Source: Enteractinococcus fodinae (GTDB taxonomy: Bacteria > Actinomycetota > Actinomycetes > Actinomycetales > Micrococcaceae). From it: DNA of 64,000 nt. The DNA is taken from positions 496,001 through 560,000 of the forward strand of contig NZ_JAVDYJ010000001.1 in assembly GCF_031458395.1 (NCBI RefSeq), written 5' to 3'. The translations under genes and the position numbers were made by a program. Each line of letters opens with the position of its first letter. The first letter of the stretch is position 1. Positions 1-64,000 of this stretch are shown in pieces. Under the pieces are notes generated by a model. It ran no database searches, had not been told where the DNA came from, and saw only the letters and a program-made list of their open reading frames with translations.

Positions 1-1
1 A

Positions 2-172
2 AAAGTCCTGGCACTGCAGCAGCAGAAAGTTGAGATGTTTGATGCTTTGACCGAGGACGATACCGCATTCTCCTCCAACGTCACGGCTGAAGACATCCGT
101 GCTCTGTTTGACGATAGTCCAGTTGATCTCGAAGAGATACAAGCCGGTGCCACAACCGGTTCAGACAGCTAG
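2..172 (+). CDS. SNF2-family DEAD/DEAH helicase, C-terminal end only
   Basis: This is the last 56 codons of a gene that begins before the window; it stops with TAG at 170-172. The reading has the usual end of bacterial SNF2/RapA-like helicases: a KVLALQQQKVEMFDAL helix, then AFSSNVTAEDIRALF, where the FSS.LT..DIR.L pattern closes helicase domain 2. An acidic tail follows. SNF2 proteins are ATP-driven DNA or RNA-polymerase remodelling motors. The ATPase motifs lie outside the window, so family membership rests on this tail alone. Confidence 0.7.
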   Translation, partial: KVLALQQQKVEMFDALTEDDTAFSSNVTAEDIRALFDDSPVDLEEIQAGATTGSDS

Positions 173-175
173 TTC

Positions 176-2023
176 TCATAACGCCCAGTAGAGGTTGCGC
201 AGTAAGGGTTGGGTGGGATCTAACCAGGGTGCTGGTTGGAAGAACGTGGTCCCGTGGTGTTTGCGGATTTTCCATTTGCCGTTGTGGACCGCCCCGTGGT
301 GGTGGGCACACAGGGTGATGGCGTTGTCGACGTTGGTGGTGCCGTTGTTGAGCCATTCCACAATGTGGTGGATTTGGCAGTAGACGGCTGGCACGGTGCA
401 GCCGGGGGCTTGGCAGCCACGGTCCCGCGCTAGAATGGCCCGACGTTGGGTGGGGGTAAAGAGCCTGTGGGCTCGGTGTTGGGCGAGGACTTCGTGGTGG
501 CTGTTCCAGATTTGGCCCACGAGTTTACTGTCACAAGCTAATGGAGCAATGTCAGCAGGGCGCATGGCGCCGATGTTCACGGCCTCCGACATAAACTGAG
601 TCCACGATGGTGGGGAGTGGCCCCGGGTGTGATCGGGATTCAAACATACCGGCTCGTGATCGGGATTCGGACGCGTGATGATCGGTGGTAACACTCCGGC
701 GGCTTGGGGTGGTCGTCGCACCGCCTCCGGGAGAGCACCGACTCCGAGGGTTTCATAGGCTGTCTGGATGTCTTGGACGATCATCAACTGCGCTGCGGCG
801 CCGTGGGCTTTCTTGACGCCGAGGTCCTTGGGATCCATCGTCAACAAGTTTTGAAACATGCCAATGATAATGGCTGCTAACCGCTGACCGGTGGTGAGCG
901 GGTCGATAGTCGCCGTCTTTTCAGCTGAGAGGGTGGCGCCCTGAGGGTCTTCAGCTTGAGCATCCGGATCCGGGCTAGATGTCAGGTCGTTGAGGTCATT
1001 GACGGCTGCCGCCGGGTCAGGTGCTTCCTGGTCGTCGGTGGCTAGCAGGTCCAGGACCTCTTGGGGGATCTCGACCGGGGTGCCATTGAAATTCAGCTGA
1101 TGCAGGGACCAGTTTTTAAAGGCCGCATACACCGCCGGGGTGGCATGCATGCTGATTTTGCCGGACCCATCGGCCAGGTTCTGGGTGCGAAGCGCGTTGT
1201 CGGGTTGTTTGCGCAGCGCATCGGATACCAGGGGCCCGTCAGGGTCGATCGCGTGGGCGATTTTGTTGGCCCATCGGGTTTTGGCTTCGGAGAGTTCATC
1301 GGGAGTCAGAGTCTCGGCGGCATCGACCAGAGCGTCTTCAAAGGCCAGCAGGATGTCGCGTTTGATCCCGGGGAGGGCCTTGGTTTTGTGCACGTACTTG
1401 GTGAGATCTTTGTCCATGCTGATGATGCGGTCGAGGTTTTCGCCGGAAATCTTGCCTTCGGCAAAGGATTCAGCGACTTTGAGCAAATTGGGCTGATAGG
1501 CCGCCAACGCGGGATTTTTGCCCGAGGCCCAGGTGACATACGGGACCCGATCATGAATCTTCGTCGTCTGAGCTGATGAGAGTTTCAGCACTTCCCGGAA
1601 GTACACCTGCCCATTTTTATATCCTTTGACCCCGTCGGGAGTCCCTAACAATGCGGCTTGGTCGCCCAGGGCTGGTTCCAGATGAGCGGCGAAATGTGTG
1701 AGGATCGCATCGGTGGCTCGCTGCTGGTGGCGCACCATATGGGCAATGCCCGGCAGCGAATCATAATAGTTATCTGGCGGTATTGGCACCGCACCGGGTG
1801 CAGTCGCGGACTTGAATCCGCTCCAGTCCTCTCCAGAGGCCGTCACAAATCGGGCGAAGTCACCAGCTGCCGCCGGATCGGCCATCCGCTGTGCGGCCAC
1901 GTCGGCGAAGAAGGCTGCAGCGTAGACGGCTTCGCCCACACTCATGTCATCGGCAGCTGCCGGGTCAAACGCTGGCGAGGACACCGGGGAGCCAATGTTG
2001 GGCAAGATCTGGGTGGTATCCAT
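176..2023 (-). CDS. HNH endonuclease, DUF222 / 13E12-repeat family
   Basis: The 615-residue protein has the actinobacterial DUF222 plan: a long helical N-terminal half, an acidic Asp/Pro/Ala-rich linker (about residues 330-380), and a C-terminal HNH nuclease. The nuclease shows CQAPGC, then CQIHHIVEW with the catalytic His pair, then NAITLCAHHH and a final VHNGKW. The start at 2023 has a good ribosome site (AAAGGA, about 7 nt upstream); a longer upstream reading lacks one. These genes are multicopy in many actinobacteria and their role is unsettled (13E12 repeats, possible mobile or defence link). It converges on the SNF2 gene with 3 nt between the stops. Confidence 0.88.
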   Translation of the reverse strand: MDTTQILPNIGSPVSSPAFDPAAADDMSVGEAVYAAAFFADVAAQRMADPAAAGDFARFVTASGEDWSGFKSATAPGAVPIPPDNYYDSLPGIAHMVRHQQRATDAILTHFAAHLEPALGDQAALLGTPDGVKGYKNGQVYFREVLKLSSAQTTKIHDRVPYVTWASGKNPALAAYQPNLLKVAESFAEGKISGENLDRIISMDKDLTKYVHKTKALPGIKRDILLAFEDALVDAAETLTPDELSEAKTRWANKIAHAIDPDGPLVSDALRKQPDNALRTQNLADGSGKISMHATPAVYAAFKNWSLHQLNFNGTPVEIPQEVLDLLATDDQEAPDPAAAVNDLNDLTSSPDPDAQAEDPQGATLSAEKTATIDPLTTGQRLAAIIIGMFQNLLTMDPKDLGVKKAHGAAAQLMIVQDIQTAYETLGVGALPEAVRRPPQAAGVLPPIITRPNPDHEPVCLNPDHTRGHSPPSWTQFMSEAVNIGAMRPADIAPLACDSKLVGQIWNSHHEVLAQHRAHRLFTPTQRRAILARDRGCQAPGCTVPAVYCQIHHIVEWLNNGTTNVDNAITLCAHHHGAVHNGKWKIRKHHGTTFFQPAPWLDPTQPLLRNLYWAL

Positions 2024-2401
2024 CAACGGGTCCTTTCGACAAGCACCGATCAGTGACAAGAAAACATCAACAGCGAAGAGGAAACGAAGGGGCGAAGAAT
2101 AGAAGGGAAACGGGTTGAGGTATGCCCCTATTCTACCCGCCCACCGTGATCCATTCAACAGTTTTGAAGAAGTTAATGTGATTGTTATGCATGTATTTGT
2201 CGGTATATATCATACAGGTGGGACACGATATGGGTGTGTTATTCGTTTTGTGGATAACGCATAGGCGGCGAAGACTTTTCCACATTTCGCCGCGACACGG
2301 TTGCGGGAACAGGTTTTATGTTTTCGGCAGACCAGAGTATTGAGCTGCTTGCATCTGATCGGGCAATGCTGCGTGAGAACCACAGCGGACGAAACGATAA
2401 C
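2024..2401. other. Non-coding stretch: AT-rich promoter region and hairpin
   Basis: No credible gene is seen here. Positions 2160-2250 are clearly more AT-rich than the flanks and probably hold the promoter of the HNH gene on the minus strand. A perfect DnaA box (TTATCCACA, minus strand) lies at 2249-2257. A stem of 8 bp (GCGGCGAA / TTCGCCGC, 13-nt loop) at 2265-2293 sits about 110 nt past the end of thiQ and could be its terminator, although it has no U-tract. Confidence 0.4.
2265..2293 (-). terminator. Possible hairpin terminator after the thiBPQ operon
   Basis: A perfect 8-bp inverted repeat (2265-2272 with 2286-2293) encloses a 13-nt loop. It lies between the convergent-facing end of thiQ and the promoter region of the HNH gene. 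It lacks a downstream T-run on either strand, so it may be a U-less actinobacterial terminator or a protein-binding site. Confidence 0.3.
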
Positions 2402-3262
2402 CTACCGACTCAGATTGACCGTTACGGTATCCCCAACAACACCCTGGCGTCCCGGGAGCACCACGAGACGATCAACGATCTCAATCGTCGTCGAATCATC
2501 ACTGACCGCGGTCACAACGCCGCTGACTTCACCAAGACCACCCAATAAGCTCGCTACGGATTCGGACAGTTTGGACACGTCCAGCTCCGGGACCGGACCA
2601 AGGTCCTGAATTTGTCCGTGTTCAACCACCGCGATGCGGTCTGCCACGGTCGTGGCCTCGGCTGGGTCATGCGTGACGTAAATGGCTGACGTTCCGGTGC
2701 GCTTTAATAACTCTCGGATATCCACAGCTAAGCGCTGCCGTAACCCACGATCCAGGGCGGAAAGCGGCTCATCGAATAAAATGACCGATGGGCGAATGAC
2801 CAAGCATCGCGCCAATGCAACACGTTGTGCCTGCCCACCAGATAATTCCGTTATCGCCCGGTCGGCGAGCTCAGCAATGTCGACCATTTCTAAGACCTCA
2901 GCCACGCGACGACGTCGTTGCGCAGCTGGTACGCGGGCGGCTTCAAGCCCGTAAGCGACGTTGCCGGCCACACTGCGGTGCGGAAATAATTGTGCGTCCT
3001 GGAAAACCATGGTGCAGTCGCGACGGTGCGGCGGCATGTGGTAACGGCCCTCGTCGTCGGCAATTTCCCCGGCGATCTTGACGGTGCCGGCGTGCGGGTG
3101 CTGCAGTCCGGCGATGAGCCGTAACAGGGTCGACTTGCCGGCACCCGAGGCGCCAAGCACCCCGAGAATCTCACCCTTGGCGACCGTCAGCTCAGCCCCG
3201 GCGAAGACTTGGTTGCCATTGGGATAGCCCAGGTGAATATTGATCAGTTCGATGGCGGTCAT
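2402..3262 (-). CDS. thiQ: Thiamine ABC transporter, ATP-binding protein
   Basis: The 286-residue protein is a complete ABC ATPase. It shows Walker A GASGAGKST (about residue 36), the signature LSGGQAQRVALARC, Walker B VILFDEPLSALDR and the switch His in YVTHD. It would power import through the ThiP permease on the inner face of the membrane. A C-terminal extension of about 60 residues follows the core, as in FbpC/PotA/ThiQ-like proteins. The ATG at 3262 overlaps the permease stop by 4 nt, so the genes are translationally coupled. The substrate is inferred from the binding protein and the TPP riboswitch; sequence alone would also fit an iron or polyamine importer. Confidence 0.85.
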   Translation of the reverse strand: MTAIELINIHLGYPNGNQVFAGAELTVAKGEILGVLGASGAGKSTLLRLIAGLQHPHAGTVKIAGEIADDEGRYHMPPHRRDCTMVFQDAQLFPHRSVAGNVAYGLEAARVPAAQRRRRVAEVLEMVDIAELADRAITELSGGQAQRVALARCLVIRPSVILFDEPLSALDRGLRQRLAVDIRELLKRTGTSAIYVTHDPAEATTVADRIAVVEHGQIQDLGPVPELDVSKLSESVASLLGGLGEVSGVVTAVSDDSTTIEIVDRLVVLPGRQGVVGDTVTVNLSR

Positions 3263-4905
3263 GAGGTGCTCCTGATGGTGCGTGGGCGGATGCGTTCGCC
3301 CAGGAGTAACGCGATGGCGGCGACGACACCTAAGACGACGGCGGCGGCCAGGGCCATGCCGAAGTTGTCGGCGCCGGGGCGAGACAGCAGCCGCACGATG
3401 TAAACGGGCAGGGTTTGGTAATCGGGGGAGGCCAGGAAACTCGTGGCACCGAATTCGCCCAGGGAAACCGAAAAGCTCAGGCCCGCGGCGAGTCCGACGG
3501 CGCGCAACAGATACGGGCCGTCGATGGTGCGAAAGACCCGAGCGGGGGATGCGCCTAGTACAGCCGCGGCGTGTCGTTGTCGCGGGTCGACGGCGGTCAG
3601 AATGGGGATGAGGCTGCGCACTACCAGCGGCAGCGCGACGACGGCTTGGGCCAGCGGCACGAACACCCCAGATTGTCCCAGCCCCGGATCCCATGCGTGG
3701 ATCGAGACCAAGAAACCAAACCCGATCGTGACCGAGGAGACGCCCATCGGCAACATGATAAATACATCTAGCCATTGCTGTGCACGCGAGAGCAGACGAC
3801 TCTTGACCCGCCGGGTCAGCACAAGCGCAATGAGGATCGAAACCACCAAACAGATCATGGTGGCATCCAGGGCGATTTTCAGGGAGTGCTCGAGCGCTTG
3901 GGCAGCCGTCGCGCCGCCGGCAAAACCGGTCCCCGGGGAAGTAACCAGCAGCCGGTAGTTGTGCAGCCCGTAACCGCCATCACCGTCGGCAAGCGAGCGC
4001 TCGACCAGGCTGAACATGGGCCACAGGATGATGACCACGACCGCAAACATCGTCACGGACAACGGCAACCAGTCGGCTCGGGTGATGTTTTGGCGATGGG
4101 GCTGTTGCAGGCGCAGGGCGGTCGTGGTGTGGTGGGCCAGCCGCTGGGTGAGCCAGACCGATGCCAGGACGAACACGACCTGCAGCGCCGAGAAGACCGC
4201 GGCGGTGCGCAGGTCCAGGAAGGTTTGGGTTTGGCGGAAGACTTCGGTTTCGAGTGTGCCCACGCCGGGCGTGCCCAGGGTGCGCACCAGCGAATACGCG
4301 GTGGAACAATACAGAAAAACCAGCCCGGCCGAGGCGCCGATGGCGGGTGTCAGTGCCGGTAGGGTGATGGTGCAAAACGCGCGAGCTCGGGAGGCGCCGA
4401 GACTGCGGGCGGCTTCGACGGTGCGCGGGTCCAACATCTGCCATAACCCACCCACCTGCCGGGCGATCAGGCTGATGTTGAAAAACACCATGGCTGCGAT
4501 GACGGCCCACGTCGTCTGGTCCAGCCCTAAAAACCCCAGCGGGCCGTTGGGGCCCAGTAGGGCGCGGAAGGCCACTCCGACCACGACGGTGGGTAACACG
4601 AAGGGGACCAGGGTGATGGATCGCAGGATGGTGCGACCCGGAAAATCGGTGCGGTACAAAATATAGGCCGCGGGAATACCGAAGAGCGCCGAGCCGATGG
4701 TGCCGCCCAGGGCCATCACCAGCGTGTGACCGGCGATGTCCCAGGTGCGCCCGGTGGTCAAGACCTCACCAAATCTGCTCAGATCGAGCGCGCCGGCGTC
4801 GTCGGTGATACCGCGCAGCAGCATCGCTCCGACGGGCCAGGCGAAGAAGATGGTGAGGAAGGTGAGGATTAGCGCGACGGCGGCACCCCACCCCAGGCGG
4901 GTCAT
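3259..4905 (-). CDS. thiP: Thiamine ABC transporter, duplicated permease
   Basis: About 548 residues with two fused BPD_transp_1 permease halves and roughly 12 membrane helices, the size and plan of ThiP/FbpB. Each half has the ATPase-contacting EAA loop: VEAARSLGASRARAF.TI.LP in the first and HAAAVLGASPARVFRTIDGP in the second. The start is ATG 4905, or GTG 4908 just before it; both overlap the thiB stop and neither has a clear ribosome site, so translation probably depends on coupling. It forms the membrane channel of the thiBPQ system. Confidence 0.87.
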   Translation of the reverse strand: MTRLGWGAAVALILTFLTIFFAWPVGAMLLRGITDDAGALDLSRFGEVLTTGRTWDIAGHTLVMALGGTIGSALFGIPAAYILYRTDFPGRTILRSITLVPFVLPTVVVGVAFRALLGPNGPLGFLGLDQTTWAVIAAMVFFNISLIARQVGGLWQMLDPRTVEAARSLGASRARAFCTITLPALTPAIGASAGLVFLYCSTAYSLVRTLGTPGVGTLETEVFRQTQTFLDLRTAAVFSALQVVFVLASVWLTQRLAHHTTTALRLQQPHRQNITRADWLPLSVTMFAVVVIILWPMFSLVERSLADGDGGYGLHNYRLLVTSPGTGFAGGATAAQALEHSLKIALDATMICLVVSILIALVLTRRVKSRLLSRAQQWLDVFIMLPMGVSSVTIGFGFLVSIHAWDPGLGQSGVFVPLAQAVVALPLVVRSLIPILTAVDPRQRHAAAVLGASPARVFRTIDGPYLLRAVGLAAGLSFSVSLGEFGATSFLASPDYQTLPVYIVRLLSRPGADNFGMALAAAVVLGVVAAIALLLGERIRPRTIRSTS

Positions 4906-5936
4906 CACGAGCTATGGTTTTCGTATACTTCGGTCCAGTCGGTCAGCCACTGATCACGGTTGTCGGCGACTTCGGCTTCGTCAACGGTGATCGGGTCCTC
5001 GGCGAGTTCAGCGTAGGTGGCCCATTCCTCGGGCAGTTCAACCGAGTCATCGACGGGGTACATGTACATTTCTTCGGGCAGGGTTTCTTGGAATTCGGTG
5101 CTGAGCAGGAACTCGATGAACGCCCGGGCGCCGTCGGGGTTGGCGCCATCGGCCAACACACCGGCGTATTCGACCTGTTGGGTGCAGGTGCCCAGAATCG
5201 AGGACGTGCGGCCCTCTTCGGCCGACGGGGAGGACGAGTAGCTGAGCACCAGTGGATACTCGCCGTCACCAGCAGCCGTGAAATCCGAGTAGTAGGCATC
5301 CGACCAGCCGCCGGCGACCTTGGTGCCGTTATCCAGCAGGTCTTGCCAGTAGCGCTGCCAGTCGTCCTGATCGGCTATCGTGGCGACCAGAAATGCCAGG
5401 CCCGGTGAGGATGCGGTCGGGTCGGTCGTGACGAACAGGCCCTCGTAGTCCGGGTCGGTCAGATCGTCGAGTGTTTCGGGCGGGGTGAGGCCCTGGTCGT
5501 CGAACCACTCGTTGTCCATGTTGACACAGACTTGCCCGTGGTCGATGGGTGCCAGGTGGCCGTCGGTATCGGAGGCGACCGTGAACTCTTCGGCTGAACC
5601 CAACTGGACGTCGTGAGTGGTCAGCATGTCTTCGGCCAGCAGAGTTTCGGCCGAGTAGTTATCGATGCCGTACACCCCGTCGACGGTGGGGTTGTCCTGC
5701 TGCAGGATCAGTTGGTTCAACACCGCCCCGGCATCCCCGGGGGAGGTCGTGGTCACGCTGTACCCGGAATCTTCCTCGAAGGCCGTGACGAGTTCTTCGG
5801 GCACATTGAACGAGTCGTGGGTCATGATGGTGACCGAGGCTTGCGCATCGTCGTCCGCGTCGGGGGCCTGGTCTGCGACCGAGCAACCGGCCAGTCCGAG
5901 CACGGCGGCGACCGTCAGTGGTAACACTTTTTTCAT
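4905..5936 (-). CDS. thiB: Thiamine-binding lipoprotein of the ABC transporter
   Basis: The 343-residue protein has a lipoprotein signal (KK charge, hydrophobic stretch, lipobox LAGC at Cys18), so it is tethered outside the membrane. The mature part is a type-2 periplasmic-binding fold of the ThiB/TbpA group: TIMTHDSFNVPEE near the N terminus, then VYGIDNYSAETLL, which matches the ThiB Y-G-(I/V)-D-N element, and a late ADGANPDGARAFIEFLLS segment. AGGAGG lies about 8 nt upstream of the ATG and is part of a hairpin. First gene of the operon under the TPP riboswitch, which supports a thiamine, thiamine-phosphate or precursor substrate. Confidence 0.88.
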   Translation of the reverse strand: MKKVLPLTVAAVLGLAGCSVADQAPDADDDAQASVTIMTHDSFNVPEELVTAFEEDSGYSVTTTSPGDAGAVLNQLILQQDNPTVDGVYGIDNYSAETLLAEDMLTTHDVQLGSAEEFTVASDTDGHLAPIDHGQVCVNMDNEWFDDQGLTPPETLDDLTDPDYEGLFVTTDPTASSPGLAFLVATIADQDDWQRYWQDLLDNGTKVAGGWSDAYYSDFTAAGDGEYPLVLSYSSSPSAEEGRTSSILGTCTQQVEYAGVLADGANPDGARAFIEFLLSTEFQETLPEEMYMYPVDDSVELPEEWATYAELAEDPITVDEAEVADNRDQWLTDWTEVYENHSS

Positions 5937-5941
5937 TGGTT

Positions 5942-5961
5942 CCTCCTGTGTGCATAGGAGG
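5942..5961 (-). promoter_or_regulatory. Ribosome-site hairpin (expression platform) before thiB
   Basis: On the minus strand CCTCCT (5961-5956) can pair with AGGAGG (5947-5942), the thiB Shine-Dalgarno site, across an 8-nt loop. The riboswitch 3' arm carries GGAGGA (5996-5991), which could instead capture CCTCCT. This gives a simple two-state model: TPP bound, ribosome site hidden; no TPP, site free. The pairing is visible in the sequence; the switching is inferred from how translational TPP riboswitches work. Confidence 0.65.
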
Positions 5962-5985
5962 GCACGCGGTGCGTGGAGAGTATGA

Positions 5986-6069
5986 CGACTTCCTCCGCCA
6001 GTATGATCTGGTATCAGGTTCGAGGGTCTGCTTGCGCACTCTCAGCAGCTGGTGGCTGCTCCCCTGTCG
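5986..6069 (-). ncRNA. TPP (THI-box) riboswitch
   Basis: Read on the minus strand, the element contains GGGGAGC, then the invariant CTGAGA, then ACCCT, GAACCTGAT, a P5 CCAG/CTGG pair and GGAGGAAGTC, in the order of the THI-box consensus. The P1 ends pair as CGAC (6069-6066) with GTCG (5989-5986). It lies 49 nt before thiB and so should sense thiamine pyrophosphate and turn the importer down. The preceding MFS gene ends only about 60 nt upstream, so the riboswitch transcript probably starts within or at the end of that gene. Confidence 0.93.
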
Positions 6070-6129
6070 ATGCCTCTAATGTATCGCATGGGGTACCGTG
6101 CCGGGCAGTATGTCGCAGGCGGTGACGCG

Positions 6130-7584
6130 CTAGGCGGATTCGCGGCCCTGAGCGACGGCGGCTTGCGCTTGTCGGGTGCCGCGCACATCCACGATGGCTA
6201 CCACCAGGGCGATGGATACCATGAACATGATGAGCCCGAAGGCCGCAATAAACGCCCAGTTCCACGACCACGCCGCGGCGACTCCGAATAGTGTTGAGGT
6301 GATCAGCGCGGTGCCCACCGAGGTGCCGACGCGTTGACCGGTTTGCATCACACCCCCGGCGACTCCCGAGACATGGGCGGGTACCTCGATCAGCGACAGG
6401 GTTTGGTTCGGTGACACAATAAAGCCTTGGGCCACGCCCAGCAGCGACAGTGTGAGCACGAGCCACCACACTGACCAGTCCCACAGCTGGACGCCCACCA
6501 CGACGAAGATGGACGATGCCAGGGCGGTTAGGGTCACCGTCATGCCCCAGGCGACCATGGGGCGTCCAGCGTTGAGCACGTAGCGCCCGGCGATCTGCGA
6601 GGAAATCGACGTCGCGATGGCCGAAGGCACGCCAATCAGTGCGGCGCCCAAGGCTGAGACCCCGTGGCCGGTTTGCAAAAAGATCGCCACCGTGACCCAC
6701 ACGGAGGTCGAACCCGTAAAGAACAGTCCGATGAGCAAGGTCCCGTTGCGATAGGGCCGATTACGGAACAGGGCCATGTCGACCATGGGCGCACCGCCGC
6801 GGCGTTTATACCGGCGCTCCCACCAGACCCACCACGTAAGGATTGCCACTCCGGCCGGCAGCATGGCCCAGAAGATCCCGCCCTGATCGATTTCCAAAAA
6901 CGTCCACATGACCAACAGGGTGCCCAGGGTAAAGGCTACGGTCCCGACCGGGTCCAGGTCGGGCTTGCCGCCGTGGGCCGCGGGGCCGGTGCGTTGCCAG
7001 GCTTCGGCCGGGAAGTGTCGGCGGGCAAACCAGATTGCGGCGGCAGCGATGGGGACGTTGACCAGAAAGGTCCACCGCCAGCCCCAATCGGGTCCGGCCA
7101 GGGCGATCAGCCCACCACCTAGGACCGGTCCTATGGCTACGGACACTCCCACGACCGTCCCAAACGATGCGAAAGCGCGAGCGCGGCGTGGCCCGTCGAA
7201 AAATTGTTGAATGAAGCCCACGGTTTGAGGGTTGAGTAGGCCTGAACCGAAGCCCATGACGAACCGAGCCAGGACCAGCATCAGCCCGTTGACCGCTAGC
7301 CCGGACAGGAGCGCGCCCAGCCCGAAGACGACCAGGCCGGCGACAAAGAGCCTGGCCCGGCCGAAGGTGTCACCGGCGCGCCCGGCGGCGACCAGCAGCA
7401 CCCCGAAGGCCAAAGTGTAACCGGACAAGACCCACTGGATTTCACTGGTGGTCGCATCGAGGGATTCTTGCACTGAGGGCAGGATGACGTTAATCGAGGA
7501 GATGGACAGCAGCGACATGAAGACCGGGACCAGCACCACCACCAACAGGGCTCGCTGGGTTTTGGTCATCTGCTGCTTGGCCAA
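6130..7584 (-). CDS. MFS exporter, DHA2 (EmrB/QacA) family, 14 helices
   Basis: The 484-residue protein has the 14-helix plan of DHA2 proton/drug antiporters. Visible motifs are the N-terminal INVILPSVQESL, motif A GRAGDTFGRARLF after helix 2, and antiporter motif C in helix 5 (VVGVSVAIGPVLGG). The TTG start at 7584 is preferred because AAGGAG lies 5 nt upstream; a later ATG at 7569 has no such site. It lies upstream of the TPP riboswitch, but the riboswitch is downstream of it and does not control it. Substrate unknown. Confidence 0.82.
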   Translation of the reverse strand: MAKQQMTKTQRALLVVVLVPVFMSLLSISSINVILPSVQESLDATTSEIQWVLSGYTLAFGVLLVAAGRAGDTFGRARLFVAGLVVFGLGALLSGLAVNGLMLVLARFVMGFGSGLLNPQTVGFIQQFFDGPRRARAFASFGTVVGVSVAIGPVLGGGLIALAGPDWGWRWTFLVNVPIAAAAIWFARRHFPAEAWQRTGPAAHGGKPDLDPVGTVAFTLGTLLVMWTFLEIDQGGIFWAMLPAGVAILTWWVWWERRYKRRGGAPMVDMALFRNRPYRNGTLLIGLFFTGSTSVWVTVAIFLQTGHGVSALGAALIGVPSAIATSISSQIAGRYVLNAGRPMVAWGMTVTLTALASSIFVVVGVQLWDWSVWWLVLTLSLLGVAQGFIVSPNQTLSLIEVPAHVSGVAGGVMQTGQRVGTSVGTALITSTLFGVAAAWSWNWAFIAAFGLIMFMVSIALVVAIVDVRGTRQAQAAVAQGRESA

Positions 7585-7675
7585 TTACGCTCCTTTACCT
7601 GTCGTCGAGTTCAGGTTAGCGTGTTGGCCCGGTTCTCGCGTCGATTCGGGGCGGTTTGTCCCCGCTGGCTGAGCG

Positions 7676-8764
7676 TTATCGTTGTGAGCTGACGCGCGGC
7701 TCAGGCAGTGTGACGGCGCGCATGGAGGCACCGTGGTCGAATAGCGCCTGGGCGGTGAAGGGGATGACGCGGTGTTCGGGATACAGCGTGGCCATCAGCT
7801 TGCGTGCTTCGTCGTCGTGGGGGTCGATGAACCGCGGCATCAGGATGACGTCGTTGAGCACCAGAAAATCCAGGTAGCTCCAGTTGACCGGGCCGCGCAG
7901 ATCCGAGTGGGTTTGCGGGGCTGGCATGTCGATGATTTCCAGGGGCCGCCCGTTAGCATCGTGGGCTTCGGAGAGGATCTCGCGCACGGTTTCGGTTACC
8001 GCGTGGTCGGGGTGTGTTGGGTCGGGTTGGTTGTGCAAGATGACCCGTCCCGGCGAGTGGAAAGCCACCACGTGATCGACGTAACCGCCCCACCCTTGTG
8101 GCGCAGCGCCGTGACATAAGCCCCGCGGAATCCAAATGATGTGGTCGAGCCCCACCTCGCGACGCAGTTCGCGTTCGACGGTGCGATGCGACCAGCCCGG
8201 GTTACGACGCTGGTCGGTCAGTAAGGCCTCGGACGCGATGGCCGTACCCAGGCCGTCGGTCACCCAGGAGCCACCTTCGGATACCATGACCGAAAATTGC
8301 CGTTCGGGGACGCTCTCAAAGCGGGCTAGGACTTCGGTCAGGGTGCCGGGAAGATTATCATCCAGCCCGTAGGACACCCCGGGAAGATGCCCGAAACCAT
8401 TGAATGCAAAGTCGATCATTCCCAACACGCGCCGTGGACGGCGACCGCCGGTGTTGTGAGCTTCGCGCGAGACCACCAGGGTCGGGCCGGTGCGGCGCAG
8501 CGAACCGTTATGAAACGGCACCACGACGGTGCGCATCTTGGTGGATAAATACGAGTCAATGGTGTGTTGATCATCGGGATCAACCAGCAAGGTCACGGGG
8601 ACAAACTGGTTGATGGTCTCTGCGAGGCGGATCCAGGCTCGTCGGGCGGAGGAGAGTTGCCACAGTGCCGCGTAATTGGCGGCACCGGCTCGTGGAAAGT
8701 TCATCCAGACTCGTCGAATTGGTTCGGTGTCGGCGGGCTTGAGCCACCGTGAACCTGGAGCCAT
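7676..8764 (-). CDS. Agmatine-deiminase-like protein, catalytic residues lost
   Basis: The 362-residue protein aligns along its length with agmatine deiminase / bacterial peptidyl-arginine deiminase (PF04371): VWMNFPRAG near the start, RRTGPTLVV, IDFAFNGFG, EGGSWVTDGLGTAIASE, QRRNP, WIPRGL and a C-terminal HGASMRAVTLPEP. Key residues differ: the family RD.GP is RRTGP, the catalytic His of TDGHVD is replaced (WGGYVDH), and the C-terminal catalytic Cys of GG.IHC.TQ is replaced by Ala or Arg. I infer a non-deiminase or binding protein. GGGAGG lies 8 nt before the ATG. It precedes the MFS gene on the same strand (91 nt gap). Confidence 0.75.
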   Translation of the reverse strand: MAPGSRWLKPADTEPIRRVWMNFPRAGAANYAALWQLSSARRAWIRLAETINQFVPVTLLVDPDDQHTIDSYLSTKMRTVVVPFHNGSLRRTGPTLVVSREAHNTGGRRPRRVLGMIDFAFNGFGHLPGVSYGLDDNLPGTLTEVLARFESVPERQFSVMVSEGGSWVTDGLGTAIASEALLTDQRRNPGWSHRTVERELRREVGLDHIIWIPRGLCHGAAPQGWGGYVDHVVAFHSPGRVILHNQPDPTHPDHAVTETVREILSEAHDANGRPLEIIDMPAPQTHSDLRGPVNWSYLDFLVLNDVILMPRFIDPHDDEARKLMATLYPEHRVIPFTAQALFDHGASMRAVTLPEPRVSSQR

Positions 8765-8982
8765 GAGGCATACCTCCCTGTGAAGTCTTGGAAAATCCAC
8801 CGCCACGCGGAGCACGAGCGCTGGGGTCATTCTACTAGGTTCTCTAAGGAAAGTCGTTCGCTTTCCCCACGGACAAGGGACGCACAACTCGGGGTTGACA
8901 CGGCTTCCAACGCAACCGCCGCATCAGAGTAGAACGTGGTGGGCGACACAGCTAATGTGGTGCCTGACAGTAAAGGAACCGC

Positions 8983-10347
8983 ATGCCCCACGAACAACTC
9001 ACCGAAACGCTGGCCGAACTCACCGACCGACTTGGTGACAAAGTACTCGAGACCGGCCCCGAATTGGCCCGGTTGTCTCAGGATAGCTCACGGTATCAAC
9101 CATCGCATCGTCCGCTCGCCGCCGTGTTGGCAACCACCACCGATGATGTCGCCATCGCGCTGCGCTGGGCTAACACCCACCGAGTGCCGGTGTCCGTGCG
9201 CGGCGCCGGTACCGGCCTGGCCGGTGGGGCGGTAAGCTACCCCAACGGCCTGATCATTTCTCTAGAACACTGTAACCGTATCCGCGACATTGACCCGGTG
9301 AATCGACTGGCGGTGGTGGAAGCCGGCGTCATCACCGCAGACCTTGATCGCGCGGTGCGTGAGCACGGGCTGTTTTTCCCGCCAGATCCAGCCAGTGTAG
9401 AAATTTCGACGGTCGGTGGCAATATCGCCACGAATGCCGGGGGATTGCGCTGTATCGCTCACGGGGTGACTCGAGACTCGGTCGCCGCCCTCGAAGTCGT
9501 CCTGGCCGACGGCACCATCATCAACACCGGCACCCGCACCCGAAAAAACGTCGTCGGTCTCGACCTCACGAGTCTCTTCGTCGGTTCCGAAGGCACCCTG
9601 GGCATCATCACCGCGGCCACGGTGCGACTCAAACCGATTCCGCCGGGCACTCCGCATACTTTCCGAGCCAGTTTCGATTCGATCCAGGCTGCCGGGCAGG
9701 CCGTCACCGAGATCGTCAACGGTCAAGCCCAACCGGAAGTTCTTGAGCTGCTCGATGCCCATAGCGTGGAAACCATCGAGGCGTTCTCTCCCTCAGGCTT
9801 GGACGTACCCAAGGCCGCAGTCCTCATCGGCCAGACTGTCGGAGATGATGCCGCTGAAACCGCACGCGCTATCACACAGGTGTGCACCGAACACGGGGCC
9901 GTCGAGGTCGCCATCGCCGAAAACGACGCGCTGTTAGCAGCCCGCCGCCTGGCCAATCCGGCACTGAGCGCTCGTGGGTTGCGCGTCTCGTGTGATGTTG
10001 GCGTGCCGATCGGACAACTGGTCGATGTGTTCCGTGGGATCGAGGAGATCGCGACCCAGCATGGCCGGGCGGTTTCGATCGTGGCCCACGCCGGGGACGG
10101 CAACCTGCATCCTATAGTTGAAGCCGGGGACTCCCACGACGAGTATCTCGCGGCCGAGGCCGTCATCGTCGATATTTCCAAACTGGCCGTGTCACTGGGT
10201 GGCACCATCAGTGGTGAACACGGCATCGGGGCGGTCAAACACCACGAGCTGCCCATCCAACTAGAGCAGGCTGTCCTCGATACGCAGCAGGCCATCAAAC
10301 ATGCGCTGGACCCGAACAACATTCTGACCCCGGCCCGAGCCATTTAG
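8983..10347 (+). CDS. FAD-linked 2-hydroxyacid oxidase (GlcD / D-lactate dehydrogenase type)
   Basis: The 454-residue flavoprotein has an N-terminal FAD_binding_4 (PCMH) domain with VSVRGAGTGLAGGA contacting the pyrophosphate, then ISTVGGNIATNAGG, DLTSLFVGSEGTLGIIT, and a C-terminal FAD-oxidase_C domain with VAHAGDGNLHP and GGTISGEHGIG. This is the layout of glycolate oxidase GlcD and D-lactate dehydrogenases, which oxidise 2-hydroxyacids to 2-oxoacids. The substrate cannot be told from sequence; no GlcE/GlcF partners are present. AAGGA lies 5 nt before the ATG. The next gene starts 11 nt after its stop. Confidence 0.85.
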   Translation: MPHEQLTETLAELTDRLGDKVLETGPELARLSQDSSRYQPSHRPLAAVLATTTDDVAIALRWANTHRVPVSVRGAGTGLAGGAVSYPNGLIISLEHCNRIRDIDPVNRLAVVEAGVITADLDRAVREHGLFFPPDPASVEISTVGGNIATNAGGLRCIAHGVTRDSVAALEVVLADGTIINTGTRTRKNVVGLDLTSLFVGSEGTLGIITAATVRLKPIPPGTPHTFRASFDSIQAAGQAVTEIVNGQAQPEVLELLDAHSVETIEAFSPSGLDVPKAAVLIGQTVGDDAAETARAITQVCTEHGAVEVAIAENDALLAARRLANPALSARGLRVSCDVGVPIGQLVDVFRGIEEIATQHGRAVSIVAHAGDGNLHPIVEAGDSHDEYLAAEAVIVDISKLAVSLGGTISGEHGIGAVKHHELPIQLEQAVLDTQQAIKHALDPNNILTPARAI

Positions 10348-10358
10348 CGCAGCACACG

Positions 10359-11291
10359 ATGATGTATGTGCTGCTCGGTGTGCTCATCGGGGTGTTGCTG
10401 CCGAACCAGTCAGCCATCAACAACCGGCTGCGGGCCTCGGTCTCCTCCCCGTGGGTCATGTCTGCGATCTCGTTTCTGGTCGGCACCAGCTGTCTGGCGG
10501 TATTGACCTGGACGACGGTGGGGACCGTGACCTTCGACCCCCGCTTATTCGCTACCGAGCCGGTCTGGCTGTGGTCCGGTGGATTACTCGGGGTCATCGG
10601 GATGACCACCACCGTCGTGTTGCTCCCCATTATCGGCGCGCTGTACTCGACCGCTCTGAATCTCACCGCCCAGGTCGTGACCACGATGATCATCGACCAC
10701 TTCGGGTTCTTCGGCGTTGACATCTACCCGGCCAACGCCTGGCGACTGACCGGAGCAATCATAGTACTCGCCGCAGCCCTGCTGGCGGTTCGCGCCGGAC
10801 GACCCAACCCACACCTGAACCAACCCACCCCGTCACCAATCTGGTACCTCGTCGGGCTGGCGGTTGGGGTCTGCTTTGGACTCCAAGTCGTCATTAACGG
10901 TCAATTGACGGGTGTATTGGGTTCAGCCATTCATGCCGCACTGATCTCGTTTGCAGTCGGACTGCTCGTGCTGGTTCTGCTGGTAGCCGTGACACGCTCA
11001 TCCTTACGGATCCGCGTGCCAGCCGGGGAACGGAAAAACCCCTGGTGGATGTGGATCGGTGGCGCGCTGGGCGCGCTCTACGTTGCCGGCGTGGCATTTC
11101 TCGCGCCCCTTATCGGTTCTGCCCTCACCGTGGTGGTGATTCAACTGGGGTTGCTGGCCGGGTCCATGGCCGTTGACCACTTCGGACTGTTATCGGCTCC
11201 AAAGAAATCAGTCCGACCACTCCAAGTGATCGGACTGATATTCATGGGAGTGGGCGTTCTGGTGATGAACGCCCCCGAAATTTTAGCCTAG
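10359..11291 (+). CDS. DMT-superfamily transporter, duplicated DUF606/YdcZ type
   Basis: The 310-residue protein has about ten membrane helices in two repeated halves of the YdcZ/DUF606 (PF04657) type. The repeats are visible as GVLIGVLLPNQSAINNRL against GVCFGLQVVINGQLTGVL, and TMIIDHFGFFGVD against SMAVDHFGLLSAP. These are small-molecule exporters of unknown substrate. It follows the FAD oxidase by 11 nt without its own clear ribosome site, so it is probably coupled to it. Its 3' end overlaps aspA by 4 nt (convergent). Confidence 0.82.
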   Translation: MMYVLLGVLIGVLLPNQSAINNRLRASVSSPWVMSAISFLVGTSCLAVLTWTTVGTVTFDPRLFATEPVWLWSGGLLGVIGMTTTVVLLPIIGALYSTALNLTAQVVTTMIIDHFGFFGVDIYPANAWRLTGAIIVLAAALLAVRAGRPNPHLNQPTPSPIWYLVGLAVGVCFGLQVVINGQLTGVLGSAIHAALISFAVGLLVLVLLVAVTRSSLRIRVPAGERKNPWWMWIGGALGALYVAGVAFLAPLIGSALTVVVIQLGLLAGSMAVDHFGLLSAPKKSVRPLQVIGLIFMGVGVLVMNAPEILA

Positions 11292-12688
11292 AGCGCCAGC
11301 GCCTCGTTGAGCAGCTGCTCAACCTGGTCACGGCTCAACAGACCTTTTGCAACGGCCAGGTCCGTGACTTTGGCCCCGGTCTCATTGGCTTCTACCGCCA
11401 ACGCGGTCGCGGCTTTGTACCCGACGACGGGGGAGAACACGGTCGCCAAGCCAGCGGATCCTTCGACAACATCGCGCATCAATTGCGTATTGGCGGTAAT
11501 TCCGGTGATGCACTTTTCGGTAAACATCGTGGATGCGTTTGCCAACAGAGCGATCGAATCGAACAGCCCGCGAGCCATGATGGGCTCAAAGGGGTTGAGT
11601 TCCAGCTGGCCGGCTTCAACAGCCATGCTGATGGCGGCGTCGTGCCCGGCAACTTGATAGGCGACCTGGTTGACGGCTTCGGCGATCACCGGGTTGACCT
11701 TGCCCGGCATAATCGACGAGCCGGCCTGGCGTGCTGGTAAATTGACCTCACCAAATCCACCGGAAGGACCCGACGAGAGCAGCCGCAGATCGTTAGCAAT
11801 CTTGGACATGGTCAGCCCAACACGTTTGAGCGCACCGGATAGATCAGCAAAGATTTGGGTATCAGCGGTGGCCGCAATGAGATCCGGAGCAGACGAAATG
11901 CCGTTAATGCCGGTGATTTCACGCAACTGTTCAATGGCGCGCTCGCGGTATCCAACGTTTGCGTTGATGCCGGTGCCGATGGCAGTGCCGCCCAGGTTGA
12001 GTTCCAATAGATCAAAGCGCACCCGTTTCACACCGGTGGCTGCGCGTTCGATCATAGTGGCCCAGGCGCCGAATTCTTGGCCCAAGGTCATGGGCACAGC
12101 GATCTGCATTTGCGTGCGGCCCATTTTGACGGTCGAGCTGAATTCTTCGGCCTTGGCACGGAGCGCTTTCCGGAAGGTCTCGAGATTCGTCAGCAAGGTG
12201 CCGGTCATCTTATGCAGGGCAAGCTTCAGCGCAGAAGGATAAACATCATTGGTTGATTGACCCATATTGACGTGGTTCAACGGGTGCAACACGTCGTAGT
12301 CGCCCTTGGCATAGCCCAGGTGCTCCAGTGCGCGGTTGGCAATAACCTCATTGGCGTTCATATTGGTAGAGGTGCCAGCGCCGCCTTGGATCATGTCCAA
12401 AATAAACTGATCGTGCAGTTGGCCAGCAGTAATATCCTGAGCTGCTGCAATGATTGCATTGGCAATGGTTGCATCCAGTGCGCCGACATCGCGGTTCGCG
12501 GCGGCTGCAGCCTGCTTGATGATTGCCAGGGCTTCGATGAGCTCCGGGAACTGTTCGATGCGACTGGACGACAGTTGGAAGTTTTCTGCGGCACGAACAG
12601 TGTTGACACCGTAATACACATCGGTAGGCAATTCGACCGTGCCGATGAGATCAGATTCGGTGCGAAGTGGGGTTTGAACTTCAGTCAT
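11288..12688 (-). CDS. aspA: Aspartate ammonia-lyase
   Basis: The 466-residue protein is a full-length member of the fumarase/aspartase superfamily. It has the signature GSSIMPGKVNP (flexible SS loop with catalytic Ser, about residue 320), GGAGTSTNMNANEVIANRA near residue 100, HVNMGQSTNDVYPSA and MGRTQMQIAVP. It interconverts L-aspartate with fumarate and ammonium in the cytosol. NMNANEV and the close match to AspA at the substrate loops favour aspartase over fumarase. It is monocistronic. A GC-rich inverted repeat lies about 75 nt upstream of the ATG. Confidence 0.93.
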   Translation of the reverse strand: MTEVQTPLRTESDLIGTVELPTDVYYGVNTVRAAENFQLSSSRIEQFPELIEALAIIKQAAAAANRDVGALDATIANAIIAAAQDITAGQLHDQFILDMIQGGAGTSTNMNANEVIANRALEHLGYAKGDYDVLHPLNHVNMGQSTNDVYPSALKLALHKMTGTLLTNLETFRKALRAKAEEFSSTVKMGRTQMQIAVPMTLGQEFGAWATMIERAATGVKRVRFDLLELNLGGTAIGTGINANVGYRERAIEQLREITGINGISSAPDLIAATADTQIFADLSGALKRVGLTMSKIANDLRLLSSGPSGGFGEVNLPARQAGSSIMPGKVNPVIAEAVNQVAYQVAGHDAAISMAVEAGQLELNPFEPIMARGLFDSIALLANASTMFTEKCITGITANTQLMRDVVEGSAGLATVFSPVVGYKAATALAVEANETGAKVTDLAVAKGLLSRDQVEQLLNEALAL

Positions 12689-12762
12689 GACTCTCTTATC
12701 CCATGCCCGCTGCCGATGCGTGCTGCCGTAGGACGCTATCGTAGGCGGTTTATATACGAAGA

Positions 12763-12783
12763 CCCGGGCACAGGATGCCCGGG
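12763..12783. repeat. GC-rich inverted repeat upstream of aspA
   Basis: A perfect 8-bp inverted repeat (CCCGGGCA / TGCCCGGG) with a 5-nt spacer lies 75 nt before the aspA ATG. It may be an operator or a hairpin in the aspA leader. It is followed on the plus strand by GCGAAAAT, not a T-run, so it is a poor terminator. Confidence 0.4.
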
Positions 12784-12871
12784 CGAAAATGCATAGTCGC
12801 TCCGTGATGGGGAGCAGTGGTAGCGGATCGTTTCCGTTTCAGAGTCGTTACGCACGCCGTTGTGGGCAACG

Positions 12872-12902
12872 CCAGTATGCGAGTTGGTAACAGGCATACT
12901 GG
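12872..12902. repeat. 8-bp inverted repeat, possible operator
   Basis: CCAGTATG at 12872-12879 is repeated in inverse as CATACTGG at 12895-12902, with a 15-nt spacer. The distance between arm centres (about two helical turns) suits a dimeric regulator. It lies between the divergent aspA and M23 genes; the regulator is unknown. Confidence 0.35.
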
Positions 12903-13009
12903 CCTCATCATACAACCCCAAAGTCGTTTCAGCCGCATTGAGGTCACAATCAGCGAAGTTATCCACAGTTCGTGCTCACCTCGGGACCTCGCAAACCCAT
13001 AAACGGTAC

Positions 13010-13235
13010 CTTAGACCGCATCGCGACGGCCACTGAGGGCACCCCAGCTTGAGTTTCGCTGCTGGGCGAACCCTCGATGACGGGGTCGTGGTGATCGATC
13101 GAGACCAGCTGAATCGTCTGGTCACAGGCCTCTGCTCGTTGGGGCGTGCGACCCGCTTGAGACGCAAGTCACGACCGAGGTGGCAGCTAACGATTCAATA
13201 TACCTGCGACGATACTTGAGGATTGGATATAACGA
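13010..13235 (+). promoter_or_regulatory. Candidate structured leader (ydaO/c-di-AMP-like) before M23 peptidase
   Basis: Three elements occur in the order of the ydaO (c-di-AMP) riboswitch: GGGCGAACC (near 13063), a hairpin closed by CTCGAT/ATCGAG, then CAGCTGAATC (near 13108), and at the 3' end CCGAGGTGGCAGCTAACG (near 13176). The consensus counterparts are GGGGAACC, GGGGTGAATC and CCGA...CAGCTAACC. In actinobacteria this class often precedes secreted cell-wall hydrolases, which fits the next gene. The matches are imperfect and I could not verify the outer stem, so this remains a weak call. Confidence 0.25.
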
Positions 13236-13298
13236 AATGATAACGCTACGATATAACAAGCTATTCAGACTTCCTCTTTTTTGGTGAGTACTACACTT

Positions 13299-14150
13299 AT
13301 GCCATCTTCCGAATTTCCCTCTCGCCGCGCGCTGCGTGCAGCAGCAATCAAGAAAAAGCGCGGACGCAACGCTTCCGTCCTTACTGCAGGTGTCGCCGTG
13401 GCCGTCTCCTCGGCCGCTGTGACCTTCGGCGGTAATGCCGGTGACGGTAACCCGCTAGCTTTCGGGCAGACCGCAGAAGCAAATGCCGTTGAGCTCGACG
13501 CGACACCGCGTGAAACCTCGGTCATCCCAGCAGCTATTACCGGTGGCGATGAACGAGTCGTAGCCAAAATGACCAACGAAATGGCCGCCTCGCAGGTTGG
13601 CCTAGGCCGGTTGTACCAAGAAGGTGAAGGCGACGTTGCCGCCGGGCAGCTTGCAGTTGCTGAAGCACAAAACCCCCACAACGGATCGTTGAAATCCCTG
13701 CCAGGAAATCTGCAAATGATCTTCCCTGCTGACTCGACGCGGACGTCTTCGACCTTCGGGAGCCGAAGCAACCCCACCGGTGCCGGAACCCAGTTCCACG
13801 TAGGCACTGATTTCCCGGTACCAACCGGAACCCCAGTGAAGGCTACTGAAGCAGGCACCGTGGTGTTTGCGGGCGTGCACAGCACCGGCGGTCACCGCGT
13901 AGAAGTCGACCATGGTCACGGTGTTGTGACAGCGTACAGCCACAACTCGCAACTACGCGTCAACGTTGGTGACACCGTGGAACAAGGCCAGACTATCGCG
14001 CTGGCAGGCTCAACCGGCAACTCGACCGGGCCTCATATTCACTACGAAATCAAGGTCAACGATAAGTGGGTTGACCCAGAATACTACCTGCCTTCCCAGT
14101 CCACTGGGGGTGGCGCCAAGCAGCTCTATACCGTTTCCAGCGCCGACTAA
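13299..14150 (+). CDS. Secreted M23-family (LytM) peptidase
   Basis: The protein (283 residues from the ATG at 13299) has a Lys/Arg-rich start and a hydrophobic segment (VLTAGVAVAVSSAAVTFGG) acting as signal or anchor. A spacer of about 100 residues follows, then a C-terminal peptidase domain. Zinc ligands are visible: H.GTD (GTQFHVGTDFPVP) and HIHYE after STGNSTGP, plus the VDHGHGVVTAYSH strand. Such enzymes cut peptide cross-links in peptidoglycan. TTG 13281 and GTG 13284 are alternative starts; none has a strong ribosome site. Convergent with the MarR gene. Confidence 0.87.
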   Translation: MPSSEFPSRRALRAAAIKKKRGRNASVLTAGVAVAVSSAAVTFGGNAGDGNPLAFGQTAEANAVELDATPRETSVIPAAITGGDERVVAKMTNEMAASQVGLGRLYQEGEGDVAAGQLAVAEAQNPHNGSLKSLPGNLQMIFPADSTRTSSTFGSRSNPTGAGTQFHVGTDFPVPTGTPVKATEAGTVVFAGVHSTGGHRVEVDHGHGVVTAYSHNSQLRVNVGDTVEQGQTIALAGSTGNSTGPHIHYEIKVNDKWVDPEYYLPSQSTGGGAKQLYTVSSAD

Positions 14151-14166
14151 GAACAGTCCGGTCCCA

Positions 14167-14646
14167 TTACGGCAGCGGCAAGATTCGGCCAAGAAGCGCC
14201 CTGAGCGCGATATGATCGCGGCGTGACAAGGACGCTGTGAGATGTTCTTCCACCCGTCGGACCTCGAGCGCGGCTTGGGCATAGAGACGCCTGCCCGCTG
14301 CGGTGATTGCTAGGGTCTTCGCGCGTCGGTCGTGCGCCGCGGTCTGTCGGACCAGTAAGCCGCGTGCTTCCAACCCCTTTGTTAGGGAAACGACCTGGGA
14401 AAGATCCAGCCGCAAGAGTTGCGATAGCTCCTGCTGGGTCGGGGCGTGCCCATCGACGATAAACGCCAGCGTAGAGTACTGCCGCAGATCTAAGTCGAAC
14501 TCTTGAATGCTGTTTTCGGTAGCGGACCGAAAGGTGTGCTCCAGCTGCGTGAGATAGAACAAAGCGTGGTCGCCCAACGGCGACTCTAACGCGGCGGCAA
14601 CCGGCGCAAGCGGATGTCGTGGTCGCGGATTCGACTCTTGGCTCAT
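14167..14646 (-). CDS. MarR-family transcriptional regulator
   Basis: The 159-residue protein is a winged-helix regulator: QYSTLAFIVDGHAPTQQELSQLLRLDLSQVVSLTKGLEARGLLVRQ holds the helix-turn-helix, and the wing follows with AHDRRAKTLAITAAGRRL. The start at 14646 has AGAGGG about 4 nt upstream. It is divergent from an MFS transporter with 144 bp between the starts, the usual arrangement for a MarR protein controlling an adjacent efflux pump. The effector is unknown. Confidence 0.85.
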   Translation of the reverse strand: MSQESNPRPRHPLAPVAAALESPLGDHALFYLTQLEHTFRSATENSIQEFDLDLRQYSTLAFIVDGHAPTQQELSQLLRLDLSQVVSLTKGLEARGLLVRQTAAHDRRAKTLAITAAGRRLYAQAALEVRRVEEHLTASLSRRDHIALRALLGRILPLP

Positions 14647-14790
14647 CGTCCCTCTTGAAACCGTACGGATAGGTCTAGTTGATGAGTGTACTGACTGTGC
14701 AAGCTTCGAGGCGTTGTCCCGTCCGGTAAGCTGAGTCGAGATCGACGAGCCGTCCCCACGTCGAATGCTGAAGGATCTCGCGCCCACGTT

Positions 14791-16068
14791 ATGTCTAGAA
14801 CGTCTCACAACGCCTTGCCAGGCTGGCTATGGCTGATGCTAATCGCTGGTATCTTGACGCAGACGACAGCGAATCTCGTTCGACCGGTCACCAGTTATAA
14901 ACTGATCCTACTGGGCTGGGGCGAAACGGAAATTGGGATCGCCACCGCCGCGTATGCCCTCCTACCACTGTTTCTCGCGCTGCCCTTTGGACGGTTGCAA
15001 TCACGGCTCAAATCCCCACGAAACTTCGTAGCCCTAGGCATCCTCATTCTGACCCTCGGAGCCGCGTATCTTGCGTTGACGGGCAACGTCGTGCATTTGA
15101 TGCTTGCTTCGGCCGTGTTGGGGATCGGCCATTTGATGTTTACCATCGGCGGGCAAAGCATGGTGGCACGTCGGTCGCGGGCCCCAGACATGGATGCTAA
15201 TTTCGGGTGGTTTACCGCGTCATTTTCCGTCGGCCAGATGCTTGGTCCCTTGCTGTCCGGTGTCCTGCTGGGAAATACTTCGTTGACCGAGGCGCAGGCC
15301 GGAGGCGACGATCTCACCCACAGTATTAATCTAGCCCTGTGGATTGGTGCGATCACTTCGATAGTGGCGGTCCCGATCTTGTATACGCTGCGTGCTACCC
15401 ACCCACCGGCACCGACCACGCAGACCCAAGACCTTGTCGTTGTCGAGGCCGGCGCGAAACCCTCGGTGCGTAACATCTTGAAACTGCCGGGGATAACGTC
15501 CCACATGTTTGCAGCGCTCGCGTTACTCGCGATTCTTGATATCTTGGTGGCGTTTATGCCGCTGGTCGGGGAGGCCTATGGTGTCTCTCCGATGGTCATC
15601 GGGGCGCTGTTGGCTATCCGAGGTGCCACATCGGTACTCTCGCGGATCTTTATTCGGCCGTTGTCCGCCAGGTACGCGCGCAATAATCTGCTTTTGGTAG
15701 CACTGTTGGTGTCGGCTGCCGCCATTGCTGTTGTGCCCGGGGTCGTGGGGTGGGGCGTTCCGGGCATGGTTGCGGCTTTTATTTTTATGGCCGTGGGCGG
15801 TTTCACGTTGGGTGTTGGACAGCCGATTACGATGACCCTGATATCGCAGGGTGTGCCGCGATCGTGGCGCAGTCCAGCGTTAGCCCTGCGATTGGTGGGT
15901 AACAGGGTGGGACAAGTAGTGTTGCCGCTGGCCGCGAGCCTGGTTGCGGGACCGGTGGGTCCTGCCGGTGGGATATGGTTTGCCTGCGCGATTCTTGGAA
16001 TCTCTGGGGCAGAACGACTGTTGAATAAGCGCACCGGACCGGAACCCAATGCTGCCCAGGAGAACTGA
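14791..16068 (+). CDS. MFS transporter (12-helix)
   Basis: The 425-residue protein has 12 predicted helices. TSYKLILLGWGETEIGIATAAYALLPLFLALPFGRL covers helices 1-2, and a shortened motif A (FGRLQSRLKS) follows helix 2. The central loop contains TQTQDLVVVEAGAKPSVRN. It is a secondary transporter of unknown substrate, probably an exporter given its divergent pairing with the MarR gene. There is no strong ribosome site before the ATG. Confidence 0.78.
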   Translation: MSRTSHNALPGWLWLMLIAGILTQTTANLVRPVTSYKLILLGWGETEIGIATAAYALLPLFLALPFGRLQSRLKSPRNFVALGILILTLGAAYLALTGNVVHLMLASAVLGIGHLMFTIGGQSMVARRSRAPDMDANFGWFTASFSVGQMLGPLLSGVLLGNTSLTEAQAGGDDLTHSINLALWIGAITSIVAVPILYTLRATHPPAPTTQTQDLVVVEAGAKPSVRNILKLPGITSHMFAALALLAILDILVAFMPLVGEAYGVSPMVIGALLAIRGATSVLSRIFIRPLSARYARNNLLLVALLVSAAAIAVVPGVVGWGVPGMVAAFIFMAVGGFTLGVGQPITMTLISQGVPRSWRSPALALRLVGNRVGQVVLPLAASLVAGPVGPAGGIWFACAILGISGAERLLNKRTGPEPNAAQEN

Positions 16069-17178
16069 CTAGTGGTTGCGTCTATAGCGATTCAAGGCCC
16101 ACCAGAGCACAGCTCCGATGCCGACGGCGCTTGTCAGTCCACCCAGTAGCCACCAGGAACGCTGACCTGAGTCGCGTTCTTGTGGCGCAGCACTTTCAAC
16201 CTGGCTCCCGGTTGGTGTTCGGTCGGCATGGCCGGGGGACGACAATTGGGCTTTGATCGCATCGAGTTCGTCCTCAGAAATAGGCGGGAGCGTCTCAAGT
16301 TCGGAAGCTTGTTCATCTGCATCGCGGGGACCGGGCATGACCAGCGGTGAACCCCGATGCGATTGCATACCGAATATCTCGGGCAGTAAGTACCGCGGGC
16401 TTTCGGCGAGCGGGCGAATTTCACGAGGGCCCCGCCGTTCGGTGTCAGCGGCACTGAGGTCTTCTGACGGTGTCGTTGTGGCCGTTGGTGATGGGGACGG
16501 TGTCGATGCTGGTGGTGGAGCATAGGGCGTGGGCGGTGCGCTCGCGATCGGCGGTTGCGGGGTGGTGGGGGTGCTCGGCGTCATCGCCGGTGCACTGGGC
16601 GGTGTCGGAGAGGCCATATTGGGTGAAGGTGACCGTGACGGCGTCGGTTGCGGCGTGGTAGAAGGCGGCTCCGGTGGGACAGTTGGTGACGGAGAAGCTG
16701 TTTCATCGGGGGACTCTTCATCGGAGGACTCCGGAGAAGCTCCGTCGTTAGTCGGCTGTTCAGTGGTCTCCGATTCAGGCTCCTCCGGGATACCCGGAAT
16801 AGCTACCTCGCAATATGTCCTTTGTCTGTTTTGTTCATCCCAGCCTTCGACGAGGACGAGAAGGTCCGTCTCGGAGCGAGGCACCACAATCGAGGTCTGG
16901 TCTATCCTGTCGAAATCCACGTGCTCATCGTCATCCTCGATGACTGCAAGATCTTCCAGTGTCTCCAGGTGTTCAGATTCGATCGTGACGGCGTCATCGG
17001 TTGTGTCGATGATATCGCAAGACATCTGGCCGCCCGGAGTCTCTTCTGCAGAAGGCTCCTCGGTCACCACGGATGAAGATGGGTCAGGAGACTCCGCCGT
17101 CGCGTACGCTGCACTGGCGGGCCCGAAGGCAAACAGGCCGATGGCCGCTAAGAAGCCCGCTCCAATGGCGAGCCTCAT
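16069..17178 (-). CDS. Secreted, Pro/Ser/Thr-rich membrane-anchored protein
   Basis: The 369-residue protein has a signal peptide (ending near AYATA, residue 28), a short acidic N-terminal domain with two Cys (CDIIDTTDD and TYCEVAIPG), and a long Pro/Ser/Thr linker (about residues 145-235) suited to spanning the cell wall. A charged region and one C-terminal helix ([21 protein letters not shown]) ending in RYRRNH follow. There is no LPXTG or LAXTG motif, so it stays in the membrane. Its ATG overlaps the stop of the cold-shock gene by 4 nt, so the two are co-translated. No family recognised. Confidence 0.72.
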
Positions 17179-17390
17179 GACGCCGTAGAAACTTTCTGGG
17201 CGATCGGTCCGCGGTCGCTTGCGGCGATGACGTAGTGCACCTGCTGGCCTTCTTCAAGTCGACGGAAGCCGGTTTGGTCAATGCCGGTGTGGTGGACGAA
17301 AACATCCCCCGATGCGTCATCGGGGGTAATGAAGCCGTATCCTTTTTCGATATTGAACCATTTAACGGTGCCGGTCTGCCGATCAGACAT
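17175..17390 (-). CDS. Cold-shock domain protein (CspA family)
   Basis: The 71-residue protein is a single OB-fold cold-shock domain. It has RNP1-like KGYGFITP and RNP2-like VFVHHTGI, and the usual GTVKWFN start. It binds single-stranded RNA or DNA and acts as an RNA chaperone. The family norm is 65-70 residues, so it is full length. Unusually it is followed, with a 4-nt overlap, by a secreted membrane-anchored protein. The roughly 150-nt region upstream, after a strong terminator, must contain its promoter and leader. Confidence 0.93.
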
Positions 17391-17545
17391 GGATAAATTC
17401 TCATTTCTGGTAATCAGGTATCAACACGGGCCGACGTGCATTTTCTACCAGACCACAGGCTAGTGGATCACGGGCTTATTGGGAAACTCATTGGGCATAC
17501 TTATAGATCAACGCAAGATTCACAACGTGAGATTTCGTCATGAAA

Positions 17546-17587
17546 AATCCCGCCGCCTGATGAAAGGGGTTCATCTGGCGGCGGGAT
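17546..17587 (-). terminator. Rho-independent terminator of the flavin reductase / S4 operon
   Basis: An 18-bp stem with one T-T mismatch (AATCCCGCCGCC and GATGAA paired with TTCATC and GGCGGCGGGATT) has a 5-nt loop at 17565-17569. On the minus strand it runs into TTTTTCA, giving a U-tract. It lies about 95 nt past the stop of the S4 gene and isolates that operon from the cold-shock gene. Confidence 0.88.
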
Positions 17588-17680
17588 TACAACATCACTC
17601 GCACCTTGAAGAGGTACCTCTAGTGTAATAAAGGTTATTTTAAACTATCCGAACGCCAGCTGTGAACTTCCTGGATGCTT

Positions 17681-18049
17681 TTATTGACTGTTGTATCCGC
17701 GCAACCGGTCGAGCTGTCGGCGTTCCTTCTTCGTCGGTCGACCCGTCCCGCGTTCACGCTTGGGGACGGCGACCAGGTGCCGTGGGATCGGTGCGGGGGA
17801 GTGGTCGATGTAGTGCTTGATGGCCACCGGGTATCCCACGCGTTTCTCCAACAGGCCGGTGACTTCGATGATCCGTTCGCGGCCGGGCTGGCGGAAGGTG
17901 ATCGTCTGGCCAACCCGGAGTTTATGGGATGGTTTGACGGGTTCCCCGTCGACTTTGATTTTGCCGCCTTTGACCGCAGTACTCGCCGCTGAGCGGGTTT
18001 TGAACAGCCGCACAGCGTGGAGCCAGATATCGACGCGAACTGCATCCAT
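17681..18049 (-). CDS. S4-domain RNA-binding protein (Hsp15-like)
   Basis: The 122-residue protein starts with an S4 domain: VRVDIWLHAVRLFKTRSAASTAVKGGKIKVDGEPVKPSHKLRVGQTI, closely matching Hsp15 (HslR). A basic C-terminal extension (PKRERGTGRPTKKERRQLDRLRG) follows. Hsp15 proteins bind stalled 50S subunits that carry nascent chains; the same role is plausible but unproven here. It lies 6 nt downstream of the flavin reductase in the same operon, behind the SAM-IV riboswitch. Confidence 0.85.
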   Translation of the reverse strand: MDAVRVDIWLHAVRLFKTRSAASTAVKGGKIKVDGEPVKPSHKLRVGQTITFRQPGRERIIEVTGLLEKRVGYPVAIKHYIDHSPAPIPRHLVAVPKRERGTGRPTKKERRQLDRLRGYNSQ

Positions 18050-18055
18050 GGCAGG

Positions 18056-18589
18056 TTAGTGGTCCCGAATATTGCGGAATTGTGATTTATGGAAGACCAG
18101 CGGTTCGTGAATGTCCGTGAAGTCCGCCAGGTTATGGACTTCTAAGAGGGCCACGATGTGGTCACCGGCGGGAAACTCACCGTACACCGAGGTTTCCAAC
18201 CACAGCGCTGACTCTTCAACGAAGATTGCGTCGTCGTTGGTAGCGGTGTGCAGCCCGGCGAACCGGTCCGAGCCCTTGGCGGCCATTTGACGGGCGATCA
18301 GTCCCTGACCTTCACCAAGAATCGATACACCGATGCGGCGAGTCTCGCGCAGTAGCGGCCAGGTGGCCGAAGTGTTCTGCACGGCCACAGAGACCAGCGG
18401 TGGATCCAAGGAGACACCGACGGTGAATGAGGAAGCAACCATGCCCTGCGGGTTACCGTGCGCATCATATGAGGCGAGCGCCGCCACACCCGAGGGGAAT
18501 TGCCCAAAGGCACTGCGTAGGGACAGCGGTGAAATGTCGTCGGTGAGCTTGGTGGTCTGCAGGTTACGGGCTTGCAAAGTTGAGGTCAC
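18056..18589 (-). CDS. Flavin reductase family protein (FMN split-barrel)
   Basis: The 177-residue protein belongs to PF01613: SLRSAFGQFPSGVAALASYDAHGNPQGMVASSFTVGVSLDPPLVSVAVQ is the hallmark N-terminal half, with VASSFT.VSLDPP at the FMN site. A C-terminal EFPAGDHIVALLEVHN segment closes the barrel. Such enzymes use NAD(P)H to supply reduced FMN to partner monooxygenases. The start is GTG at 18589 with GAAGG upstream. Control by a SAM riboswitch suggests a link to sulfur or methionine supply, for example sulfonate oxidation, but no monooxygenase gene is in the window. Confidence 0.88.
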   Translation of the reverse strand: MTSTLQARNLQTTKLTDDISPLSLRSAFGQFPSGVAALASYDAHGNPQGMVASSFTVGVSLDPPLVSVAVQNTSATWPLLRETRRIGVSILGEGQGLIARQMAAKGSDRFAGLHTATNDDAIFVEESALWLETSVYGEFPAGDHIVALLEVHNLADFTDIHEPLVFHKSQFRNIRDH

Positions 18590-18624
18590 AATCTTGCCTT
18601 CGAAGGTTGGCGCTCGAGGGCGCT

Positions 18625-18751
18625 CGAACGCTGTACTTGCCAGACACGGGGTCTTCCGTGCGGCCGAATCATCACCTGGGGCACCCCACTACAACGTGGG
18701 AGGGTTGCCGTCTTACAGCCAGGGCTAAATAGTCGTAAGAGCTCGTGATTC
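18625..18751 (-). ncRNA. SAM-IV riboswitch
   Basis: Read on the minus strand: P1 arm GAATCA (18751-18746), GAG, P2 CTCTTAC/GTAAGA, then the conserved GACGGCAACCCTCC, GTGGGGTGCCCCAGGTGATGA and the closing P1 arm TGATTC (18671-18666). A 3' hairpin CACGG/CCGTG and a TCTGGCAAG segment follow, as in the actinobacterial SAM-IV consensus. The GGCAACCC...GGGGTGCCCC.GGTGA core is distinctive. It sits 36 nt before the flavin reductase start, so high S-adenosylmethionine should reduce flavin reductase and S4-protein synthesis. Confidence 0.92.
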
Positions 18752-18804
18752 TGCAGATAAGACTAACCTATTTTGCATACGGGGCAAAGTAGAGATTGTC
18801 ACAT

Positions 18805-20112
18805 TTATTCAAACCGGTAGCGGATGGCTTCGGCGTGGGCGTGTAAGCCTTCTGATTGCGCCAGTCTCTGAATTCCGGGCGCCAACGGTTCCAGACCGGC
18901 CTTGTCGTAGCGGATGCGTTGCTGGAGGCGTAAGAACGAGACGGTGTTGAGGCCAGAAGAAAACCGAGCGGTCCCCGAGGTGGGCAGGACGTGGTTGGAT
19001 CCGGCGGAGTAATCTCCCAGCGGAACCGGCGCATATGGACCCAAAAATACTGCACCGGCGTGCGTAATCTGCTCGAGTACCGCTTCGTTGTCTTTGGTTT
19101 GGATTTCTAAGTGTTCGGTGGCGATCGCATTGGTCACGTCGATGGCTTCTTCCAGGGTGCTCACGACCAGTGCGCCCGACTGTTGGCCGGTCAGGGCCTC
19201 CCGAATCTGGTCTTCCAACACGGCTCCGGGCACTTGCTGTTCTATCTGTGCCACGACGGCTTCGGCGAAGTCCATTGAGGTGGTGACCAAGACGGATGCG
19301 GCCAGCGGATCGTGCTCGGATTGCGAGATCAAGTCGGCCGCAACCCAGGCCGGGTTGGCGGTCTCATCGGCCAACACCAGGATTTCGGAGGGGCCTGCCA
19401 CCGCGTCGATGCCGACCTTGCCAAAGAACGCCTGTTTGGCCGCGGCCACATACACATTGCCCGGGCCGGTAATCAGGTCCACGGGCTCACACACGGTTGC
19501 TCCGGAAGCGTCGCTGACACCCAACGCGAGCATCGCGATGGCTTGGGCCCCGCCGGTGGCATAGACCTCTTCGACACCCAGCAGTTTGCACGCCGCCAGG
19601 ATGGTCGGGTGGGGGAGACCGTTGAAGTCGGCCTGCGGTGGCGAGGTGATGGCGATGCCGGGGACGCCGGCGGCCTGGGCGGGAACCACGTTCATGATGA
19701 CCGACGACGGGTAGACGGCTCGTCCGCCGGGAACATACAGACCCACGCGCTGGATGGGAACCCAGTGATTCTCCACGGTGGCGCCATCAGCCAGCGGTAC
19801 CACGGTGTCCGGGGGCAGCTGTGCGGCGTGGACTGCCCGTGCCCGGGCGATGGATTCTTCTAGCGCATCGCGAACATCAGCCTCGAGTTTCTCGAGGGCT
19901 TGCGTCATGGCATGCTCGGGGACGCGCAGGTTGTCAGGCCGTACCCCATCGAACTGTTCGGTGAAGTCTAAGACTGCTTCCGCGCCACGGGCTTTGACCT
20001 GATCAATGATGGGTTCCACGACGGCCGACGCATCAGAAATCTCGAGTTTGGCGCGCGGCATCACGGTTGCAGGATCAAAGGTGGTGGGGCGCAAATCGGT
20101 GATGTGAAGCAT
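18805..20112 (-). CDS. hisD: Histidinol dehydrogenase
   Basis: The 435-residue enzyme catalyses the last two oxidations of histidine synthesis (L-histidinol to L-histidine, NAD+ and Zn2+). It shows the signature DLISQSEHDPLA with catalytic/zinc residues, GPSEILVLAD, PGGRAVYPSSVIMN and the zinc-binding C-terminal TEHLEIQ and GDYSAGSNHVLPT. Length is normal. No other his gene follows within the window; downstream, the next 54 nt lead to the SAM-IV element. Divergent from the MscS gene with 58 bp between starts. Confidence 0.95.
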   Translation of the reverse strand: MLHITDLRPTTFDPATVMPRAKLEISDASAVVEPIIDQVKARGAEAVLDFTEQFDGVRPDNLRVPEHAMTQALEKLEADVRDALEESIARARAVHAAQLPPDTVVPLADGATVENHWVPIQRVGLYVPGGRAVYPSSVIMNVVPAQAAGVPGIAITSPPQADFNGLPHPTILAACKLLGVEEVYATGGAQAIAMLALGVSDASGATVCEPVDLITGPGNVYVAAAKQAFFGKVGIDAVAGPSEILVLADETANPAWVAADLISQSEHDPLAASVLVTTSMDFAEAVVAQIEQQVPGAVLEDQIREALTGQQSGALVVSTLEEAIDVTNAIATEHLEIQTKDNEAVLEQITHAGAVFLGPYAPVPLGDYSAGSNHVLPTSGTARFSSGLNTVSFLRLQQRIRYDKAGLEPLAPGIQRLAQSEGLHAHAEAIRYRFE

Positions 20113-20170
20113 GCCTGTTAGTGTATCGGTTTTCAGGATTAGTTCAGATCGCGCTGAGAGGATGGTGCCT

Positions 20171-21781
20171 ATGTTGCGTCACGAAACCGAAGAGGCCCCG
20201 GCTGACCCGTCCGAGGGGCCGTCAATGCCCAATGTTGAAGAAGCAGTTCCCGAGGATGTTCAAAACTCGGCATTAGAAAATATTGATTCGCTGGGCCCCA
20301 TATTTGGTGCCAGCTTGAACATCGCTATTGGGGCGCTGGCGGGGTTCGCGTTGACGGCCGTGGTCGCCCTGGCCGCAGGCTTCGTGCTCCGCCGACGCAA
20401 ACGCATGCGCTCGCATCTGAAGATTTTGTTGACGCCTGCATTTACCGCCATGGTGTTTCTTGGTGCTCGGGTCGGGTTAGAACTCTCCGGTCGGGATCTT
20501 CGACTCTATGACCTCTTAGCGTTCTTACTGTTGATCGGAACTGCCTCAGGGTTCGCCTGGTTAGCGCTTCGGGTCGTCAATGTTATTGAGCGCCGCGTGG
20601 AGCTGCAATATGACGAGGTCACCGCCGCCGATCGGCGTGGCCGCCGGATCAAAACCCAGATGCAACTTATCAAGCGGGTGCTCCATACGGCCATCATTGT
20701 GGTGGCCGTGGCAGCCATTCTGTTGGCGATTCCGCAGGTTCGGGCGTTGGGGGCCGGGCTGTTAGCCTCGGCTGGTTTGGTATCCGTCGTGGCAGCACTG
20801 GCTGTTCAAACCACCTTGACCAACGTCTTTGCTGGCATGCAGTTGGCGTTTACCGACGCGATCCGAGTCGGAGACGTCGTCGTGATGGATGACTACTACG
20901 GCACCATTGAAGACATCACAATGTCGTATGTGGTGTTGAAAATCTGGGACGGTCGCCGGATTATCTACCCATCGTCGTATTTCACAACCACACCGTTTGA
21001 AAACTACACCCGCACCGGCACTGAAATTTCCGCCGGGATCGATTTCCATGTCGACTGGCGGGTGCCCGTCGACGCGCTGCGTTCCCGGTTGCGCGCGCTG
21101 CTGGAGTCGACGGACCTTTGGGACGGACGCGATATGTCTGTGCAGGTGCTGGACATCGCCGGTGATCGGGCCACGTTGCGCGCCGCGGTGTCTGCCCGCA
21201 ACGCGGGAGATCTATGGGATTTACAGTGCCTGGTCCGGGAAGACTTTATCCGATTCATCTCTGAACAGCACCCAGAGGCCATGAACATCATGCGCATTGA
21301 GCAGACGCCTCCGCAGCGGCTTGAGTCTCAGACTGAGCCCAAGTCCGAGCAGACATCGGAGATAAAGCTCAAGCGCAGCAGAAAATCCTGGGATATGAAC
21401 TCAGCCCCGCAGATCGATAAAGAGAAGGTGCGTTCTTGGCAGCACACCGAGCCCCCGGTCGAAATTGGGGTCTTTCCGACCGTGCCACGCAAAAACGCCG
21501 ACGGGCTGGTAAAAACCGACCCGGATACCTCGCCGGTGCCCCTGACCCAACCCTCAGAGGATGGCTCAATGTACACCGGTTCGGTAGCGGCCATTGAACG
21601 TGGCGCAGATATGGCAGGCCCCGGTGAGGATGCTTATCGTAGTCGTGCGCAACGCACCGACGAAACTGAACTCGAAGAGCACACCCAGGACACCGCCCAC
21701 GAGGAGAAGCATCCAGACGAGCGCCCAGTAGATGAGCGCTCTGTGGACGATCGCCCAGACGATGAAGAGAAGCCTCGCTAG
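20171..21781 (+). CDS. Small-conductance mechanosensitive channel (MscS family), long acidic tail
   Basis: The 536-residue protein has an N-terminal extension, four or so membrane helices, and the MscS core: GAGLLASAGLVSVVAALAVQTTLTNVFAGMQLAF is the pore helix TM3, followed by IRVGDVVVMDDYYGTIEDITMSYVVLKIWDGRRIIYPSSYF of the beta domain. The last roughly 170 residues are low-complexity, with Glu/Asp-rich DERPVDERSVDDRPDDE at the end. It would act as an osmotic release valve. ATG 20171 is preferred because GAGAGG lies 9 nt upstream. Its stop overlaps the convergent macrodomain gene by 4 nt. Confidence 0.85.
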   Translation: MLRHETEEAPADPSEGPSMPNVEEAVPEDVQNSALENIDSLGPIFGASLNIAIGALAGFALTAVVALAAGFVLRRRKRMRSHLKILLTPAFTAMVFLGARVGLELSGRDLRLYDLLAFLLLIGTASGFAWLALRVVNVIERRVELQYDEVTAADRRGRRIKTQMQLIKRVLHTAIIVVAVAAILLAIPQVRALGAGLLASAGLVSVVAALAVQTTLTNVFAGMQLAFTDAIRVGDVVVMDDYYGTIEDITMSYVVLKIWDGRRIIYPSSYFTTTPFENYTRTGTEISAGIDFHVDWRVPVDALRSRLRALLESTDLWDGRDMSVQVLDIAGDRATLRAAVSARNAGDLWDLQCLVREDFIRFISEQHPEAMNIMRIEQTPPQRLESQTEPKSEQTSEIKLKRSRKSWDMNSAPQIDKEKVRSWQHTEPPVEIGVFPTVPRKNADGLVKTDPDTSPVPLTQPSEDGSMYTGSVAAIERGADMAGPGEDAYRSRAQRTDETELEEHTQDTAHEEKHPDERPVDERSVDDRPDDEEKPR

Positions 21782-22293
21782 TCCGCGAGCTGGGCGTCGT
21801 AGCGGGCCTTCATCTCTTCGGAGAACGGGACAAATATAACCCGTTCAACCGCAACCTGATCGGCCATCGAACGGACGGTCTCTACGGCTACTGCAACGGC
21901 ATCGTCGTGGGGCCAACCGTACACACCGGCTGAAATCGTCGGGAAAGCTACGGATTTGGCGCCGAGCTCATCGGCGACTTCCAGGCTGCGTCGATACGCA
22001 CTGATCAGTTGATCTCGCCGGTCAATGGTTTTGGCATACACCGGTCCAACAGTATGGATGACCCAACGGGCCGGGAGTTTTCCCGCAGTGGTCGCCACCG
22101 CATCTCCGGTAGCGAGCCCGTCGGGCACGGTGGTGGCTCGCAATTGCTTGGTGGCAGCTAAAATGTCTGGCCCGCCGGCCGAATGAATAGCACCGTCGAC
22201 GCCGCCACCGCCGAGTAAAGATCGGTTGGCGGCGTTGACGATTGCATCGACCTCGACTTTGGTGATGTCACCTTGTTGTACCACGATCTCCAC
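21778..22293 (-). CDS. Macrodomain O-acetyl-ADP-ribose deacetylase
   Basis: The 171-residue protein is a stand-alone MacroD/YmdB-type macrodomain: GDITKVEVDAIVNAANRSLLGGGGVDGAIHSAGG near the N terminus and FPTISAGVYGWP later. The NAAN and GGGGVDGAIH motifs contain the catalytic Asn/Asp region. It removes ADP-ribose from Glu/Asp or deacetylates O-acetyl-ADP-ribose. GTG start with AAGGAG 6 nt upstream. Third gene of a tight operon (MBL hydrolase, UspA, macrodomain). Confidence 0.92.
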   Translation of the reverse strand: MEIVVQQGDITKVEVDAIVNAANRSLLGGGGVDGAIHSAGGPDILAATKQLRATTVPDGLATGDAVATTAGKLPARWVIHTVGPVYAKTIDRRDQLISAYRRSLEVADELGAKSVAFPTISAGVYGWPHDDAVAVAVETVRSMADQVAVERVIFVPFSEEMKARYDAQLAD

Positions 22294-22296
22294 GGG

Positions 22297-22719
22297 TTAC
22301 TCCTTGGCGTTAGATTCTACTGAGGTTTCTGGGACTTTGACCGAGACCACCGGTACGGGCAGCTCCCGGAGTAATTCATCGGCGACGGATCCCATCACGA
22401 ACTTTGAGAATCCGGACCGTCTGGCCGCACCGATGACCACCATGTAGGGATCCAGTTCGGCCACCACATCTTTAAACTCATCGGTTGTGGACCGACCCCG
22501 GGAGTATTGTCGAAGCTCAGACGGGACCGAAAACTTCTCTAGATACTGTTCCAGCTGTTCGGCTTCGGCCCGAGTCAGCTGCGACTCAGCGCGATTTTCG
22601 GCCCCGGGGCCCGCGTTGATGACCACCACGCGTTTACCTAATTGCCCGGCCAGATCGAGTCCAAAGTCCAGGGCTGCACGCGCGGCGGGTGTCTCGGTGT
22701 ATCCCACAATAATGGTCAT
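22297..22719 (-). CDS. Universal stress protein (UspA family)
   Basis: The 140-residue single-domain protein begins TIIVGYTETPAARAALDFGLDLA, the usual Usp beta1-alpha1, and ends with VVIGAARRSGFSKFVMGSVADELL, a G..(R).G....GS pattern like the ATP-binding Usp group. AAGGA lies 7 nt before the ATG. It is 3 nt from the end of the MBL gene and 3 nt before the macrodomain start, so all three are one transcript. The exact stress role is unknown. Confidence 0.88.
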   Translation of the reverse strand: MTIIVGYTETPAARAALDFGLDLAGQLGKRVVVINAGPGAENRAESQLTRAEAEQLEQYLEKFSVPSELRQYSRGRSTTDEFKDVVAELDPYMVVIGAARRSGFSKFVMGSVADELLRELPVPVVSVKVPETSVESNAKE

Positions 22720-22722
22720 GTA

Positions 22723-23571
22723 TCAATCCTTTTCGTTGCGCAGTAGGTAGTCCAGGGTCGCTGCCAGGGTTTTCTTGGCCGGCCCGCGCACCATATCCGG
22801 CAGTTTCGGATACAGCCGCAGGGATAGATCGTGCACGACCACCGACTCCCAATCCACCGGCGTGATAATCGGTGGCAGATCCTGGATTAGCTCGCGAAGT
22901 TGGTCAACCCGCTCTAACCGGTGGGCACGGTATTCTTCGGCGGTCCGAGCCACCGAATCCAGTGTTGGTCCGTGTGCCGGGAGAACCGCGACCTGTCGTC
23001 CCCCACCCTCCAGGGCAGCCAGGAATGTCAGCGAGCTCAGGTAATCATCGAGGGTCCCATCCGGGTAGTCCAACATGGTGGTGCCTTCGCCCAAGATCGT
23101 GTCACCGGTCAGCACGGTCCCACCCGGATGCGGGGCCGCATTATCATCGGGGAGGAAAAATGACACCGAGTCAGATGTGTGTCCCGGTGTGGGCACGACT
23201 CGGATTTTTGTACCGGCGGCGTGGATGACCTCGTGAGCCACCAGGGGAGCGGCCTGGTCCGACCATTGCTGTTGAACGGCCCGAACCGGTGCGCCAAAGC
23301 GCTGTGTGAAGGCTTGCACCGCACCGGTGTGGTCGAGGTGGTGGTGGGTAATGAGGATGAGTTCTACGGTGCGGCCGTCGACGACTTCGGCGACGGCTTC
23401 GGCATGCGCCTCAGCTCCTTCGGCTAGCCCCGGGTCTACCACCACCGCCGTGTCGGATCCGGGGGCTGCGATGACATACGTGTTGGTACCGCTCAGGGTC
23501 ATCCCGGAAGGATTGTCTTGGGTAATTCGGGTTGTGAACTGGCTACTAGCCATGATGGTTGATGAACTCAT
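22723..23571 (-). CDS. Metallo-beta-lactamase-fold hydrolase (LACTB2/glyoxalase II-like)
   Basis: The 282-residue protein has the metal motif ITHHHLDHTG (HxHxDH), then TPGHTSDSVSF, VLTGDTILGEG and LPAHGP, in the order of the MBL superfamily. A C-terminal helical domain (LRELIQDLPPIITPVDWESVVVHDLSLRLYPKLPDMVRGPAKKTLAATLDYL) resembles LACTB2-type proteins. Substrate unknown. The ATG at 23571 abuts the divergent neighbour; ATG 23553 is an alternative. Neither has a ribosome site, so it may be leaderless. First gene of the Usp-macrodomain operon. Confidence 0.83.
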   Translation of the reverse strand: MSSSTIMASSQFTTRITQDNPSGMTLSGTNTYVIAAPGSDTAVVVDPGLAEGAEAHAEAVAEVVDGRTVELILITHHHLDHTGAVQAFTQRFGAPVRAVQQQWSDQAAPLVAHEVIHAAGTKIRVVPTPGHTSDSVSFFLPDDNAAPHPGGTVLTGDTILGEGTTMLDYPDGTLDDYLSSLTFLAALEGGGRQVAVLPAHGPTLDSVARTAEEYRAHRLERVDQLRELIQDLPPIITPVDWESVVVHDLSLRLYPKLPDMVRGPAKKTLAATLDYLLRNEKD

Positions 23572-23583
23572 ATGGTGAAGTCT

Positions 23584-24684
23584 ATGGAACCTTCGACAAA
23601 TTCTGGATACTCCACACCCGGTAAACCCTTTACCCGCGACACAAACTACATCAACGACCGTATTGTGGCAGACCCCGAAGCGCACCGGGCTGCCGAGGAC
23701 TACGAGTACGACACCGTGGGCACGCTCACGACCGGATTAACCAAAGACGCCGAAGCCTGGCCGGTCGAAGCTGGCCGCTACCGGTTGGTCGCAGCACGGG
23801 CTTGCCCGTGGGCGAACCGCACCATCATCGTGCGCCGCCTGCTGGGACTCGAAGACGCGATCTCGCTGGGCACCCCGGGCCCGACCCACGACGAAAATTC
23901 ATGGACTTTTGATCTCGATCCCGACGGAGTAGACCCGGTGCTGGGTTCAGCTCGGTTGCAGGAGAACTACTTCAAACGCTTCCCAAATTACCCGCGCGGC
24001 ATCACCGTGCCGGCCATGGTCGATATTCCAACCGGCCAGGTCGTGACCAACGACTATCCACAGATCACCTTGGACTTTTCGACCGAATGGACGCAGTTCC
24101 ACCGAGACGGTGCGCCCAACCTGCTGCCAGAAGAACACCTGGACGAGATGTTCGAGGTGATCAAGCGGATCTTCACCGAAGTCAATAATGGTGTATACCG
24201 GGCAGGTTTTGCCGGCTCCCAAGAAGCCTACGAAGAGGCCTATGATCGGTTATTTACCGCCTTGGACTGGCTGGAAGAACGCCTGACCACTCGCCGGTTC
24301 CTGATGGGGGAACATATCACCGAAGCAGACGTGCGGCTGTTTACCACTCTGGTGCGGTTTGACCCCGTGTATCACGGGCATTTCAAATCGAACCGGAATA
24401 AACTCATCGAATTCCCCGCGCTGTGGGGTTATGCTCGCGATCTGTTCCAGACCCCAGGTTTCGGCGATACCGTGGACTTCCAACAAATCAAAGACCACTA
24501 TTACATCGTCCACCACGACGTGAACCCCACGGGCATTGTGCCCAAGGGACCGGACCTGTCCCAGTGGTTGACAGCACACGGGCGCGAAGAACTTGGTGGC
24601 TCACCATTTGGTGACGGCACCGCTCCGGGGCCCGTCCGGGAAGCCGAACGCGTCGACCCAGCCACCAACCCGTTATACGCCTAA
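23584..24684 (+). CDS. Glutathionyl-hydroquinone-reductase-like (Xi-class GST) protein
   Basis: The 366-residue protein is a YqjG/ECM4-type glutathione transferase. The thioredoxin-fold half has the redox motif AARACPWANR (Cys74), as in the Xi-class C-P-W-A, preceded by the PVEAGRYRLV strand. The helical half has the FLMGEHITEADVRLFTTLVRFDPVYHGHFKSN block. Family enzymes reduce glutathionyl-hydroquinones; actinobacteria generally use mycothiol, so the thiol partner here is uncertain. ATG 23584 is chosen; an in-frame ATG at 23572 is possible but abuts the divergent start. Confidence 0.85.
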   Translation: MEPSTNSGYSTPGKPFTRDTNYINDRIVADPEAHRAAEDYEYDTVGTLTTGLTKDAEAWPVEAGRYRLVAARACPWANRTIIVRRLLGLEDAISLGTPGPTHDENSWTFDLDPDGVDPVLGSARLQENYFKRFPNYPRGITVPAMVDIPTGQVVTNDYPQITLDFSTEWTQFHRDGAPNLLPEEHLDEMFEVIKRIFTEVNNGVYRAGFAGSQEAYEEAYDRLFTALDWLEERLTTRRFLMGEHITEADVRLFTTLVRFDPVYHGHFKSNRNKLIEFPALWGYARDLFQTPGFGDTVDFQQIKDHYYIVHHDVNPTGIVPKGPDLSQWLTAHGREELGGSPFGDGTAPGPVREAERVDPATNPLYA

Positions 24685-24687
24685 CGA

Positions 24688-25428
24688 CTAGGCCTCGGTG
24701 CGCGGACGAATCCACACCTCAGTGATTTGAGTATCGGCAGGTGCTTCGATCACGTGGCGGATCGTCCGGGCCACCGTGGAGGGCTTGATCAAAGTTTCCG
24801 GCAGAATCAGCGGGTAGTCATCGTCCCAGGCGATCATCGGGGTATCAACATAGCCCGGTGCCACGGTGGCTACTCGCAACCGGTCTGGTTCGGTACGAAT
24901 CCGAATCCCGTCCGCCAGCGCTTGTAAGGCGTGCTTGGATGCTGCATACACCACGTTATTCGGTGAGGTCGTTCGGGAAGCCCCAGAGCCCAAAAACACG
25001 ACCGTACCGGTGGAGGCGCGCAACTGTGGCAGCAGTGTTCTGGTTAATTCGGCTGGCACCGTGACATTGAGGTGCATGACCTCAGACCAGACCGCGGCCG
25101 TGGCATCATCAAAAGCAAACCGCGGGGCGATGGCTGCGACATTGAGCAGGGCATCGACTCGCGGTAACAGTCCAAAGGTGGTCTCGAAGGCGGCGGTGTC
25201 GGCCAAATCGCACTGCACAGGATAGATTTCTTCGCCGAGTTTGGCCAACGAGATCAGTCGTGCTTCATCGCGGCCTTGGGCGACGACGGCGTAATCGTCG
25301 GCCAATTCTTCCACGATCGCCCGACCGATACCGCCGGTAGCTCCCGTGACCACTACGATCTGTCGGTTCGTCACGGCCAAAGCGGTGAGATGATCCGTAA
25401 TGTTGAGCTGGACTTGCGCGGTGTTCAT
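24688..25428 (-). CDS. Short-chain dehydrogenase/reductase
   Basis: The 246-residue classical SDR shows the NAD(P) motif VVVTGATGGIGRAI, the NVAAIAP variant of NNAG, the active-site YAASK with upstream Ser (FLGSGAS), and VAPGYVDTPM. The substrate is unknown. AAGGAG lies 4 nt before the ATG. It is 8 nt downstream of the asparaginase and forms an operon with it and YchJ. An N-terminal extension of about 20 residues precedes the Rossmann strand. Confidence 0.85.
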   Translation of the reverse strand: MNTAQVQLNITDHLTALAVTNRQIVVVTGATGGIGRAIVEELADDYAVVAQGRDEARLISLAKLGEEIYPVQCDLADTAAFETTFGLLPRVDALLNVAAIAPRFAFDDATAAVWSEVMHLNVTVPAELTRTLLPQLRASTGTVVFLGSGASRTTSPNNVVYAASKHALQALADGIRIRTEPDRLRVATVAPGYVDTPMIAWDDDYPLILPETLIKPSTVARTIRHVIEAPADTQITEVWIRPRTEA

Positions 25429-25436
25429 CGTGCTCC

Positions 25437-26405
25437 TTAACAGGTTTGTTCAGCAAATGCGGCGCGGAGCCTGTCGTCGGGTAACTGATGCGCGATCAAC
25501 AGGGCCAAGAGAATGCGCGCCTGATACGTGTTGAGATACTGGGCACTCATTGCCCCGGCTTCTAATAACGTCACGGCACCACCGTTGCCATAGATCGCCG
25601 CGACCGGCCCGGCCGGCACCCGAGTGGCAAGCACCACCGGGATGCCCTCGGCCACGGCGGTTTCCACGGCGGCGGTGAAAGCGGTTGGAGCGTTGCCGGC
25701 CCCGACACCTTGCAGCACAATGCCATCGACCCCGTGTTCCAGAGCCGCATGGAACAGGTTCGCATCGCTGCCCGGGGCGGTATCAATAATGGGAATGTTC
25801 AGTTTCGCGAAGCGTTCTGGCGGGTCCGACAGCGTCGGATAGGACGCCGGTGTGGCGAGCCGAACCACCTCGTGCTGGTAGCTTTCAGCAACCAGCGTGC
25901 CGCCGGAGAAAGCACTGGTGGCAAGGGTGTGCTGTTTGCGAGTATGCCGGGCTGCATGAAACTTTGAATCAAAACCAACCATCACCCCGGCACCCCGCAG
26001 CTGCGGGGAACCGGCGGCCCTGATGGCCTGCCGCAAGTTTTCTGGCCCGTCGGTGTCGGGTAGGTCGGCAGCACGCTGCGCCCCGGTGAGGATGACCGGT
26101 TTCTCCGATGTATGTAACAACGAGAGGAAAAAGCCGGTCTCCTCCATGGTGTCGGTGCCGTGTGTCACCACCACCCCGTCGACTTCAGGCCGCCGGCATG
26201 CCGCTGCCACTGCAGCCCGGACCTCAAGTAAGTCCGCGAAGCTGAGATGAAAAGAATTGATGTGCAGGACATCTTCGGTAGTCACCTCGGTGGTGAGCTC
26301 GGTAGCTTCAAGCACCTGATCGGCGGAATCCGCTACGGTGGCGCCACCGCTGCTGCTGCGGGACGCAATCGTGCCGCCGGTACCAATAACATGCACAACA
26401 CTCAT
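25437..26405 (-). CDS. ansA: L-asparaginase
   Basis: The 322-residue enzyme has both asparaginase signatures: IGTGGTIAS at the start with the first nucleophilic Thr, and VVTHGTDTMEETGFFL with the second catalytic Thr/Asp/Lys-side triad (TGAQRAADLPDTDGPENL). It hydrolyses L-asparagine to aspartate and ammonia. No signal peptide, so cytosolic. Together with aspA about 14 kb away it would allow use of asparagine as nitrogen and carbon source, though the two are not linked in an operon. Confidence 0.92.
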   Translation of the reverse strand: MSVVHVIGTGGTIASRSSSGGATVADSADQVLEATELTTEVTTEDVLHINSFHLSFADLLEVRAAVAAACRRPEVDGVVVTHGTDTMEETGFFLSLLHTSEKPVILTGAQRAADLPDTDGPENLRQAIRAAGSPQLRGAGVMVGFDSKFHAARHTRKQHTLATSAFSGGTLVAESYQHEVVRLATPASYPTLSDPPERFAKLNIPIIDTAPGSDANLFHAALEHGVDGIVLQGVGAGNAPTAFTAAVETAVAEGIPVVLATRVPAGPVAAIYGNGGAVTLLEAGAMSAQYLNTYQARILLALLIAHQLPDDRLRAAFAEQTC

Positions 26406-26428
26406 GCAGCCATTCTAAAGGTGACCGG

Positions 26429-26815
26429 TTAGAAAAGCTCCCCGTCAACATAGACCCAGCGACCATTTTCCCGGGCAAATCTGGATCGCTCGTGCAAAAA
26501 GTCACGGGACCCGTCGGCGGTACGAAAATGCGCGATGAATTCGACCTCGCCAGTAGCATCGTCGGGCCCGCCGCCCACGGTGTCCCGAATTCTGAGGCGA
26601 CGCCACTGGATGCCGGTCGGTGCCGATGCATCAGCCGGCCGTGTGGTGGAGTGCCAGGAGGCCGCCAGATACGCGTCGTCCCCGAGCACAAATGCGCTAT
26701 ACCGCGAGCGCATCAGGTCCTCAGCGGTTGCCGGCTCGGCCGTGCCTGCTAACACAGGGCCACAGCAGTTCTGAAATTCCTGCCCGGTACCGCAGGGGCA
26801 GTATGCTGCTTGCAC
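26429..26815 (-). CDS. YchJ-like protein with SEC-C metal-binding motif
   Basis: About 128 residues. It begins with the zinc-binding SEC-C motif CPCGTGQEFQNCCG, then RSRYSAFVLGDDAYLAASWH and IQWRRLRIRDTVGGG...GEVEFIAHFR, ending EN.RWVYVDG, the YchJ (NTF2-like UPF0225) pattern. Function unknown. GTG 26815 is preferred because GGAG lies 5 nt upstream and the motif should sit near the N terminus; an upstream TTG (26869) would add 18 residues. First gene of the YchJ-asparaginase-SDR operon. Confidence 0.87.
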   Translation of the reverse strand: MQAAYCPCGTGQEFQNCCGPVLAGTAEPATAEDLMRSRYSAFVLGDDAYLAASWHSTTRPADASAPTGIQWRRLRIRDTVGGGPDDATGEVEFIAHFRTADGSRDFLHERSRFARENGRWVYVDGELF

Positions 26816-26962
26816 GCATGCTCCGTTCGTCTTCTGCACTGTGCGTAAAAGTCTAGTCGTAGAAGCCAATTTAGGCTCTCACCACGTGTTGACACGATGA
26901 CAGAGCGGTGGCTCAGCTGAGAGCCATCCCATATGGGGGGGCTGATGCGTTAGCCTAGCTTC

Positions 26963-28465
26963 GTGACTGGACAACAACTTCAACCCAGGAGATCCTCGTG
27001 GATCGCCTTTGCCGTGGCCACCTCGGTGGCGGTGTTGACGATCCTTGACGTGGTAAAAGTCAACGTTGTCCTGACCCCATTAGAAGAAACCCTCGGGGCC
27101 ACGCCAACCCAAACCAGCCTGGTGGTGGCCGGCTATGTTCTCGCATTCGGGATTGCCCTGGTCCCCTCCGGGCGACTGGGGGACCAATGGAACCGTAAAG
27201 CAATGTTCATGATTGGGTTGGTCATTTTCACCGTCGCCTCACTGGCCGCGGCCTTAGCGCCAACGGCCACGCTGTTAGTTGTGGCTCGGATCCTGCAGGG
27301 TGTGGCGGCCGGTACCCTCATGCCCCAAGTGCTCGGCATGATCCAGACGCTGTTTCAAGACGAAGCACGAGGCAAAGCGTTCGGCATTTTTGGTGCTGCA
27401 ATAGGGCTTGGTACCGCCTTCGGACCCACCTTAGGTGGCGTCTTTATCGGTACCTTCGGTGCGGAATTGGGCTGGCGTTGGACCTTCGGCATGAATGTGC
27501 CTCTGGCTCTGCTCATCATTCCGTTGGCACTTTGGCTCATTCCGGCGGGCCAACCCCGACAAGGTCGGGCAGACCTGGACCTGGTGGGCGTGGCCCTTCT
27601 GGCGGCCAGCGTGTTATTTGTGATGCTGCCCTTTGTTCTGACCACCGGTTCGAATGACCAACCGCTTCGCTGGCTCTTCCTTCTGGTGGGCGCCATCACG
27701 AGTGTGGCATTTGTGCGGTGGGAATTCCGGTACCGCAACGCAGGCAGAAGTCCGGTACTGGATTTCAGCCTGTTTGGGTTTTCGTCCTACCGCAACGGTG
27801 TAGTCATCACGACGCTGTTCTTTGCCGCCATGCCCGCCATGTTTTTGGTGATGACGCTGTTCAACCAGCAGGGCCTAGGACACGATCCCGTTATTGTCGG
27901 ACTCATTACGGTGCCCTATGCGGTCGTGTCCGCCATCGTTGCCGGGGTGATCGGTCGCTACACGTTCCGGTATGCCACCGGTCTGATCATCTGGGGTTTC
28001 ATCATCTTCATCGCCGCCCTGATCGGACTGGTCGCGGTCTCGGTGCTGATTCCGCCAGAGCATAACCCTTTGGCCATGACCATCGTGTTAGCCTTCGCCG
28101 GCGTGGGCCCCGGCTTTATCATGGCCGCGAATCAGATGCGCACACTCATGGATGTGCCCGTGCTCCAAGGTGGGGTAGCGGGGTCATTCCAGCAGGTCGG
28201 CCAGCGCGTTGGCAATGCGATCGGCATTGCTGTGGGATCCGCGATCTTCTATTCACTCGTAGTTGCCGTGCCACGTGACGCCACGGGCATGCCAGACCCC
28301 ACAGACCCAGATAGCGTTGCGGCCTATAGTCACGCTTTCCAGATGGCCATGGCGGTCCTGATCTTGTTCTGCCTCGTCGCGCTCATTTTTGCTGGAATTG
28401 ATCATCGCGCTCGCAGTCGACAGCTGGCAGAACAGCCGCTTTCGAGCACTCATCCGCGTCCTTAA
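26963..28465 (+). CDS. MFS exporter, DHA2 family, 14 helices
   Basis: The 500-residue protein has the DHA2 plan: LDVVKVNVVLTPLEETLGA in helix 1, motif A SGRLGDQWNRKAMF after helix 2, and motif C GAAIGLGTAFGPTLGG in helix 5. It is a second drug/metabolite proton antiporter, distinct from the one at 6130. The GTG start has no ribosome site, but TAGCCT lies 6 nt upstream, the spacing of a -10 box for a leaderless transcript. A perfect palindrome CTCAGCTGAG at 26912-26921 could be an operator. Confidence 0.82.
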   Translation: MTGQQLQPRRSSWIAFAVATSVAVLTILDVVKVNVVLTPLEETLGATPTQTSLVVAGYVLAFGIALVPSGRLGDQWNRKAMFMIGLVIFTVASLAAALAPTATLLVVARILQGVAAGTLMPQVLGMIQTLFQDEARGKAFGIFGAAIGLGTAFGPTLGGVFIGTFGAELGWRWTFGMNVPLALLIIPLALWLIPAGQPRQGRADLDLVGVALLAASVLFVMLPFVLTTGSNDQPLRWLFLLVGAITSVAFVRWEFRYRNAGRSPVLDFSLFGFSSYRNGVVITTLFFAAMPAMFLVMTLFNQQGLGHDPVIVGLITVPYAVVSAIVAGVIGRYTFRYATGLIIWGFIIFIAALIGLVAVSVLIPPEHNPLAMTIVLAFAGVGPGFIMAANQMRTLMDVPVLQGGVAGSFQQVGQRVGNAIGIAVGSAIFYSLVVAVPRDATGMPDPTDPDSVAAYSHAFQMAMAVLILFCLVALIFAGIDHRARSRQLAEQPLSSTHPRP

Positions 28466-28597
28466 CGCGAGTTTCGTCGCGTCGAGTGGAAGTTATCCAC
28501 AAAAGCGAACTTCTTCAGTGTGACGGTGCCAGCCTCCGACCTAGTCTCTTACTCAATGCGTTTGCATGAGGCAACGCGTAGAGCTTAGGAGACACAC

Positions 28598-30031
28598 TTG
28601 AAGACCACGGTACTCGCAACACTGACCTGCCTCGGGATGGGAGCCACGAGCCTGCTCATGCCCGGGCTAGCCGCCGCTAATGATGCTTCGGTCTCTGTCG
28701 AAGAAGAACTTACTGCCCAGATGGGACCGGCACAAGAGTATCAACGCGGACTCAGCGTCAACGGGGTCGCACCGACCTTGCGGTCCGTGGTCGTGAATGG
28801 CGAAAGCATCCTGGCCTATTGCATTGAATACTGGATTCAAGCCGCAGATCCGGACCACGAATCAGCCGTGACCACTTGGGATGAATTCACCGGAGATAAC
28901 CACTTCAAATCTGATCCACAAGTGCGACAACGCGTCGCATGGATCTTGCGACATTCGTACCCGACACTTACTCTCGATGAGCTTGCCCAGCAGACAGGAA
29001 CGGTCCAGTTATCGGCAGCTGAGGCCATCAGCGCAACTCAGGCCGCGATCTGGCATTTCACCGATGACTTCGTACCCGACGGCAAGTTGACAGTTGAATC
29101 CGGGCCTACAGCCCAGTTAGCCGAGCATTCGAGCGACAACGTACGGAAGATTTTTGCTTACCTCACCGGAGACAGCAATACCGGTCTGACGGAACAAGAA
29201 GTCCAAGCTAGCGTCACACTAGAAGATGCCACTGAACCGAATGTCGATGTTCCCGAACCCCTCAGTAGTGTGATCGCTGACGACGGGGACCACCTCCTTG
29301 GCCCGATCCGGCTCAACGCCTCGACCCCGGAGGTCGATTTGAGCGTTCATTCGGCTGAGGAAGGAGTCCACGAGCAGCTCAGCGTCTTAGATGCAGAAGG
29401 CGAGCCGGTAGATATGAACCAGTCGGTTCATGCCGATGAACTATGGATACATGTGCCCGCCGAGGTGGAGACCGGCAGCGTGCAGTTGACCGCTGAATCG
29501 GTCGAATACGGTTATACCGGTCGTTTGATTATTCCCGAACCAGACGGGCAGCGGCGCTTTCAAACGATCGTAGTCGTGGATCAAGCCACTGACCATGCTG
29601 CGACTGAAATCGAGTTGGCCTGGGAACAGGTCATGATCGAGGAACCTGCTGAAGATCCGCCCGCCGAAGAACCACCCGCTGAAGTACGAACACCCGAAGC
29701 ATCTCCTAGCCCCACGGTTGAGGAACCGTTGATTCAAGAGCCTGAGCCTGAGCCTGAACAGTCCCCAGTCCAACAACCAGAAGATGAAGAACCTGAGGTT
29801 TCCCAGACGCCAACTGCGTCAACCGAACCCGAAGCACCCGAGGAATCTGAGCCAGTCGAACCAAGCTCACCACAAGAAAGCGTGCCCGAGGAGATCGATG
29901 AAGCTGAACCGGCGGCTGAACTGGCAACCACCGGGGCTCACGAAACCAGAAACATACTCATCGCTCTGGGCACCATCGCTGCCGGAATAGGTCTTCTGGT
30001 CGTAAACCGCTTCAGAAGGGCCCGTATGTAA
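28598..30031 (+). CDS. Thioester-domain surface adhesin with LAXTG sorting signal
   Basis: The 477-residue protein has a signal peptide (to about residue 27) and a thioester domain: LAYCIEYW (Cys75) and ATQAAIWHF (Gln148) match the YC.E and TQ.A.W motifs whose Cys and Gln side chains form an internal thioester able to bond host or surface amines. A beta-rich middle, a long Glu/Pro/Ser stalk (about residues 345-435), and LATTG (442-446), a hydrophobic helix and RFRRARM follow. LAXTG is the preferred signal of class E sortases. TTG start with AGGAG 6 nt upstream. No sortase is in the window. Confidence 0.87.
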   Translation: MKTTVLATLTCLGMGATSLLMPGLAAANDASVSVEEELTAQMGPAQEYQRGLSVNGVAPTLRSVVVNGESILAYCIEYWIQAADPDHESAVTTWDEFTGDNHFKSDPQVRQRVAWILRHSYPTLTLDELAQQTGTVQLSAAEAISATQAAIWHFTDDFVPDGKLTVESGPTAQLAEHSSDNVRKIFAYLTGDSNTGLTEQEVQASVTLEDATEPNVDVPEPLSSVIADDGDHLLGPIRLNASTPEVDLSVHSAEEGVHEQLSVLDAEGEPVDMNQSVHADELWIHVPAEVETGSVQLTAESVEYGYTGRLIIPEPDGQRRFQTIVVVDQATDHAATEIELAWEQVMIEEPAEDPPAEEPPAEVRTPEASPSPTVEEPLIQEPEPEPEQSPVQQPEDEEPEVSQTPTASTEPEAPEESEPVEPSSPQESVPEEIDEAEPAAELATTGAHETRNILIALGTIAAGIGLLVVNRFRRARM

Positions 30032-30060
30032 CTACCCCGGGTGATCTTGAGGGTGAAGTC

Positions 30061-30074
30061 GACCGGAACCGGTC
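30061..30074. repeat. Short palindrome, possible operator for the MarR gene
   Basis: GACCGG-AA-CCGGTC is a near-perfect 14-bp palindrome 136 nt before the MarR start. MarR proteins often bind palindromes in their own promoters. No direct evidence links the two. Confidence 0.3.
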
Positions 30075-30209
30075 AATGGTTGCAGCTTTGACCTTAATGT
30101 AAGAACGTGACCAAGTCCACAAGCCCCAGCGACAGGGTGCGGGGTTAAGTAGGTCGGCTGTGTTTGGTGCAGCCTGAGGGATTTGGTTGATTGCAAGAAG
30201 GGAAAGAAA

Positions 30210-30713
30210 TTGTCTTACATTACGAGCGAAATCGATGACCGCGAGCAGCTGATGGCATTTTCTTCTGAGGAAATGGATTTCTGGCACCGTGTGGTCGCAG
30301 TGTACATGGGTGTCCTGCCCGAACTAGAACGCGATCTGCAGCGCGCAGCACACATCAGCTTTTTCGAGTTCCAAGCGTTAGACCATCTGTCATCTGTTGA
30401 CGGGCCCATGAGCATGACGCAACTGGCGGCTCGCTGCAATTCTTCGCTGTCTCGGCTCTCGCATGTTGCTCGCAAGCTTGAAGGCCGGGGTTTGCTGACC
30501 CGACGCCTCGCAGAACATGACAAGCGGGTCACTGTTGCGGAACTGACCCAGACGGGTAGGACGCTTGTCGACACTGTTCGTGATGTTTATCATGAGTCGA
30601 TCGAAAGCAGAGTATTACAGTCCTTATCTCATGAGGAGCTGCGTCAAGCAACGAATTTGCTGGATACGATGCTTCGCCGGAACAACCCCAACCACTGGCT
30701 TTTCTCTGCCTAA
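30210..30713 (+). CDS. MarR-family transcriptional regulator
   Basis: The 167-residue winged-helix protein has SFFEFQALDHLSSVDGPMSMTQLAARCNSSLSRLSHVARKLEGRGLLTRRLAEHDKRVTVAELTQTGR, where LA.......SRLSHVARKLE is the recognition helix and AEHDKR the wing. The TTG start at 30210 has AAGGGA 6 nt upstream; an in-frame TTG at 30183 lacks one. It stands alone between the thioester adhesin and the rpmB leader, so its target cannot be told from context. Confidence 0.85.
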   Translation: MSYITSEIDDREQLMAFSSEEMDFWHRVVAVYMGVLPELERDLQRAAHISFFEFQALDHLSSVDGPMSMTQLAARCNSSLSRLSHVARKLEGRGLLTRRLAEHDKRVTVAELTQTGRTLVDTVRDVYHESIESRVLQSLSHEELRQATNLLDTMLRRNNPNHWLFSA

Positions 30714-30764
30714 CCACTTCAGTGGCGTCAAGGAGCGTGGCCGGATTTTACCTGCTCTAGCAGT

Positions 30765-30793
30765 TTGATTAAAGGGTTCATCCATACTAGACT
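30765..30793 (+). promoter_or_regulatory. Promoter before the rpmB leader
   Basis: TTGATT (-35) and TAGACT (-10) are separated by exactly 17 nt, a close match to the housekeeping sigma consensus. The expected start (about 30800) coincides with the first arm of a folded RNA element. It probably drives the rpmB-rpmG-rpsN operon with a leader of nearly 290 nt, or a separate small RNA. Confidence 0.65.
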
Positions 30794-30799
30794 GTGAGG

Positions 30800-30910
30800 T
30801 TGTTGTCTGCGCTATGCCCCATTCGGTCCGACCATGGCCGAATGTACGGCGACGGAGAAGTGCAGACAGTGAACAATGGCTCTCTTTCGCAGCATTAGCC
30901 GCGAAAGAGA
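30800..30910 (+). ncRNA. Structured leader or small RNA upstream of rpmB
   Basis: An outer stem TGTCTGC (30804-30810) / GCAGACA (30862-30868) encloses a hairpin CATTCGG/CCGAATG (30820-30844). A strong separate hairpin with a 10-bp perfect stem TCTCTTTCGC/GCGAAAGAGA follows at 30881-30910. The element begins at the predicted start of the promoter just upstream. It has no recognised class. It may be an autoregulatory ribosomal-protein leader or an independent RNA ending near 30910. No U-tract follows the last stem. Confidence 0.45.
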
Positions 30911-31015
30911 CTCACCGTCTTCACCCTAGCGATTAAAAGGGCACTTCGGTTGGTTCTCACCCAGCCTGGTATTCCTTCGAGAAAGTCGCAGTAAGAGCGC
31001 GGTGTCACAACTTGT

Positions 31016-31050
31016 GGCGAAAAAGATGATTCCTATCATCGTATTTCGCC
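31016..31050 (+). repeat. Interrupted inverted repeat just before rpmB
   Basis: GGCGAAA, GATGAT, a TCCT loop, ATCATC and TTTCGCC form an interrupted hairpin ending 36 nt before the rpmB ATG. It may be part of the leader fold or a protein operator. Zinc-independent ribosomal genes are often under Zur, but this repeat does not match the Zur consensus I know. Confidence 0.4.
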
Positions 31051-31086
31051 CGTACTTTTACTACTGCTTAAAACCGAGGAGTGATC

Positions 31087-31323
31087 ATGGCAGCACACTG
31101 CCAGGTAACCGGAGCTGGACCGGGGACAGGTTATAAGGTCTCCCACTCGAACCGCCGTACCAAGCGCCGGTTCAATCCGAACATCCAAAAGAAGAGCTAC
31201 TTCGTCCCTTCACTGGGCCGCAAAGTAACTTTGAACGTATCCGCCCGCGGCATTAAAGTCATCGACGCCCGCGGCATTGACTCTGTCATTTCAGAACTCA
31301 TCGCTAAGGGAGTGAAGCTCTAA
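31087..31323 (+). CDS. rpmB: Ribosomal protein L28 (zinc-independent type)
   Basis: The 78-residue protein has the L28 pattern [28 protein letters not shown] and [21 protein letters not shown]. Zinc-binding L28 has paired CxxC motifs; only one Cys is present here, so it is the C-minus form. ATG 31087 has GAGGAG 5-6 nt upstream. It shares an A with the next ATG (TAATG), so rpmG translation is coupled. Part of the 50S subunit. Confidence 0.95.
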
Positions 31324-31490
31324 TGGCAAAAGATAAGGGCTTGCGCCCCATCATCAAGCTGAAATCAACCGCTGGCACCGGTTTCACTTACGTTACTCGT
31401 AAGAACCGCCGGAACAACCCAGACCGTATTACGTTGAAGAAATACGATCCGGTAGCCCGCAAACACGTTGATTTTCGAGAGGAGCGCTAA
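31323..31490 (+). CDS. rpmG: Ribosomal protein L33 (zinc-independent type)
   Basis: The 55-residue protein reads [49 protein letters not shown], a full-length L33. It has no cysteine, so it lacks the zinc ribbon. Its ATG overlaps the rpmB stop by one base, and rpsN follows after 3 nt. Confidence 0.95.
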
Positions 31491-31493
31491 GCA

Positions 31494-31799
31494 TTGGCTA
31501 AGAAATCTATGATTGCTAAAAACGAGAAACGAAAAGAAATCGTTGCTCGTTACGAAGAACGTCGTAAAAAGCTGAAAGCTCAGCTGGTTGATCCTAACGC
31601 GACTGATGAAGAGCGCGAAGAAGCGCGTGTCGGCTTGCAGAAGCTGCCACGTGACGCCTCTCCAGTCCGTGTTCGCAACCGCGACTCCATTGATGGCCGT
31701 CCACGCGGTACCCTGCAGAAGTTCGGTATCTCCCGTGTACGCCTTCGTGATATGGCGCACCGTGGCGAACTTCCAGGTGTGACGAAGTCATCCTGGTAA
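31494..31799 (+). CDS. rpsN: Ribosomal protein S14 (long, zinc-independent type)
   Basis: The 101-residue protein is the long form of S14, with [21 protein letters not shown] replacing the C.RCGR zinc knuckle of the short form and the ending [24 protein letters not shown]. It has no Cys. TTG start with GAGGAG about 8 nt upstream. Last gene of the rpmB-rpmG-rpsN operon and followed by a strong terminator. Confidence 0.95.
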
Positions 31800-31816
31800 C
31801 GTCATAATCTTTCTCA

Positions 31817-31855
31817 AAAACTGGCCAACGGTTTTCCGTTGGCCAGTTTTGTTTT
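31817..31855 (+). terminator. Rho-independent terminator after rpsN
   Basis: A 15-bp perfect stem (AAAACTGGCCAACGG with CCGTTGGCCAGTTTT), TTTT loop, then TTTTGTTTT. It lies 17 nt past the rpsN stop. The symmetric A- and T-runs could also terminate on the minus strand. Confidence 0.93.
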
Positions 31856-31971
31856 AACAGACCGTGCGCCACGACGGGTGTATCTCGCATTCGGCCCGTA
31901 GATATCCGAACCTGCTGACTCCATGCGATATCCTTGCTGTAATAACTGAGAAATGCGGAGGCGGCATAACT

Positions 31972-33651
31972 ATGTCATCGTTGAGTTTTGTGGCCATTTC
32001 CATGCAAACAACCCATCTGGATCCAGCCACGGTCTCTCAAGCCGCGTACCTCAAAATGGTGGATGGACAGATCACCCGCCTGGATAACATTTTCATCATC
32101 CCTCCGACTTCAGAAGCCGGAACGGACGGGCCTTCAGACGCTGTGCCTTGGTCTGAGGCGCTCTCCCAGCTGGGTATGGTGATCGGCAAACTGCCCATCG
32201 TCAGCTATTACCGCGATGCAGATAAAGAAATCTTCCAGGCGGCAAGCCGTCGCAGCGGTACCGAGTTGCCGCACTTTCAATGGCTGGATTGTCGGGCTCT
32301 GGCTCGAGAACTGCTCCCTGACTTACCGGATCACCAGCCCTCAACCGTGCTCAAAGCCTTGGACATCTATGATGAGCACGCTGATAGCGGCACCGTAGAA
32401 CAGACCGCTCAGATCGTCCTGAAACTTGCGGAACATCACGCAGCGACCACCCTCACTGAACTGTGGGGTGACCTCTATGATCAACCAGATGACCTACTCG
32501 ATCTCGAAGCGAACCTAACGGGACCACCCTCTCCTGAAACAAAACTGCCAGCTGAGGACGCCGAGGACCAACACGGCTCAGTTGATGCAAGGTTGCTAAT
32601 GACTGTCAGTACAGAAGATCAGCCACTGCCTCCACCACCTCAGAACCCAGAGGATGCAGGAATGCAATCCCTGGACGAGCTGGCTGCAGAAACAGGGCCA
32701 GCCGCAGAGCATCCAACCGGCATGGAGGCTACAAGTGTAGCTATCTCGGAGTCTTCAGGATTACCGACACAGGACTCAAGCGTGCCAGCAGATTCCCGGT
32801 CGGATTCCAACAACGGGATAGCTCCAGAGCTGGACGCGGTAGAGGAAGGGACCGAAGATCTCGGCGATTCGACAGCGCAATCTGTTATCGAAAGCGAAAA
32901 TCTCGAGCAGCCCGAATTCCTCAAAGTCACGGACCCAATAGAGCCACACGACAACGAAATATCCGAGCCGCACAATAACCCAACGGCATTCGAAACAACT
33001 GCGCCGGAGGCTTCTGAAGCTAATGAAGCTAATGAACAGCTTCATGACCCTGGCCCCGTCGAGCTGGAGGGGACGGACGAACGCGACCAACCATCTGAAC
33101 CCCAGGCACCAGACTCAAAAGCGGACCAACTACCACTTGCAGTCGAAGACGAACCAGCCACGATAGGGGAGACCTCGTCACCAGCCGGCGGCGCTGACTC
33201 AGAGCCCGACGCAGGACAAGACGAGCCAGCAGAAACTGACAGCGAAGACTCGGCCGAGATATCGCCACCCCAGCCAGCTGCCACGACGAAACCGTTCGAC
33301 CCGGTTTACCAAGTCGTAACACCCGCTCCGGTACCACGACCCGGCGGCGCACGGTCCTCCTCGTCAACCAGAACAGATCGTGCGGAGGTTAACTCCCAAC
33401 CGAGCCCGGCTCATGAATCGCGAAAGTCAGCAGCGCGGACCGGTCGCATGTGGGGGATACTAGGCATCATTGTGTTCGGCTTGCTGACCATCGTGGGTGC
33501 GATTTTGACAGTCATGGCGACCATGTTGTTTTTCACTGCCAATAGTCTCCTTTTGGAGACAAAAATCGCAGGCGTCATTCTCACCGGTGCCATCACCTTA
33601 CTCAGCCTGTTGATGACCACGTTGAGTTACCGCACATACCGCAGAAAATAG
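31972..33651 (+). CDS. Membrane protein with an inactivated DnaQ-like exonuclease domain
   Basis: The 559-residue protein starts with a DEDD-exonuclease-like domain (about residues 3-160). FVAISMQTTH aligns with FVAVDVETTN, LPIVSYYRDADKEIFQAA with the Exo II region, and LPDHQPSTVLKALDIYDEHADSGTVEQTAQIVLKLA with the H-bearing Exo III helix. The DxE pair is replaced by S and Q, and the Exo III Asp is a Thr, so nuclease activity is unlikely. A very acidic disordered region of over 300 residues, a Pro-rich segment, a basic patch and two C-terminal helices (about 494-520 and 530-552) follow. ATG 31972 has GGAGG 10 nt upstream. No whole-length family recognised. Confidence 0.75.
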   Translation: MSSLSFVAISMQTTHLDPATVSQAAYLKMVDGQITRLDNIFIIPPTSEAGTDGPSDAVPWSEALSQLGMVIGKLPIVSYYRDADKEIFQAASRRSGTELPHFQWLDCRALARELLPDLPDHQPSTVLKALDIYDEHADSGTVEQTAQIVLKLAEHHAATTLTELWGDLYDQPDDLLDLEANLTGPPSPETKLPAEDAEDQHGSVDARLLMTVSTEDQPLPPPPQNPEDAGMQSLDELAAETGPAAEHPTGMEATSVAISESSGLPTQDSSVPADSRSDSNNGIAPELDAVEEGTEDLGDSTAQSVIESENLEQPEFLKVTDPIEPHDNEISEPHNNPTAFETTAPEASEANEANEQLHDPGPVELEGTDERDQPSEPQAPDSKADQLPLAVEDEPATIGETSSPAGGADSEPDAGQDEPAETDSEDSAEISPPQPAATTKPFDPVYQVVTPAPVPRPGGARSSSSTRTDRAEVNSQPSPAHESRKSAARTGRMWGILGIIVFGLLTIVGAILTVMATMLFFTANSLLLETKIAGVILTGAITLLSLLMTTLSYRTYRRK

Positions 33652-33885
33652 CCTCACCGGGCCCGATGTCGTGGGTTCTGGATCACCCAATGAGTGTCAC
33701 AAAACCGCATGATTGCTGGGAAGATCCTGAGATTTCGGCGACATTTTGCCAAAAATCGGCAGATTTCCGCGAAATTCCGCGAAAATCGCACACAAAAGCG
33801 CCACAAAGCGCGCCAATGGTGGTAGCTTTTCCAAAAGGAGCCCGGCGCCCGTCGGGTTTGAACAACCCACAGTCCAGGAGGACAT

Positions 33886-34176
33886 ATGGCTATGAACCGC
33901 AGTGAACTTGTAGCAGCCGTTGCCGAAAAATCCGGTAACTCTGCCACCGCCGTCAATGGTGTGCTGGACGCTGTATTCGAGGTTTTCGCCTCGCAGGTTT
34001 CCAAAGGTGAAAAAATCACCATCCCAGGCTGGTTCTCAGTAGAACGCACGAACCGTGCAGCACGCACCGGTCGTAACCCACGCACCGGCGAAGCAATCGA
34101 AATCCCAGCCGGTCACGGTGTCAAACTGTCTGCAGGTTCGAAACTGAAGGCTGCCGCCACCGGCGAGAAAAAATAA
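33886..34176 (+). CDS. hup: HU-family DNA-binding protein
   Basis: The 96-residue protein is a standard HU: MNRSELVAAVAEKSGNSATAVNGVLDAVFEVF, then EKITIPGWFSVERTNRAARTGRNPRTGEAIEIPAG, where the arm carries the GRNP..GE motif. It bends and compacts DNA as a dimer. AGGAGG lies 5 nt before the ATG. It has no Lys/Ala-rich C-terminal extension of the mycobacterial/streptomycete HupB type. The 234 nt upstream are A/T-rich with tandem TTCCGCGAAA repeats. Confidence 0.95.
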   Translation: MAMNRSELVAAVAEKSGNSATAVNGVLDAVFEVFASQVSKGEKITIPGWFSVERTNRAARTGRNPRTGEAIEIPAGHGVKLSAGSKLKAAATGEKK

Positions 34177-34200
34177 GCTGTAAGTTCTCTTCGAAGAACC

Positions 34201-34234
34201 AAGACGCTCCGGTATCGACCGGGGCGTCTTTTGC
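34201..34234 (+). terminator. Rho-independent terminator after hup
   Basis: A 13-pair stem (AAGACGCTCCGGT with ACCGGGGCGTCTT, one T-G pair) closes on ATCG and runs into TTTTGCTT. It lies 24 nt past the hup stop. Confidence 0.92.
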
Positions 34235-34280
34235 TTGTACCAGACATTCGGGTAAAGGTTCAGCAAAGCATGGTTTAATA

Positions 34281-34293
34281 GGGGAGGATCCCC
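34281..34293. promoter_or_regulatory. Possible operator of the copper cluster
   Basis: GGGGA-GGA-TCCCC is a perfect inverted repeat 45 nt before the first gene of the copper block, just after an A/T-rich TTTAATA that could be the -10 box. G/C-tract palindromes are typical of copper-sensing CsoR operators, but those usually read C-tract first, so identity is uncertain. Confidence 0.35.
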
Positions 34294-34338
34294 CACAGAA
34301 CCGCTAGCACGTTCGCTGTGCTGCGCCCAGGAGAATAT

Positions 34339-34992
34339 ATGACGGACCACGCAGTATCATCGCGCGCTCGTCGCTCCGGCGTTGCTCGATTATGGCGAGG
34401 CTGGGTTGTCGCGTTACTTGCGGTACTCTTCGCTGCCGGAAGCCACCAGGCAGCACACTCTGTTACCCATGGCTCTATAGAAAGCATCCCCTGGCAGCTC
34501 TTAGTGTTTTCAACTGCACTGACTGCACCGATTGCTGTTGCGCTCGCGGGACGGCAAGTTGCCACATGGGGTACTGCAGCTACCACTGTTTTCGGCCAGG
34601 TAGCTTTCCACCTGCTCTACTCTTTGCCATACACCGGGGTTTCCGACCTCCCCAATGGGCATCATCAGCATCATGGCGCAGCACCGATTGCTGAAGCTCA
34701 GCTCGCATCCATAGATCATGCGGCTCATAGCATCGGAACCACGGATGCCGTCATGCTTCTTGCCCACTTCATCGCCGGCGCACTGACTACCTGGGTTATT
34801 GTGCATGGTGAACGTAGCCTGCTGATCATCGTCGCCTGGCTTCTGGTCACACCGATCAACCTTCTGTTGGCTAGTCCGCCGCTCAGCACTGATCGAGTGT
34901 GCGAGCAATTCCCTACAGGTCGTGTGTGGGTTCCCCATCCGATGAATATCGCGCCCACGCGATGGACCCGCGGACCGCCCGTACTAGCGTAG
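34339..34992 (+). CDS. Membrane protein with His-rich loop, first gene of the copper cluster
   Basis: The 217-residue protein has about five membrane helices and an external-type loop with NGHHQHHGA, a likely metal-binding cluster, plus further His (SHQAAHSVTHG, IDHAAHS). The start at 34339 has CAGGAG 5-6 nt upstream. It is followed by CopC with a 72-nt gap. No defined family recognised; context suggests copper handling at the membrane. Confidence 0.72.
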   Translation: MTDHAVSSRARRSGVARLWRGWVVALLAVLFAAGSHQAAHSVTHGSIESIPWQLLVFSTALTAPIAVALAGRQVATWGTAATTVFGQVAFHLLYSLPYTGVSDLPNGHHQHHGAAPIAEAQLASIDHAAHSIGTTDAVMLLAHFIAGALTTWVIVHGERSLLIIVAWLLVTPINLLLASPPLSTDRVCEQFPTGRVWVPHPMNIAPTRWTRGPPVLA

Positions 34993-35064
34993 ATGTGGCC
35001 AACCTGTGGGATCGGCCCTCCCACATTCGTCGGATTGACCCAAGGCATCCTTGGGAAGGAAGAT

Positions 35065-35718
35065 ATGCAACACACTGTTTCTACCCGTTTTGGCCTCTGG
35101 CTTGCCGTGCTGTTCACTGCTGTTGGACTTATGACGGCACCTTCGACAGCACACGCACACGATGTGCTAGTTGAGTCCACCCCCGAGATGGGATCCACGG
35201 TCGAAACCACCCCGGAAGAGGTGCGGTTACGCTTCTCTGGGACCCCCCTCACCGGTGAGGGATTGACGAATTTAATCCGTGTCACGGACGACCAAGGCAA
35301 CGAATGGCAAGACGGTGAGGTCGTCGTAGAAGGCTATGAGCTTGCCGTCCCGCTGTGTGAGACGTTGCCGCAAGGTGAATATACCGTCGCCTACCGAGTT
35401 ATCTACTCGGACGGGCACACCGGTGAAGAACGGTTCAACTTCACGAATGCGGATCCAGAGGCACCAGCCAATGGCACTCCGGAAAGTTGCGGTGCGGTGG
35501 TAGAGGAACCAGCCCCCACCGCGGGAGCCACTGACTCCGACACTACTCAGGACACATCGAGCGCCGAAAATACCGCCGATGAAAATTCTTCAGCGTCGAT
35601 TCCCGGATGGGTCTGGGTCGTCGGCGGTGTCGGCATCTTCGTTATAGCAGCGATTGTGTATCTGCTCATGCGTGGTAGCCGCACTGGCCCGGCAGCCGAA
35701 GACTCATCGGGCGACTAG
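35065..35718 (+). CDS. copC: CopC-domain copper-binding protein, membrane anchored
   Basis: The 217-residue protein has a signal peptide ending at HAHA-like cleavage so that His (HDVLVESTP) becomes the mature N terminus, a Cu(II) ligand in CopC/YobA proteins. The beta-sandwich continues with TPEEVRLRFSG and ends IYSDGHTGEERFNF, which holds the second His. A Ser/Thr/Glu linker and a C-terminal helix (WVWVVGGVGIFVIAAIVYLLM) tether it. GGAAGGA lies 4 nt before the ATG. An inverted repeat (CCCAAGG-cat-CCTTGGG, 35039-35055) touches the ribosome site. Confidence 0.87.
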   Translation: MQHTVSTRFGLWLAVLFTAVGLMTAPSTAHAHDVLVESTPEMGSTVETTPEEVRLRFSGTPLTGEGLTNLIRVTDDQGNEWQDGEVVVEGYELAVPLCETLPQGEYTVAYRVIYSDGHTGEERFNFTNADPEAPANGTPESCGAVVEEPAPTAGATDSDTTQDTSSAENTADENSSASIPGWVWVVGGVGIFVIAAIVYLLMRGSRTGPAAEDSSGD

Positions 35719-35737
35719 ATAATCGTGTAGGAAACTG

Positions 35738-36295
35738 ATGAAAAAATTTTCCCCTGTCCTGTCCACCACCGCTATCGCCGGGTTACTCTTGGCCGGTTGC
35801 GCTTCGGATGACCAAGCCGAAGCGGTTGACGATCATGCTGTTGAAGGTGAGATCTTTGCGGTCGAAGATCCCTGGGTGCGTGCCACCGAAGTGATCATGG
35901 AGACCGACCATGATCACTCCATGACCGGTGCGTTTGTGCACCTCACCAACGTTTCTGGTGAAGACCAGACCATCGTTGGAGCTCACGCAGAGGTTGCCGA
36001 GTTGGTTGAGCTCCACGAAGTCATCGACGACGGGGGCGTCAATGTCATGCAAGAAAAAGAAGGGGGCTTTCCGCTTGCCGGCGAGCAGCGATACGAGCTC
36101 AACCCTGGTGAAGATCACATCATGTTGATGGATCTGGCCGAGGAAATTCAACCGGGTGATGTCATCGACATCACCCTTGAGGTGGCTACCGGCGAGACCC
36201 AAACAATCGAGTTTGTGGCCAAGGATTTCGTGGGCGCCCAGGAAAATTACGGCGACCTCGACCACCACGATGATGAAACTCACAGTGAGACATAA
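35738..36295 (+). CDS. PCuAC-type copper chaperone lipoprotein
   Basis: The 185-residue protein has a lipobox (LLAGC, Cys21) and a PCuA(C) domain: DPWVRAT, GAFVHLTN, ELHEV..GGVNVMQ and GEDHIMLMDL, giving the H...M...HxM copper-ligand pattern of the DUF461 family. These proteins deliver Cu(I) to the CuA centre of cytochrome oxidase. It has a His/Asp-rich tail (DLDHHDDETH). It fits the neighbouring CtaG and CopC genes; the next gene starts 15 nt later. Confidence 0.88.
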   Translation: MKKFSPVLSTTAIAGLLLAGCASDDQAEAVDDHAVEGEIFAVEDPWVRATEVIMETDHDHSMTGAFVHLTNVSGEDQTIVGAHAEVAELVELHEVIDDGGVNVMQEKEGGFPLAGEQRYELNPGEDHIMLMDLAEEIQPGDVIDITLEVATGETQTIEFVAKDFVGAQENYGDLDHHDDETHSET

Positions 36296-36310
36296 GAAAG
36301 ACGATACCCA

Positions 36311-37657
36311 GTGACCAACACGTCCAACTCTGCACACGAGCAACCGATTAAGGGTGTTTCGCGGCGTGGATTGTTGTTGGGTGCCGGGGGATTGGTCGGT
36401 GGGGGTCTGATAGGTGCTGCGACCGGATATTCTGCAGCATCGGTTGGTGCCCCCGCCGCACCCGGTGATCTCCAACAACCCGTCACGGTCAGTCCCGGGG
36501 TGGCAAATACTCAGGTGACGGTCTCTGAACCCTACGGTACAGATTCCATCCCGTTTTACGGGCCGCGCCAGGCCGGGGTTGATACTCCACTGCAGGCCCA
36601 CGGTATTTTCATCGGTCTGAACTTGCATGACGATACCGACTCTGACCGGCTAGCGTCGATGATGCGATTGCTCACCGATGACGCCGCCCGGCTGACGCAA
36701 GGCCGGGGGGCGCTGGCTGATCTCGACGAAGAACTCGCAGCGGCGCCTGCTCGGCTCACCGTGACCTTTGGGTTCGGTTCAGCAGTCTTCGACCGGACCA
36801 AACCAGAACTGAAACCCCCGTGGCTCAAGCCATTACCCGAATACTCGATTGACCAGCTCGATCCGGCGTGGTCCGGAGGCGACATGGTCATCCAAATCCA
36901 AGGCGATGATCCGCTCTCGGTGGCACACGCCCGTCGTATGCTACTCAAAGATTCGCGGGCCTTCGCTTCGGTGGCGTGGGTGCAAACCGGTTTCACCCAC
37001 GCTAGAGCTTCACACCCGGATGACACGACGATGCGCAACCTGTTTGGCCAAGTTGATGGCACCGGCAACCCGGTGAGCGGTTCGGATCAGGCCGAGCGGG
37101 TGGTCTGGGGTGTGGGCAACGGCGACGGTAACGGCACCAAGACCCTACAACCCTGGATTGAAAACGGCACCTCCATGGTAATCCGCCGGATTGCGATGAA
37201 CGTAGATGAATGGGATGAACTGGACCGCCCCATGCAAGAAGGCGTCATTGGTCGCAAACTGGGGTCTGGAGCGCCCCTGACCGGTGAACAGGAACACGAC
37301 GCCCCGGATTTCGAGGCATTAGGGCCCGCAGGGTTCCCGGTAATCTCCGACATTGCGCATATCCGCCGAGCGCGCACAACCGACTCAGACGAGGCGATGT
37401 TTCGGCGCAGTTTCAACTATGATGAACAACCGACCTCTTCGGGAAGTGCGCTGCACGGTCAGACGGGTGTATCGGAATCCGGCCTGATTTTCGTGGCCTT
37501 CCAGTGCGACGTCGGGCTACAGTACACCCCTATTCAGGATCGCTTAGCTGAAACTGATCACCTGAATTTGTGGACCATCCCGATTGGGTCAGCAGTTTTT
37601 GCCATTCCGCCCGGCTGTGCGGCAGATGGCTATATCGGCGAACCGCTGTTCGTCTAG
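36311..37657 (+). CDS. Tat-exported dye-decolourising peroxidase (EfeB-like)
   Basis: The 448-residue protein has a twin-arginine signal (SRRGLLLGAGGLVGGG). The DyP domains contain FGQVDGTGNP (the GxxDG motif with catalytic Asp), HIRRA with the proximal haem His, and a late GLIFVAFQ strand. DyP/EfeB enzymes are haem peroxidases exported folded. Here it sits inside a copper block, without EfeU/EfeO iron-uptake partners. GTG start. Probably same transcript as the PCuAC gene. Confidence 0.9.
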   Translation: MTNTSNSAHEQPIKGVSRRGLLLGAGGLVGGGLIGAATGYSAASVGAPAAPGDLQQPVTVSPGVANTQVTVSEPYGTDSIPFYGPRQAGVDTPLQAHGIFIGLNLHDDTDSDRLASMMRLLTDDAARLTQGRGALADLDEELAAAPARLTVTFGFGSAVFDRTKPELKPPWLKPLPEYSIDQLDPAWSGGDMVIQIQGDDPLSVAHARRMLLKDSRAFASVAWVQTGFTHARASHPDDTTMRNLFGQVDGTGNPVSGSDQAERVVWGVGNGDGNGTKTLQPWIENGTSMVIRRIAMNVDEWDELDRPMQEGVIGRKLGSGAPLTGEQEHDAPDFEALGPAGFPVISDIAHIRRARTTDSDEAMFRRSFNYDEQPTSSGSALHGQTGVSESGLIFVAFQCDVGLQYTPIQDRLAETDHLNLWTIPIGSAVFAIPPGCAADGYIGEPLFV

Positions 37658-37675
37658 CAACACCTAGGAGCACCG

Positions 37676-39793
37676 TTGACGACAACCAACACCCAGACAA
37701 CACCCGCACCGAACTGGCTCTGGCCGGTCTCGGTTATCACCGGTGTGGTTTTTTTGATCGTCATCGGTGTGCAATCCGGGGTCACGGGGGTCCAGGAACT
37801 CTCCGACCCCGGGGCACTCACTCGGTGGGCGCTGCCAGCAACAAAGGCTATCCACAATATTGCCTGGTCGCTGACCTTTGGTGCGCTCATGTTCGCTGCG
37901 ATCATCTTGCCGCGGTGGACCAAAATGCCCAAGCGCGGCAAGCAGCAGCCACCACAGGATGCTGAAGAACATCCTGCGTATACGCGTACGATCAAAATTG
38001 CCAGCGTGTCAGCCATCGTCTGGACATTCAGTGCGATCGCGCAAATCGTGTTCACCTACTCGGATGTTGCCGGGATGCCGGTCAACACCTCGCAGGGGTT
38101 CTCCGATGGCATGCTCGACTACGTCTTAGCCATCGCGGTGGGTCGCGCTTGGTTCTGGATGACCATTATCGCAGCGGTCGTGACCAGTCTGATCTTTGCG
38201 CTGCGTAGTCCCACAGGTATGGCCTGGGCCGCGGGCATCTCGTTGGCGGGGGTCATCCCGCTGGCACTGGTTGGGCACTCATCTTCGGGCGATGACCACT
38301 TTGCTGCGGTCAACTCCATCGGGTTGCACCTATTGGGCGTGCTGCTGTGGGTCGGTGGTTTGGTGTTGTTGGCGATGCTTGCCCCCACCCTGGTCGGTAC
38401 CTCGCAGGTGCGACCCAAGATTAAACAGGACCACACGCAACCGCTGGTGTACACCGTGCTGAGCCGCTACTCAGCCGTGGCCGGGGTGGCGATCATTTTG
38501 GTTGCGGGTTCCGGTATCGCCAATGCCGCCATCCGGATGGAAACCTTCGAACACTTCCTGGCACCCTACGGTTTGATGGTCGTGCTCAAATTTGTGTTGA
38601 CGGTCGCACTGGGACTCATCGGATTAGCCCACCGGGTGCGGGTCATACCCCGCCTGAAAACCGGGACCACCCAACCCCCAGCCGGCGCGCGCAGAACCCT
38701 GTGGCAACTGATCGCCGTCGAAGTCGTCATCATGGTCGGGGTCATGGTGACCGCTACGCTCTTGGGGAGCTCGGAACCACCCAAACCCGAAGAAATCCCA
38801 CCGGATGCTTCGCCGGCCAGAATCACCACCAAATACGAACTTCCGCCAGAGCTCACTGCGATTCGCTGGATCACCGAATGGCGCTTTAACTGGTTGTGGG
38901 TTGCCGTGGCGATCTTCCTGGCCATCTGGTACCTGCGCGCCATTCGCAAACTCGCTGATCGCGGCGACCGGTGGCCCATCCGTCGTACCATCGTCTTTTT
39001 CCTCGGGCTGGCCATCCTGGTGTGGGATACCTCCAGCGCCCCGGCGATTTACGGGCTGGTGATGTTCTCCGCCCACATGGTCAATCACATGATCCTGACC
39101 ATGGTCATCCCGATCTTCCTCGTGCTCGGCGCGCCGATCACCTTGGCCATGCGTAGCATGGAGTCTCGCCGGGACGGCACACGGGGCCCACGCGAGTACA
39201 TGCTGGCCATCTTGCACTCGAAGTATTCCAAAGTCATCACCAACCCGATCTTTGCCGCCGTCAACTTTGCCGGTTCCCTGGTGATTTTCTACTTCACCCC
39301 GGTATTTGAATTCGCGCTGCGCTACCACATCGGCCACGAGCTGATGAACGTGCACTTCCTGTTGACCGGATTCATCTTCGTGTCGGTCATGATCGGTATC
39401 GACCCGCTGCCAAACCGGCCCAGTTACCCGCTACGGCTGGTCATCCTGCTGGCCACCATGGTCTTCCACGCCTTCATCGCGGTGGCACTGACCGGGTCCG
39501 ACTCGTTGTTGATGGCCGAATGGTTCTCGGCCATCGGTCGTGACTGGGGCGCCTCGGCGATCGAAGATCAACAAGTCGGTGGACTCATCATGTGGGGGAC
39601 CGGTGAATTCCCAACTGTCGCCTTGGCCATGATCGTGTTGTTCCGCTGGCGCCAAGAAGACATGAAACACGCAAAACGTCGCGACGAACGCGTCGAAAAA
39701 CACGGCGACAGCGATCTCGATGAACTCAATGACTACTACGCCCGCATGGCTGCAGCCAACGAGGAGCACACCCCACATGACACCGTCCGGTAA
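37676..39793 (+). CDS. CopD-CtaG fusion: copper import / cytochrome oxidase assembly membrane protein
   Basis: The 705-residue protein joins two membrane domains. Residues about 1-330 are CopD-like (PF05425), with a WTKMPKRGK loop and GHSSSGDDHFAAVNSIGLHLLGVLLWVGGL. Residues about 400-660 are caa3_CtaG (PF09678), with the FSAHMVNHMILTMVIP and RYHIGHELMNVHFLLTG His motifs. Such fusions are common in actinobacteria and serve copper supply to cytochrome oxidase. TTG start with AGGAG 6 nt upstream. The last codons overlap the next gene's start. Confidence 0.9.
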   Translation: MTTTNTQTTPAPNWLWPVSVITGVVFLIVIGVQSGVTGVQELSDPGALTRWALPATKAIHNIAWSLTFGALMFAAIILPRWTKMPKRGKQQPPQDAEEHPAYTRTIKIASVSAIVWTFSAIAQIVFTYSDVAGMPVNTSQGFSDGMLDYVLAIAVGRAWFWMTIIAAVVTSLIFALRSPTGMAWAAGISLAGVIPLALVGHSSSGDDHFAAVNSIGLHLLGVLLWVGGLVLLAMLAPTLVGTSQVRPKIKQDHTQPLVYTVLSRYSAVAGVAIILVAGSGIANAAIRMETFEHFLAPYGLMVVLKFVLTVALGLIGLAHRVRVIPRLKTGTTQPPAGARRTLWQLIAVEVVIMVGVMVTATLLGSSEPPKPEEIPPDASPARITTKYELPPELTAIRWITEWRFNWLWVAVAIFLAIWYLRAIRKLADRGDRWPIRRTIVFFLGLAILVWDTSSAPAIYGLVMFSAHMVNHMILTMVIPIFLVLGAPITLAMRSMESRRDGTRGPREYMLAILHSKYSKVITNPIFAAVNFAGSLVIFYFTPVFEFALRYHIGHELMNVHFLLTGFIFVSVMIGIDPLPNRPSYPLRLVILLATMVFHAFIAVALTGSDSLLMAEWFSAIGRDWGASAIEDQQVGGLIMWGTGEFPTVALAMIVLFRWRQEDMKHAKRRDERVEKHGDSDLDELNDYYARMAAANEEHTPHDTVR

Positions 39794-40565
39794 GACCACT
39801 CTTGTCGCCCTTTTGACCGTTGCCGGACTGGGCCTGACGAGTTGCTCGGCTGATGATGACGCCCCCGCAGCAGAACAGTCTGACCTCGAAAGCCTCATGG
39901 CCACGGATGCCCGGGGTGATCAGCGGGCCGCCGGTGGGGCGACCGCCATGGCCATGGAATTGGGTTTTGAACAGGTACAGGCCGCATCGGAGTCTGAAAT
40001 CGAAGCCGTTCGGGGTAATGCTGCAGACCGCGCCGGGACTGCGGAAGAGCTCACGGTCGAGCCCGCTGCGTGTGCCCAACCCATCGCGGAGCTGGACTGG
40101 TCACCGATCCTGGCCCCTTCCGATGCGGTCACGCGCGTGGATTTTAGCACCGGTAACTTCCAAGGCGCCGGCAGCGTTGAGGTCGCGGGCATTACGGAAG
40201 ACACCGGCGGCTCCACGCAAGCCGCCGATGACGTCGCAACGCATCAGCGCGCGGTCGAAGAAATCACCACCAACTGTCATGACCTGACCATGATGCTGGC
40301 GGATGACTCTGAACCCGACTGGGCCGAACTGGAATATACCTTCACCGCCGAGCCGGTCGAAACCGAGTCTGGCTCAGGACTGCGGTGGCAGCGGTATCCC
40401 ACCGACGACCCCGAAGGCCAGACGACCACGGCGCTGACCATGATGACCGAGCACGACGGGTATGCCATCCAAGTGGCCTTCATTGGGGGCGAAGACATTG
40501 GCGACGATGAGTTCACCGACATCACCGAAGCGATTCTGGCCTCGGCCGTGGCCCAACTCGACTAG
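39777..40565 (+). CDS. Lipoprotein of unknown function, last gene of the copper cluster
   Basis: The 262-residue protein has a lipobox (LGLTSC, Cys at about residue 20) followed by an acidic linker. The C-terminal half is a soluble domain (AACAQPIAELDW, TNCHDLTMML, LTMMTEHDGYAIQVAFIG) resembling sensor-type lipoproteins of actinobacteria, with no named family recognised. Two Cys in the domain could pair. The ATG lies within the end of the CopD-CtaG gene (17-nt overlap) with GAGGAG 10 nt upstream. Confidence 0.75.
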   Translation: MTPSGKTTLVALLTVAGLGLTSCSADDDAPAAEQSDLESLMATDARGDQRAAGGATAMAMELGFEQVQAASESEIEAVRGNAADRAGTAEELTVEPAACAQPIAELDWSPILAPSDAVTRVDFSTGNFQGAGSVEVAGITEDTGGSTQAADDVATHQRAVEEITTNCHDLTMMLADDSEPDWAELEYTFTAEPVETESGSGLRWQRYPTDDPEGQTTTALTMMTEHDGYAIQVAFIGGEDIGDDEFTDITEAILASAVAQLD

Positions 40566-40573
40566 GCGTTAAA

Positions 40574-40611
40574 CACGTACGGTCAGACCGTTGCGAGCCT
40601 GACCGTACGTG
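40574..40611 (+). terminator. Hairpin after the copper cluster
   Basis: A perfect 13-bp stem (CACGTACGGTCAG with CTGACCGTACGTG) has a 12-nt loop and begins 8 nt after the lipoprotein stop. It has no U-tract, so it is probably a U-less terminator. A TGGAAC-AC-GTTCCA palindrome follows at 40644-40657. Confidence 0.6.
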
Positions 40612-40760
40612 CATCATGTCAATTGGAGCGTTCCCTAAGTCACTGGAACACGTTCCATTCTAAAGAGCTTGCCTCAACCGGAGCTTTCGCTTCGGTAAAT
40701 TCCGGGACAACGTTTCACGTCCCGGCGCCCGCAGAGCGTAGGGCATTATGATGAGACATT

Positions 40761-41573
40761 ATGACCACACAGTCTCCGACCCTGCGACTCATCCATCTGT
40801 CAGACCTCCACCTTGTGGAAGAGGGAAAACTGCTGCGCGACGTCATGGATACTCCAGCGCGCATGCGGCAAGCCCTGGACAAACTTGTGACCCTTGATCC
40901 CGCGGCGATCATTGTCTCCGGAGACATCGGGCAGCGCAACCACTACGTCCACGACGACGCCGCAGCGTACTTCGGGCACTTCCAAGACCACCTGGACATC
41001 CCGTTTATCACCGTCAGCGGCAACCACGACCCAATCGACTCGGTGGGCACCGCCTTCAACCCGGCGAGAATCGCCTCCGGCCCAGAACTCTGCGACACCG
41101 TCCACGATATCCATGGACTGCGCATCATCGGGCTAGATTCCCACGGCGTCGGTCGAAATTTCGGGCATCTTACCGAAGCCCAGCACTCCTGGCTGGCCGA
41201 GGTGTTACAGGAACCCGCAGTCCACGGCACACTGTTGACCGTTCACCACCCGCCGATCCCATCGACCACCGTCTCGCAACGCGGTTCGGGCTTGCAGGAT
41301 CCCGAGACCTTGCATGACATCATCAAAGATTCCGATGTGCGAGCGATCCTGTCGGGCCATTATCACCACCAGGTCGCCGGCACTTTGGGGCATATCCCCG
41401 TGTGGGTGTCCGGAGCAGCGTCGTATAACTTCGATCTGTTCGCAGCGCCGACGATGTTACGCGGAATGGATGACGGGTGGGCCACGATCGTCGATGTCTA
41501 CCCACACACTGTCACGTTCTCCTCGTTGCTGCTGACCAGCCGTCAGCAGGTCTTTACCAAGGATGTCAGCTGA
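40761..41573 (+). CDS. Calcineurin-like metallophosphoesterase (CpdA-like)
   Basis: The 270-residue protein has all metal motifs: HLSDLHL, VSGDIGQ, SGNHD, a middle VHHPPIP and GHYHHQ. This is the class III cyclic-nucleotide phosphodiesterase / CpdA arrangement, hydrolysing a phosphodiester with two metal ions. Substrate unknown. The downstream glycosylase overlaps its end by about 11 nt. Confidence 0.88.
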   Translation: MTTQSPTLRLIHLSDLHLVEEGKLLRDVMDTPARMRQALDKLVTLDPAAIIVSGDIGQRNHYVHDDAAAYFGHFQDHLDIPFITVSGNHDPIDSVGTAFNPARIASGPELCDTVHDIHGLRIIGLDSHGVGRNFGHLTEAQHSWLAEVLQEPAVHGTLLTVHHPPIPSTTVSQRGSGLQDPETLHDIIKDSDVRAILSGHYHHQVAGTLGHIPVWVSGAASYNFDLFAAPTMLRGMDDGWATIVDVYPHTVTFSSLLLTSRQQVFTKDVS

Positions 41574-42219
41574 GTCTATGACGGCAATCCCCACGTTCCG
41601 GCAGCTCTATGACCTCCTAGACCGGTGGGTGGAGCCAGGCACCTGGTGGCCAGCAGACACCGATTTTGAGGTCGGCGTCGGGGCGATCCTGACCCAAAAC
41701 ACCGCGTGGACCAATGTAGAACAGGCCATTGAGGCGCTGCGGTCCAACCGTCTCCTGACGCCTGTTGGCATCGCGAGTGTGGATATAAGTGGTCTCAAGG
41801 AACTGATTCGTCCCGCTGGATTTATGAACGCCAAAGCCACGTACCTCAAAAATTACACGACCTGGTATCTAGCCAATTACACTTCAGCCGCGGAGCTCCC
41901 GACCGACCAACTGCGGCAAAATCTCATGGCGGTACGTGGGATCGGCCCAGAAACGGCTGATGTGCTGCTGCTGTATGTGTATGACCGACCGGTGTTTATC
42001 TGGGATGCATATGCTAGGAGATTTCTTACAGCCGCTGGATATGCAACCCCACAAGGGTACGAACCAGCGCGTCGAGCTCTGACCGGTGTGATGCTGGAGG
42101 CTGATTTCACCACAGTAGAACAACAGCGGTTCCATGGCCTCATTGTGCAAGCCGGCAAGGAAGCTACAGTCGTTGGTGGTTGGGAGACATACTGGCAGCA
42201 GTTACAAGGCGCCCCGTAG
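41563..42219 (+). CDS. HhH-GPD DNA glycosylase, Fe-S-free endonuclease III relative
   Basis: The 218-residue protein (213 if ATG 41578 is used) has EndoIII-like ILTQNTAWTNVEQAI, then the helix-hairpin-helix VRGIGPETADVLLLYVY and the catalytic Asp region IWDAYARRFL. The Lys that makes EndoIII a lyase is Glu (GPETAD), and there is no Cys at all, so no Fe-S cluster. FHGLIVQAGKEA near the end resembles the cluster-less MagIII group, so a monofunctional alkyl-base glycosylase is plausible. It overlaps the phosphoesterase end. Confidence 0.82.
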   Translation: MSAESMTAIPTFRQLYDLLDRWVEPGTWWPADTDFEVGVGAILTQNTAWTNVEQAIEALRSNRLLTPVGIASVDISGLKELIRPAGFMNAKATYLKNYTTWYLANYTSAAELPTDQLRQNLMAVRGIGPETADVLLLYVYDRPVFIWDAYARRFLTAAGYATPQGYEPARRALTGVMLEADFTTVEQQRFHGLIVQAGKEATVVGGWETYWQQLQGAP

Positions 42220-42242
42220 GGAGCTGCTTGTGACATAAACAG

Positions 42243-42313
42243 AGCGGGTGACGGGAATCGAACCCGCGTATCTTGCTTGGGAAGCAAGCGCTCTACCATT
42301 GAGCTACACCCGC
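42243..42313 (-). tRNA. tRNA-Gly (CCC)
   Basis: On the minus strand a 7-bp acceptor stem GCGGGTG / CACCCGC closes the cloverleaf. The D arm contains AGCTCAATGGTAGAGC, the anticodon arm CTTGC-TTCCCAA-GCAAG gives anticodon CCC, and the T arm has GCGGGTTCGATTCCCGT. 71 nt, discriminator T, no encoded CCA. Reads GGG codons. Confidence 0.97.
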
Positions 42314-42484
42314 GTGGCTTCACCAAATCCGGTGTTCTGGTTGAAGACCTAGGGAATATCTTAACACCCTTGGCGACCACCGTCGCGTATTTCATCGGTG
42401 CGGCGATTTGCCGGTGGTGAAACCTGACTACTTCGTGTGACGCATGGCCTTGCGCCCAGCGTGGGATAAGGAAGAATACACACC

Positions 42485-44533
42485 ATGACTTCGGCAGCTT
42501 CCACTCCTCGTATCCGCGCCTCCGAACTGGTCGGTGAGACCTGGTTCAACATCGGCGATAAAGACCTCAGCCTCAAAGACCTTCGCGGCAAAATTGTCAT
42601 CCTCGACTTTTGGGCGTTTTGTTGTGTCAACTGTCTCCACGTCCTGGACGAACTGCGCCCGCTCGAGGCCAAATACTCCGACGTGTTAGTCACCGTGGGC
42701 GTGCACTCGCCGAAATTCGACTACGAGGCAGAAACTTCAGCGGTCGCAGCGGCCATCGAGCGCTATGACATCGCCCACCCGGTCATCAACGACCCAGAAC
42801 TCATCACCTGGCAGGCCTACACCGCGCGAGCTTGGCCCACCCTGGTGGTCGTCGACCCAGAAGGCTACGTCGTGGCCCACCTGACCGGGGAAGGCCATGT
42901 TTCCGGGCTGTATTCACTGGTCGAACAACTCATCGAAGAACACGACGCCAAAGGCACCCTGCACCGCGGCGAAGGACCCTATGTGGCCCCGGAACCGGTG
43001 GCGCGGGATTTGAAATTCCCGGCCAAGGCCATCGCGCTGGGAGCGCGCGGCAGCCGCAACGGCTCGTTCTTGGTCGCTGACACCGGCCACCATCGTCTCG
43101 TCGAAGTGGCCGATGACTTAGAAACCGTGTTGCAAACCATCGGCGGCAACGGCACCGGCGAACCCATTGACGCGGACACTGCCGTCGCCGATCCCGATAA
43201 AATCTCGGTGCGCGGTCACGCCGACGGCGGCCGTGAGATCGCACTCTTCAATGAACCCCACGGCCTGGCACTGTTGCCCGACGAGGTCGCCGAGACCGTC
43301 GGTTATGATGTGCTCGTCGCCGATGCCGTCAACCACCGACTGCGTGCAGTGAACCTGTCCACCGGAGAGGTCAACACGGTGGCCGGCAACGGCGTCCAGC
43401 GGCTGATTGATTCCGAACGCATCCAGGAAGAATCCAACGACGACACCGAAACAGTCGATCTGGCACCCTTCGACGCCGGCGCGCTCGAGACCTCACTGTC
43501 GACCCCCTGGGATGTGCAGTACTCATCAGCCGAAGGCCTCGCCATCATCGCGATGGCTGGCACCCACCAGCTGTTTTCCTATAACCCGATGACCAAAGAA
43601 CTAGCCGTTTATGCTGGCACCGCGCTCGAAGGTTTGACCGATGGACCAGCCGACGAAGCCTGGTTCGCCCAATCCTCGGGGCTATCCATCGATGCCAATG
43701 GCGTGCTCTGGGTCGCCGACGCCGAAACGTCAGCGGTGCGCTATGTCATCCCCGCATCCCAAACGGTTTCGAAGAAACCTGAAGTTGGCACCGTGGTGGG
43801 TACCGGGCTGTTCGACTTCGGCTTCCGCGACGGTGATCCCGAAGAGGCCCGGCTCCAGCACCCGCTGGGGGTCACTAACCTGCCGGACGGTTCGGTACTG
43901 ATCGCTGATACCTACAACCACGCGATCCGCCGTTGGGCCCCAGAAACGATCAACCCCGATGGCACGACGAAACCCGCCGAGGTCACCACGGTCGCCCGAG
44001 ACCTCCAAGAACCCTCGGACATTCTGGTCGAGACCGACGTCGATGGCAACGCGGTGTCCATCGTCGTGGTCGAAACCAATGCCCACCAGTTGGTGCGCAT
44101 TGCCGTGCCCGAAAAGTTCCTGCACGTCGACGAAGGCGCGATGCAAGTCCAGCGCCCACCAACCAAACTGGTCGCCGGTGACGTGCCGATCAATATTTCG
44201 TTTGCCGCGCCGAAAGGCCAGAAACTTGATGACCGGTGGGGCGACCCCACCCAACTGACCATCTCCTCGACCCCAGAGAACCTGCTGCTCGAAGGTGAGG
44301 GCCGCGAAACCGGCCTGAACCGCCAACTGAAGCTCAACCCCGAAGTCTCCGAAGGGGTGCTGCACGTGACCGCCCGTGCTGCAGCCTGTGACGGCGAGCC
44401 CGGCCAGCCGATCCCTGATTCAGCCGCCTGCCACCTGTATCAGCAGGACTGGGGGATCCCGGTGACCATTCACACCGACGGCGACGAAGGCGCCCACACC
44501 GCCTTGGATCTGGACCTGCGGGGCATTCACTAA
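42485..44533 (+). CDS. Thioredoxin-like protein with NHL-repeat beta-propeller
   Basis: The 682-residue protein has an N-terminal thioredoxin/AhpC-TSA fold (about 1-160): IVILDFWAFCCVNCLHVLDEL carries the redox CVNC motif, and ARAWPTLVVVDP the cis-Pro. An NHL propeller follows (about 170-560), with repeats such as FLVADTGHHRLVEV, VLVADAVNHRLRAV, LWVADAETSAVR and VLIADTYNHAIRRW, then a C-terminal beta domain. The layout matches bacterial NHLRC2-like proteins. No signal peptide, so cytosolic. Function unknown; a strong terminator follows. Confidence 0.88.
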   Translation: MTSAASTPRIRASELVGETWFNIGDKDLSLKDLRGKIVILDFWAFCCVNCLHVLDELRPLEAKYSDVLVTVGVHSPKFDYEAETSAVAAAIERYDIAHPVINDPELITWQAYTARAWPTLVVVDPEGYVVAHLTGEGHVSGLYSLVEQLIEEHDAKGTLHRGEGPYVAPEPVARDLKFPAKAIALGARGSRNGSFLVADTGHHRLVEVADDLETVLQTIGGNGTGEPIDADTAVADPDKISVRGHADGGREIALFNEPHGLALLPDEVAETVGYDVLVADAVNHRLRAVNLSTGEVNTVAGNGVQRLIDSERIQEESNDDTETVDLAPFDAGALETSLSTPWDVQYSSAEGLAIIAMAGTHQLFSYNPMTKELAVYAGTALEGLTDGPADEAWFAQSSGLSIDANGVLWVADAETSAVRYVIPASQTVSKKPEVGTVVGTGLFDFGFRDGDPEEARLQHPLGVTNLPDGSVLIADTYNHAIRRWAPETINPDGTTKPAEVTTVARDLQEPSDILVETDVDGNAVSIVVVETNAHQLVRIAVPEKFLHVDEGAMQVQRPPTKLVAGDVPINISFAAPKGQKLDDRWGDPTQLTISSTPENLLLEGEGRETGLNRQLKLNPEVSEGVLHVTARAAACDGEPGQPIPDSAACHLYQQDWGIPVTIHTDGDEGAHTALDLDLRGIH

Positions 44534-44552
44534 CGTCAGACTCAACACAGCG

Positions 44553-44610
44553 ATCCGTTCGGGATAGACTAGGCACCAACGTGTCGTCTACCCGAACGGA
44601 TTTGTTGTTT
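44553..44610 (+). terminator. Terminator after the thioredoxin-NHL gene
   Basis: A 16-bp stem (ATCCGTTCGGG-TAGAC with GTCTA-CCCGAACGGAT, one bulged A) with a 16-nt loop runs into TTGTTGTTT. It lies 20 nt past the stop and ends 10 nt before the next ATG, so it also occupies the leader of the next gene. Confidence 0.8.
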
Positions 44611-44611
44611 C

Positions 44612-45016
44612 ATGGCAACCCTGATCGCCCACGGCTCCGAACCAACAGCCCACACCTTCGCGCAACGTCTTGCCAGGACGCTGGGCGACCAACGCGGGGT
44701 GACGACCGCCGTGGAAGAGTTCCCGGTCGCGGCACGCTACGTTGACAACGTTGAAGCAGTCATCGTCGTGGCCGAAGCCCAAGATGAAGCCTTCCACCAC
44801 GGCGCACGGAATTTCATGAACGCCCAGTACGCTGAGCTCGCCGACAAGACGCTGTTCGTGGCAGCTTTGGGGACCACCGAAGAACTGACCCCCACACAGC
44901 AGACCGCCATCGATGCATTCCAACCGCGCGACACCGGATACTTCCGCACTGACCTTCCACACGAGGACGCGCTCAAACTCTGGGCCGGACAGATCAACAC
45001 GCGCGGTGCAGTGTAG
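44612..45016 (+). CDS. Small flavodoxin-fold protein of unknown function
   Basis: The 134-residue protein reads like a flavodoxin-domain relative (HemG/Flavodoxin_5 type): TLIAHGSEPTAHTFAQRLARTLG at the start, VEAVIVVAEAQDEAFHHGARNFMNA in the middle and LADKTLFVAALG. The phosphate loop (SEPTAHT) lacks the usual T.TG.T, so FMN binding is uncertain. No ribosome site precedes the ATG and the leader is occupied by a terminator hairpin. Function unknown. Confidence 0.6.
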   Translation: MATLIAHGSEPTAHTFAQRLARTLGDQRGVTTAVEEFPVAARYVDNVEAVIVVAEAQDEAFHHGARNFMNAQYAELADKTLFVAALGTTEELTPTQQTAIDAFQPRDTGYFRTDLPHEDALKLWAGQINTRGAV

Positions 45017-45030
45017 TCACTGACGCTGCA

Positions 45031-46128
45031 CTATTGCCAGTTGGGTCGCACCCGAATATATTCCGGGGTGAGTTCTAAGTCGGCGGACATTTCAAAGACT
45101 TCCTCGTAGTCCACGGCCGACTGCTGACCGGTGCCGATGTGAATCTCTTGGGCGGATAAATGCGCGGTGGCCATCACTCTTTCGATGGCAGGTTCGGAGT
45201 CTTCCCACGAATATTGCACATCCGGAACATCGATCGACCATGCCACTGAATCAGGCACGACCCGGTTGGCCGTTTCATACCCGAAAGGACACCCTGCTGG
45301 TTTCAGCACCGTCTGCTGGGTGCAGCGCTGCAGTTCCTGTTGTACCTCTTCGGTGATGGCTTCATCCACGGCCTGGGTCAGATTCACTTCAAACCCAAAC
45401 TCCACGCGTGCACCCGCGGCCAAGACGTCGGTTACTGCGAAATGGACCGGCTCCTCGACTTCCAGATACGTCCCGTCGTATTCCAGTTCAATGAGCGCCG
45501 GAGCGAATGCTGCAAGGGTGGCCGGGGCGCCATTGGTGCCCAATAATGGAGTCGGTGCATCGTGGATGTGCGCGACCGGTTCATCAGCCTTGGAGTTATC
45601 CGGCATCTGCGTCGGAAGCAACTCAATTTGTTGCAGTGGTAGCGGGTGTAGCTGCCACTCATTGAATACACCCCATGAGGTACCGACCTTATCCACGACC
45701 AACGACGTGGTCTGGGGTTGATCGGTCCCATCCCGATACCGAATTTCAACGACGCGCTGAGTGGTCTCAGGCTCCCGATAGCTGTCCGGTACCTCAGCAT
45801 CGACGCTATCGATCTCGGCCTGTTCCAACATCGCTGAGGCCGCCGCGAGTGGCTCGCCGTCCAGTAACACCGTAGAGATGGTCTCGGGGGCATCCTCGGC
45901 CAGGTAACCCTGTGATACTGCCATCGCCGTGGCACCATCACCGGCACGCAACGCCTCGACATATTCTTCGGCCGCGGATTCTGGGTTGTAGACCGTAGAA
46001 TTCAAGAAAACGATGACCGCGCCGGCCAGGATGAGAACTCCTGCGGCAATGAGCGCCCAAAAGCCGGGCCGTCGGACCACAGGTGAGCGCCCGGCAGCAG
46101 TATTCGGCACGGTAGATTCCTTCGACAT
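45031..46128 (-). CDS. Membrane-anchored extracytoplasmic protein, unknown
   Basis: The 365-residue protein has a short cytosolic basic N terminus, one helix (FWALIAAGVLILAGAVIVFL, about residues 23-42), then an external domain of over 300 residues. An early helix-rich part (AAEEYVEALRAGDGATAMAVSQGYL) resembles the DUF4878/NTF2-like lumazine-type domains that follow anchors in actinobacteria; the rest is beta-rich with two Cys (LQRCTQQ...PAGCPFGY) likely paired. It lies 14 nt after the AEC transporter. No named family recognised. Confidence 0.72.
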   Translation of the reverse strand: MSKESTVPNTAAGRSPVVRRPGFWALIAAGVLILAGAVIVFLNSTVYNPESAAEEYVEALRAGDGATAMAVSQGYLAEDAPETISTVLLDGEPLAAASAMLEQAEIDSVDAEVPDSYREPETTQRVVEIRYRDGTDQPQTTSLVVDKVGTSWGVFNEWQLHPLPLQQIELLPTQMPDNSKADEPVAHIHDAPTPLLGTNGAPATLAAFAPALIELEYDGTYLEVEEPVHFAVTDVLAAGARVEFGFEVNLTQAVDEAITEEVQQELQRCTQQTVLKPAGCPFGYETANRVVPDSVAWSIDVPDVQYSWEDSEPAIERVMATAHLSAQEIHIGTGQQSAVDYEEVFEMSADLELTPEYIRVRPNWQ

Positions 46129-46142
46129 CGTCAACAATCTTT

Positions 46143-47117
46143 CTAAGCTAACAGACCCGCCACAACGATCATCGCCGGGATTGCGAGGATCGTCGTGACA
46201 AACACCGTATCGCGGGCCACGATCAGTCCCGTATTGTACCGGGATGCGGACACGAACACGTTTTGTGCGGTGGGTAATGAAGCCAAGACGGTTGCGATCA
46301 ACACACCTTCGTCGTCCAGCTGAAACACAAACGCTGCCAGCAGCCAGGCCGCCAATGGATGAATTAGCAGCTTGACGGTCGAGGCGACAACGGTGTCGCG
46401 TCGGCGGCCCTCTTCTTTCGCTAGGGGTTTCGACCCCACCAGCGAGATACCAAAGGCCAGCAGCATAGCAGGGATGGCTGCGCCGCCGATGAGCTGGATC
46501 GATTCGTCCAGGGGCTGCCACAGCTGCCAATCGGTGATCGAATAAACCAGCCCAAAAGCCGACCCAATGATCAGCGGGTTGCGGACCACCGTGGCCAGTA
46601 TCCGTCCGAGGCTCCGCCAGAATCCTGCCCTGATGACTTTGCGATCAGAGTCGCGTTGCTGGGATTCCTTCAGGGTCTGACTGTCCATGACGAACACATA
46701 CACTGGCGTGTAAATGGCAAGTTGAAACAGAATCACCGGCGCCGCATAACTGGCATCCCCCAGGACATATGCGGCAATCGGCAAGCCGAGGTTTGCCGAG
46801 TTTATGAGCGAAGCGGATAAGGCCGCTATCATGCGTTCGGAGGCAGCGCGCTTGGGTACCACAAATCTGGCGATGATTAGATAACTGACGGCAGCTAGGC
46901 CAGCCGAGAGTGTGGCAATCCACAGTTGCGGGCCGAGTACTAAAAAGACGTTGCTTTCCGACAGGGTGGTGAAAAGTAGTGCCGGTGAGGCGACGAAGAA
47001 GGCCACGCGGGACAGCACCGGCTGGGCGTTGGGTCCTAGACTTCCGGTACGCCCGACTCCGTAGCCGACGGCAATGATCAGCCAGATGATAAAGAAGCCG
47101 GACAGTACTTGGCCCAC
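46143..47117 (-). CDS. AEC-family transporter (auxin efflux carrier type)
   Basis: The 324-residue protein has about ten helices in two inverted halves, as in the AEC/PF03547 family. SLINSANLGLPIAAYVLGD holds the conserved N-x-G-x-P crossover, and LASLPTAQNVFVSASRYN the second crossover. Such proteins export carboxylates or amphipathic anions in bacteria. GTG 47117 is chosen because AAAGG lies 5 nt upstream; a GTG at 47141 would add 8 charged residues. It precedes the anchored 365-residue protein in the same operon. Confidence 0.83.
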   Translation of the reverse strand: MGQVLSGFFIIWLIIAVGYGVGRTGSLGPNAQPVLSRVAFFVASPALLFTTLSESNVFLVLGPQLWIATLSAGLAAVSYLIIARFVVPKRAASERMIAALSASLINSANLGLPIAAYVLGDASYAAPVILFQLAIYTPVYVFVMDSQTLKESQQRDSDRKVIRAGFWRSLGRILATVVRNPLIIGSAFGLVYSITDWQLWQPLDESIQLIGGAAIPAMLLAFGISLVGSKPLAKEEGRRRDTVVASTVKLLIHPLAAWLLAAFVFQLDDEGVLIATVLASLPTAQNVFVSASRYNTGLIVARDTVFVTTILAIPAMIVVAGLLA

Positions 47118-47222
47118 TGCAACCTTTCGCCGAGTCTTCACACGCCCAACAGCGAGCGTGTCTGGGGTTAGCCTGCACTATGCTGACATTTGCAACCCAT
47201 CATCGCCCCGGTCGAGGATCTC

Positions 47223-47411
47223 ATGACTGAATATCAACGTAGACGCACCAGAATTTGGTGGCTGTCTGGGATTCTAGCGGTCCTGGGTGCGGGCATAGCG
47301 ATCTTTGCTGCGCTGGAGTACTTCATCACCACGCTGGTCACGGTGGGATTAGCAGTTGTAGTGACCATACTTCTTGGAGCGGTCCTGGCCCAAGCCGATA
47401 AACTCCGTTGA
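47223..47411 (+). CDS. Small two-helix membrane protein
   Basis: The 62-residue protein has a basic start (TEYQRRRTRIWWL) and two membrane helices (LSGILAVLGAGIAIFAAL and FITTLVTVGLAVVVTILLGAVLA). GAGG lies 5 nt before the ATG. It is divergent from the AEC gene and unlinked to anything else. No family recognised. Confidence 0.6.
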   Translation: MTEYQRRRTRIWWLSGILAVLGAGIAIFAALEYFITTLVTVGLAVVVTILLGAVLAQADKLR

Positions 47412-47720
47412 ACACCTCCGCCCGCGAGAAGTTAAGCTCCTAGCGAATCCTCTCACGCCAGTTTCCGTTACTTGCCTCACTTTGCTAGCTGCTTTTTCGT
47501 GAAGCGGAGGCGAAAGAGCCGCATTTTCGTAATTTAAACCACGAAAACCGCATGATTTCGCGGCATTTTAGTCGAACTTAAGTAATTAGCGCACACCCAT
47601 TGTTCGCTAATTCGGCTAGCCCAAGTTGTCTAGACCCGCCGTGTTCGCGCCGCTATATTATGAGTAATTCAAAAAACCCTTTGAAGATTCACGGCATACG
47701 AATATCAGGAGGGAACAGCC
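47412..47720. other. Non-coding AT-rich region with promoter-like sequence
   Basis: No gene seen. The stretch 47520-47700 is notably AT-rich against the surrounding DNA. TAGACC and TATATT (near 47630-47660), 17 nt apart, could be the promoter of the following small membrane protein. Several short GCGAAA/TTTCGC words occur but no clear long repeat. Confidence 0.35.
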
Positions 47721-47948
47721 ATGGAAACCATCCAGCATAAGAACGTCGTTATTGGCGCACTGGTCGCTGTCGTTGCCGTCCTGTCTGCACTCGTGATCGT
47801 CACATCGATCGCACAAATGTATGCACTAACCGTTGGCCTTATCCTTGCCCAACTCGTCAGTCTGAGTGCAATCGGCTACGTCCACATCAAATCCCGCGAA
47901 CAACAGAACCAACTGTTTTGCGCACGCCTGACCGTCAGCAAATCATGA
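47721..47948 (+). CDS. Small two-helix membrane protein
   Basis: The 75-residue protein has two predicted helices (VVIGALVAVVAVLSALVIVTSI and LTVGLILAQLVSLSAIGYV) and a charged tail (KSREQQNQLFCARLTVSKS) with one Cys. AGGAGGG with 7 nt spacing before the ATG indicates strong translation, and a terminator follows, so it is a well-defined single-gene unit. No family recognised. Confidence 0.65.
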   Translation: METIQHKNVVIGALVAVVAVLSALVIVTSIAQMYALTVGLILAQLVSLSAIGYVHIKSREQQNQLFCARLTVSKS

Positions 47949-47981
47949 TGAGCTAGCCAGGCGTGGCAGAAGCCAAATTTC

Positions 47982-48032
47982 AAGCCCCCCGGTGTCGGAT
48001 TCTAAACTGATCCCCGCACAGGGGGCTTTGTT
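47982..48032 (+). terminator. Terminator after the small membrane protein
   Basis: AAGCCCCC (47982-47989) pairs with GGGGGCTT (48021-48028), with further imperfect pairing inside the loop, and runs into TGTTATT. It lies 33 nt past the stop. Confidence 0.65.
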
Positions 48033-48077
48033 ATTCTTAAGCGCAACTACAGTGTTGGGGCAAGGGAAGGATCGGCC

Positions 48078-48704
48078 ATGTCGGATAAGGTTCCAGAGTC
48101 ATTGATCATCCTGGGAGGCACCGGCAACCTCGGTCGTCAGGTCCTGCCGATCCTGGTAGATGCCGGGTACCATCTCGTGGTGTTTGCGCGCTCCGAGACA
48201 TCCGGGGCACCCTTTGACCATGAGCATGTTTCCGTGATGGTGGGCTCCCTAGATGACGCCGAGTTCATTGATTCGTTGGTCGCCACGGCGTTGCGCCATG
48301 GTCGGACACTCCGTGGCGCCGTGTTCCTCAACGGCGGCTTTACCAACGACGACGGGATCGGCGCGGACGGATTTACCGAATACTTGCAGCAAATGCTCGA
48401 CATGAATGTCTATCCCACAACGAAAGTGCTTTCCCGGATCCTGCCGCACTGGCAGGCCAATGGTGGAGGTCGAATCGTGCTAACTTCCGCAACCGCCGTA
48501 GAGAAGCGCTTTGCCAAAGGTGGTGCCTATGCAACCGCAAAGATGGTAGTCGACAGTCTTGCTCGGCAAATTCAACGCGAATACGACCCGGAAATCGTCG
48601 ATGTGCATGTGCTTCGCCCACGGTTCATTGGGACCAAACCAGGACAAGACGACCCAGCGGACCTTGCCCAGGAAATGTTAGATGCACTACAACAAGAGGT
48701 ATAA
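48078..48704 (+). CDS. SDR-type NAD(P)-binding protein
   Basis: The 208-residue protein has an SDR fold: LIILGGTGNLGRQVLPILV (dinucleotide loop GGTGNLG, as in atypical SDRs), AVFLNGGF, RIVLTSATAVEKRF and AYATAKMVVDSL with the YxxxK pair. LRPRFIGTKPG closes it. Substrate unknown. GGGAAGG lies 7 nt before the ATG. It is followed by a CDCGKC protein 34 nt later. Confidence 0.8.
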   Translation: MSDKVPESLIILGGTGNLGRQVLPILVDAGYHLVVFARSETSGAPFDHEHVSVMVGSLDDAEFIDSLVATALRHGRTLRGAVFLNGGFTNDDGIGADGFTEYLQQMLDMNVYPTTKVLSRILPHWQANGGGRIVLTSATAVEKRFAKGGAYATAKMVVDSLARQIQREYDPEIVDVHVLRPRFIGTKPGQDDPADLAQEMLDALQQEV

Positions 48705-48738
48705 CCCTATCCGTTGCACTTAGAGAAGGGGAGCGGTG

Positions 48739-49104
48739 ATGGCAAGGTCACTCACGGAGGCAGAACGACAGCTGATCAGCGCCATGATTACCAGTGCAAA
48801 AGCAACAGACCCCGACCACTTCGAAACGCAGCAAGCCTGGCAGGATTGGCGAGCAGGACTCCATGAAATGGTGGACCGTATCAGCGCTGGAGAGCCCTGC
48901 GATTGCGGCAAATGCCCTTCATTCCAGCTGCTCATCGACGACAAGCCGGTTGCGGCTGGGCGGTCTCAAGTTATCTTGGAGGCCTTCGTTTCGGATGGGA
49001 TCGTCATGTTGTTTGTCGACGATGGGCAGCCGTCCTACCTGGAGATCGCCCCGAATTTAGACGAACAACTCGACTTCCCCGACGAAAAGGCCCTGATCTT
49101 CTAG
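48739..49104 (+). CDS. Hypothetical protein with CDCGKC motif
   Basis: The 121-residue protein has a helical first half (LTEAERQLISAMITSAKATDPDHFETQQAWQDWRAGLHEMVDRI), then PCDCGKCPSF, three Cys that could bind metal, and a beta-rich acidic end. GGGGAG lies 5 nt before the ATG. It probably shares a transcript with the SDR gene. No family recognised. Confidence 0.65.
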   Translation: MARSLTEAERQLISAMITSAKATDPDHFETQQAWQDWRAGLHEMVDRISAGEPCDCGKCPSFQLLIDDKPVAAGRSQVILEAFVSDGIVMLFVDDGQPSYLEIAPNLDEQLDFPDEKALIF

Positions 49105-49178
49105 GCGAGGACCGCACACGATAGTCGGACAAGCGCCACAATGGATGCGACCGATGCGGAGTGCGATACCGTTAAGCT

Positions 49179-49760
49179 GTGCTTTTATCGGATCGAGATA
49201 TTAAACAATCGTTGGAATCTGGGCGGATCGGCCTGGACCCTCTAGATACGGCCATGGTGCAACCAGCCAGTGTCGATGTTCGTCTGGACCGATTCTTCCG
49301 CTTGTTCGACAACCACAACTATCCATTCATTGACCCCGCCGAAGAGCAGTCCGGGTTAACACGCATGGTGGAAGTCGAACCGGATCAGCCGTTCATTCTT
49401 CACCCCGGTGAGTTCGTTCTCGGGTCCACCTACGAGCAGGTCACCTTAGCTGCTGATGTTGCGGCCCGGCTCGAGGGTAAATCATCCCTGGGTCGACTCG
49501 GTCTGCTAACCCACTCCACCGCGGGGTTCATTGATCCGGGATTCTCTGGGCACATCACCTTAGAACTATCGAACATGTCCACGCTGCCCATCAAACTTTG
49601 GCCGGGTTCAAAAATCGGACAAATGGCCTTTTTCGCTCTAACGTCGGCTTCAGAACATCCCTACGGAACCGGTCCAAACCTCAACCGGTACCAGAATCAA
49701 CGGGGTCCCACGGCGTCGAAGTCGCACTTGAATTTCCACCGCTCAGTTATTGAACGGTAA
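49179..49760 (+). CDS. dcd: dCTP deaminase
   Basis: The 193-residue protein is a trimeric dUTPase-fold enzyme: [23 protein letters not shown] at the start, [54 protein letters not shown] with the catalytic Arg/Glu and Ser, and [17 protein letters not shown]. It makes dUTP, or dUMP directly as in the bifunctional actinobacterial type, for thymidylate synthesis. GTG start with no ribosome site. Confidence 0.94.
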
Positions 49761-50106
49761 GCCCCCCGTTATTGCCTGACTCAGCTGTTGTGGTGCTGAG
49801 CTCACCGTAACGAGCCGCCGCCCCGTGTTCCCGTATCTGCGCCCCACGATCTGGCTGTGTCACTCCCTCCGGGCCCGGTGCCGTCAGGATATCGCCAACG
49901 TGCCCAGACGACTCTTGAGTAACACAGAAGTGATTTAGGTAATGTTTTAGATCCAATTAGGTCGGGATAAAACCAACTAGAACAGATAAAACCAGCCTAA
50001 AGCGGGATGGGTTGCCGTGTATGATTCAGCCAGCCGTGTACAGAAGGTGGTCGTCACTATGTAAGGTTAAGCAGGTGACCGTCCCCTAGACCTCACGGAG
50101 GCAACC
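49761..50106. other. Non-coding region between dcd and mrpA
   Basis: No gene supported. A short inverted repeat CTCAGC/GCTGAG (49780-49800) may be a weak dcd terminator. GATAAAACCA is repeated at 49966-49975 and 49985-49994, 19 nt apart, in an AT-rich stretch that likely contains the mrp promoter. Confidence 0.4.
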
Positions 50107-53100
50107 GTGCTGATTGTGCTGCTTGCACTCTTTCTGGTTGCGCTCGTCGCGCCCCTGATTATTCACAAAACGGGACGTTCGGGCTTCCTGCTTCTTGCAG
50201 CGGTACCTACAGCCGGTTTCATCTGGTTAGCCACCCAGCTACCGAAAGTTCTTGCCTCCGAGGAGCTGCTCGCCTCGGGTGCCGCCGCCGATAATCATGA
50301 TTCCAACCTCGTGCAAACCTGGGACTGGATCCCGTTTCTCGGCATCCAATTATCGTTCCGCCTAGACACCCTCAGCGCATTTCTCGGCCTCATCGTGTTG
50401 GGCGTCGGGGCAGCCGTATTGGTCTATTGTGCGCGCTACTTCGTCGCCGATGAACCTCGTTTGGGCTCTTTTGCAGCTCAGTTCATGGCGTTTGCCGGGG
50501 CCATGTTCGGTTTGGTCGTCACCGACGATCTGCTGGTGCTCTACGTGTTTTGGGAAATCACCTCGATCCTGTCGTTTCTGATGATCGGGTACCAAGCCCA
50601 CCGCATCTTTGCCCGCCGGTCAGCCATGACGGCGCTCATCGTCACCACATTTGGTGGCCTCGGGATGCTCATCGGCCTGGTGATGTTCGGCCATGCGGCC
50701 GGTACATACCGTATTTCAGAAATCGTGGCTCAAGGAGCCGATTTACTCACCGGAGACTACGCCGGCGCTTACATCACCTGGGCCATTGCTCTCATCCTGC
50801 TTGGCGCGACGACCAAGTCTGCCCAAGTTCCCTTCCACTTCTGGCTCCCGGCCGCTATGGCCGCTCCGACTCCCGTCTCGGCCTATCTCCACGCCGCAGC
50901 GATGGTCAAAGCCGGTATCTACCTTGTTGCCCGCTTCGCACCGGCCTTCGCCGGGGAAACCGTCTGGCAGGTCTTGGTCTTAGGCGTGGGCATGTGGACG
51001 ATGCTGCTGGGCGGCTGGCGTGCCCTGCGCCAGAACGACATCAAACTGATCCTGGCCTACGGGACGGTATCGCAACTGGGCTTTTTGATGATCGCCAACG
51101 GGCTTGGCACAGCCAGCGGGGCGATTGCCGGGCTGACCATGCTGCTGGCGCACTCGTTATTCAAAGCGCCCCTGTTCATGGTCGTCGGTGCCATCGACAA
51201 AATCACCGGAACTCGAGACTTGCATAAGCTCTCGGGTCTGCGAAAATCCCACCCGGCACTGTTTTGGATCGCCGCCATCGCCTCACTCTCAATGGCTGGC
51301 GTGCCACCCCTGTTCGGGTTCATCGGCAAAGAAACCGTTATGCAAGCCTCCCTGGATTGGGCCCTGTGGCGCAGTGACACCTTCCTGGCCGCCGGACCAA
51401 ACTTCTGGGGCGCAGTCTGGAGCTGGGCACCGCTGGTCGTCGTCGTGCTGGGTTCGGTGCTGACCGTGGCCTACACAGCACGCTTCATGTGGGCCGCATT
51501 TGCCACCAAAAAGATCGTGGCCGGAGGCGAACTCGTCGACGTCCCTGCCACCCCCGCGCTGCGAGGCTTTGGTCGTCTGGGCATGATCCCAGCCGGTGCG
51601 CTGTCGGCAGCCGGTATTGTGGCGGCCCTGGTGCCAGGCTGGGTCGGAGCGCTCCCGTATGGTTACAGCCAAACCTTCCCACTCATCGACGGGGAATACA
51701 TCCAACCACTTGCGTTATGGCATGGTTTCAACCTGGTGCTTGGGCTGTCCATTGGGATTATTCTGACGGGCTTGCTGCTGTTTGTATTGCGCCGCCAGGT
51801 GTACGAGGCGCAAGAAGCTGTGCCCACCTGGATCGATATGTCGCGAGTCTATCGCGCGGGAATGGCGCGGTTAGACGATGCGGCGATCTGGATAACCGGT
51901 CGTACCCAGCGCGGTGACCTCTCGTTCTACCTGTACATCATTTTAGCGGTGACCGTGATAGCGCCGTTGGCCATCATGTTGTTCCCGACCAACGCGGATA
52001 CGACCACGATCTCACTACCGAATGCCGCCTTCTTTGGCGACTGGATGCTCACCGGTCATCCGGTGCACTTGCTGGTTGCCGTGGTGATGATCATGGCCGC
52101 CATCGCCGCCATTCGCGCCAAACGACGTTTTTGGGCGGTGCTGTTAGTCTCCACGACCGGCTACGGTCTGGCCGCGATCTTTGCGATCCAAGGGTCACCG
52201 GACCTGGCGCTCACCCAGCTCCTGGTCGAATCGGTGTTGACCGTTGCGATGGTGCTCGGGTTGCGCGTGCTGCCCCCGGACATCCCCAAGGTGCACGAGA
52301 AACACGACAACCAGTGGGCGCGGGCCTTATTGGCGATCGCTTTTGGTTTCATCATGATGTGGGTCGGTGCCACCGTGATGGCCTCGCGGACCGCAGATCC
52401 GATCTCCTTGGCCATGCCAGACCTGTCGTATAGCGAAGGCGGCGGGACGAACATCGTCAACGTCACCCTGGTCGATATGCGTGCCTGGGATACTTTTGGC
52501 GAAATTACAGTGCTGGCCGCAGCAGCCACGGGTGTCGCATCCTTGGTATTTATCGCCGAACGGGAGAAACGCCGCAAAACTGCCAGTGAGATAGCCGCCG
52601 GTACGGTGGGTGCATACCGCGTCGCCGAAATTCCGCTCAACGAGGCCGAAGTCAAAAGTTTCGCGAACTTCTTCAAGGTCCAGCGCCAGCCCTGGATTGT
52701 CGCCGGCGCGACGCTGGCGCCCGAGCGGCGTTCGATTATTTTCGAAGTCATCACCCGCCTGATCTTCCACGCGATCATCCTGGTCTCGGTGTACTTGCTC
52801 ATCGCCGGGCACAACCTCCCCGGTGGAGGCTTCGCCGGGGGGCTGCTGGCGGGTATCGCCTTTGCGATCCGGTATGTGGCCGGTGGCCGATTCGAGCTCG
52901 AACAAGCGATCAAGATCCCCGCTGGGATTATTTTGGGCTCGGGCCTGGCGATTGCAGCTCTTGCCGGGGTTGTCCCGCTGTTCTTTGGCGGCCAGGTCTT
53001 CCAGGCCTACGATGTCGAAGTGCTCTTACCGTTTTTCGGCCACGTACACTTTGCCTCGGCCATGGTCTTTGACATCGGGGTCTACTTGGTGGTCATCGGA

Positions 53101-53241
53101 TTAGTTATCGATGTGCTGCGCTCCCTGGGTTCGGAAGTCGACCGGCGCTATGAAATAGAAACCCGTGACCGCGCGGAAGCTGAACAGCGCATGGCCGCTG
53201 CTCGAGCCAGCGCGCAGGCAGGAGGACGCAGTGACCATTGA
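50107..53241 (+). CDS. mrpA: Mrp Na+/H+ antiporter subunit A, with fused MrpB
   Basis: The 1044-residue protein begins with a NuoL-like antiporter domain (about 1-480), containing GATTKSAQVPFHFWLPAAMAAPTPVSAYLHAAAMVKAGIYL with the proton-channel Lys. DUF4040 and MbhE-like segments follow. The final roughly 190 residues (from NFFKVQRQPWIVAGAT through NLPGGGFAGGLLAGIAFAIR) form an MrpB domain, so no separate mrpB gene is needed. GTG start with GGAGG 5 nt upstream. It is the core proton/sodium path of a seven-function Mrp complex. Confidence 0.95.
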   Translation: MLIVLLALFLVALVAPLIIHKTGRSGFLLLAAVPTAGFIWLATQLPKVLASEELLASGAAADNHDSNLVQTWDWIPFLGIQLSFRLDTLSAFLGLIVLGVGAAVLVYCARYFVADEPRLGSFAAQFMAFAGAMFGLVVTDDLLVLYVFWEITSILSFLMIGYQAHRIFARRSAMTALIVTTFGGLGMLIGLVMFGHAAGTYRISEIVAQGADLLTGDYAGAYITWAIALILLGATTKSAQVPFHFWLPAAMAAPTPVSAYLHAAAMVKAGIYLVARFAPAFAGETVWQVLVLGVGMWTMLLGGWRALRQNDIKLILAYGTVSQLGFLMIANGLGTASGAIAGLTMLLAHSLFKAPLFMVVGAIDKITGTRDLHKLSGLRKSHPALFWIAAIASLSMAGVPPLFGFIGKETVMQASLDWALWRSDTFLAAGPNFWGAVWSWAPLVVVVLGSVLTVAYTARFMWAAFATKKIVAGGELVDVPATPALRGFGRLGMIPAGALSAAGIVAALVPGWVGALPYGYSQTFPLIDGEYIQPLALWHGFNLVLGLSIGIILTGLLLFVLRRQVYEAQEAVPTWIDMSRVYRAGMARLDDAAIWITGRTQRGDLSFYLYIILAVTVIAPLAIMLFPTNADTTTISLPNAAFFGDWMLTGHPVHLLVAVVMIMAAIAAIRAKRRFWAVLLVSTTGYGLAAIFAIQGSPDLALTQLLVESVLTVAMVLGLRVLPPDIPKVHEKHDNQWARALLAIAFGFIMMWVGATVMASRTADPISLAMPDLSYSEGGGTNIVNVTLVDMRAWDTFGEITVLAAAATGVASLVFIAEREKRRKTASEIAAGTVGAYRVAEIPLNEAEVKSFANFFKVQRQPWIVAGATLAPERRSIIFEVITRLIFHAIILVSVYLLIAGHNLPGGGFAGGLLAGIAFAIRYVAGGRFELEQAIKIPAGIILGSGLAIAALAGVVPLFFGGQVFQAYDVEVLLPFFGHVHFASAMVFDIGVYLVVIGLVIDVLRSLGSEVDRRYEIETRDRAEAEQRMAAARASAQAGGRSDH

Positions 53242-53737
53242 TGCCATCCTGTTGCTCATCATGGGCGTGATGTTTGCGGCCGCGATCTACCTATTGATGG
53301 ACCGGACCCTAACCCGGATCCTGTTCGGGATCATGATGTTCACCAACGCGGCCAACCTGTTGATCATCATCATGGCCGGACCGGCTGGGTTCCCGCCGAT
53401 CGTCACCGATGGCGTGGCCGATGAAGAATACTTCGACCCCCTACCGCAAGCACTGACCTTGACCTCCATTGTGATCGGTTTCGCCGTGACCGCGTTCTTG
53501 CTGGCGCTGATTTACCGTTCCTGGGTGCTTGCTCGTCGCGACGAGGTCCAGGTGGATATCGAGGACGTCCAGGTTGCCGAACAGCCAGCCTACGACGCCG
53601 AAGATGACGCTGACATCGCTACGGAAGAATCCGAATTCCTCGAAGACCATGAGGACCCCAATATTTACTACGAACTCACCACCCCAGACGACCCAGCGGT
53701 GCCGGGTAATGATCCGAAAGATGGTGAGCGCTGGTGA
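53231..53737 (+). CDS. mrpC: Mrp antiporter subunit C (NuoK-like)
   Basis: The 168-residue protein has three helices (IDAILLLIMGVMFAAAIYLLM, the RILFGIMMFTNAANLLIIIM helix, and ALTLTSIVIGFAVTAFLLALIYR) typical of MrpC/NuoK, with PLPQALTLT.IVI as family core. It carries a long acidic tail of over 60 residues (VDIEDVQV onwards), longer than the usual MrpC of about 115. GTG start with GGAGG 5 nt upstream; overlaps the mrpA stop. Confidence 0.94.
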   Translation: MTIDAILLLIMGVMFAAAIYLLMDRTLTRILFGIMMFTNAANLLIIIMAGPAGFPPIVTDGVADEEYFDPLPQALTLTSIVIGFAVTAFLLALIYRSWVLARRDEVQVDIEDVQVAEQPAYDAEDDADIATEESEFLEDHEDPNIYYELTTPDDPAVPGNDPKDGERW

Positions 53738-55407
53738 CTGAGTTCTCTGTAGTATCTCTGGCGCCACTATCGGTGCTGCTGCCCATCTTGGGGGCAGCGA
53801 TCGCTTTCACGCTGGTACGCAAACCCGTCAGCCAGATTGTCGTCACCCTCACCACCCTGGCGGTGACCCTGGCTCTGGAGATCTGGCTGCTGGCTGATGT
53901 GTGGGTCCACGGTGGTGCCGAATCCGTGCTGATGGGTGGATGGGAAGCCCCGATTGGCATTTCCCTGGTCGTTGACCGGTTCTCGGCCCTGATGCTGGTG
54001 ATCTCCTCGATCGTAGTCATGCTGGTGCTGCTGTTTTCCTCGGCCCAGGGCGTCGGAAGCGACGAATCACCGCAGCAACCCGTTTCGATCTTCCATCCCA
54101 CGTTCCTAATCTTGACCGCAGGCGTCTCCAACGCGTTCCTAGCGGGGGATCTGTTCAACCTCTACGTCGGATTCGAAATCCTGCTCGTCGCCTCCTACGT
54201 GCTCCTGACGATCGGGGGAACCGGGCCCCGTGTGCGAGCCGGGGTGACCTACGTGGTCGTCTCGGTGGTCTCCTCAGTCATCTTTTTGATCGCCATCGCG
54301 ATGATCTACGGTGCAACCGGTACCGTCAACATGGCGGACGTCGCGCTCAAAATGGGCGACCTCGACCCGGACTTACAACAGGTATTACATCTGATGCTGC
54401 TGGTCGGGTTCGGTATTAAGGCCGCGGTGTTCCCGCTGTCGTTCTGGTTACCGGACTCCTATCCGACCGCACCGGCACCGGTGACCGCCGTGTTTGCGGG
54501 GTTGCTGACCAAAGTCGGGGTGTATGCGATCATCCGGACCGAGACCTTGCTGTTCCCCGGTGACCGGGTCAATACGCTCTTATTGGTGATCTCCGGGCTG
54601 ACGATGATCGTTGGCATCTTGGGCGCCCTGGTGCAGTTCGACATCAAACGTGTGCTGTCGTTTACCCTGGTGTCCCACATCGGCTACATGCTTTTCGGTG
54701 TTGCGGTCGCAAACCATATCGGTCTGACGGCGACGGTGTTCTACGTTGTCCACCACATCACCATTCAAACCTCCCTGTTTTTGGTCACCGGACTCATTGA
54801 ATACCGCACCGGTTCGGCAAATGTCGAACGCCTGGGTTCGATGGCAAAGATCTCGCCGCTGGTGGCCGTGCTCTTTCTCGTCCCGGCGCTCAACCTGGGC
54901 GGCATCCCACCGTTTTCCGGGTTTATCGGCAAGGTCGGTTTGGTCGAAGGTGGCGTGGTGAACGGGTCACCATTGGCGTGGGTCATGGTCGCAGCGTCCA
55001 TCCTGACATCGCTGCTCACACTGATCGTTATGATGCGCGTGTGGACCCGAGTGTTCTGGCGCCCCATCGAGGACGCCGAAGATCCCGCCATGCGCGGGAT
55101 GGAAGAAGCCAAACGTGCCGAGAACGGCAGAAAACCGTTGCGCCAGGACTCCCCGGGGCTGGTCGCGCCAACCGTTGCCCTCGTTGGGGTGGGGGTCGCG
55201 TTAACCATCGTGGCCGGTCCGCTCTTCGATTTTGCCAACGAAGCCGCCGATGACATGATCCGCCGCACCCCGTATATTGAGGCGGTACTGGGCGAAGAAG
55301 CCGCCCAAGAAGCGCAGCTGGAAGCCGACCAGTTAGAAGCCTGGGGGATCACCGGATCTGACGGTGCCGGCTCGGCTCAAGGTTCGGAAGGAGGCGACGA
55401 CTCGTGA
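53734..55407 (+). CDS. mrpD: Mrp antiporter subunit D (NuoN/M-like)
   Basis: The 557-residue protein is an antiporter-like subunit with about 14 helices. It has GIKAAVFPLSFWLPDSYPTAPAPVTAVFAGLLTKVGVYAI, with channel Lys residues, and LVPALNLGGIPPFSGFIGKVGLV. The C-terminal tail is acidic. GTG overlaps the mrpC stop (GTGA). Confidence 0.95.
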   Translation: MTEFSVVSLAPLSVLLPILGAAIAFTLVRKPVSQIVVTLTTLAVTLALEIWLLADVWVHGGAESVLMGGWEAPIGISLVVDRFSALMLVISSIVVMLVLLFSSAQGVGSDESPQQPVSIFHPTFLILTAGVSNAFLAGDLFNLYVGFEILLVASYVLLTIGGTGPRVRAGVTYVVVSVVSSVIFLIAIAMIYGATGTVNMADVALKMGDLDPDLQQVLHLMLLVGFGIKAAVFPLSFWLPDSYPTAPAPVTAVFAGLLTKVGVYAIIRTETLLFPGDRVNTLLLVISGLTMIVGILGALVQFDIKRVLSFTLVSHIGYMLFGVAVANHIGLTATVFYVVHHITIQTSLFLVTGLIEYRTGSANVERLGSMAKISPLVAVLFLVPALNLGGIPPFSGFIGKVGLVEGGVVNGSPLAWVMVAASILTSLLTLIVMMRVWTRVFWRPIEDAEDPAMRGMEEAKRAENGRKPLRQDSPGLVAPTVALVGVGVALTIVAGPLFDFANEAADDMIRRTPYIEAVLGEEAAQEAQLEADQLEAWGITGSDGAGSAQGSEGGDDS

Positions 55408-56072
55408 CGCATACCCCAGCCAACCGGCGCACCGACCACGAAGATGCGCCATCGTCCATTGAGGATAAACGAACCCGACGGTCGCAATGGCCCATGGTGG
55501 TCGCGCTGACGTTCATTTGGGTGGCGCTCTGGCAAGACATCACATTGCCAACCATCGTGCTGGGCATCATATTTAGTGTCGCCGTGATGTTGGCGTTACC
55601 GTTGCCACCGGTCCCATTCGCCGACCGGTTCAACGTGTTCCATTCGCTGAAATTCGCGCTGTATTTCCTGTGGAAAATTGTCGCTGCCACCTGGGATGTT
55701 GCGGTCAAATCGATTAAACCGGGTCCGAAAGTGATCAACTCCGTGGTCGCGGTCAAACTGCGCACCCAAGACGACTTACTGCTCACGCTCGTGGGCCACG
55801 TCTATGCGCTGATTCCCGGTTCCTTGGTCATTGACGTTGACCGTCCCAGCTCGACCCTGTTTTTGCACGTCATCGACGTCCCCGACGAGGATGCGGCCGA
55901 AGCCTTCCGCGTAGAATCCCTGGACATCGAGGCCCAGATGATTCGTGGCTTCGGTTCCAAGCGAGACTACGCCTTGGTCAAGGCCGAGGATCGAGCCGGT
56001 GATGGGGTCATCCGTCGGCATTCCGAACTTGAGGTGCCCATCGAGATCGCCGAGACGGAGGAGAATTCATGA
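55404..56072 (+). CDS. mrpE: Mrp antiporter subunit E
   Basis: The 222-residue protein has two N-terminal helices (VVALTFIWVALWQDITLPTIVLGIIFSVAVML) and the MNHE domain with FHSLKFALYFLWKIVAATWDVAVKSI, LLTLVGHVYALIPGSLVIDVD and LFLHVIDV. Extra basic N-terminal residues (EDKRTRRSQ) precede the first helix. GTG overlaps the mrpD stop by 4 nt; GGAGG upstream. Confidence 0.94.
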   Translation: MTHTPANRRTDHEDAPSSIEDKRTRRSQWPMVVALTFIWVALWQDITLPTIVLGIIFSVAVMLALPLPPVPFADRFNVFHSLKFALYFLWKIVAATWDVAVKSIKPGPKVINSVVAVKLRTQDDLLLTLVGHVYALIPGSLVIDVDRPSSTLFLHVIDVPDEDAAEAFRVESLDIEAQMIRGFGSKRDYALVKAEDRAGDGVIRRHSELEVPIEIAETEENS

Positions 56073-56389
56073 GTGTGATGGCCTTGGCGGGCTGGATAAG
56101 CCTGGCGTTTCTGGCATTTGGTGCACTGGGTGCCCTCTACCGGATCATCCGCGGCCCGGCTCTGCTGGACCGCGCGATCGCCCTCGATGTCATTTTGATC
56201 GTGTTCTCCTCGGGACTGACCGTTTGGATGGCGCTCAACGAGCACACCCACTTCATCGTCGTGGTGGTCGCCGCGTCGCTCATCGGGTTCCTGTCCTCGA
56301 CCACGTTGGCGCGGTTCACCGTAGAAGGCGCACACGCCAACCAATCCGAGCCCGAACCGCAACACGCTCCAACAGGCGGTGAGCTCTAA
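56069..56389 (+). CDS. mrpF: Mrp antiporter subunit F
   Basis: The 106-residue protein has three helices, with YRIIRGPALLDRAIALDVILIVFSSGLTVW matching the MrpF (MnhF) core R..RGP...DR..A.D. ATG overlaps the mrpE stop (ATGA), with GGAGGAG upstream. Confidence 0.94.
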   Translation: MSVMALAGWISLAFLAFGALGALYRIIRGPALLDRAIALDVILIVFSSGLTVWMALNEHTHFIVVVVAASLIGFLSSTTLARFTVEGAHANQSEPEPQHAPTGGEL

Positions 56390-56796
56390 TGGAACTCACC
56401 TATGACTCGTGGATGGAGATCGTTGCGGCCATCCTTCTGGTGTTGGGGACGCTACTGTCCGCGGTCGCGGGATTCGGTCTGCTGCGCTTTCCCGATGTAC
56501 TGTCGCGCATGCACGCGTCAACCAAACCCCAAGTGCTGGGGCTTTTGCTGGCGTTGGCCGGGCTGGGTTTCGCGTTGGAAACCTGGGCGGTGATCCCGGT
56601 GCTCATTGTCGCCTGGCTGGCCCAACTGATCACCGCGCCGGTGTCAGCACACATGGTCGGTCGGGCAACCTATCGCTCACACCACCTCGATCCGGCCCAT
56701 ATTGCCGTCGATGATCTCGCCCAGGCGGTGCAAGCCCAAGACCGGGCCGATGCGGAGCAACAACAGCGCCAACACCCGCACCAAGACCGCCGTTAG
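56389..56796 (+). CDS. mrpG: Mrp antiporter subunit G
   Basis: The 135-residue protein has three helices and the MrpG core: GTLLSAVAGFGLLRFPDVLSRMHASTKPQVLGLLLALAG, and an APVSAHMVGRATYRS end. A Gln/His tail follows. It overlaps the mrpF stop by one base and ends with a 4-nt convergent overlap with the SDR gene, closing a complete mrpACDEFG operon. Confidence 0.94.
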   Translation: MELTYDSWMEIVAAILLVLGTLLSAVAGFGLLRFPDVLSRMHASTKPQVLGLLLALAGLGFALETWAVIPVLIVAWLAQLITAPVSAHMVGRATYRSHHLDPAHIAVDDLAQAVQAQDRADAEQQQRQHPHQDRR

Positions 56797-57611
56797 TATT
56801 GGACCCCGGTGAGCTCTTCGCTGAGCTGCCATAGCCGTCGTTGGGTTTCGGTTTCATAGGTTTCACGGTGGGCAGCAGCCGGCTGCTGGATGGAGAAATA
56901 TTGGCCCGTGGTCCCGTCGAGCCCGGGGTTGTTGATGAGGTTGAGCACCGCGTCGACTCCCGTGTCCAAATCATCGACTGTGCGCCCGTAGCCTTCTTTG
57001 ACCATCCGCGTGGGCATCAACGTGGCCGGGTGCAAGCTGTTAACGGTCACCACATCGGACAACAGGGTCTTGGCCAGGGCAAACCCGAAAGTGACCATCG
57101 CAAACTTACTCTGCGCATAGGCCCGGTTGCCCGAATAGCCGTGCTCCAGATGGGGGTCGGCGAAATCGATCGGCTGCTGTGCCCCGGAGGCGACATTGAC
57201 TATCCGACTCGGTGCTCCGATCTCAAGCAGGGGCAATAGCCGCTGGGTCAGCGCAAACGGGGCCAGGTGGTTCACCGCCAACCGCAGCTCATACCCATCG
57301 GCGGAGAGTTCGCGGGTATCGTCTGCCCCTTTTCCCACGCCTGCATTATGGACCAGCACATCTAGATGATCGGTCAGCTCAGCGACGTCATCGGCCAACC
57401 GCATCACCTGGTTCAGGTCGCTCAGATCAGCTTGCACCAGCTCAATCTGGGCCGGAGCATCGGCGAGTTCGCTGGCCACGGTCGCCAACCGTTCGGAGTC
57501 TCTGCCGTGCAGAATCAGCCGGACGTCCTGGTTGGCGAGCGTGTCGGCAACGGCACGGCCTAAGCCACTGGTTGCACCGGTGAGCAAAATGGTTCGGTCG
57601 GTAGTGTTCAT
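56793..57611 (-). CDS. Short-chain dehydrogenase (retinol-dehydrogenase-like)
   Basis: The 272-residue SDR has ILLTGATSGLGRAVADTLA, LVHNAGVG (NNAG variant), IVNVASGAQQ and AYAQSKFAMVTF with YxxxK, and NSLHPATLMPTRMV. Substrate unknown. Its stop overlaps mrpG (convergent). The next gene upstream on the same strand (mug) ends 57 nt before its start. Confidence 0.85.
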   Translation of the reverse strand: MNTTDRTILLTGATSGLGRAVADTLANQDVRLILHGRDSERLATVASELADAPAQIELVQADLSDLNQVMRLADDVAELTDHLDVLVHNAGVGKGADDTRELSADGYELRLAVNHLAPFALTQRLLPLLEIGAPSRIVNVASGAQQPIDFADPHLEHGYSGNRAYAQSKFAMVTFGFALAKTLLSDVVTVNSLHPATLMPTRMVKEGYGRTVDDLDTGVDAVLNLINNPGLDGTTGQYFSIQQPAAAHRETYETETQRRLWQLSEELTGVQY

Positions 57612-57668
57612 CGGACCTCCCTTGGAGCACGGTCTTGGAGTACATCGTGTGCGGGTTTTGGGGCCAGT

Positions 57669-58331
57669 CTAACGGGTGGCAGCGGCCCAGACCTCGGCCC
57701 ACTTCTCGCCCAGGGACGCAACGGATTCGTGAGCGTTGAGACCGCTGGGATCCGGCACCACCCAAAGTTGGGTTTCCGCGGGCCAGCCGTCAAGATCGGT
57801 CGTATCTTGCAGGCCCAACACGGCCGCGGGTTTTTGGAAAGCTGTTCGGAACGCGGTGATCCCGGTGAAGGCCACGACCTTCGGCTCTAACACTCGCACC
57901 CGCTGGACCAGTCGGTCGCAGCCGGCCTGCAATTCATCGCGCGACAGTTCAGAAGACCGCGAGGTTGGACGCGACACAATATTGGTCAAGCCGATGCCTC
58001 GTTCGGCGATCATCCGCTCATCCTCGTGGTCTAACCCGTTGGAATCATTCACCAGGGTGGGGGTGATACCGCCGGCGTGTAACGATTTCCAGAACCGGTT
58101 GCCCGGGCGCGCAAAGGGCGCCTGAACGGCAGCCGCCCACGGACTGGGATTGGTCCCGACGATCAGCAAGCGCAACAGTCCGGCGTTGTCGGCGTCGTTG
58201 GGGTAGGGCAGCAGATCATCCAAGCGCAGCTGTTGCTCGGCCGCATCGGCGAGTTCGGTTTTGGTAGGACGGCGACCATTCAAGGGGGATTGTCGGCGCC
58301 AGGTTCTCCAGTCGTCGGGCAATATGTTCAT
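57669..58331 (-). CDS. mug: Mug-type mismatch uracil-DNA glycosylase
   Basis: The 220-residue protein has LLIVGTNPSPWAAAVQAPFARPGNRFWKSLHAGGIT, matching the Mug/TDG GxNP.........FA.PGNRFW motif with catalytic Asn, and VVPDPSGLNAHES, the second Mug motif. It removes uracil or ethenocytosine from mismatches. The residue before NP is Thr (GTNPSP) where E. coli Mug has Ile. ATG 58331. Confidence 0.9.
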   Translation of the reverse strand: MNILPDDWRTWRRQSPLNGRRPTKTELADAAEQQLRLDDLLPYPNDADNAGLLRLLIVGTNPSPWAAAVQAPFARPGNRFWKSLHAGGITPTLVNDSNGLDHEDERMIAERGIGLTNIVSRPTSRSSELSRDELQAGCDRLVQRVRVLEPKVVAFTGITAFRTAFQKPAAVLGLQDTTDLDGWPAETQLWVVPDPSGLNAHESVASLGEKWAEVWAAATR

Positions 58332-58379
58332 GTGTCCACCCTAGATCCCGGTGACGCCGCGATGGCTAGAGTAGACCGT

Positions 58380-59078
58380 ATGAGTCATCCGGTTTCACGT
58401 CCCGATCGGCCCGATCACGAGCACCCTTGGGCCATGCAGTTGGTCATCCAACGCGATAAACAACATCCCGCCAACCATATTGATGTGTTGGAAGCTGCTG
58501 CCAGCGCGGTGGTGGGGTTGTTGGACGATCCGCGCACCACAAGTGTCGATGGCGCCTGGGCCGAGGCGGTCGCGCACTGGCGGGCCGGGTGGATTCGGAA
58601 GGTGGCACGGCGTGCGGAAAATAAACGCTGGGACGATGTCCAAGCCCTCGATGGTGTCACGGTCGCATCTGGTAGCGCTGCGGTCCGAGCGTTCGTACCG
58701 GGTCCGGTCGCACCCTTGCCGCCACAGTTGAAGAAATTACAAGTTGGCGGCACCGAGCTACCCCGGCTTCATGCTTCGACTCAGGACGATGCGGTGGTCA
58801 CCATCGAACTGAACCCTGACGTCGAGCTGTCCACCGGGAAGGCCGCTGCACAGGTGGGTCATGCGGGACAGCTGGCCTATGAACGGCTCATTGCCAGCGC
58901 TGACGACGACGCCCACGCACGCGCCGTGCTTGAATCCTGGCGAGCCGATGAGTTCCGGGTCCGAGTCCAGGTGCCTACGCCTGATCAGTGGGCGCAAGCG
59001 GATCATCCGGTGCGGGTGGTGGATGCTGGGCTCACCGAGATCGCCCAGGAGACCGAAACGGCGCGGGCGTTCTGGTAG
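58380..59078 (+). CDS. PTH2-family peptidyl-tRNA hydrolase-like protein
   Basis: The 232-residue protein ends with a PTH2-like domain: VVTIELNPDVELSTGKAAAQVGHAGQLAYERL with the GK.AAQ..HA motif that forms the PTH2 active site. The N-terminal half (about residues 1-110) has WAMQLVIQRDK..PANHIDVLEAAASAVVGLL, a second, degenerate copy-like region. Peptidyl-tRNA hydrolysis is the known PTH2 role but not shown here. TAGAGT lies 8 nt before the ATG, so it may be leaderless; ATG 58362 is an alternative. Confidence 0.75.
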   Translation: MSHPVSRPDRPDHEHPWAMQLVIQRDKQHPANHIDVLEAAASAVVGLLDDPRTTSVDGAWAEAVAHWRAGWIRKVARRAENKRWDDVQALDGVTVASGSAAVRAFVPGPVAPLPPQLKKLQVGGTELPRLHASTQDDAVVTIELNPDVELSTGKAAAQVGHAGQLAYERLIASADDDAHARAVLESWRADEFRVRVQVPTPDQWAQADHPVRVVDAGLTEIAQETETARAFW

Positions 59079-59115
59079 GTCTGCTACCCGCCCTCACAGC
59101 TGTCGGTTAAAACAG

Positions 59116-59148
59116 TGCTGCAGCGCCGAGTGCATCGACGCTGCAGCA
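59116..59148. terminator. Bidirectional hairpin between PTH2-like and DUF4235 genes
   Basis: A perfect 10-bp stem (TGCTGCAGCG with CGCTGCAGCA) with a 13-nt loop lies between two convergent genes. It has no U-tract; position suggests it serves both. Confidence 0.6.
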
Positions 59149-59162
59149 TAGGAAGCTTGCGT

Positions 59163-59444
59163 TTAAACCTCGGAGCGACCCAACTGTTTGGGCTGTTTAT
59201 TCGATTGTTTGTTCACGGCTTTGGAGACCAGACGCTGCGAACCGACCTCGAGTAGCGCTGAGACGCCGGCCGAGATCGTTGCGAAGGTTACGACGCGCAA
59301 CAGGGTGGCTTGATCGTCGTCGGTGTTTGGGGCTTCGTCGTCGCCGGTGGCAGCTTTCCAAATCGCTTCGACAGCTTTGGTGGCGACAAAACCGGCGCCA
59401 ATGGAGACTCCGGTGCGCAGGAGACGTTGCATCATGTCATTCAT
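59163..59444 (-). CDS. DUF4235 family protein
   Basis: The 93-residue protein has RLLRTGVSIGAGFVATKAVEAIWKAATGDDEAP, then a second helix VVTFATISAGVSALLEVGSQRLVSKAV, the DUF4235 pattern of small two-helix membrane proteins with an acidic P-rich loop. Function unknown in the family. It lies 35 nt downstream of the MMPL gene on the same strand and may share its transcript. Confidence 0.8.
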   Translation of the reverse strand: MNDMMQRLLRTGVSIGAGFVATKAVEAIWKAATGDDEAPNTDDDQATLLRVVTFATISAGVSALLEVGSQRLVSKAVNKQSNKQPKQLGRSEV

Positions 59445-59479
59445 GGGTTTGCCTTTCTCGCGGGTTGACTTCTTCCAGC

Positions 59480-62083
59480 TTAGACGTTGCGGGTGGTTGT
59501 TGGAACGGGCGATTCGGTGCGCGTTTCGTCCCGACCGGCAGCAGCGTCCGGTTCAGCTTGCGTCAGGGCGGCACCTTCGACGTCGACATTCGGCAGGATG
59601 CGGTCCAACCACTTGGGCAGGTACCAGGCGTGCCGGCCCAACAGGTGCATCAGGGCGGGCACCATGAGGAGGCGGACTAAGAACGCGTCGAAGAGGACCC
59701 CGATGGCCAGCCCGAAGCCGATCGGCCGAATGTAGGGGTCGTCGGCGTAGACGAACCCACCGAAGACCGAGACCATAATGATGGCGGCGGCGGCCACGAC
59801 GGCACGGCCCTGAACGAAGCCCTTTTGGACGGCCAGGCGGGCTTCGGTACCGTGCGCGTACGCTTCGCGCATCCCCGAAGAGATAAATAACTGGTAATCC
59901 ATTGCCAGCCCGAAGAGCACGCCGATCATAATGGTGGGGAGAAACGACAGCACCGGTGCCGGGTTGTGCACCATAAAGGCTTCACCCAGCCAACCCCACT
60001 GGTAGATCGCGACCACCGCACCCATGGCGGCTCCCACGGATAAGACGAAGCCGCCCGAGGCAATCAGTGGGACCACCAGCGAGCGGAACACGATCACCAT
60101 GATCAGCAGCGACAGCCCGACCACGACCCCCAGGTACAGGGGCAGTACCTCGGCTAGCGCATCGGAGATGTCAATGACGCCGGTCGCCTGCCCGGCCAGT
60201 GCCAAATTCGTGACTTCACCGGCAGGCTCGAGGTCACGCAGTTCATAGACGAGATTTACGGTGGACTCGTGGTTCGCGTCCTGGGTGGGGATGATTTGAA
60301 ACATCAGCAGATCGCCCGCGTCGTTTTCCCCAACCGGCACCACATGTGCCACCTGGTCCAACTCGGCAATCTGTTCGGCCTGGGCCGCGGTGGTTTCCAA
60401 TAACTCGGCCTCGTCGAGGTCGGCCGGAATATCTGCGACCGCAACAATCGGGGCGTTGAAACCGGGCCCAAAGTTGTCGGACTGGGCGGCATACGCCTGG
60501 TACTCGGTGGACTCGGGAGACTCTGCAGAACCGTCCGGGATACCGAGTCGCATCGAGAATACCGGGATGGCGATGATGGCCAAGACGGCGATGGTCGCGA
60601 CTGCGGTGAGGATGGCCCGCGCGTTGGACATCGGTTTCAGGGGCTTGGTCGGTGCGGCGCGCTGGGTTCGGTCGGCCAGTGCGATGCGCTCGCGCTTGGA
60701 TAGTGCGCGACGGCCTAACAGGGACAGCATTGCCGGGGTCAGGGTGATGGCCACCAGCACGGCGATGATGACGACGAACCCGCCGACGGTTCCCATTAGT
60801 CCTAAGAAGGGGATTCCGGTGAGGTTCAACGCCAGCAGGGCGATGACCACGGTGGACCCGGCAAACACCACCGCGTTGCCGGAGGTGCCATTCGCCATCG
60901 CAATGGACTGGTGCAGTGGCATCCCGGCTTTGAGCTGGGTGCGGTGCCGGTGCACAATAAACAGCGCGTAGTCGATGCCCACGGCCAACCCGAGCATCAC
61001 GCCCAACACAGGGGTCACCGAGCTCATCTCCACGACCGAGGAGAACGCCATGGCCGCCAGGGCGCCCACCCCGACACCCACCAGGGCGTTGAGCAGGGGC
61101 AGCCCGGCGGTGATGAAGGTCCCCAACATGATCACCAGGACAATGCCGGCCACCACCAGGCCGACGACTTCAGCCCAGCCCAACACATCGGGCACGGCCA
61201 TCGACAGTTCTTGCGACGGCAGAACTTCAATACCATCGATGTCAGCATCGGTCAGGGTGGCGATCAGTGCCTGTCGAATCTCGGGGGTGACATCCATGTC
61301 CTGGTCCACGAACTGGACGGTGGCGACCGCTGCCGACTCGTCGTCGGACACCAGGGAGTAGTCATTGGTGGAGGCCATGAGCCGTTCGCCGAGGTCTAAG
61401 AGTTCTTCGCCTTCGGCCACTTCGGTGCGGCCCTCTTCGTAGTTGGCCTGTTCTTGTTCAAGTTCTGCGCGGCCTGCCTCGAGTTCTTCTCGTGCGGCAT
61501 CCAACTGGGCTTGTTGGGGCGCGAATTGCTGGTCGACGGCGGCTTCGGGCATGCCGGCATCCAGCGCCTGCTGACGGCCGGCGTCTAGTTGTTCTTGGGC
61601 CGCATCCAAATCTGCTTCGGCAGCGGCCAGTTCATCTTCGGCTTGGCTCAATTGTTCGGGCGCGGCATCTAACTGCTCGCGCGCGTCCTCGAGTTCTGTC
61701 CGTCCGTCTTGCAGCTGCTGTTGCTGATCGGTCAGCTCGGCGTCGGTCTCAAAGGGATTGACCACATCTTCGACACCCGCCACGCCTCGCGCATCATCAA
61801 GCACGTCTTCGATCTGGGCGCGCTGTTCGTCGGTGAAGGAGCTGCCGTCTTGGGTCTGAAAGACCACGTTACCGGTCCCACGTGCGGCCTCGGGGAACTC
61901 TTCTTGGAGCCGATCGGTGGTTCGTGCGGTCGGGGTGCCCGGGATATCCACGGTCGACACCAGGGTCCCGCCGAAGGTGAGGAACGAACCCGCGGCGATG
62001 GCCAGCAGCACCAGCCAGGTAAAGATCACCGCAAAAGGCCGCCTCGCTGAGCTGAGTCCCAACCGATACAAAAGCTTTGCCAT
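59480..62083 (-). CDS. MMPL/RND-family transporter with large coiled-coil loop
   Basis: The 867-residue protein has two RND halves, each starting with one helix and an external loop, then five helices. GLAVGIDYALFIVHRHR and GLAMDYQLFISSGMRE hold the transmembrane Asp-Tyr proton-relay motifs. The first external loop (about residues 100-215) is a Gln/Glu/Ala-rich coiled coil (ELEDAREQLDAAPEQLSQAE and similar). MMPL proteins export lipids or small molecules. GAGGG lies 5-6 nt before ATG 62083; a GTG 6 nt upstream is possible. Confidence 0.88.
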   Translation of the reverse strand: MAKLLYRLGLSSARRPFAVIFTWLVLLAIAAGSFLTFGGTLVSTVDIPGTPTARTTDRLQEEFPEAARGTGNVVFQTQDGSSFTDEQRAQIEDVLDDARGVAGVEDVVNPFETDAELTDQQQQLQDGRTELEDAREQLDAAPEQLSQAEDELAAAEADLDAAQEQLDAGRQQALDAGMPEAAVDQQFAPQQAQLDAAREELEAGRAELEQEQANYEEGRTEVAEGEELLDLGERLMASTNDYSLVSDDESAAVATVQFVDQDMDVTPEIRQALIATLTDADIDGIEVLPSQELSMAVPDVLGWAEVVGLVVAGIVLVIMLGTFITAGLPLLNALVGVGVGALAAMAFSSVVEMSSVTPVLGVMLGLAVGIDYALFIVHRHRTQLKAGMPLHQSIAMANGTSGNAVVFAGSTVVIALLALNLTGIPFLGLMGTVGGFVVIIAVLVAITLTPAMLSLLGRRALSKRERIALADRTQRAAPTKPLKPMSNARAILTAVATIAVLAIIAIPVFSMRLGIPDGSAESPESTEYQAYAAQSDNFGPGFNAPIVAVADIPADLDEAELLETTAAQAEQIAELDQVAHVVPVGENDAGDLLMFQIIPTQDANHESTVNLVYELRDLEPAGEVTNLALAGQATGVIDISDALAEVLPLYLGVVVGLSLLIMVIVFRSLVVPLIASGGFVLSVGAAMGAVVAIYQWGWLGEAFMVHNPAPVLSFLPTIMIGVLFGLAMDYQLFISSGMREAYAHGTEARLAVQKGFVQGRAVVAAAAIIMVSVFGGFVYADDPYIRPIGFGLAIGVLFDAFLVRLLMVPALMHLLGRHAWYLPKWLDRILPNVDVEGAALTQAEPDAAAGRDETRTESPVPTTTRNV

Positions 62084-62211
62084 ATTCACCCTCGCGTATT
62101 GCAGTTATCCGGACACTTCAGGCGCCCCTCTCTTACAGTATCGGACGCAGGCGCCATCGGATAATTTCTATGATGACCAGCGAATTTGACGGCTCTTGTG
62201 GCACGTTCGCT

Positions 62212-62217
62212 TAGACT
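62212..62217 (+). promoter_or_regulatory. Candidate -10 box of a leaderless cardiolipin synthase mRNA
   Basis: TAGACT ends 7 nt before ATG 62225, the spacing of a -10 box for a leaderless transcript. TTGACG at 62186-62191 could be a -35 box, though 20 nt away. No ribosome site is present. Confidence 0.45.
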
Positions 62218-62224
62218 GGTGGGC

Positions 62225-63724
62225 ATGATTTCGTCGGTGGCAGATTTCGCGGATTTTCCATTCTGGGTGCGGGTGTTATTTACCAGCGCCGATATGGCCA
62301 TCCGTATTGCCCTGCTGGGTATTGTGCCGGGAAATCGACGCCCCGCGGTTGCGATGGCGTGGCTGCTGATTATTTTCTTCTTCCCGATTCCCGGGTTATT
62401 GGTGTTCCTCTTATTGGGTTCGCACCGGCTAGGTGGTCAGCGCCGCTCGCGTCAGGTCGCGGTAAATTCAGAACTGCGGCGTGCCACGGCCCACCTTGAT
62501 CTGCCCGACCAAGTCGGTGCCGCCCCGGATTATGTGGCCGCCAGTTCGAAATTAACTCGCCGGCTGACGGGCTTTCCGATGCTGGACGGCAACACCTTTG
62601 AGTATCTCACCGACTACCGGCGCACCTTCGAACGCATGGCCGCCGATATTGATCGGGCCACCAACTATGTCAACGTGATGTTTTACATCATCGGCACCGA
62701 CCCCAAACACCGGCCCGGCTACGCTGATTTAGTCTTGGATGCAATGGCTCGGGCCGTCCAACGCGGGGTGAAGGTCCGGTTGCTGTTTGACCATATCGGC
62801 ACCGCCCGGGTCAAAGGCTACCGGCACCTGCTGAAACGGCTGGACGCCGATGGCATTGAGTATTACCGGTTGATGCCGGTCCGACCTTGGCGCGGCGAGT
62901 ACCAGCGCCCCGATTTACGGAACCACCGCAAAATGATCGTGGTCGACGGGCTGGTGGGGTATACCGGATCGATCAATCTCATCGAACCCGGGTATAAACG
63001 TCCCTCGGCACACCGGCTCAACCGACACTGGGTGGACATGATGGCCCGCGTGGAAGGCCCGACCGTCGCGTCCCTGGACGTCGTGTTTGCCACCGATTGG
63101 TTTTCGGAAACCGGGTTACAACTGCACCACGAACTGCGCGATGTGACCGAAGACGAAATTGAGGACCACGAAGGACCAGCGGCCCAGCTGCTCCCATCGG
63201 GTCCGGGGTTTTCGCAAGAGAATAATCTGCGGGCCTTCAACCATTTGTTTTACGCCGCGCAGCACACCATCCGCGTGGTCACTCCGTATTTGGTACCCGA
63301 CGATTCAATGCTCTACGCCCTGACCACAGCGGCCCAGCGCGGGGTGCGCGTGGAAGTGCTGGTGGTCCGGCGCGCAGACCAGATGGCGGTTCAGCACGCC
63401 CAACAGTCCTATTATGAGCAACTGTTGCGGGCCGGCATCCACATTTATCGCTACCCGGATCCGGACGTCTTGCACTCCAAAATGTTTACCATCGACGACG
63501 ATGTTGCGGTGTTTGGCTCATCCAATATGGATATGCGGTCGTTTTCACTCAACTCGGAGCTGACCGTCATGGTCGTGGGTGCCGAAGAGGTCGCCAAACT
63601 CGATGCGATCATCGACATGTACCAGGACAAATGCGAGCACCTGATGCTCAAAGATTGGCTGGCGCGCCCGCGATATAAGCGCTGGCTCGATAATGTCTTC
63701 CGGCTGACCTCGGCGCTGCAATAA
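62225..63724 (+). CDS. cls: Cardiolipin synthase (phospholipase D family)
   Basis: The 499-residue protein has two N-terminal helices (about 15-60) and two PLD domains with HKD motifs: NHRKMIVVDGLVGYTGSINL and LHSKMFTIDDDVAVFGSSNMD. It condenses two phosphatidylglycerol molecules, or related donors, to cardiolipin on the membrane. Length is typical of ClsA. ATG 62225 is chosen; 13 residues would be added by an upstream start. Its stop abuts the convergent uridine-kinase stop. Confidence 0.92.
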   Translation: MISSVADFADFPFWVRVLFTSADMAIRIALLGIVPGNRRPAVAMAWLLIIFFFPIPGLLVFLLLGSHRLGGQRRSRQVAVNSELRRATAHLDLPDQVGAAPDYVAASSKLTRRLTGFPMLDGNTFEYLTDYRRTFERMAADIDRATNYVNVMFYIIGTDPKHRPGYADLVLDAMARAVQRGVKVRLLFDHIGTARVKGYRHLLKRLDADGIEYYRLMPVRPWRGEYQRPDLRNHRKMIVVDGLVGYTGSINLIEPGYKRPSAHRLNRHWVDMMARVEGPTVASLDVVFATDWFSETGLQLHHELRDVTEDEIEDHEGPAAQLLPSGPGFSQENNLRAFNHLFYAAQHTIRVVTPYLVPDDSMLYALTTAAQRGVRVEVLVVRRADQMAVQHAQQSYYEQLLRAGIHIYRYPDPDVLHSKMFTIDDDVAVFGSSNMDMRSFSLNSELTVMVVGAEEVAKLDAIIDMYQDKCEHLMLKDWLARPRYKRWLDNVFRLTSALQ

Positions 63725-64000
63725 TTAATCGGATTCCGACGGGCCCGTCACGCTGCGATCCACGCCCAATAACGCCTTGACCACGGCCAAGGCCGAGGTG
63801 TGATGCCGTTCGTCGGGCTCATCGGCCACCAGGACAAGGTCTGCCGCGTCATAAATCTGGTCTTGATCCAGCATCCGACGTTCTTGGGCCGCCCAGGTGT
63901 CCCACTTCCCCCGATAGCTGTCGCCATCGCGCGACATCGCCCGGTCATGCCGCACCTGATCGGGCACGCGCAACCAAATGAGCACATCCAGCAGCTCGCG
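63725..64000 (-). CDS. Uridine-kinase-like P-loop protein, 3' part only
   Basis: The last 91 codons of a gene that starts beyond the window. LDVLIWLRVPDQVRHDRAMSRDGDSYRGKWDTWAAQE, then DLVLVADEPDE, resembles the C-terminal half of actinobacterial uridine/nucleoside kinase-like ATPases (lid arginines, then the last strand). The P-loop is outside the window, so function is tentative. Confidence 0.6.
   Translation of the reverse strand, partial: RELLDVLIWLRVPDQVRHDRAMSRDGDSYRGKWDTWAAQERRMLDQDQIYDAADLVLVADEPDERHHTSALAVVKALLGVDRSVTGPSESD

Follow-up and report, generated by a model that had tools for sequence, protein, structure and literature searches.

A membrane-tethered pseudo-exonuclease of Enteractinococcus and Yaniella with an FtsZ-tail-like arm peptide: a possible division-site adaptor

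Introduction

What maintains a nuclease-fold protein from which catalytic residues have been lost? This question is raised by a gene of Enteractinococcus fodinae located at 31972..33651 on the plus strand of the window, which is the whole 64,000-nucleotide stretch of DNA analysed here (C1:496001-560000 within the 2.93 Mb genome). The initial annotation described its product as a pseudo-exonuclease held at the membrane by a long acidic arm, and suggested a scaffold or sensor that binds a DNA end, a clamp or a nucleotide. The protein was compared with its counterparts in a sample of nine Enteractinococcus/Yaniella genomes (its own, G000, and G001-G008; referred to below as the genus), as well as with exonucleases of other Micrococcaceae and of more distant bacteria.

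Actinobacteria are described as being devoid of many known FtsZ regulators, with SepF having been, for a time, the sole known binder of their FtsZ tail (excerpts of PMC7118173 and PMC10522489). The exonuclease domain family itself is known, while the tethered dead form that carries an FtsZ-like peptide appears to be new within the open-licence literature. That peptide, unmentioned in the initial annotation, lies inside the best-conserved block of the arm and suggests a connection with cell division.

Gene structure and genomic locus

The gene encodes 559 amino acids in an open frame that runs from an ATG at 31972 to a stop codon ending at 33651 and is preceded by a ribosome-binding site, recognized by eye (GGAGG, 31957..31961, plus strand). 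Orthologues were found in all nine genus genomes searched, with a domain identity to the window protein of 57-72%, and comparison of the nine N-terminal domains with named genomes led to eight loci, three in Enteractinococcus, four in Yaniella and one in a genome labelled Micrococcaceae bacterium. Because M1 is invariant among the nine aligned relatives, a longer ORF starting with GTG at 31864, the start of which is not conserved, is not likely to be the gene and was rejected; the frame, coordinates and start originally assigned were right.

The upstream neighbours, which we take to be rpmB-rpmG-rpsN (ribosomal proteins L28, L33 and S14; 31081..31799, plus strand), and the downstream neighbour, presumably a gene encoding an HU-family DNA-binding protein (hup; 33886..34176, plus strand), recur in the genus and lie outside the proposed function. 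An inverted repeat followed by a run of T was seen by eye after rpsN, at about 31816-31855, with no counterpart in a computed listing. The order rpsN, pseudo-exonuclease gene, hup is present on one contig in seven of the nine genus genomes, while G002 shows the downstream side only and G008 the upstream side only. Among 28 genomes of other genera, the distance between rpsN and the HU gene was within 0.71 kb in 15 and 1.8-5.8 kb in nine; in the remaining four, the two genes were far apart, were on different contigs or the HU match was missing. Seven of the nine longer intervals and one short one, inspected by eye, contained ORFs of transporter, transposase and other types and no exonuclease. 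The notion of an old, fixed locus was rejected on these grounds, and the gene seems to have arrived at this position with the Enteractinococcus/Yaniella genus.

The rpsN-HU interval takes up different genes in different genera. In G024 (L157:3768-5330), for example, it is filled by an antiporter-like membrane ORF, and the flanking rpsN and HU genes are 87% and 95% identical to those of the window. Beyond the HU gene, the window (34993-37657) contains genes with Pfam matches to a CopC domain, a PCuAC-type copper chaperone and a Dyp-type peroxidase, perhaps a copper/iron handling cluster. In another genome (G027:C7 3521-23980), three HU genes are spaced about 10.1 kb apart, with a fourth on contig C3. 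The spacing suggests that a unit of 10 kb is repeated there, and the assembly perhaps contains a concatemer of a plasmid or phage.

An N-terminal domain of the DEDDh exonuclease fold

Sequence comparison assigns residues 1-173 (31972..32490, plus strand) to a catalytically degenerate domain of the DEDDh exonuclease fold. Residues 1-166 align with an exonuclease paralogue encoded in the same genome at E = 1.7e-18 and 34% identity. An hhalign comparison of the nine genus domains with sixteen exonuclease domains (the paralogue and fifteen from other genera, two of which have Glu for the Exo II Asp) gave a probability of 99.8% over 169 columns, a figure that comes from a comparison with exonuclease domains alone. 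On these two alignments, the domain is homologous to DEDDh exonucleases, as the initial annotation had claimed. General libraries give fainter signals. In Pfam, the window protein matched no family at E <= 0.1, and the NCBIfam DEDD exonuclease model matched it weakly (9e-4) and matched three of the nine genus members (best 2e-5). A genus profile searched against the PDB gave a weak result, in which the PolC exonuclease 2p1j reached an insignificant E = 0.22 and was outranked by an unrelated chain (0.12). The sixteen related domains matched the structures of PolC, DinG, epsilon, Cas2-DEDDh and RNase T.

Besides this gene, the genome encodes at least two more copies of the exonuclease domain (C1:375605-376519 and C1:1125604-1126143). 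In the paralogue at C1:375605-376519, the DEDDh residues are intact and a BRCT match falls short of the Pfam cut-off. This copy, an intact exonuclease-BRCT protein near genes that are presumably of ectoine type, clusters with the G009 exonuclease, from genus g2, at a support of 92; with a composed query, the top scores in the remaining genus genomes are far lower, and this paralogue was perhaps acquired.

The N-terminal domain is acidic, with a pI of 4.7 and a net charge of -7 to -17. Its acidity weakens the case for DNA binding, although 122 related exonuclease domains are mostly acidic as well (median net charge -8).

Conserved loss of the active site

In the window protein, the Asp and Glu of Exo I are replaced by Ser and Gln and the Asp of Exo III by Thr, while the Exo II Asp and the Exo III His are present, in agreement with the original residue calls. 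Across the nine orthologues, the Exo I Asp position is occupied by Ser in four and Glu in five, the Exo I Glu is Gln in all, and the Exo III Asp is never kept (Thr in three, Ser in four and Ala in two). The Exo II Asp (D84) is retained in 9/9, within an invariant DADKE stretch. Retention of the Exo III His holds for the window protein but not genus-wide, as the residue is His in two orthologues and Tyr in seven. A further loss had been missed: a 10-12-residue segment with an HGI motif, which does not vary among the sixteen related domains, is deleted in all nine. The expectation that the lost residues would be conserved as lost was borne out, with the Exo I Glu and the Exo III Asp gone from every orthologue. 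Close homologues with intact DEDD residues in the same frame, named earlier as evidence that would count against a pseudo-exonuclease, were found nowhere within the genus, but distant tethered relatives with intact residues exist. Taken together, the residues argue strongly that the protein has no exonuclease action.

The invariant residues of the domain are concentrated in the segments that correspond to Exo I and Exo II, the limits of which were the author's choice (24/32 versus 45/141 elsewhere, p = 1.3e-5). For four species pairs at dS 0.8-1.6, three of which come from the Yaniella-type trio L035, L036 and L038, dN/dS was 0.05-0.10 in the domain, 0.03-0.09 in the C-terminal helices and 0.35-0.49 in the arm. 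Values for the domain were 0.08 at dS 2.4 between the window protein and L031 and 0.18 at dS 1.6 between the window protein and L033, whereas the arm and helices of these two pairs, as well as every region of L034/L035, were saturated. Purifying selection on the N-terminal domain and the helices is a well-supported reading of these ratios. A low dN/dS combined with lost catalytic residues implies that the protein is maintained, though not for its ancestral chemistry.

The acidic arm and the membrane helices

The domain is followed by an acidic, Pro-rich arm (residues 178-489; 32503..33438, plus strand), which is probably disordered, judging from its composition. With about 312 residues, of which 22% are D+E, 4% K+R and 13% P, it is slightly longer than the 300 residues given initially. 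Hydropathy predicts two membrane helices, with ends placed by eye, at about residues 493-521 (33448..33534, plus strand) and about residues 532-551 (33565..33624, plus strand), the second followed by the basic tail SYRTYRRK. As first proposed, the C-terminus thus carries two membrane helices, and these are conserved in 8/8 complete orthologues; the ninth ends at a contig end. Hydropathy, the basic flanks and the start of the protein directly at a folded domain suggest that the helices form a hairpin, which would leave both the domain and the arm in the cytoplasm.

The arm stands in the place of a BRCT domain, for which no match at E <= 0.1 was found with Pfam in the nine genus proteins, one of which is truncated. 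Beta-clamp-binding motifs are typically of the QLxLF type. The loose pattern Q-x-x-[LMI]-[FLY] is missing from seven of the nine arms, that of the window included, and a stricter form is present in 0/9 genus proteins; clamp binding, one of the roles originally considered, was therefore rejected.

The pseudo-exonuclease held at the membrane that was first envisaged is upheld by the residues lost alike in 9/9, the purifying selection and the helices of all complete orthologues. That the protein is dead as an exonuclease, membrane-tethered and selected is well supported by sequence, and these three properties together point to a scaffold or adaptor rather than an enzyme, in line with the scaffold-type role suggested initially.

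An FtsZ-tail-like peptide in the arm

A PxFL motif in the arm was first spotted by eye, and a motif-free conservation scan followed, with 16-residue windows and three species pairs whose arms are 37-44% identical. In all three pairs, the best-conserved arm block holds [DE]x[PS]xF. Between the window protein and L031, seven tied 16/16 windows form one identical 22-residue block, GDSTAQSVIESENLEQPEFLKV (residues 298-319; 32863..32928, plus strand), and four of the seven include the F of the motif. The best windows were SDEMPVFLQEPTQDER and SDELPLFLQEPTRDER for L033/L037 (13/16), and DIPTFEVGEVAEHSTT and DISTFEVTEVAEH for L035/L036 (11/16). Within the block of the window protein lies the decamer ENLEQPEFLK (residues 309-318; 32896..32925, plus strand), which resembles the FtsZ C-terminus, DDLDVPDFLK in 9/9 genus genomes. 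The likeness to FtsZ was recognized after the motif, and the scan covers three pairs.

The decamer scores 31 against the FtsZ tail, a value equalled by 3/5000 shuffled window arms and, in a second run, reached by 3/2000; for the L031 arm, 2/5000 shuffles equalled the score. The six other complete arms scored no better against the FtsZ decamer than their own shuffles. As control peptides, C-terminal decamers of other window ORFs reached p <= 0.002 in 0/42 cases and random decamers in 3/840, and 1/840 random decamers scored as high as 31. The pattern [DE]xPxF is present in seven of the eight complete arms, including that of the window, and the remaining arm has Ser for Pro; [DE]xPxF[LM] is present in five of the eight. 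Neither count was reached by any of 3000 shuffle sets, and because the arms are related, the counts are not independent trials. The longer pattern was found in 0/42 other window ORFs (16,715 residues; ORFs picked by the author). The three Yaniella-type arms carry DIPTFEV, DISTFEV and EMPTFEV, all without Leu, and L036 is without Pro. The peptide is internal in the arm, whereas in FtsZ it is C-terminal. Conservation and controls argue with moderate confidence that the arm peptide imitates the FtsZ tail, less so in the Yaniella-type arms.

In tethered exonucleases outside the genus, [DE]xPxF was found in two of the seven examined (VELPDF in L166 and EAPVF in L185). L166 (G017) comes from another genus and is both tethered and partly degenerate; its VELPDF, in the linker near residue 266 of the frame, likewise resembles the FtsZ tail.

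Tethered relatives and origin

The tethered architecture is not unique to the genus. The earlier proposal to search for it elsewhere was productive, revealing nine tethered exonuclease loci in other Micrococcaceae (L182, L183, L184, L185, L200, L044, L043, L013, which is the same as L042, and L025, which is the same as L057). Each consists of an exonuclease domain, a long linker and, close to the C-terminus, one or two predicted helices. DEDDh residues are intact in five (L044 and L182-L185), and one or more are lost in L042/L043, L057 and L200. For BRCT, L183 and L184 score below Pfam's cut-off, and L182 and L185 show it by alignment only. L182-L185 and L200 were found by reading protein tails; among 132 distinct domain sequences with tails read, at least 17 are tethered (eight in the genus and nine outside), counts that are lower bounds because tails are readable just as far as the loci reach. 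Among the matches listed from 295 genomes of the family, only the four proteins from which the model was built matched it over its full length. In 30 loci read from 396 genomes, ten of these loci from outside the family, no tail helix was seen, and among the matches listed from the 396, none extends past position 438 of the 505-position model.

The tether is patchy, being present in three of 11 genomes of genus g15. In this genus, the intact L044 and the degenerate L042/L043 have common neighbours, presumably glycosyltransferase-like, which indicates that a similar decay occurred there too. In a quick tree, the Enteractinococcus/Yaniella proteins form one group (SH-aLRT 100) with a stem of 1.33 changes per site and end branches of 0.05-0.26, nested among tethered and soluble exonucleases; the tether label requires eight changes, at least three of which are forced by supported branches. 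Given the intact tethered relatives in other genera, the genus protein can be seen as the end point of a repurposing of proteins of this kind. With the deep branches of the tree being weak, its origin from a tethered enzyme that was still active is no more than probable. The dead tethered enzyme and the existence of its tethered relatives form what is, from sequence, the solid part of the account.

An anti-phage defence gene was considered and rejected, as PADLOC returned no match for the window protein at E <= 0.01 and the ribosomal/HU locus argues against it as well; four intact-site tethered relatives match the DEDDh and PDC-S48 models of PADLOC via their exonuclease part. A phage origin, for which the sole support was a weak PHROG exonuclease match (E = 0.048), was likewise rejected.

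A proposed division adaptor and its alternatives

SepF is encoded in all three genus genomes tested. It aligns over 60 residues, at 40% identity, with structure chain 3p04, which we take to be C. glutamicum SepF, and 6sat/6scp match the same range. The pseudo-exonuclease gene is far from ftsZ/sepF (C1:1683355-1685849). C. glutamicum SepF is described as binding the FtsZ tail DDLDVPSFLQ, in which D436, P438 and F440 are labelled as conserved contacts, and as requiring its residues K125 and F131 for this binding (excerpts of PMC7118173). The positions retained in the arm peptide, D/E, P and F, are the same as these labelled contacts; in the genus SepF, with numbering inferred by spacing, the presumed F131 is kept and the presumed K125 is Arg.

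These observations can be combined in the following scenario. A membrane-tethered, DnaQ-type exonuclease would have lost its catalytic carboxylates and the HGI segment in the ancestor of Enteractinococcus and Yaniella, and its gene would have settled between rpsN and hup, encoding a protein without BRCT. Anchored by its hairpin of two C-terminal helices, the protein may serve as an adaptor on the inner face of the cytoplasmic membrane, where the arm peptide would mimic the FtsZ tail and dock on tail readers, SepF first of all. Docking might place the protein at the division site, or the protein might compete with FtsZ. As invariant residues concentrate on the old active-site segments, it is proposed that the dead domain uses the face of its lost active site to hold a further ligand, which may be nucleic acid, a nucleotide or a protein, a suggestion drawn from conservation alone; the protein would then connect the divisome with this ligand. 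The preferred reading is an adaptor at the membrane that does not cut and that docks on SepF or on some other reader of the FtsZ tail, to which we assign a probability of roughly one in three, with a weaker case for the Yaniella-type arms. SepF as the reader of the peptide and a role in cell division are both suggested by the likeness of the peptide to the tail. More speculative, and rather unlikely in its full form, is a tethered exonuclease turned division-site adaptor. Its FtsZ-tail mimic would sit on SepF either in competition with FtsZ or alongside it, and the protein might connect nucleic acid at the closing septum to the Z-ring, as a nucleoid-occlusion-like or chromosome-clearance factor. 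If true, an FtsZ-tail-mimicking membrane protein would represent a new mode of Z-ring regulation, and a dead nuclease domain on such a mimic would provide a direct handle on the coupling between septum closure and DNA.

The same domain could instead tether nucleic acid to the membrane with no link to division, in which case the dead domain would still hold 3' ends of DNA or RNA, and the motif in the arm would bind an unrelated partner or be used in some other way. This explanation, almost as probable as the preferred reading, draws on the exonuclease-fold homology, on the strongest conservation of the domain lying in its former Exo I and Exo II segments, and on the PDB matches of related domains to nucleic-acid enzymes (PolC, DinG, epsilon and RNase T); it is weakened by the acidity of the domain and the loss of the metal-holding carboxylates and the HGI segment, and it leaves to chance the resemblance of the best-conserved arm block to FtsZ. 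Several DEDDh enzymes are known to form dimers, and with at least two more exonuclease-domain copies in the genome, one of them with intact DEDDh residues (C1:375605-376519), the dead copy might form mixed dimers with that paralogue and recruit it to the membrane. Such a regulatory partnership is improbable, given that the paralogue is only 34% identical, that the branch leading to the pseudo-domain is long (stem 1.33) and that the exonuclease copies are not neighbours in the genome.

Still less probable is an enzyme with altered chemistry, in which the Exo II Asp, kept in 9/9 within the invariant DADKE stretch, would bind a metal or another cofactor together with new residues; the Gln at the Exo I Glu position and the Thr, Ser or Ala at the Exo III Asp position in every orthologue speak against it, as do the Tyr for the Exo III His in seven of the nine and the missing HGI segment. 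A decaying pseudogene or sequencing artefact would account for the lost active site and nothing more. The frames are open in all nine genomes (one ending at a contig end), the locus is the same in the seven with both flanks on the contig, and across four species pairs the domain and the helices show dN/dS values of 0.03-0.10, on which this explanation was rejected; its probability is considered negligible.

Relation to known systems

A precedent for the proposed adaptor is GlpR of Corynebacterium glutamicum, which is described as integral to the membrane and as having, like the window protein, a disordered, acidic part in the cytoplasm (excerpts of PMC10522489). GlpR differs in its three helices and in an additional disordered region, which is basic, and it contains no nuclease domain. 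Its partner Glp, a repurposed enzyme, is reported to bind GlpR and the FtsZ tail at overlapping sites (excerpts of PMC10522489 and PMC11733289). Unlike GlpR, the window protein has two predicted helices and one acidic arm. A GlpR/Glp system itself seems unlikely within the scope of a MoeA_N search of four genomes, which revealed no Glp: the two copies of G000 were found in molybdenum-cofactor clusters that we take to be moaE-moeA-moeB and moaC-moeA, the one copy compared scored 172.8 bits with E. coli MoeA versus 105.2 bits with Glp, and the near genus G024 had no match. A looser parallel is offered by Noc, a ParB-like site-specific DNA binder to which no homology of the window protein is claimed. 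If the pseudo-exonuclease domain binds DNA, DNA would likewise be held at the membrane near the division machinery, as described for Noc of Bacillus subtilis (excerpts of PMC4331003).

Among exonucleases, the window protein shares fold homology with the DnaQ/epsilon-like DEDDh exonuclease-BRCT type of Actinobacteria (Pfam RNase_T, PF00929), intact-residue relatives of which are present in the same genome and family; unlike these, it is without the catalytic carboxylate set, the HGI segment and a BRCT match, and it has a membrane hairpin and a long arm. The tethered Micrococcaceae exonucleases L182-L185 and L044 share the exonuclease domain, the long linker and two C-terminal helices, and they differ in their intact DEDDh residues, in the BRCT-like region of L182-L185 and in that four of the five are without [DE]xPxF. 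Open-licence PMC papers yielded no description of tethered exonucleases of this L182-L185/L044 type, of a DnaQ/BRCT/transmembrane exonuclease of Micrococcaceae or of a dead or membrane-anchored DEDDh exonuclease, and among those inspected for the genus and cell division, none was about such a protein; within this literature, the initial statement that no system of this form has been described agrees with what was found. Soluble exonuclease-BRCT proteins, intact tethered forms and dead tethered forms would constitute a natural series of enzyme repurposing, the intermediates of which persist in other genera of the family.

Dead exonucleases recur in Micrococcaceae, as L059 and L060 (G363 and G356, genus g10) are soluble, degenerate DnaQ-like proteins without a tether, the former with an Exo I Glu-to-Ala and an Exo II Asp-to-Asn replacement.
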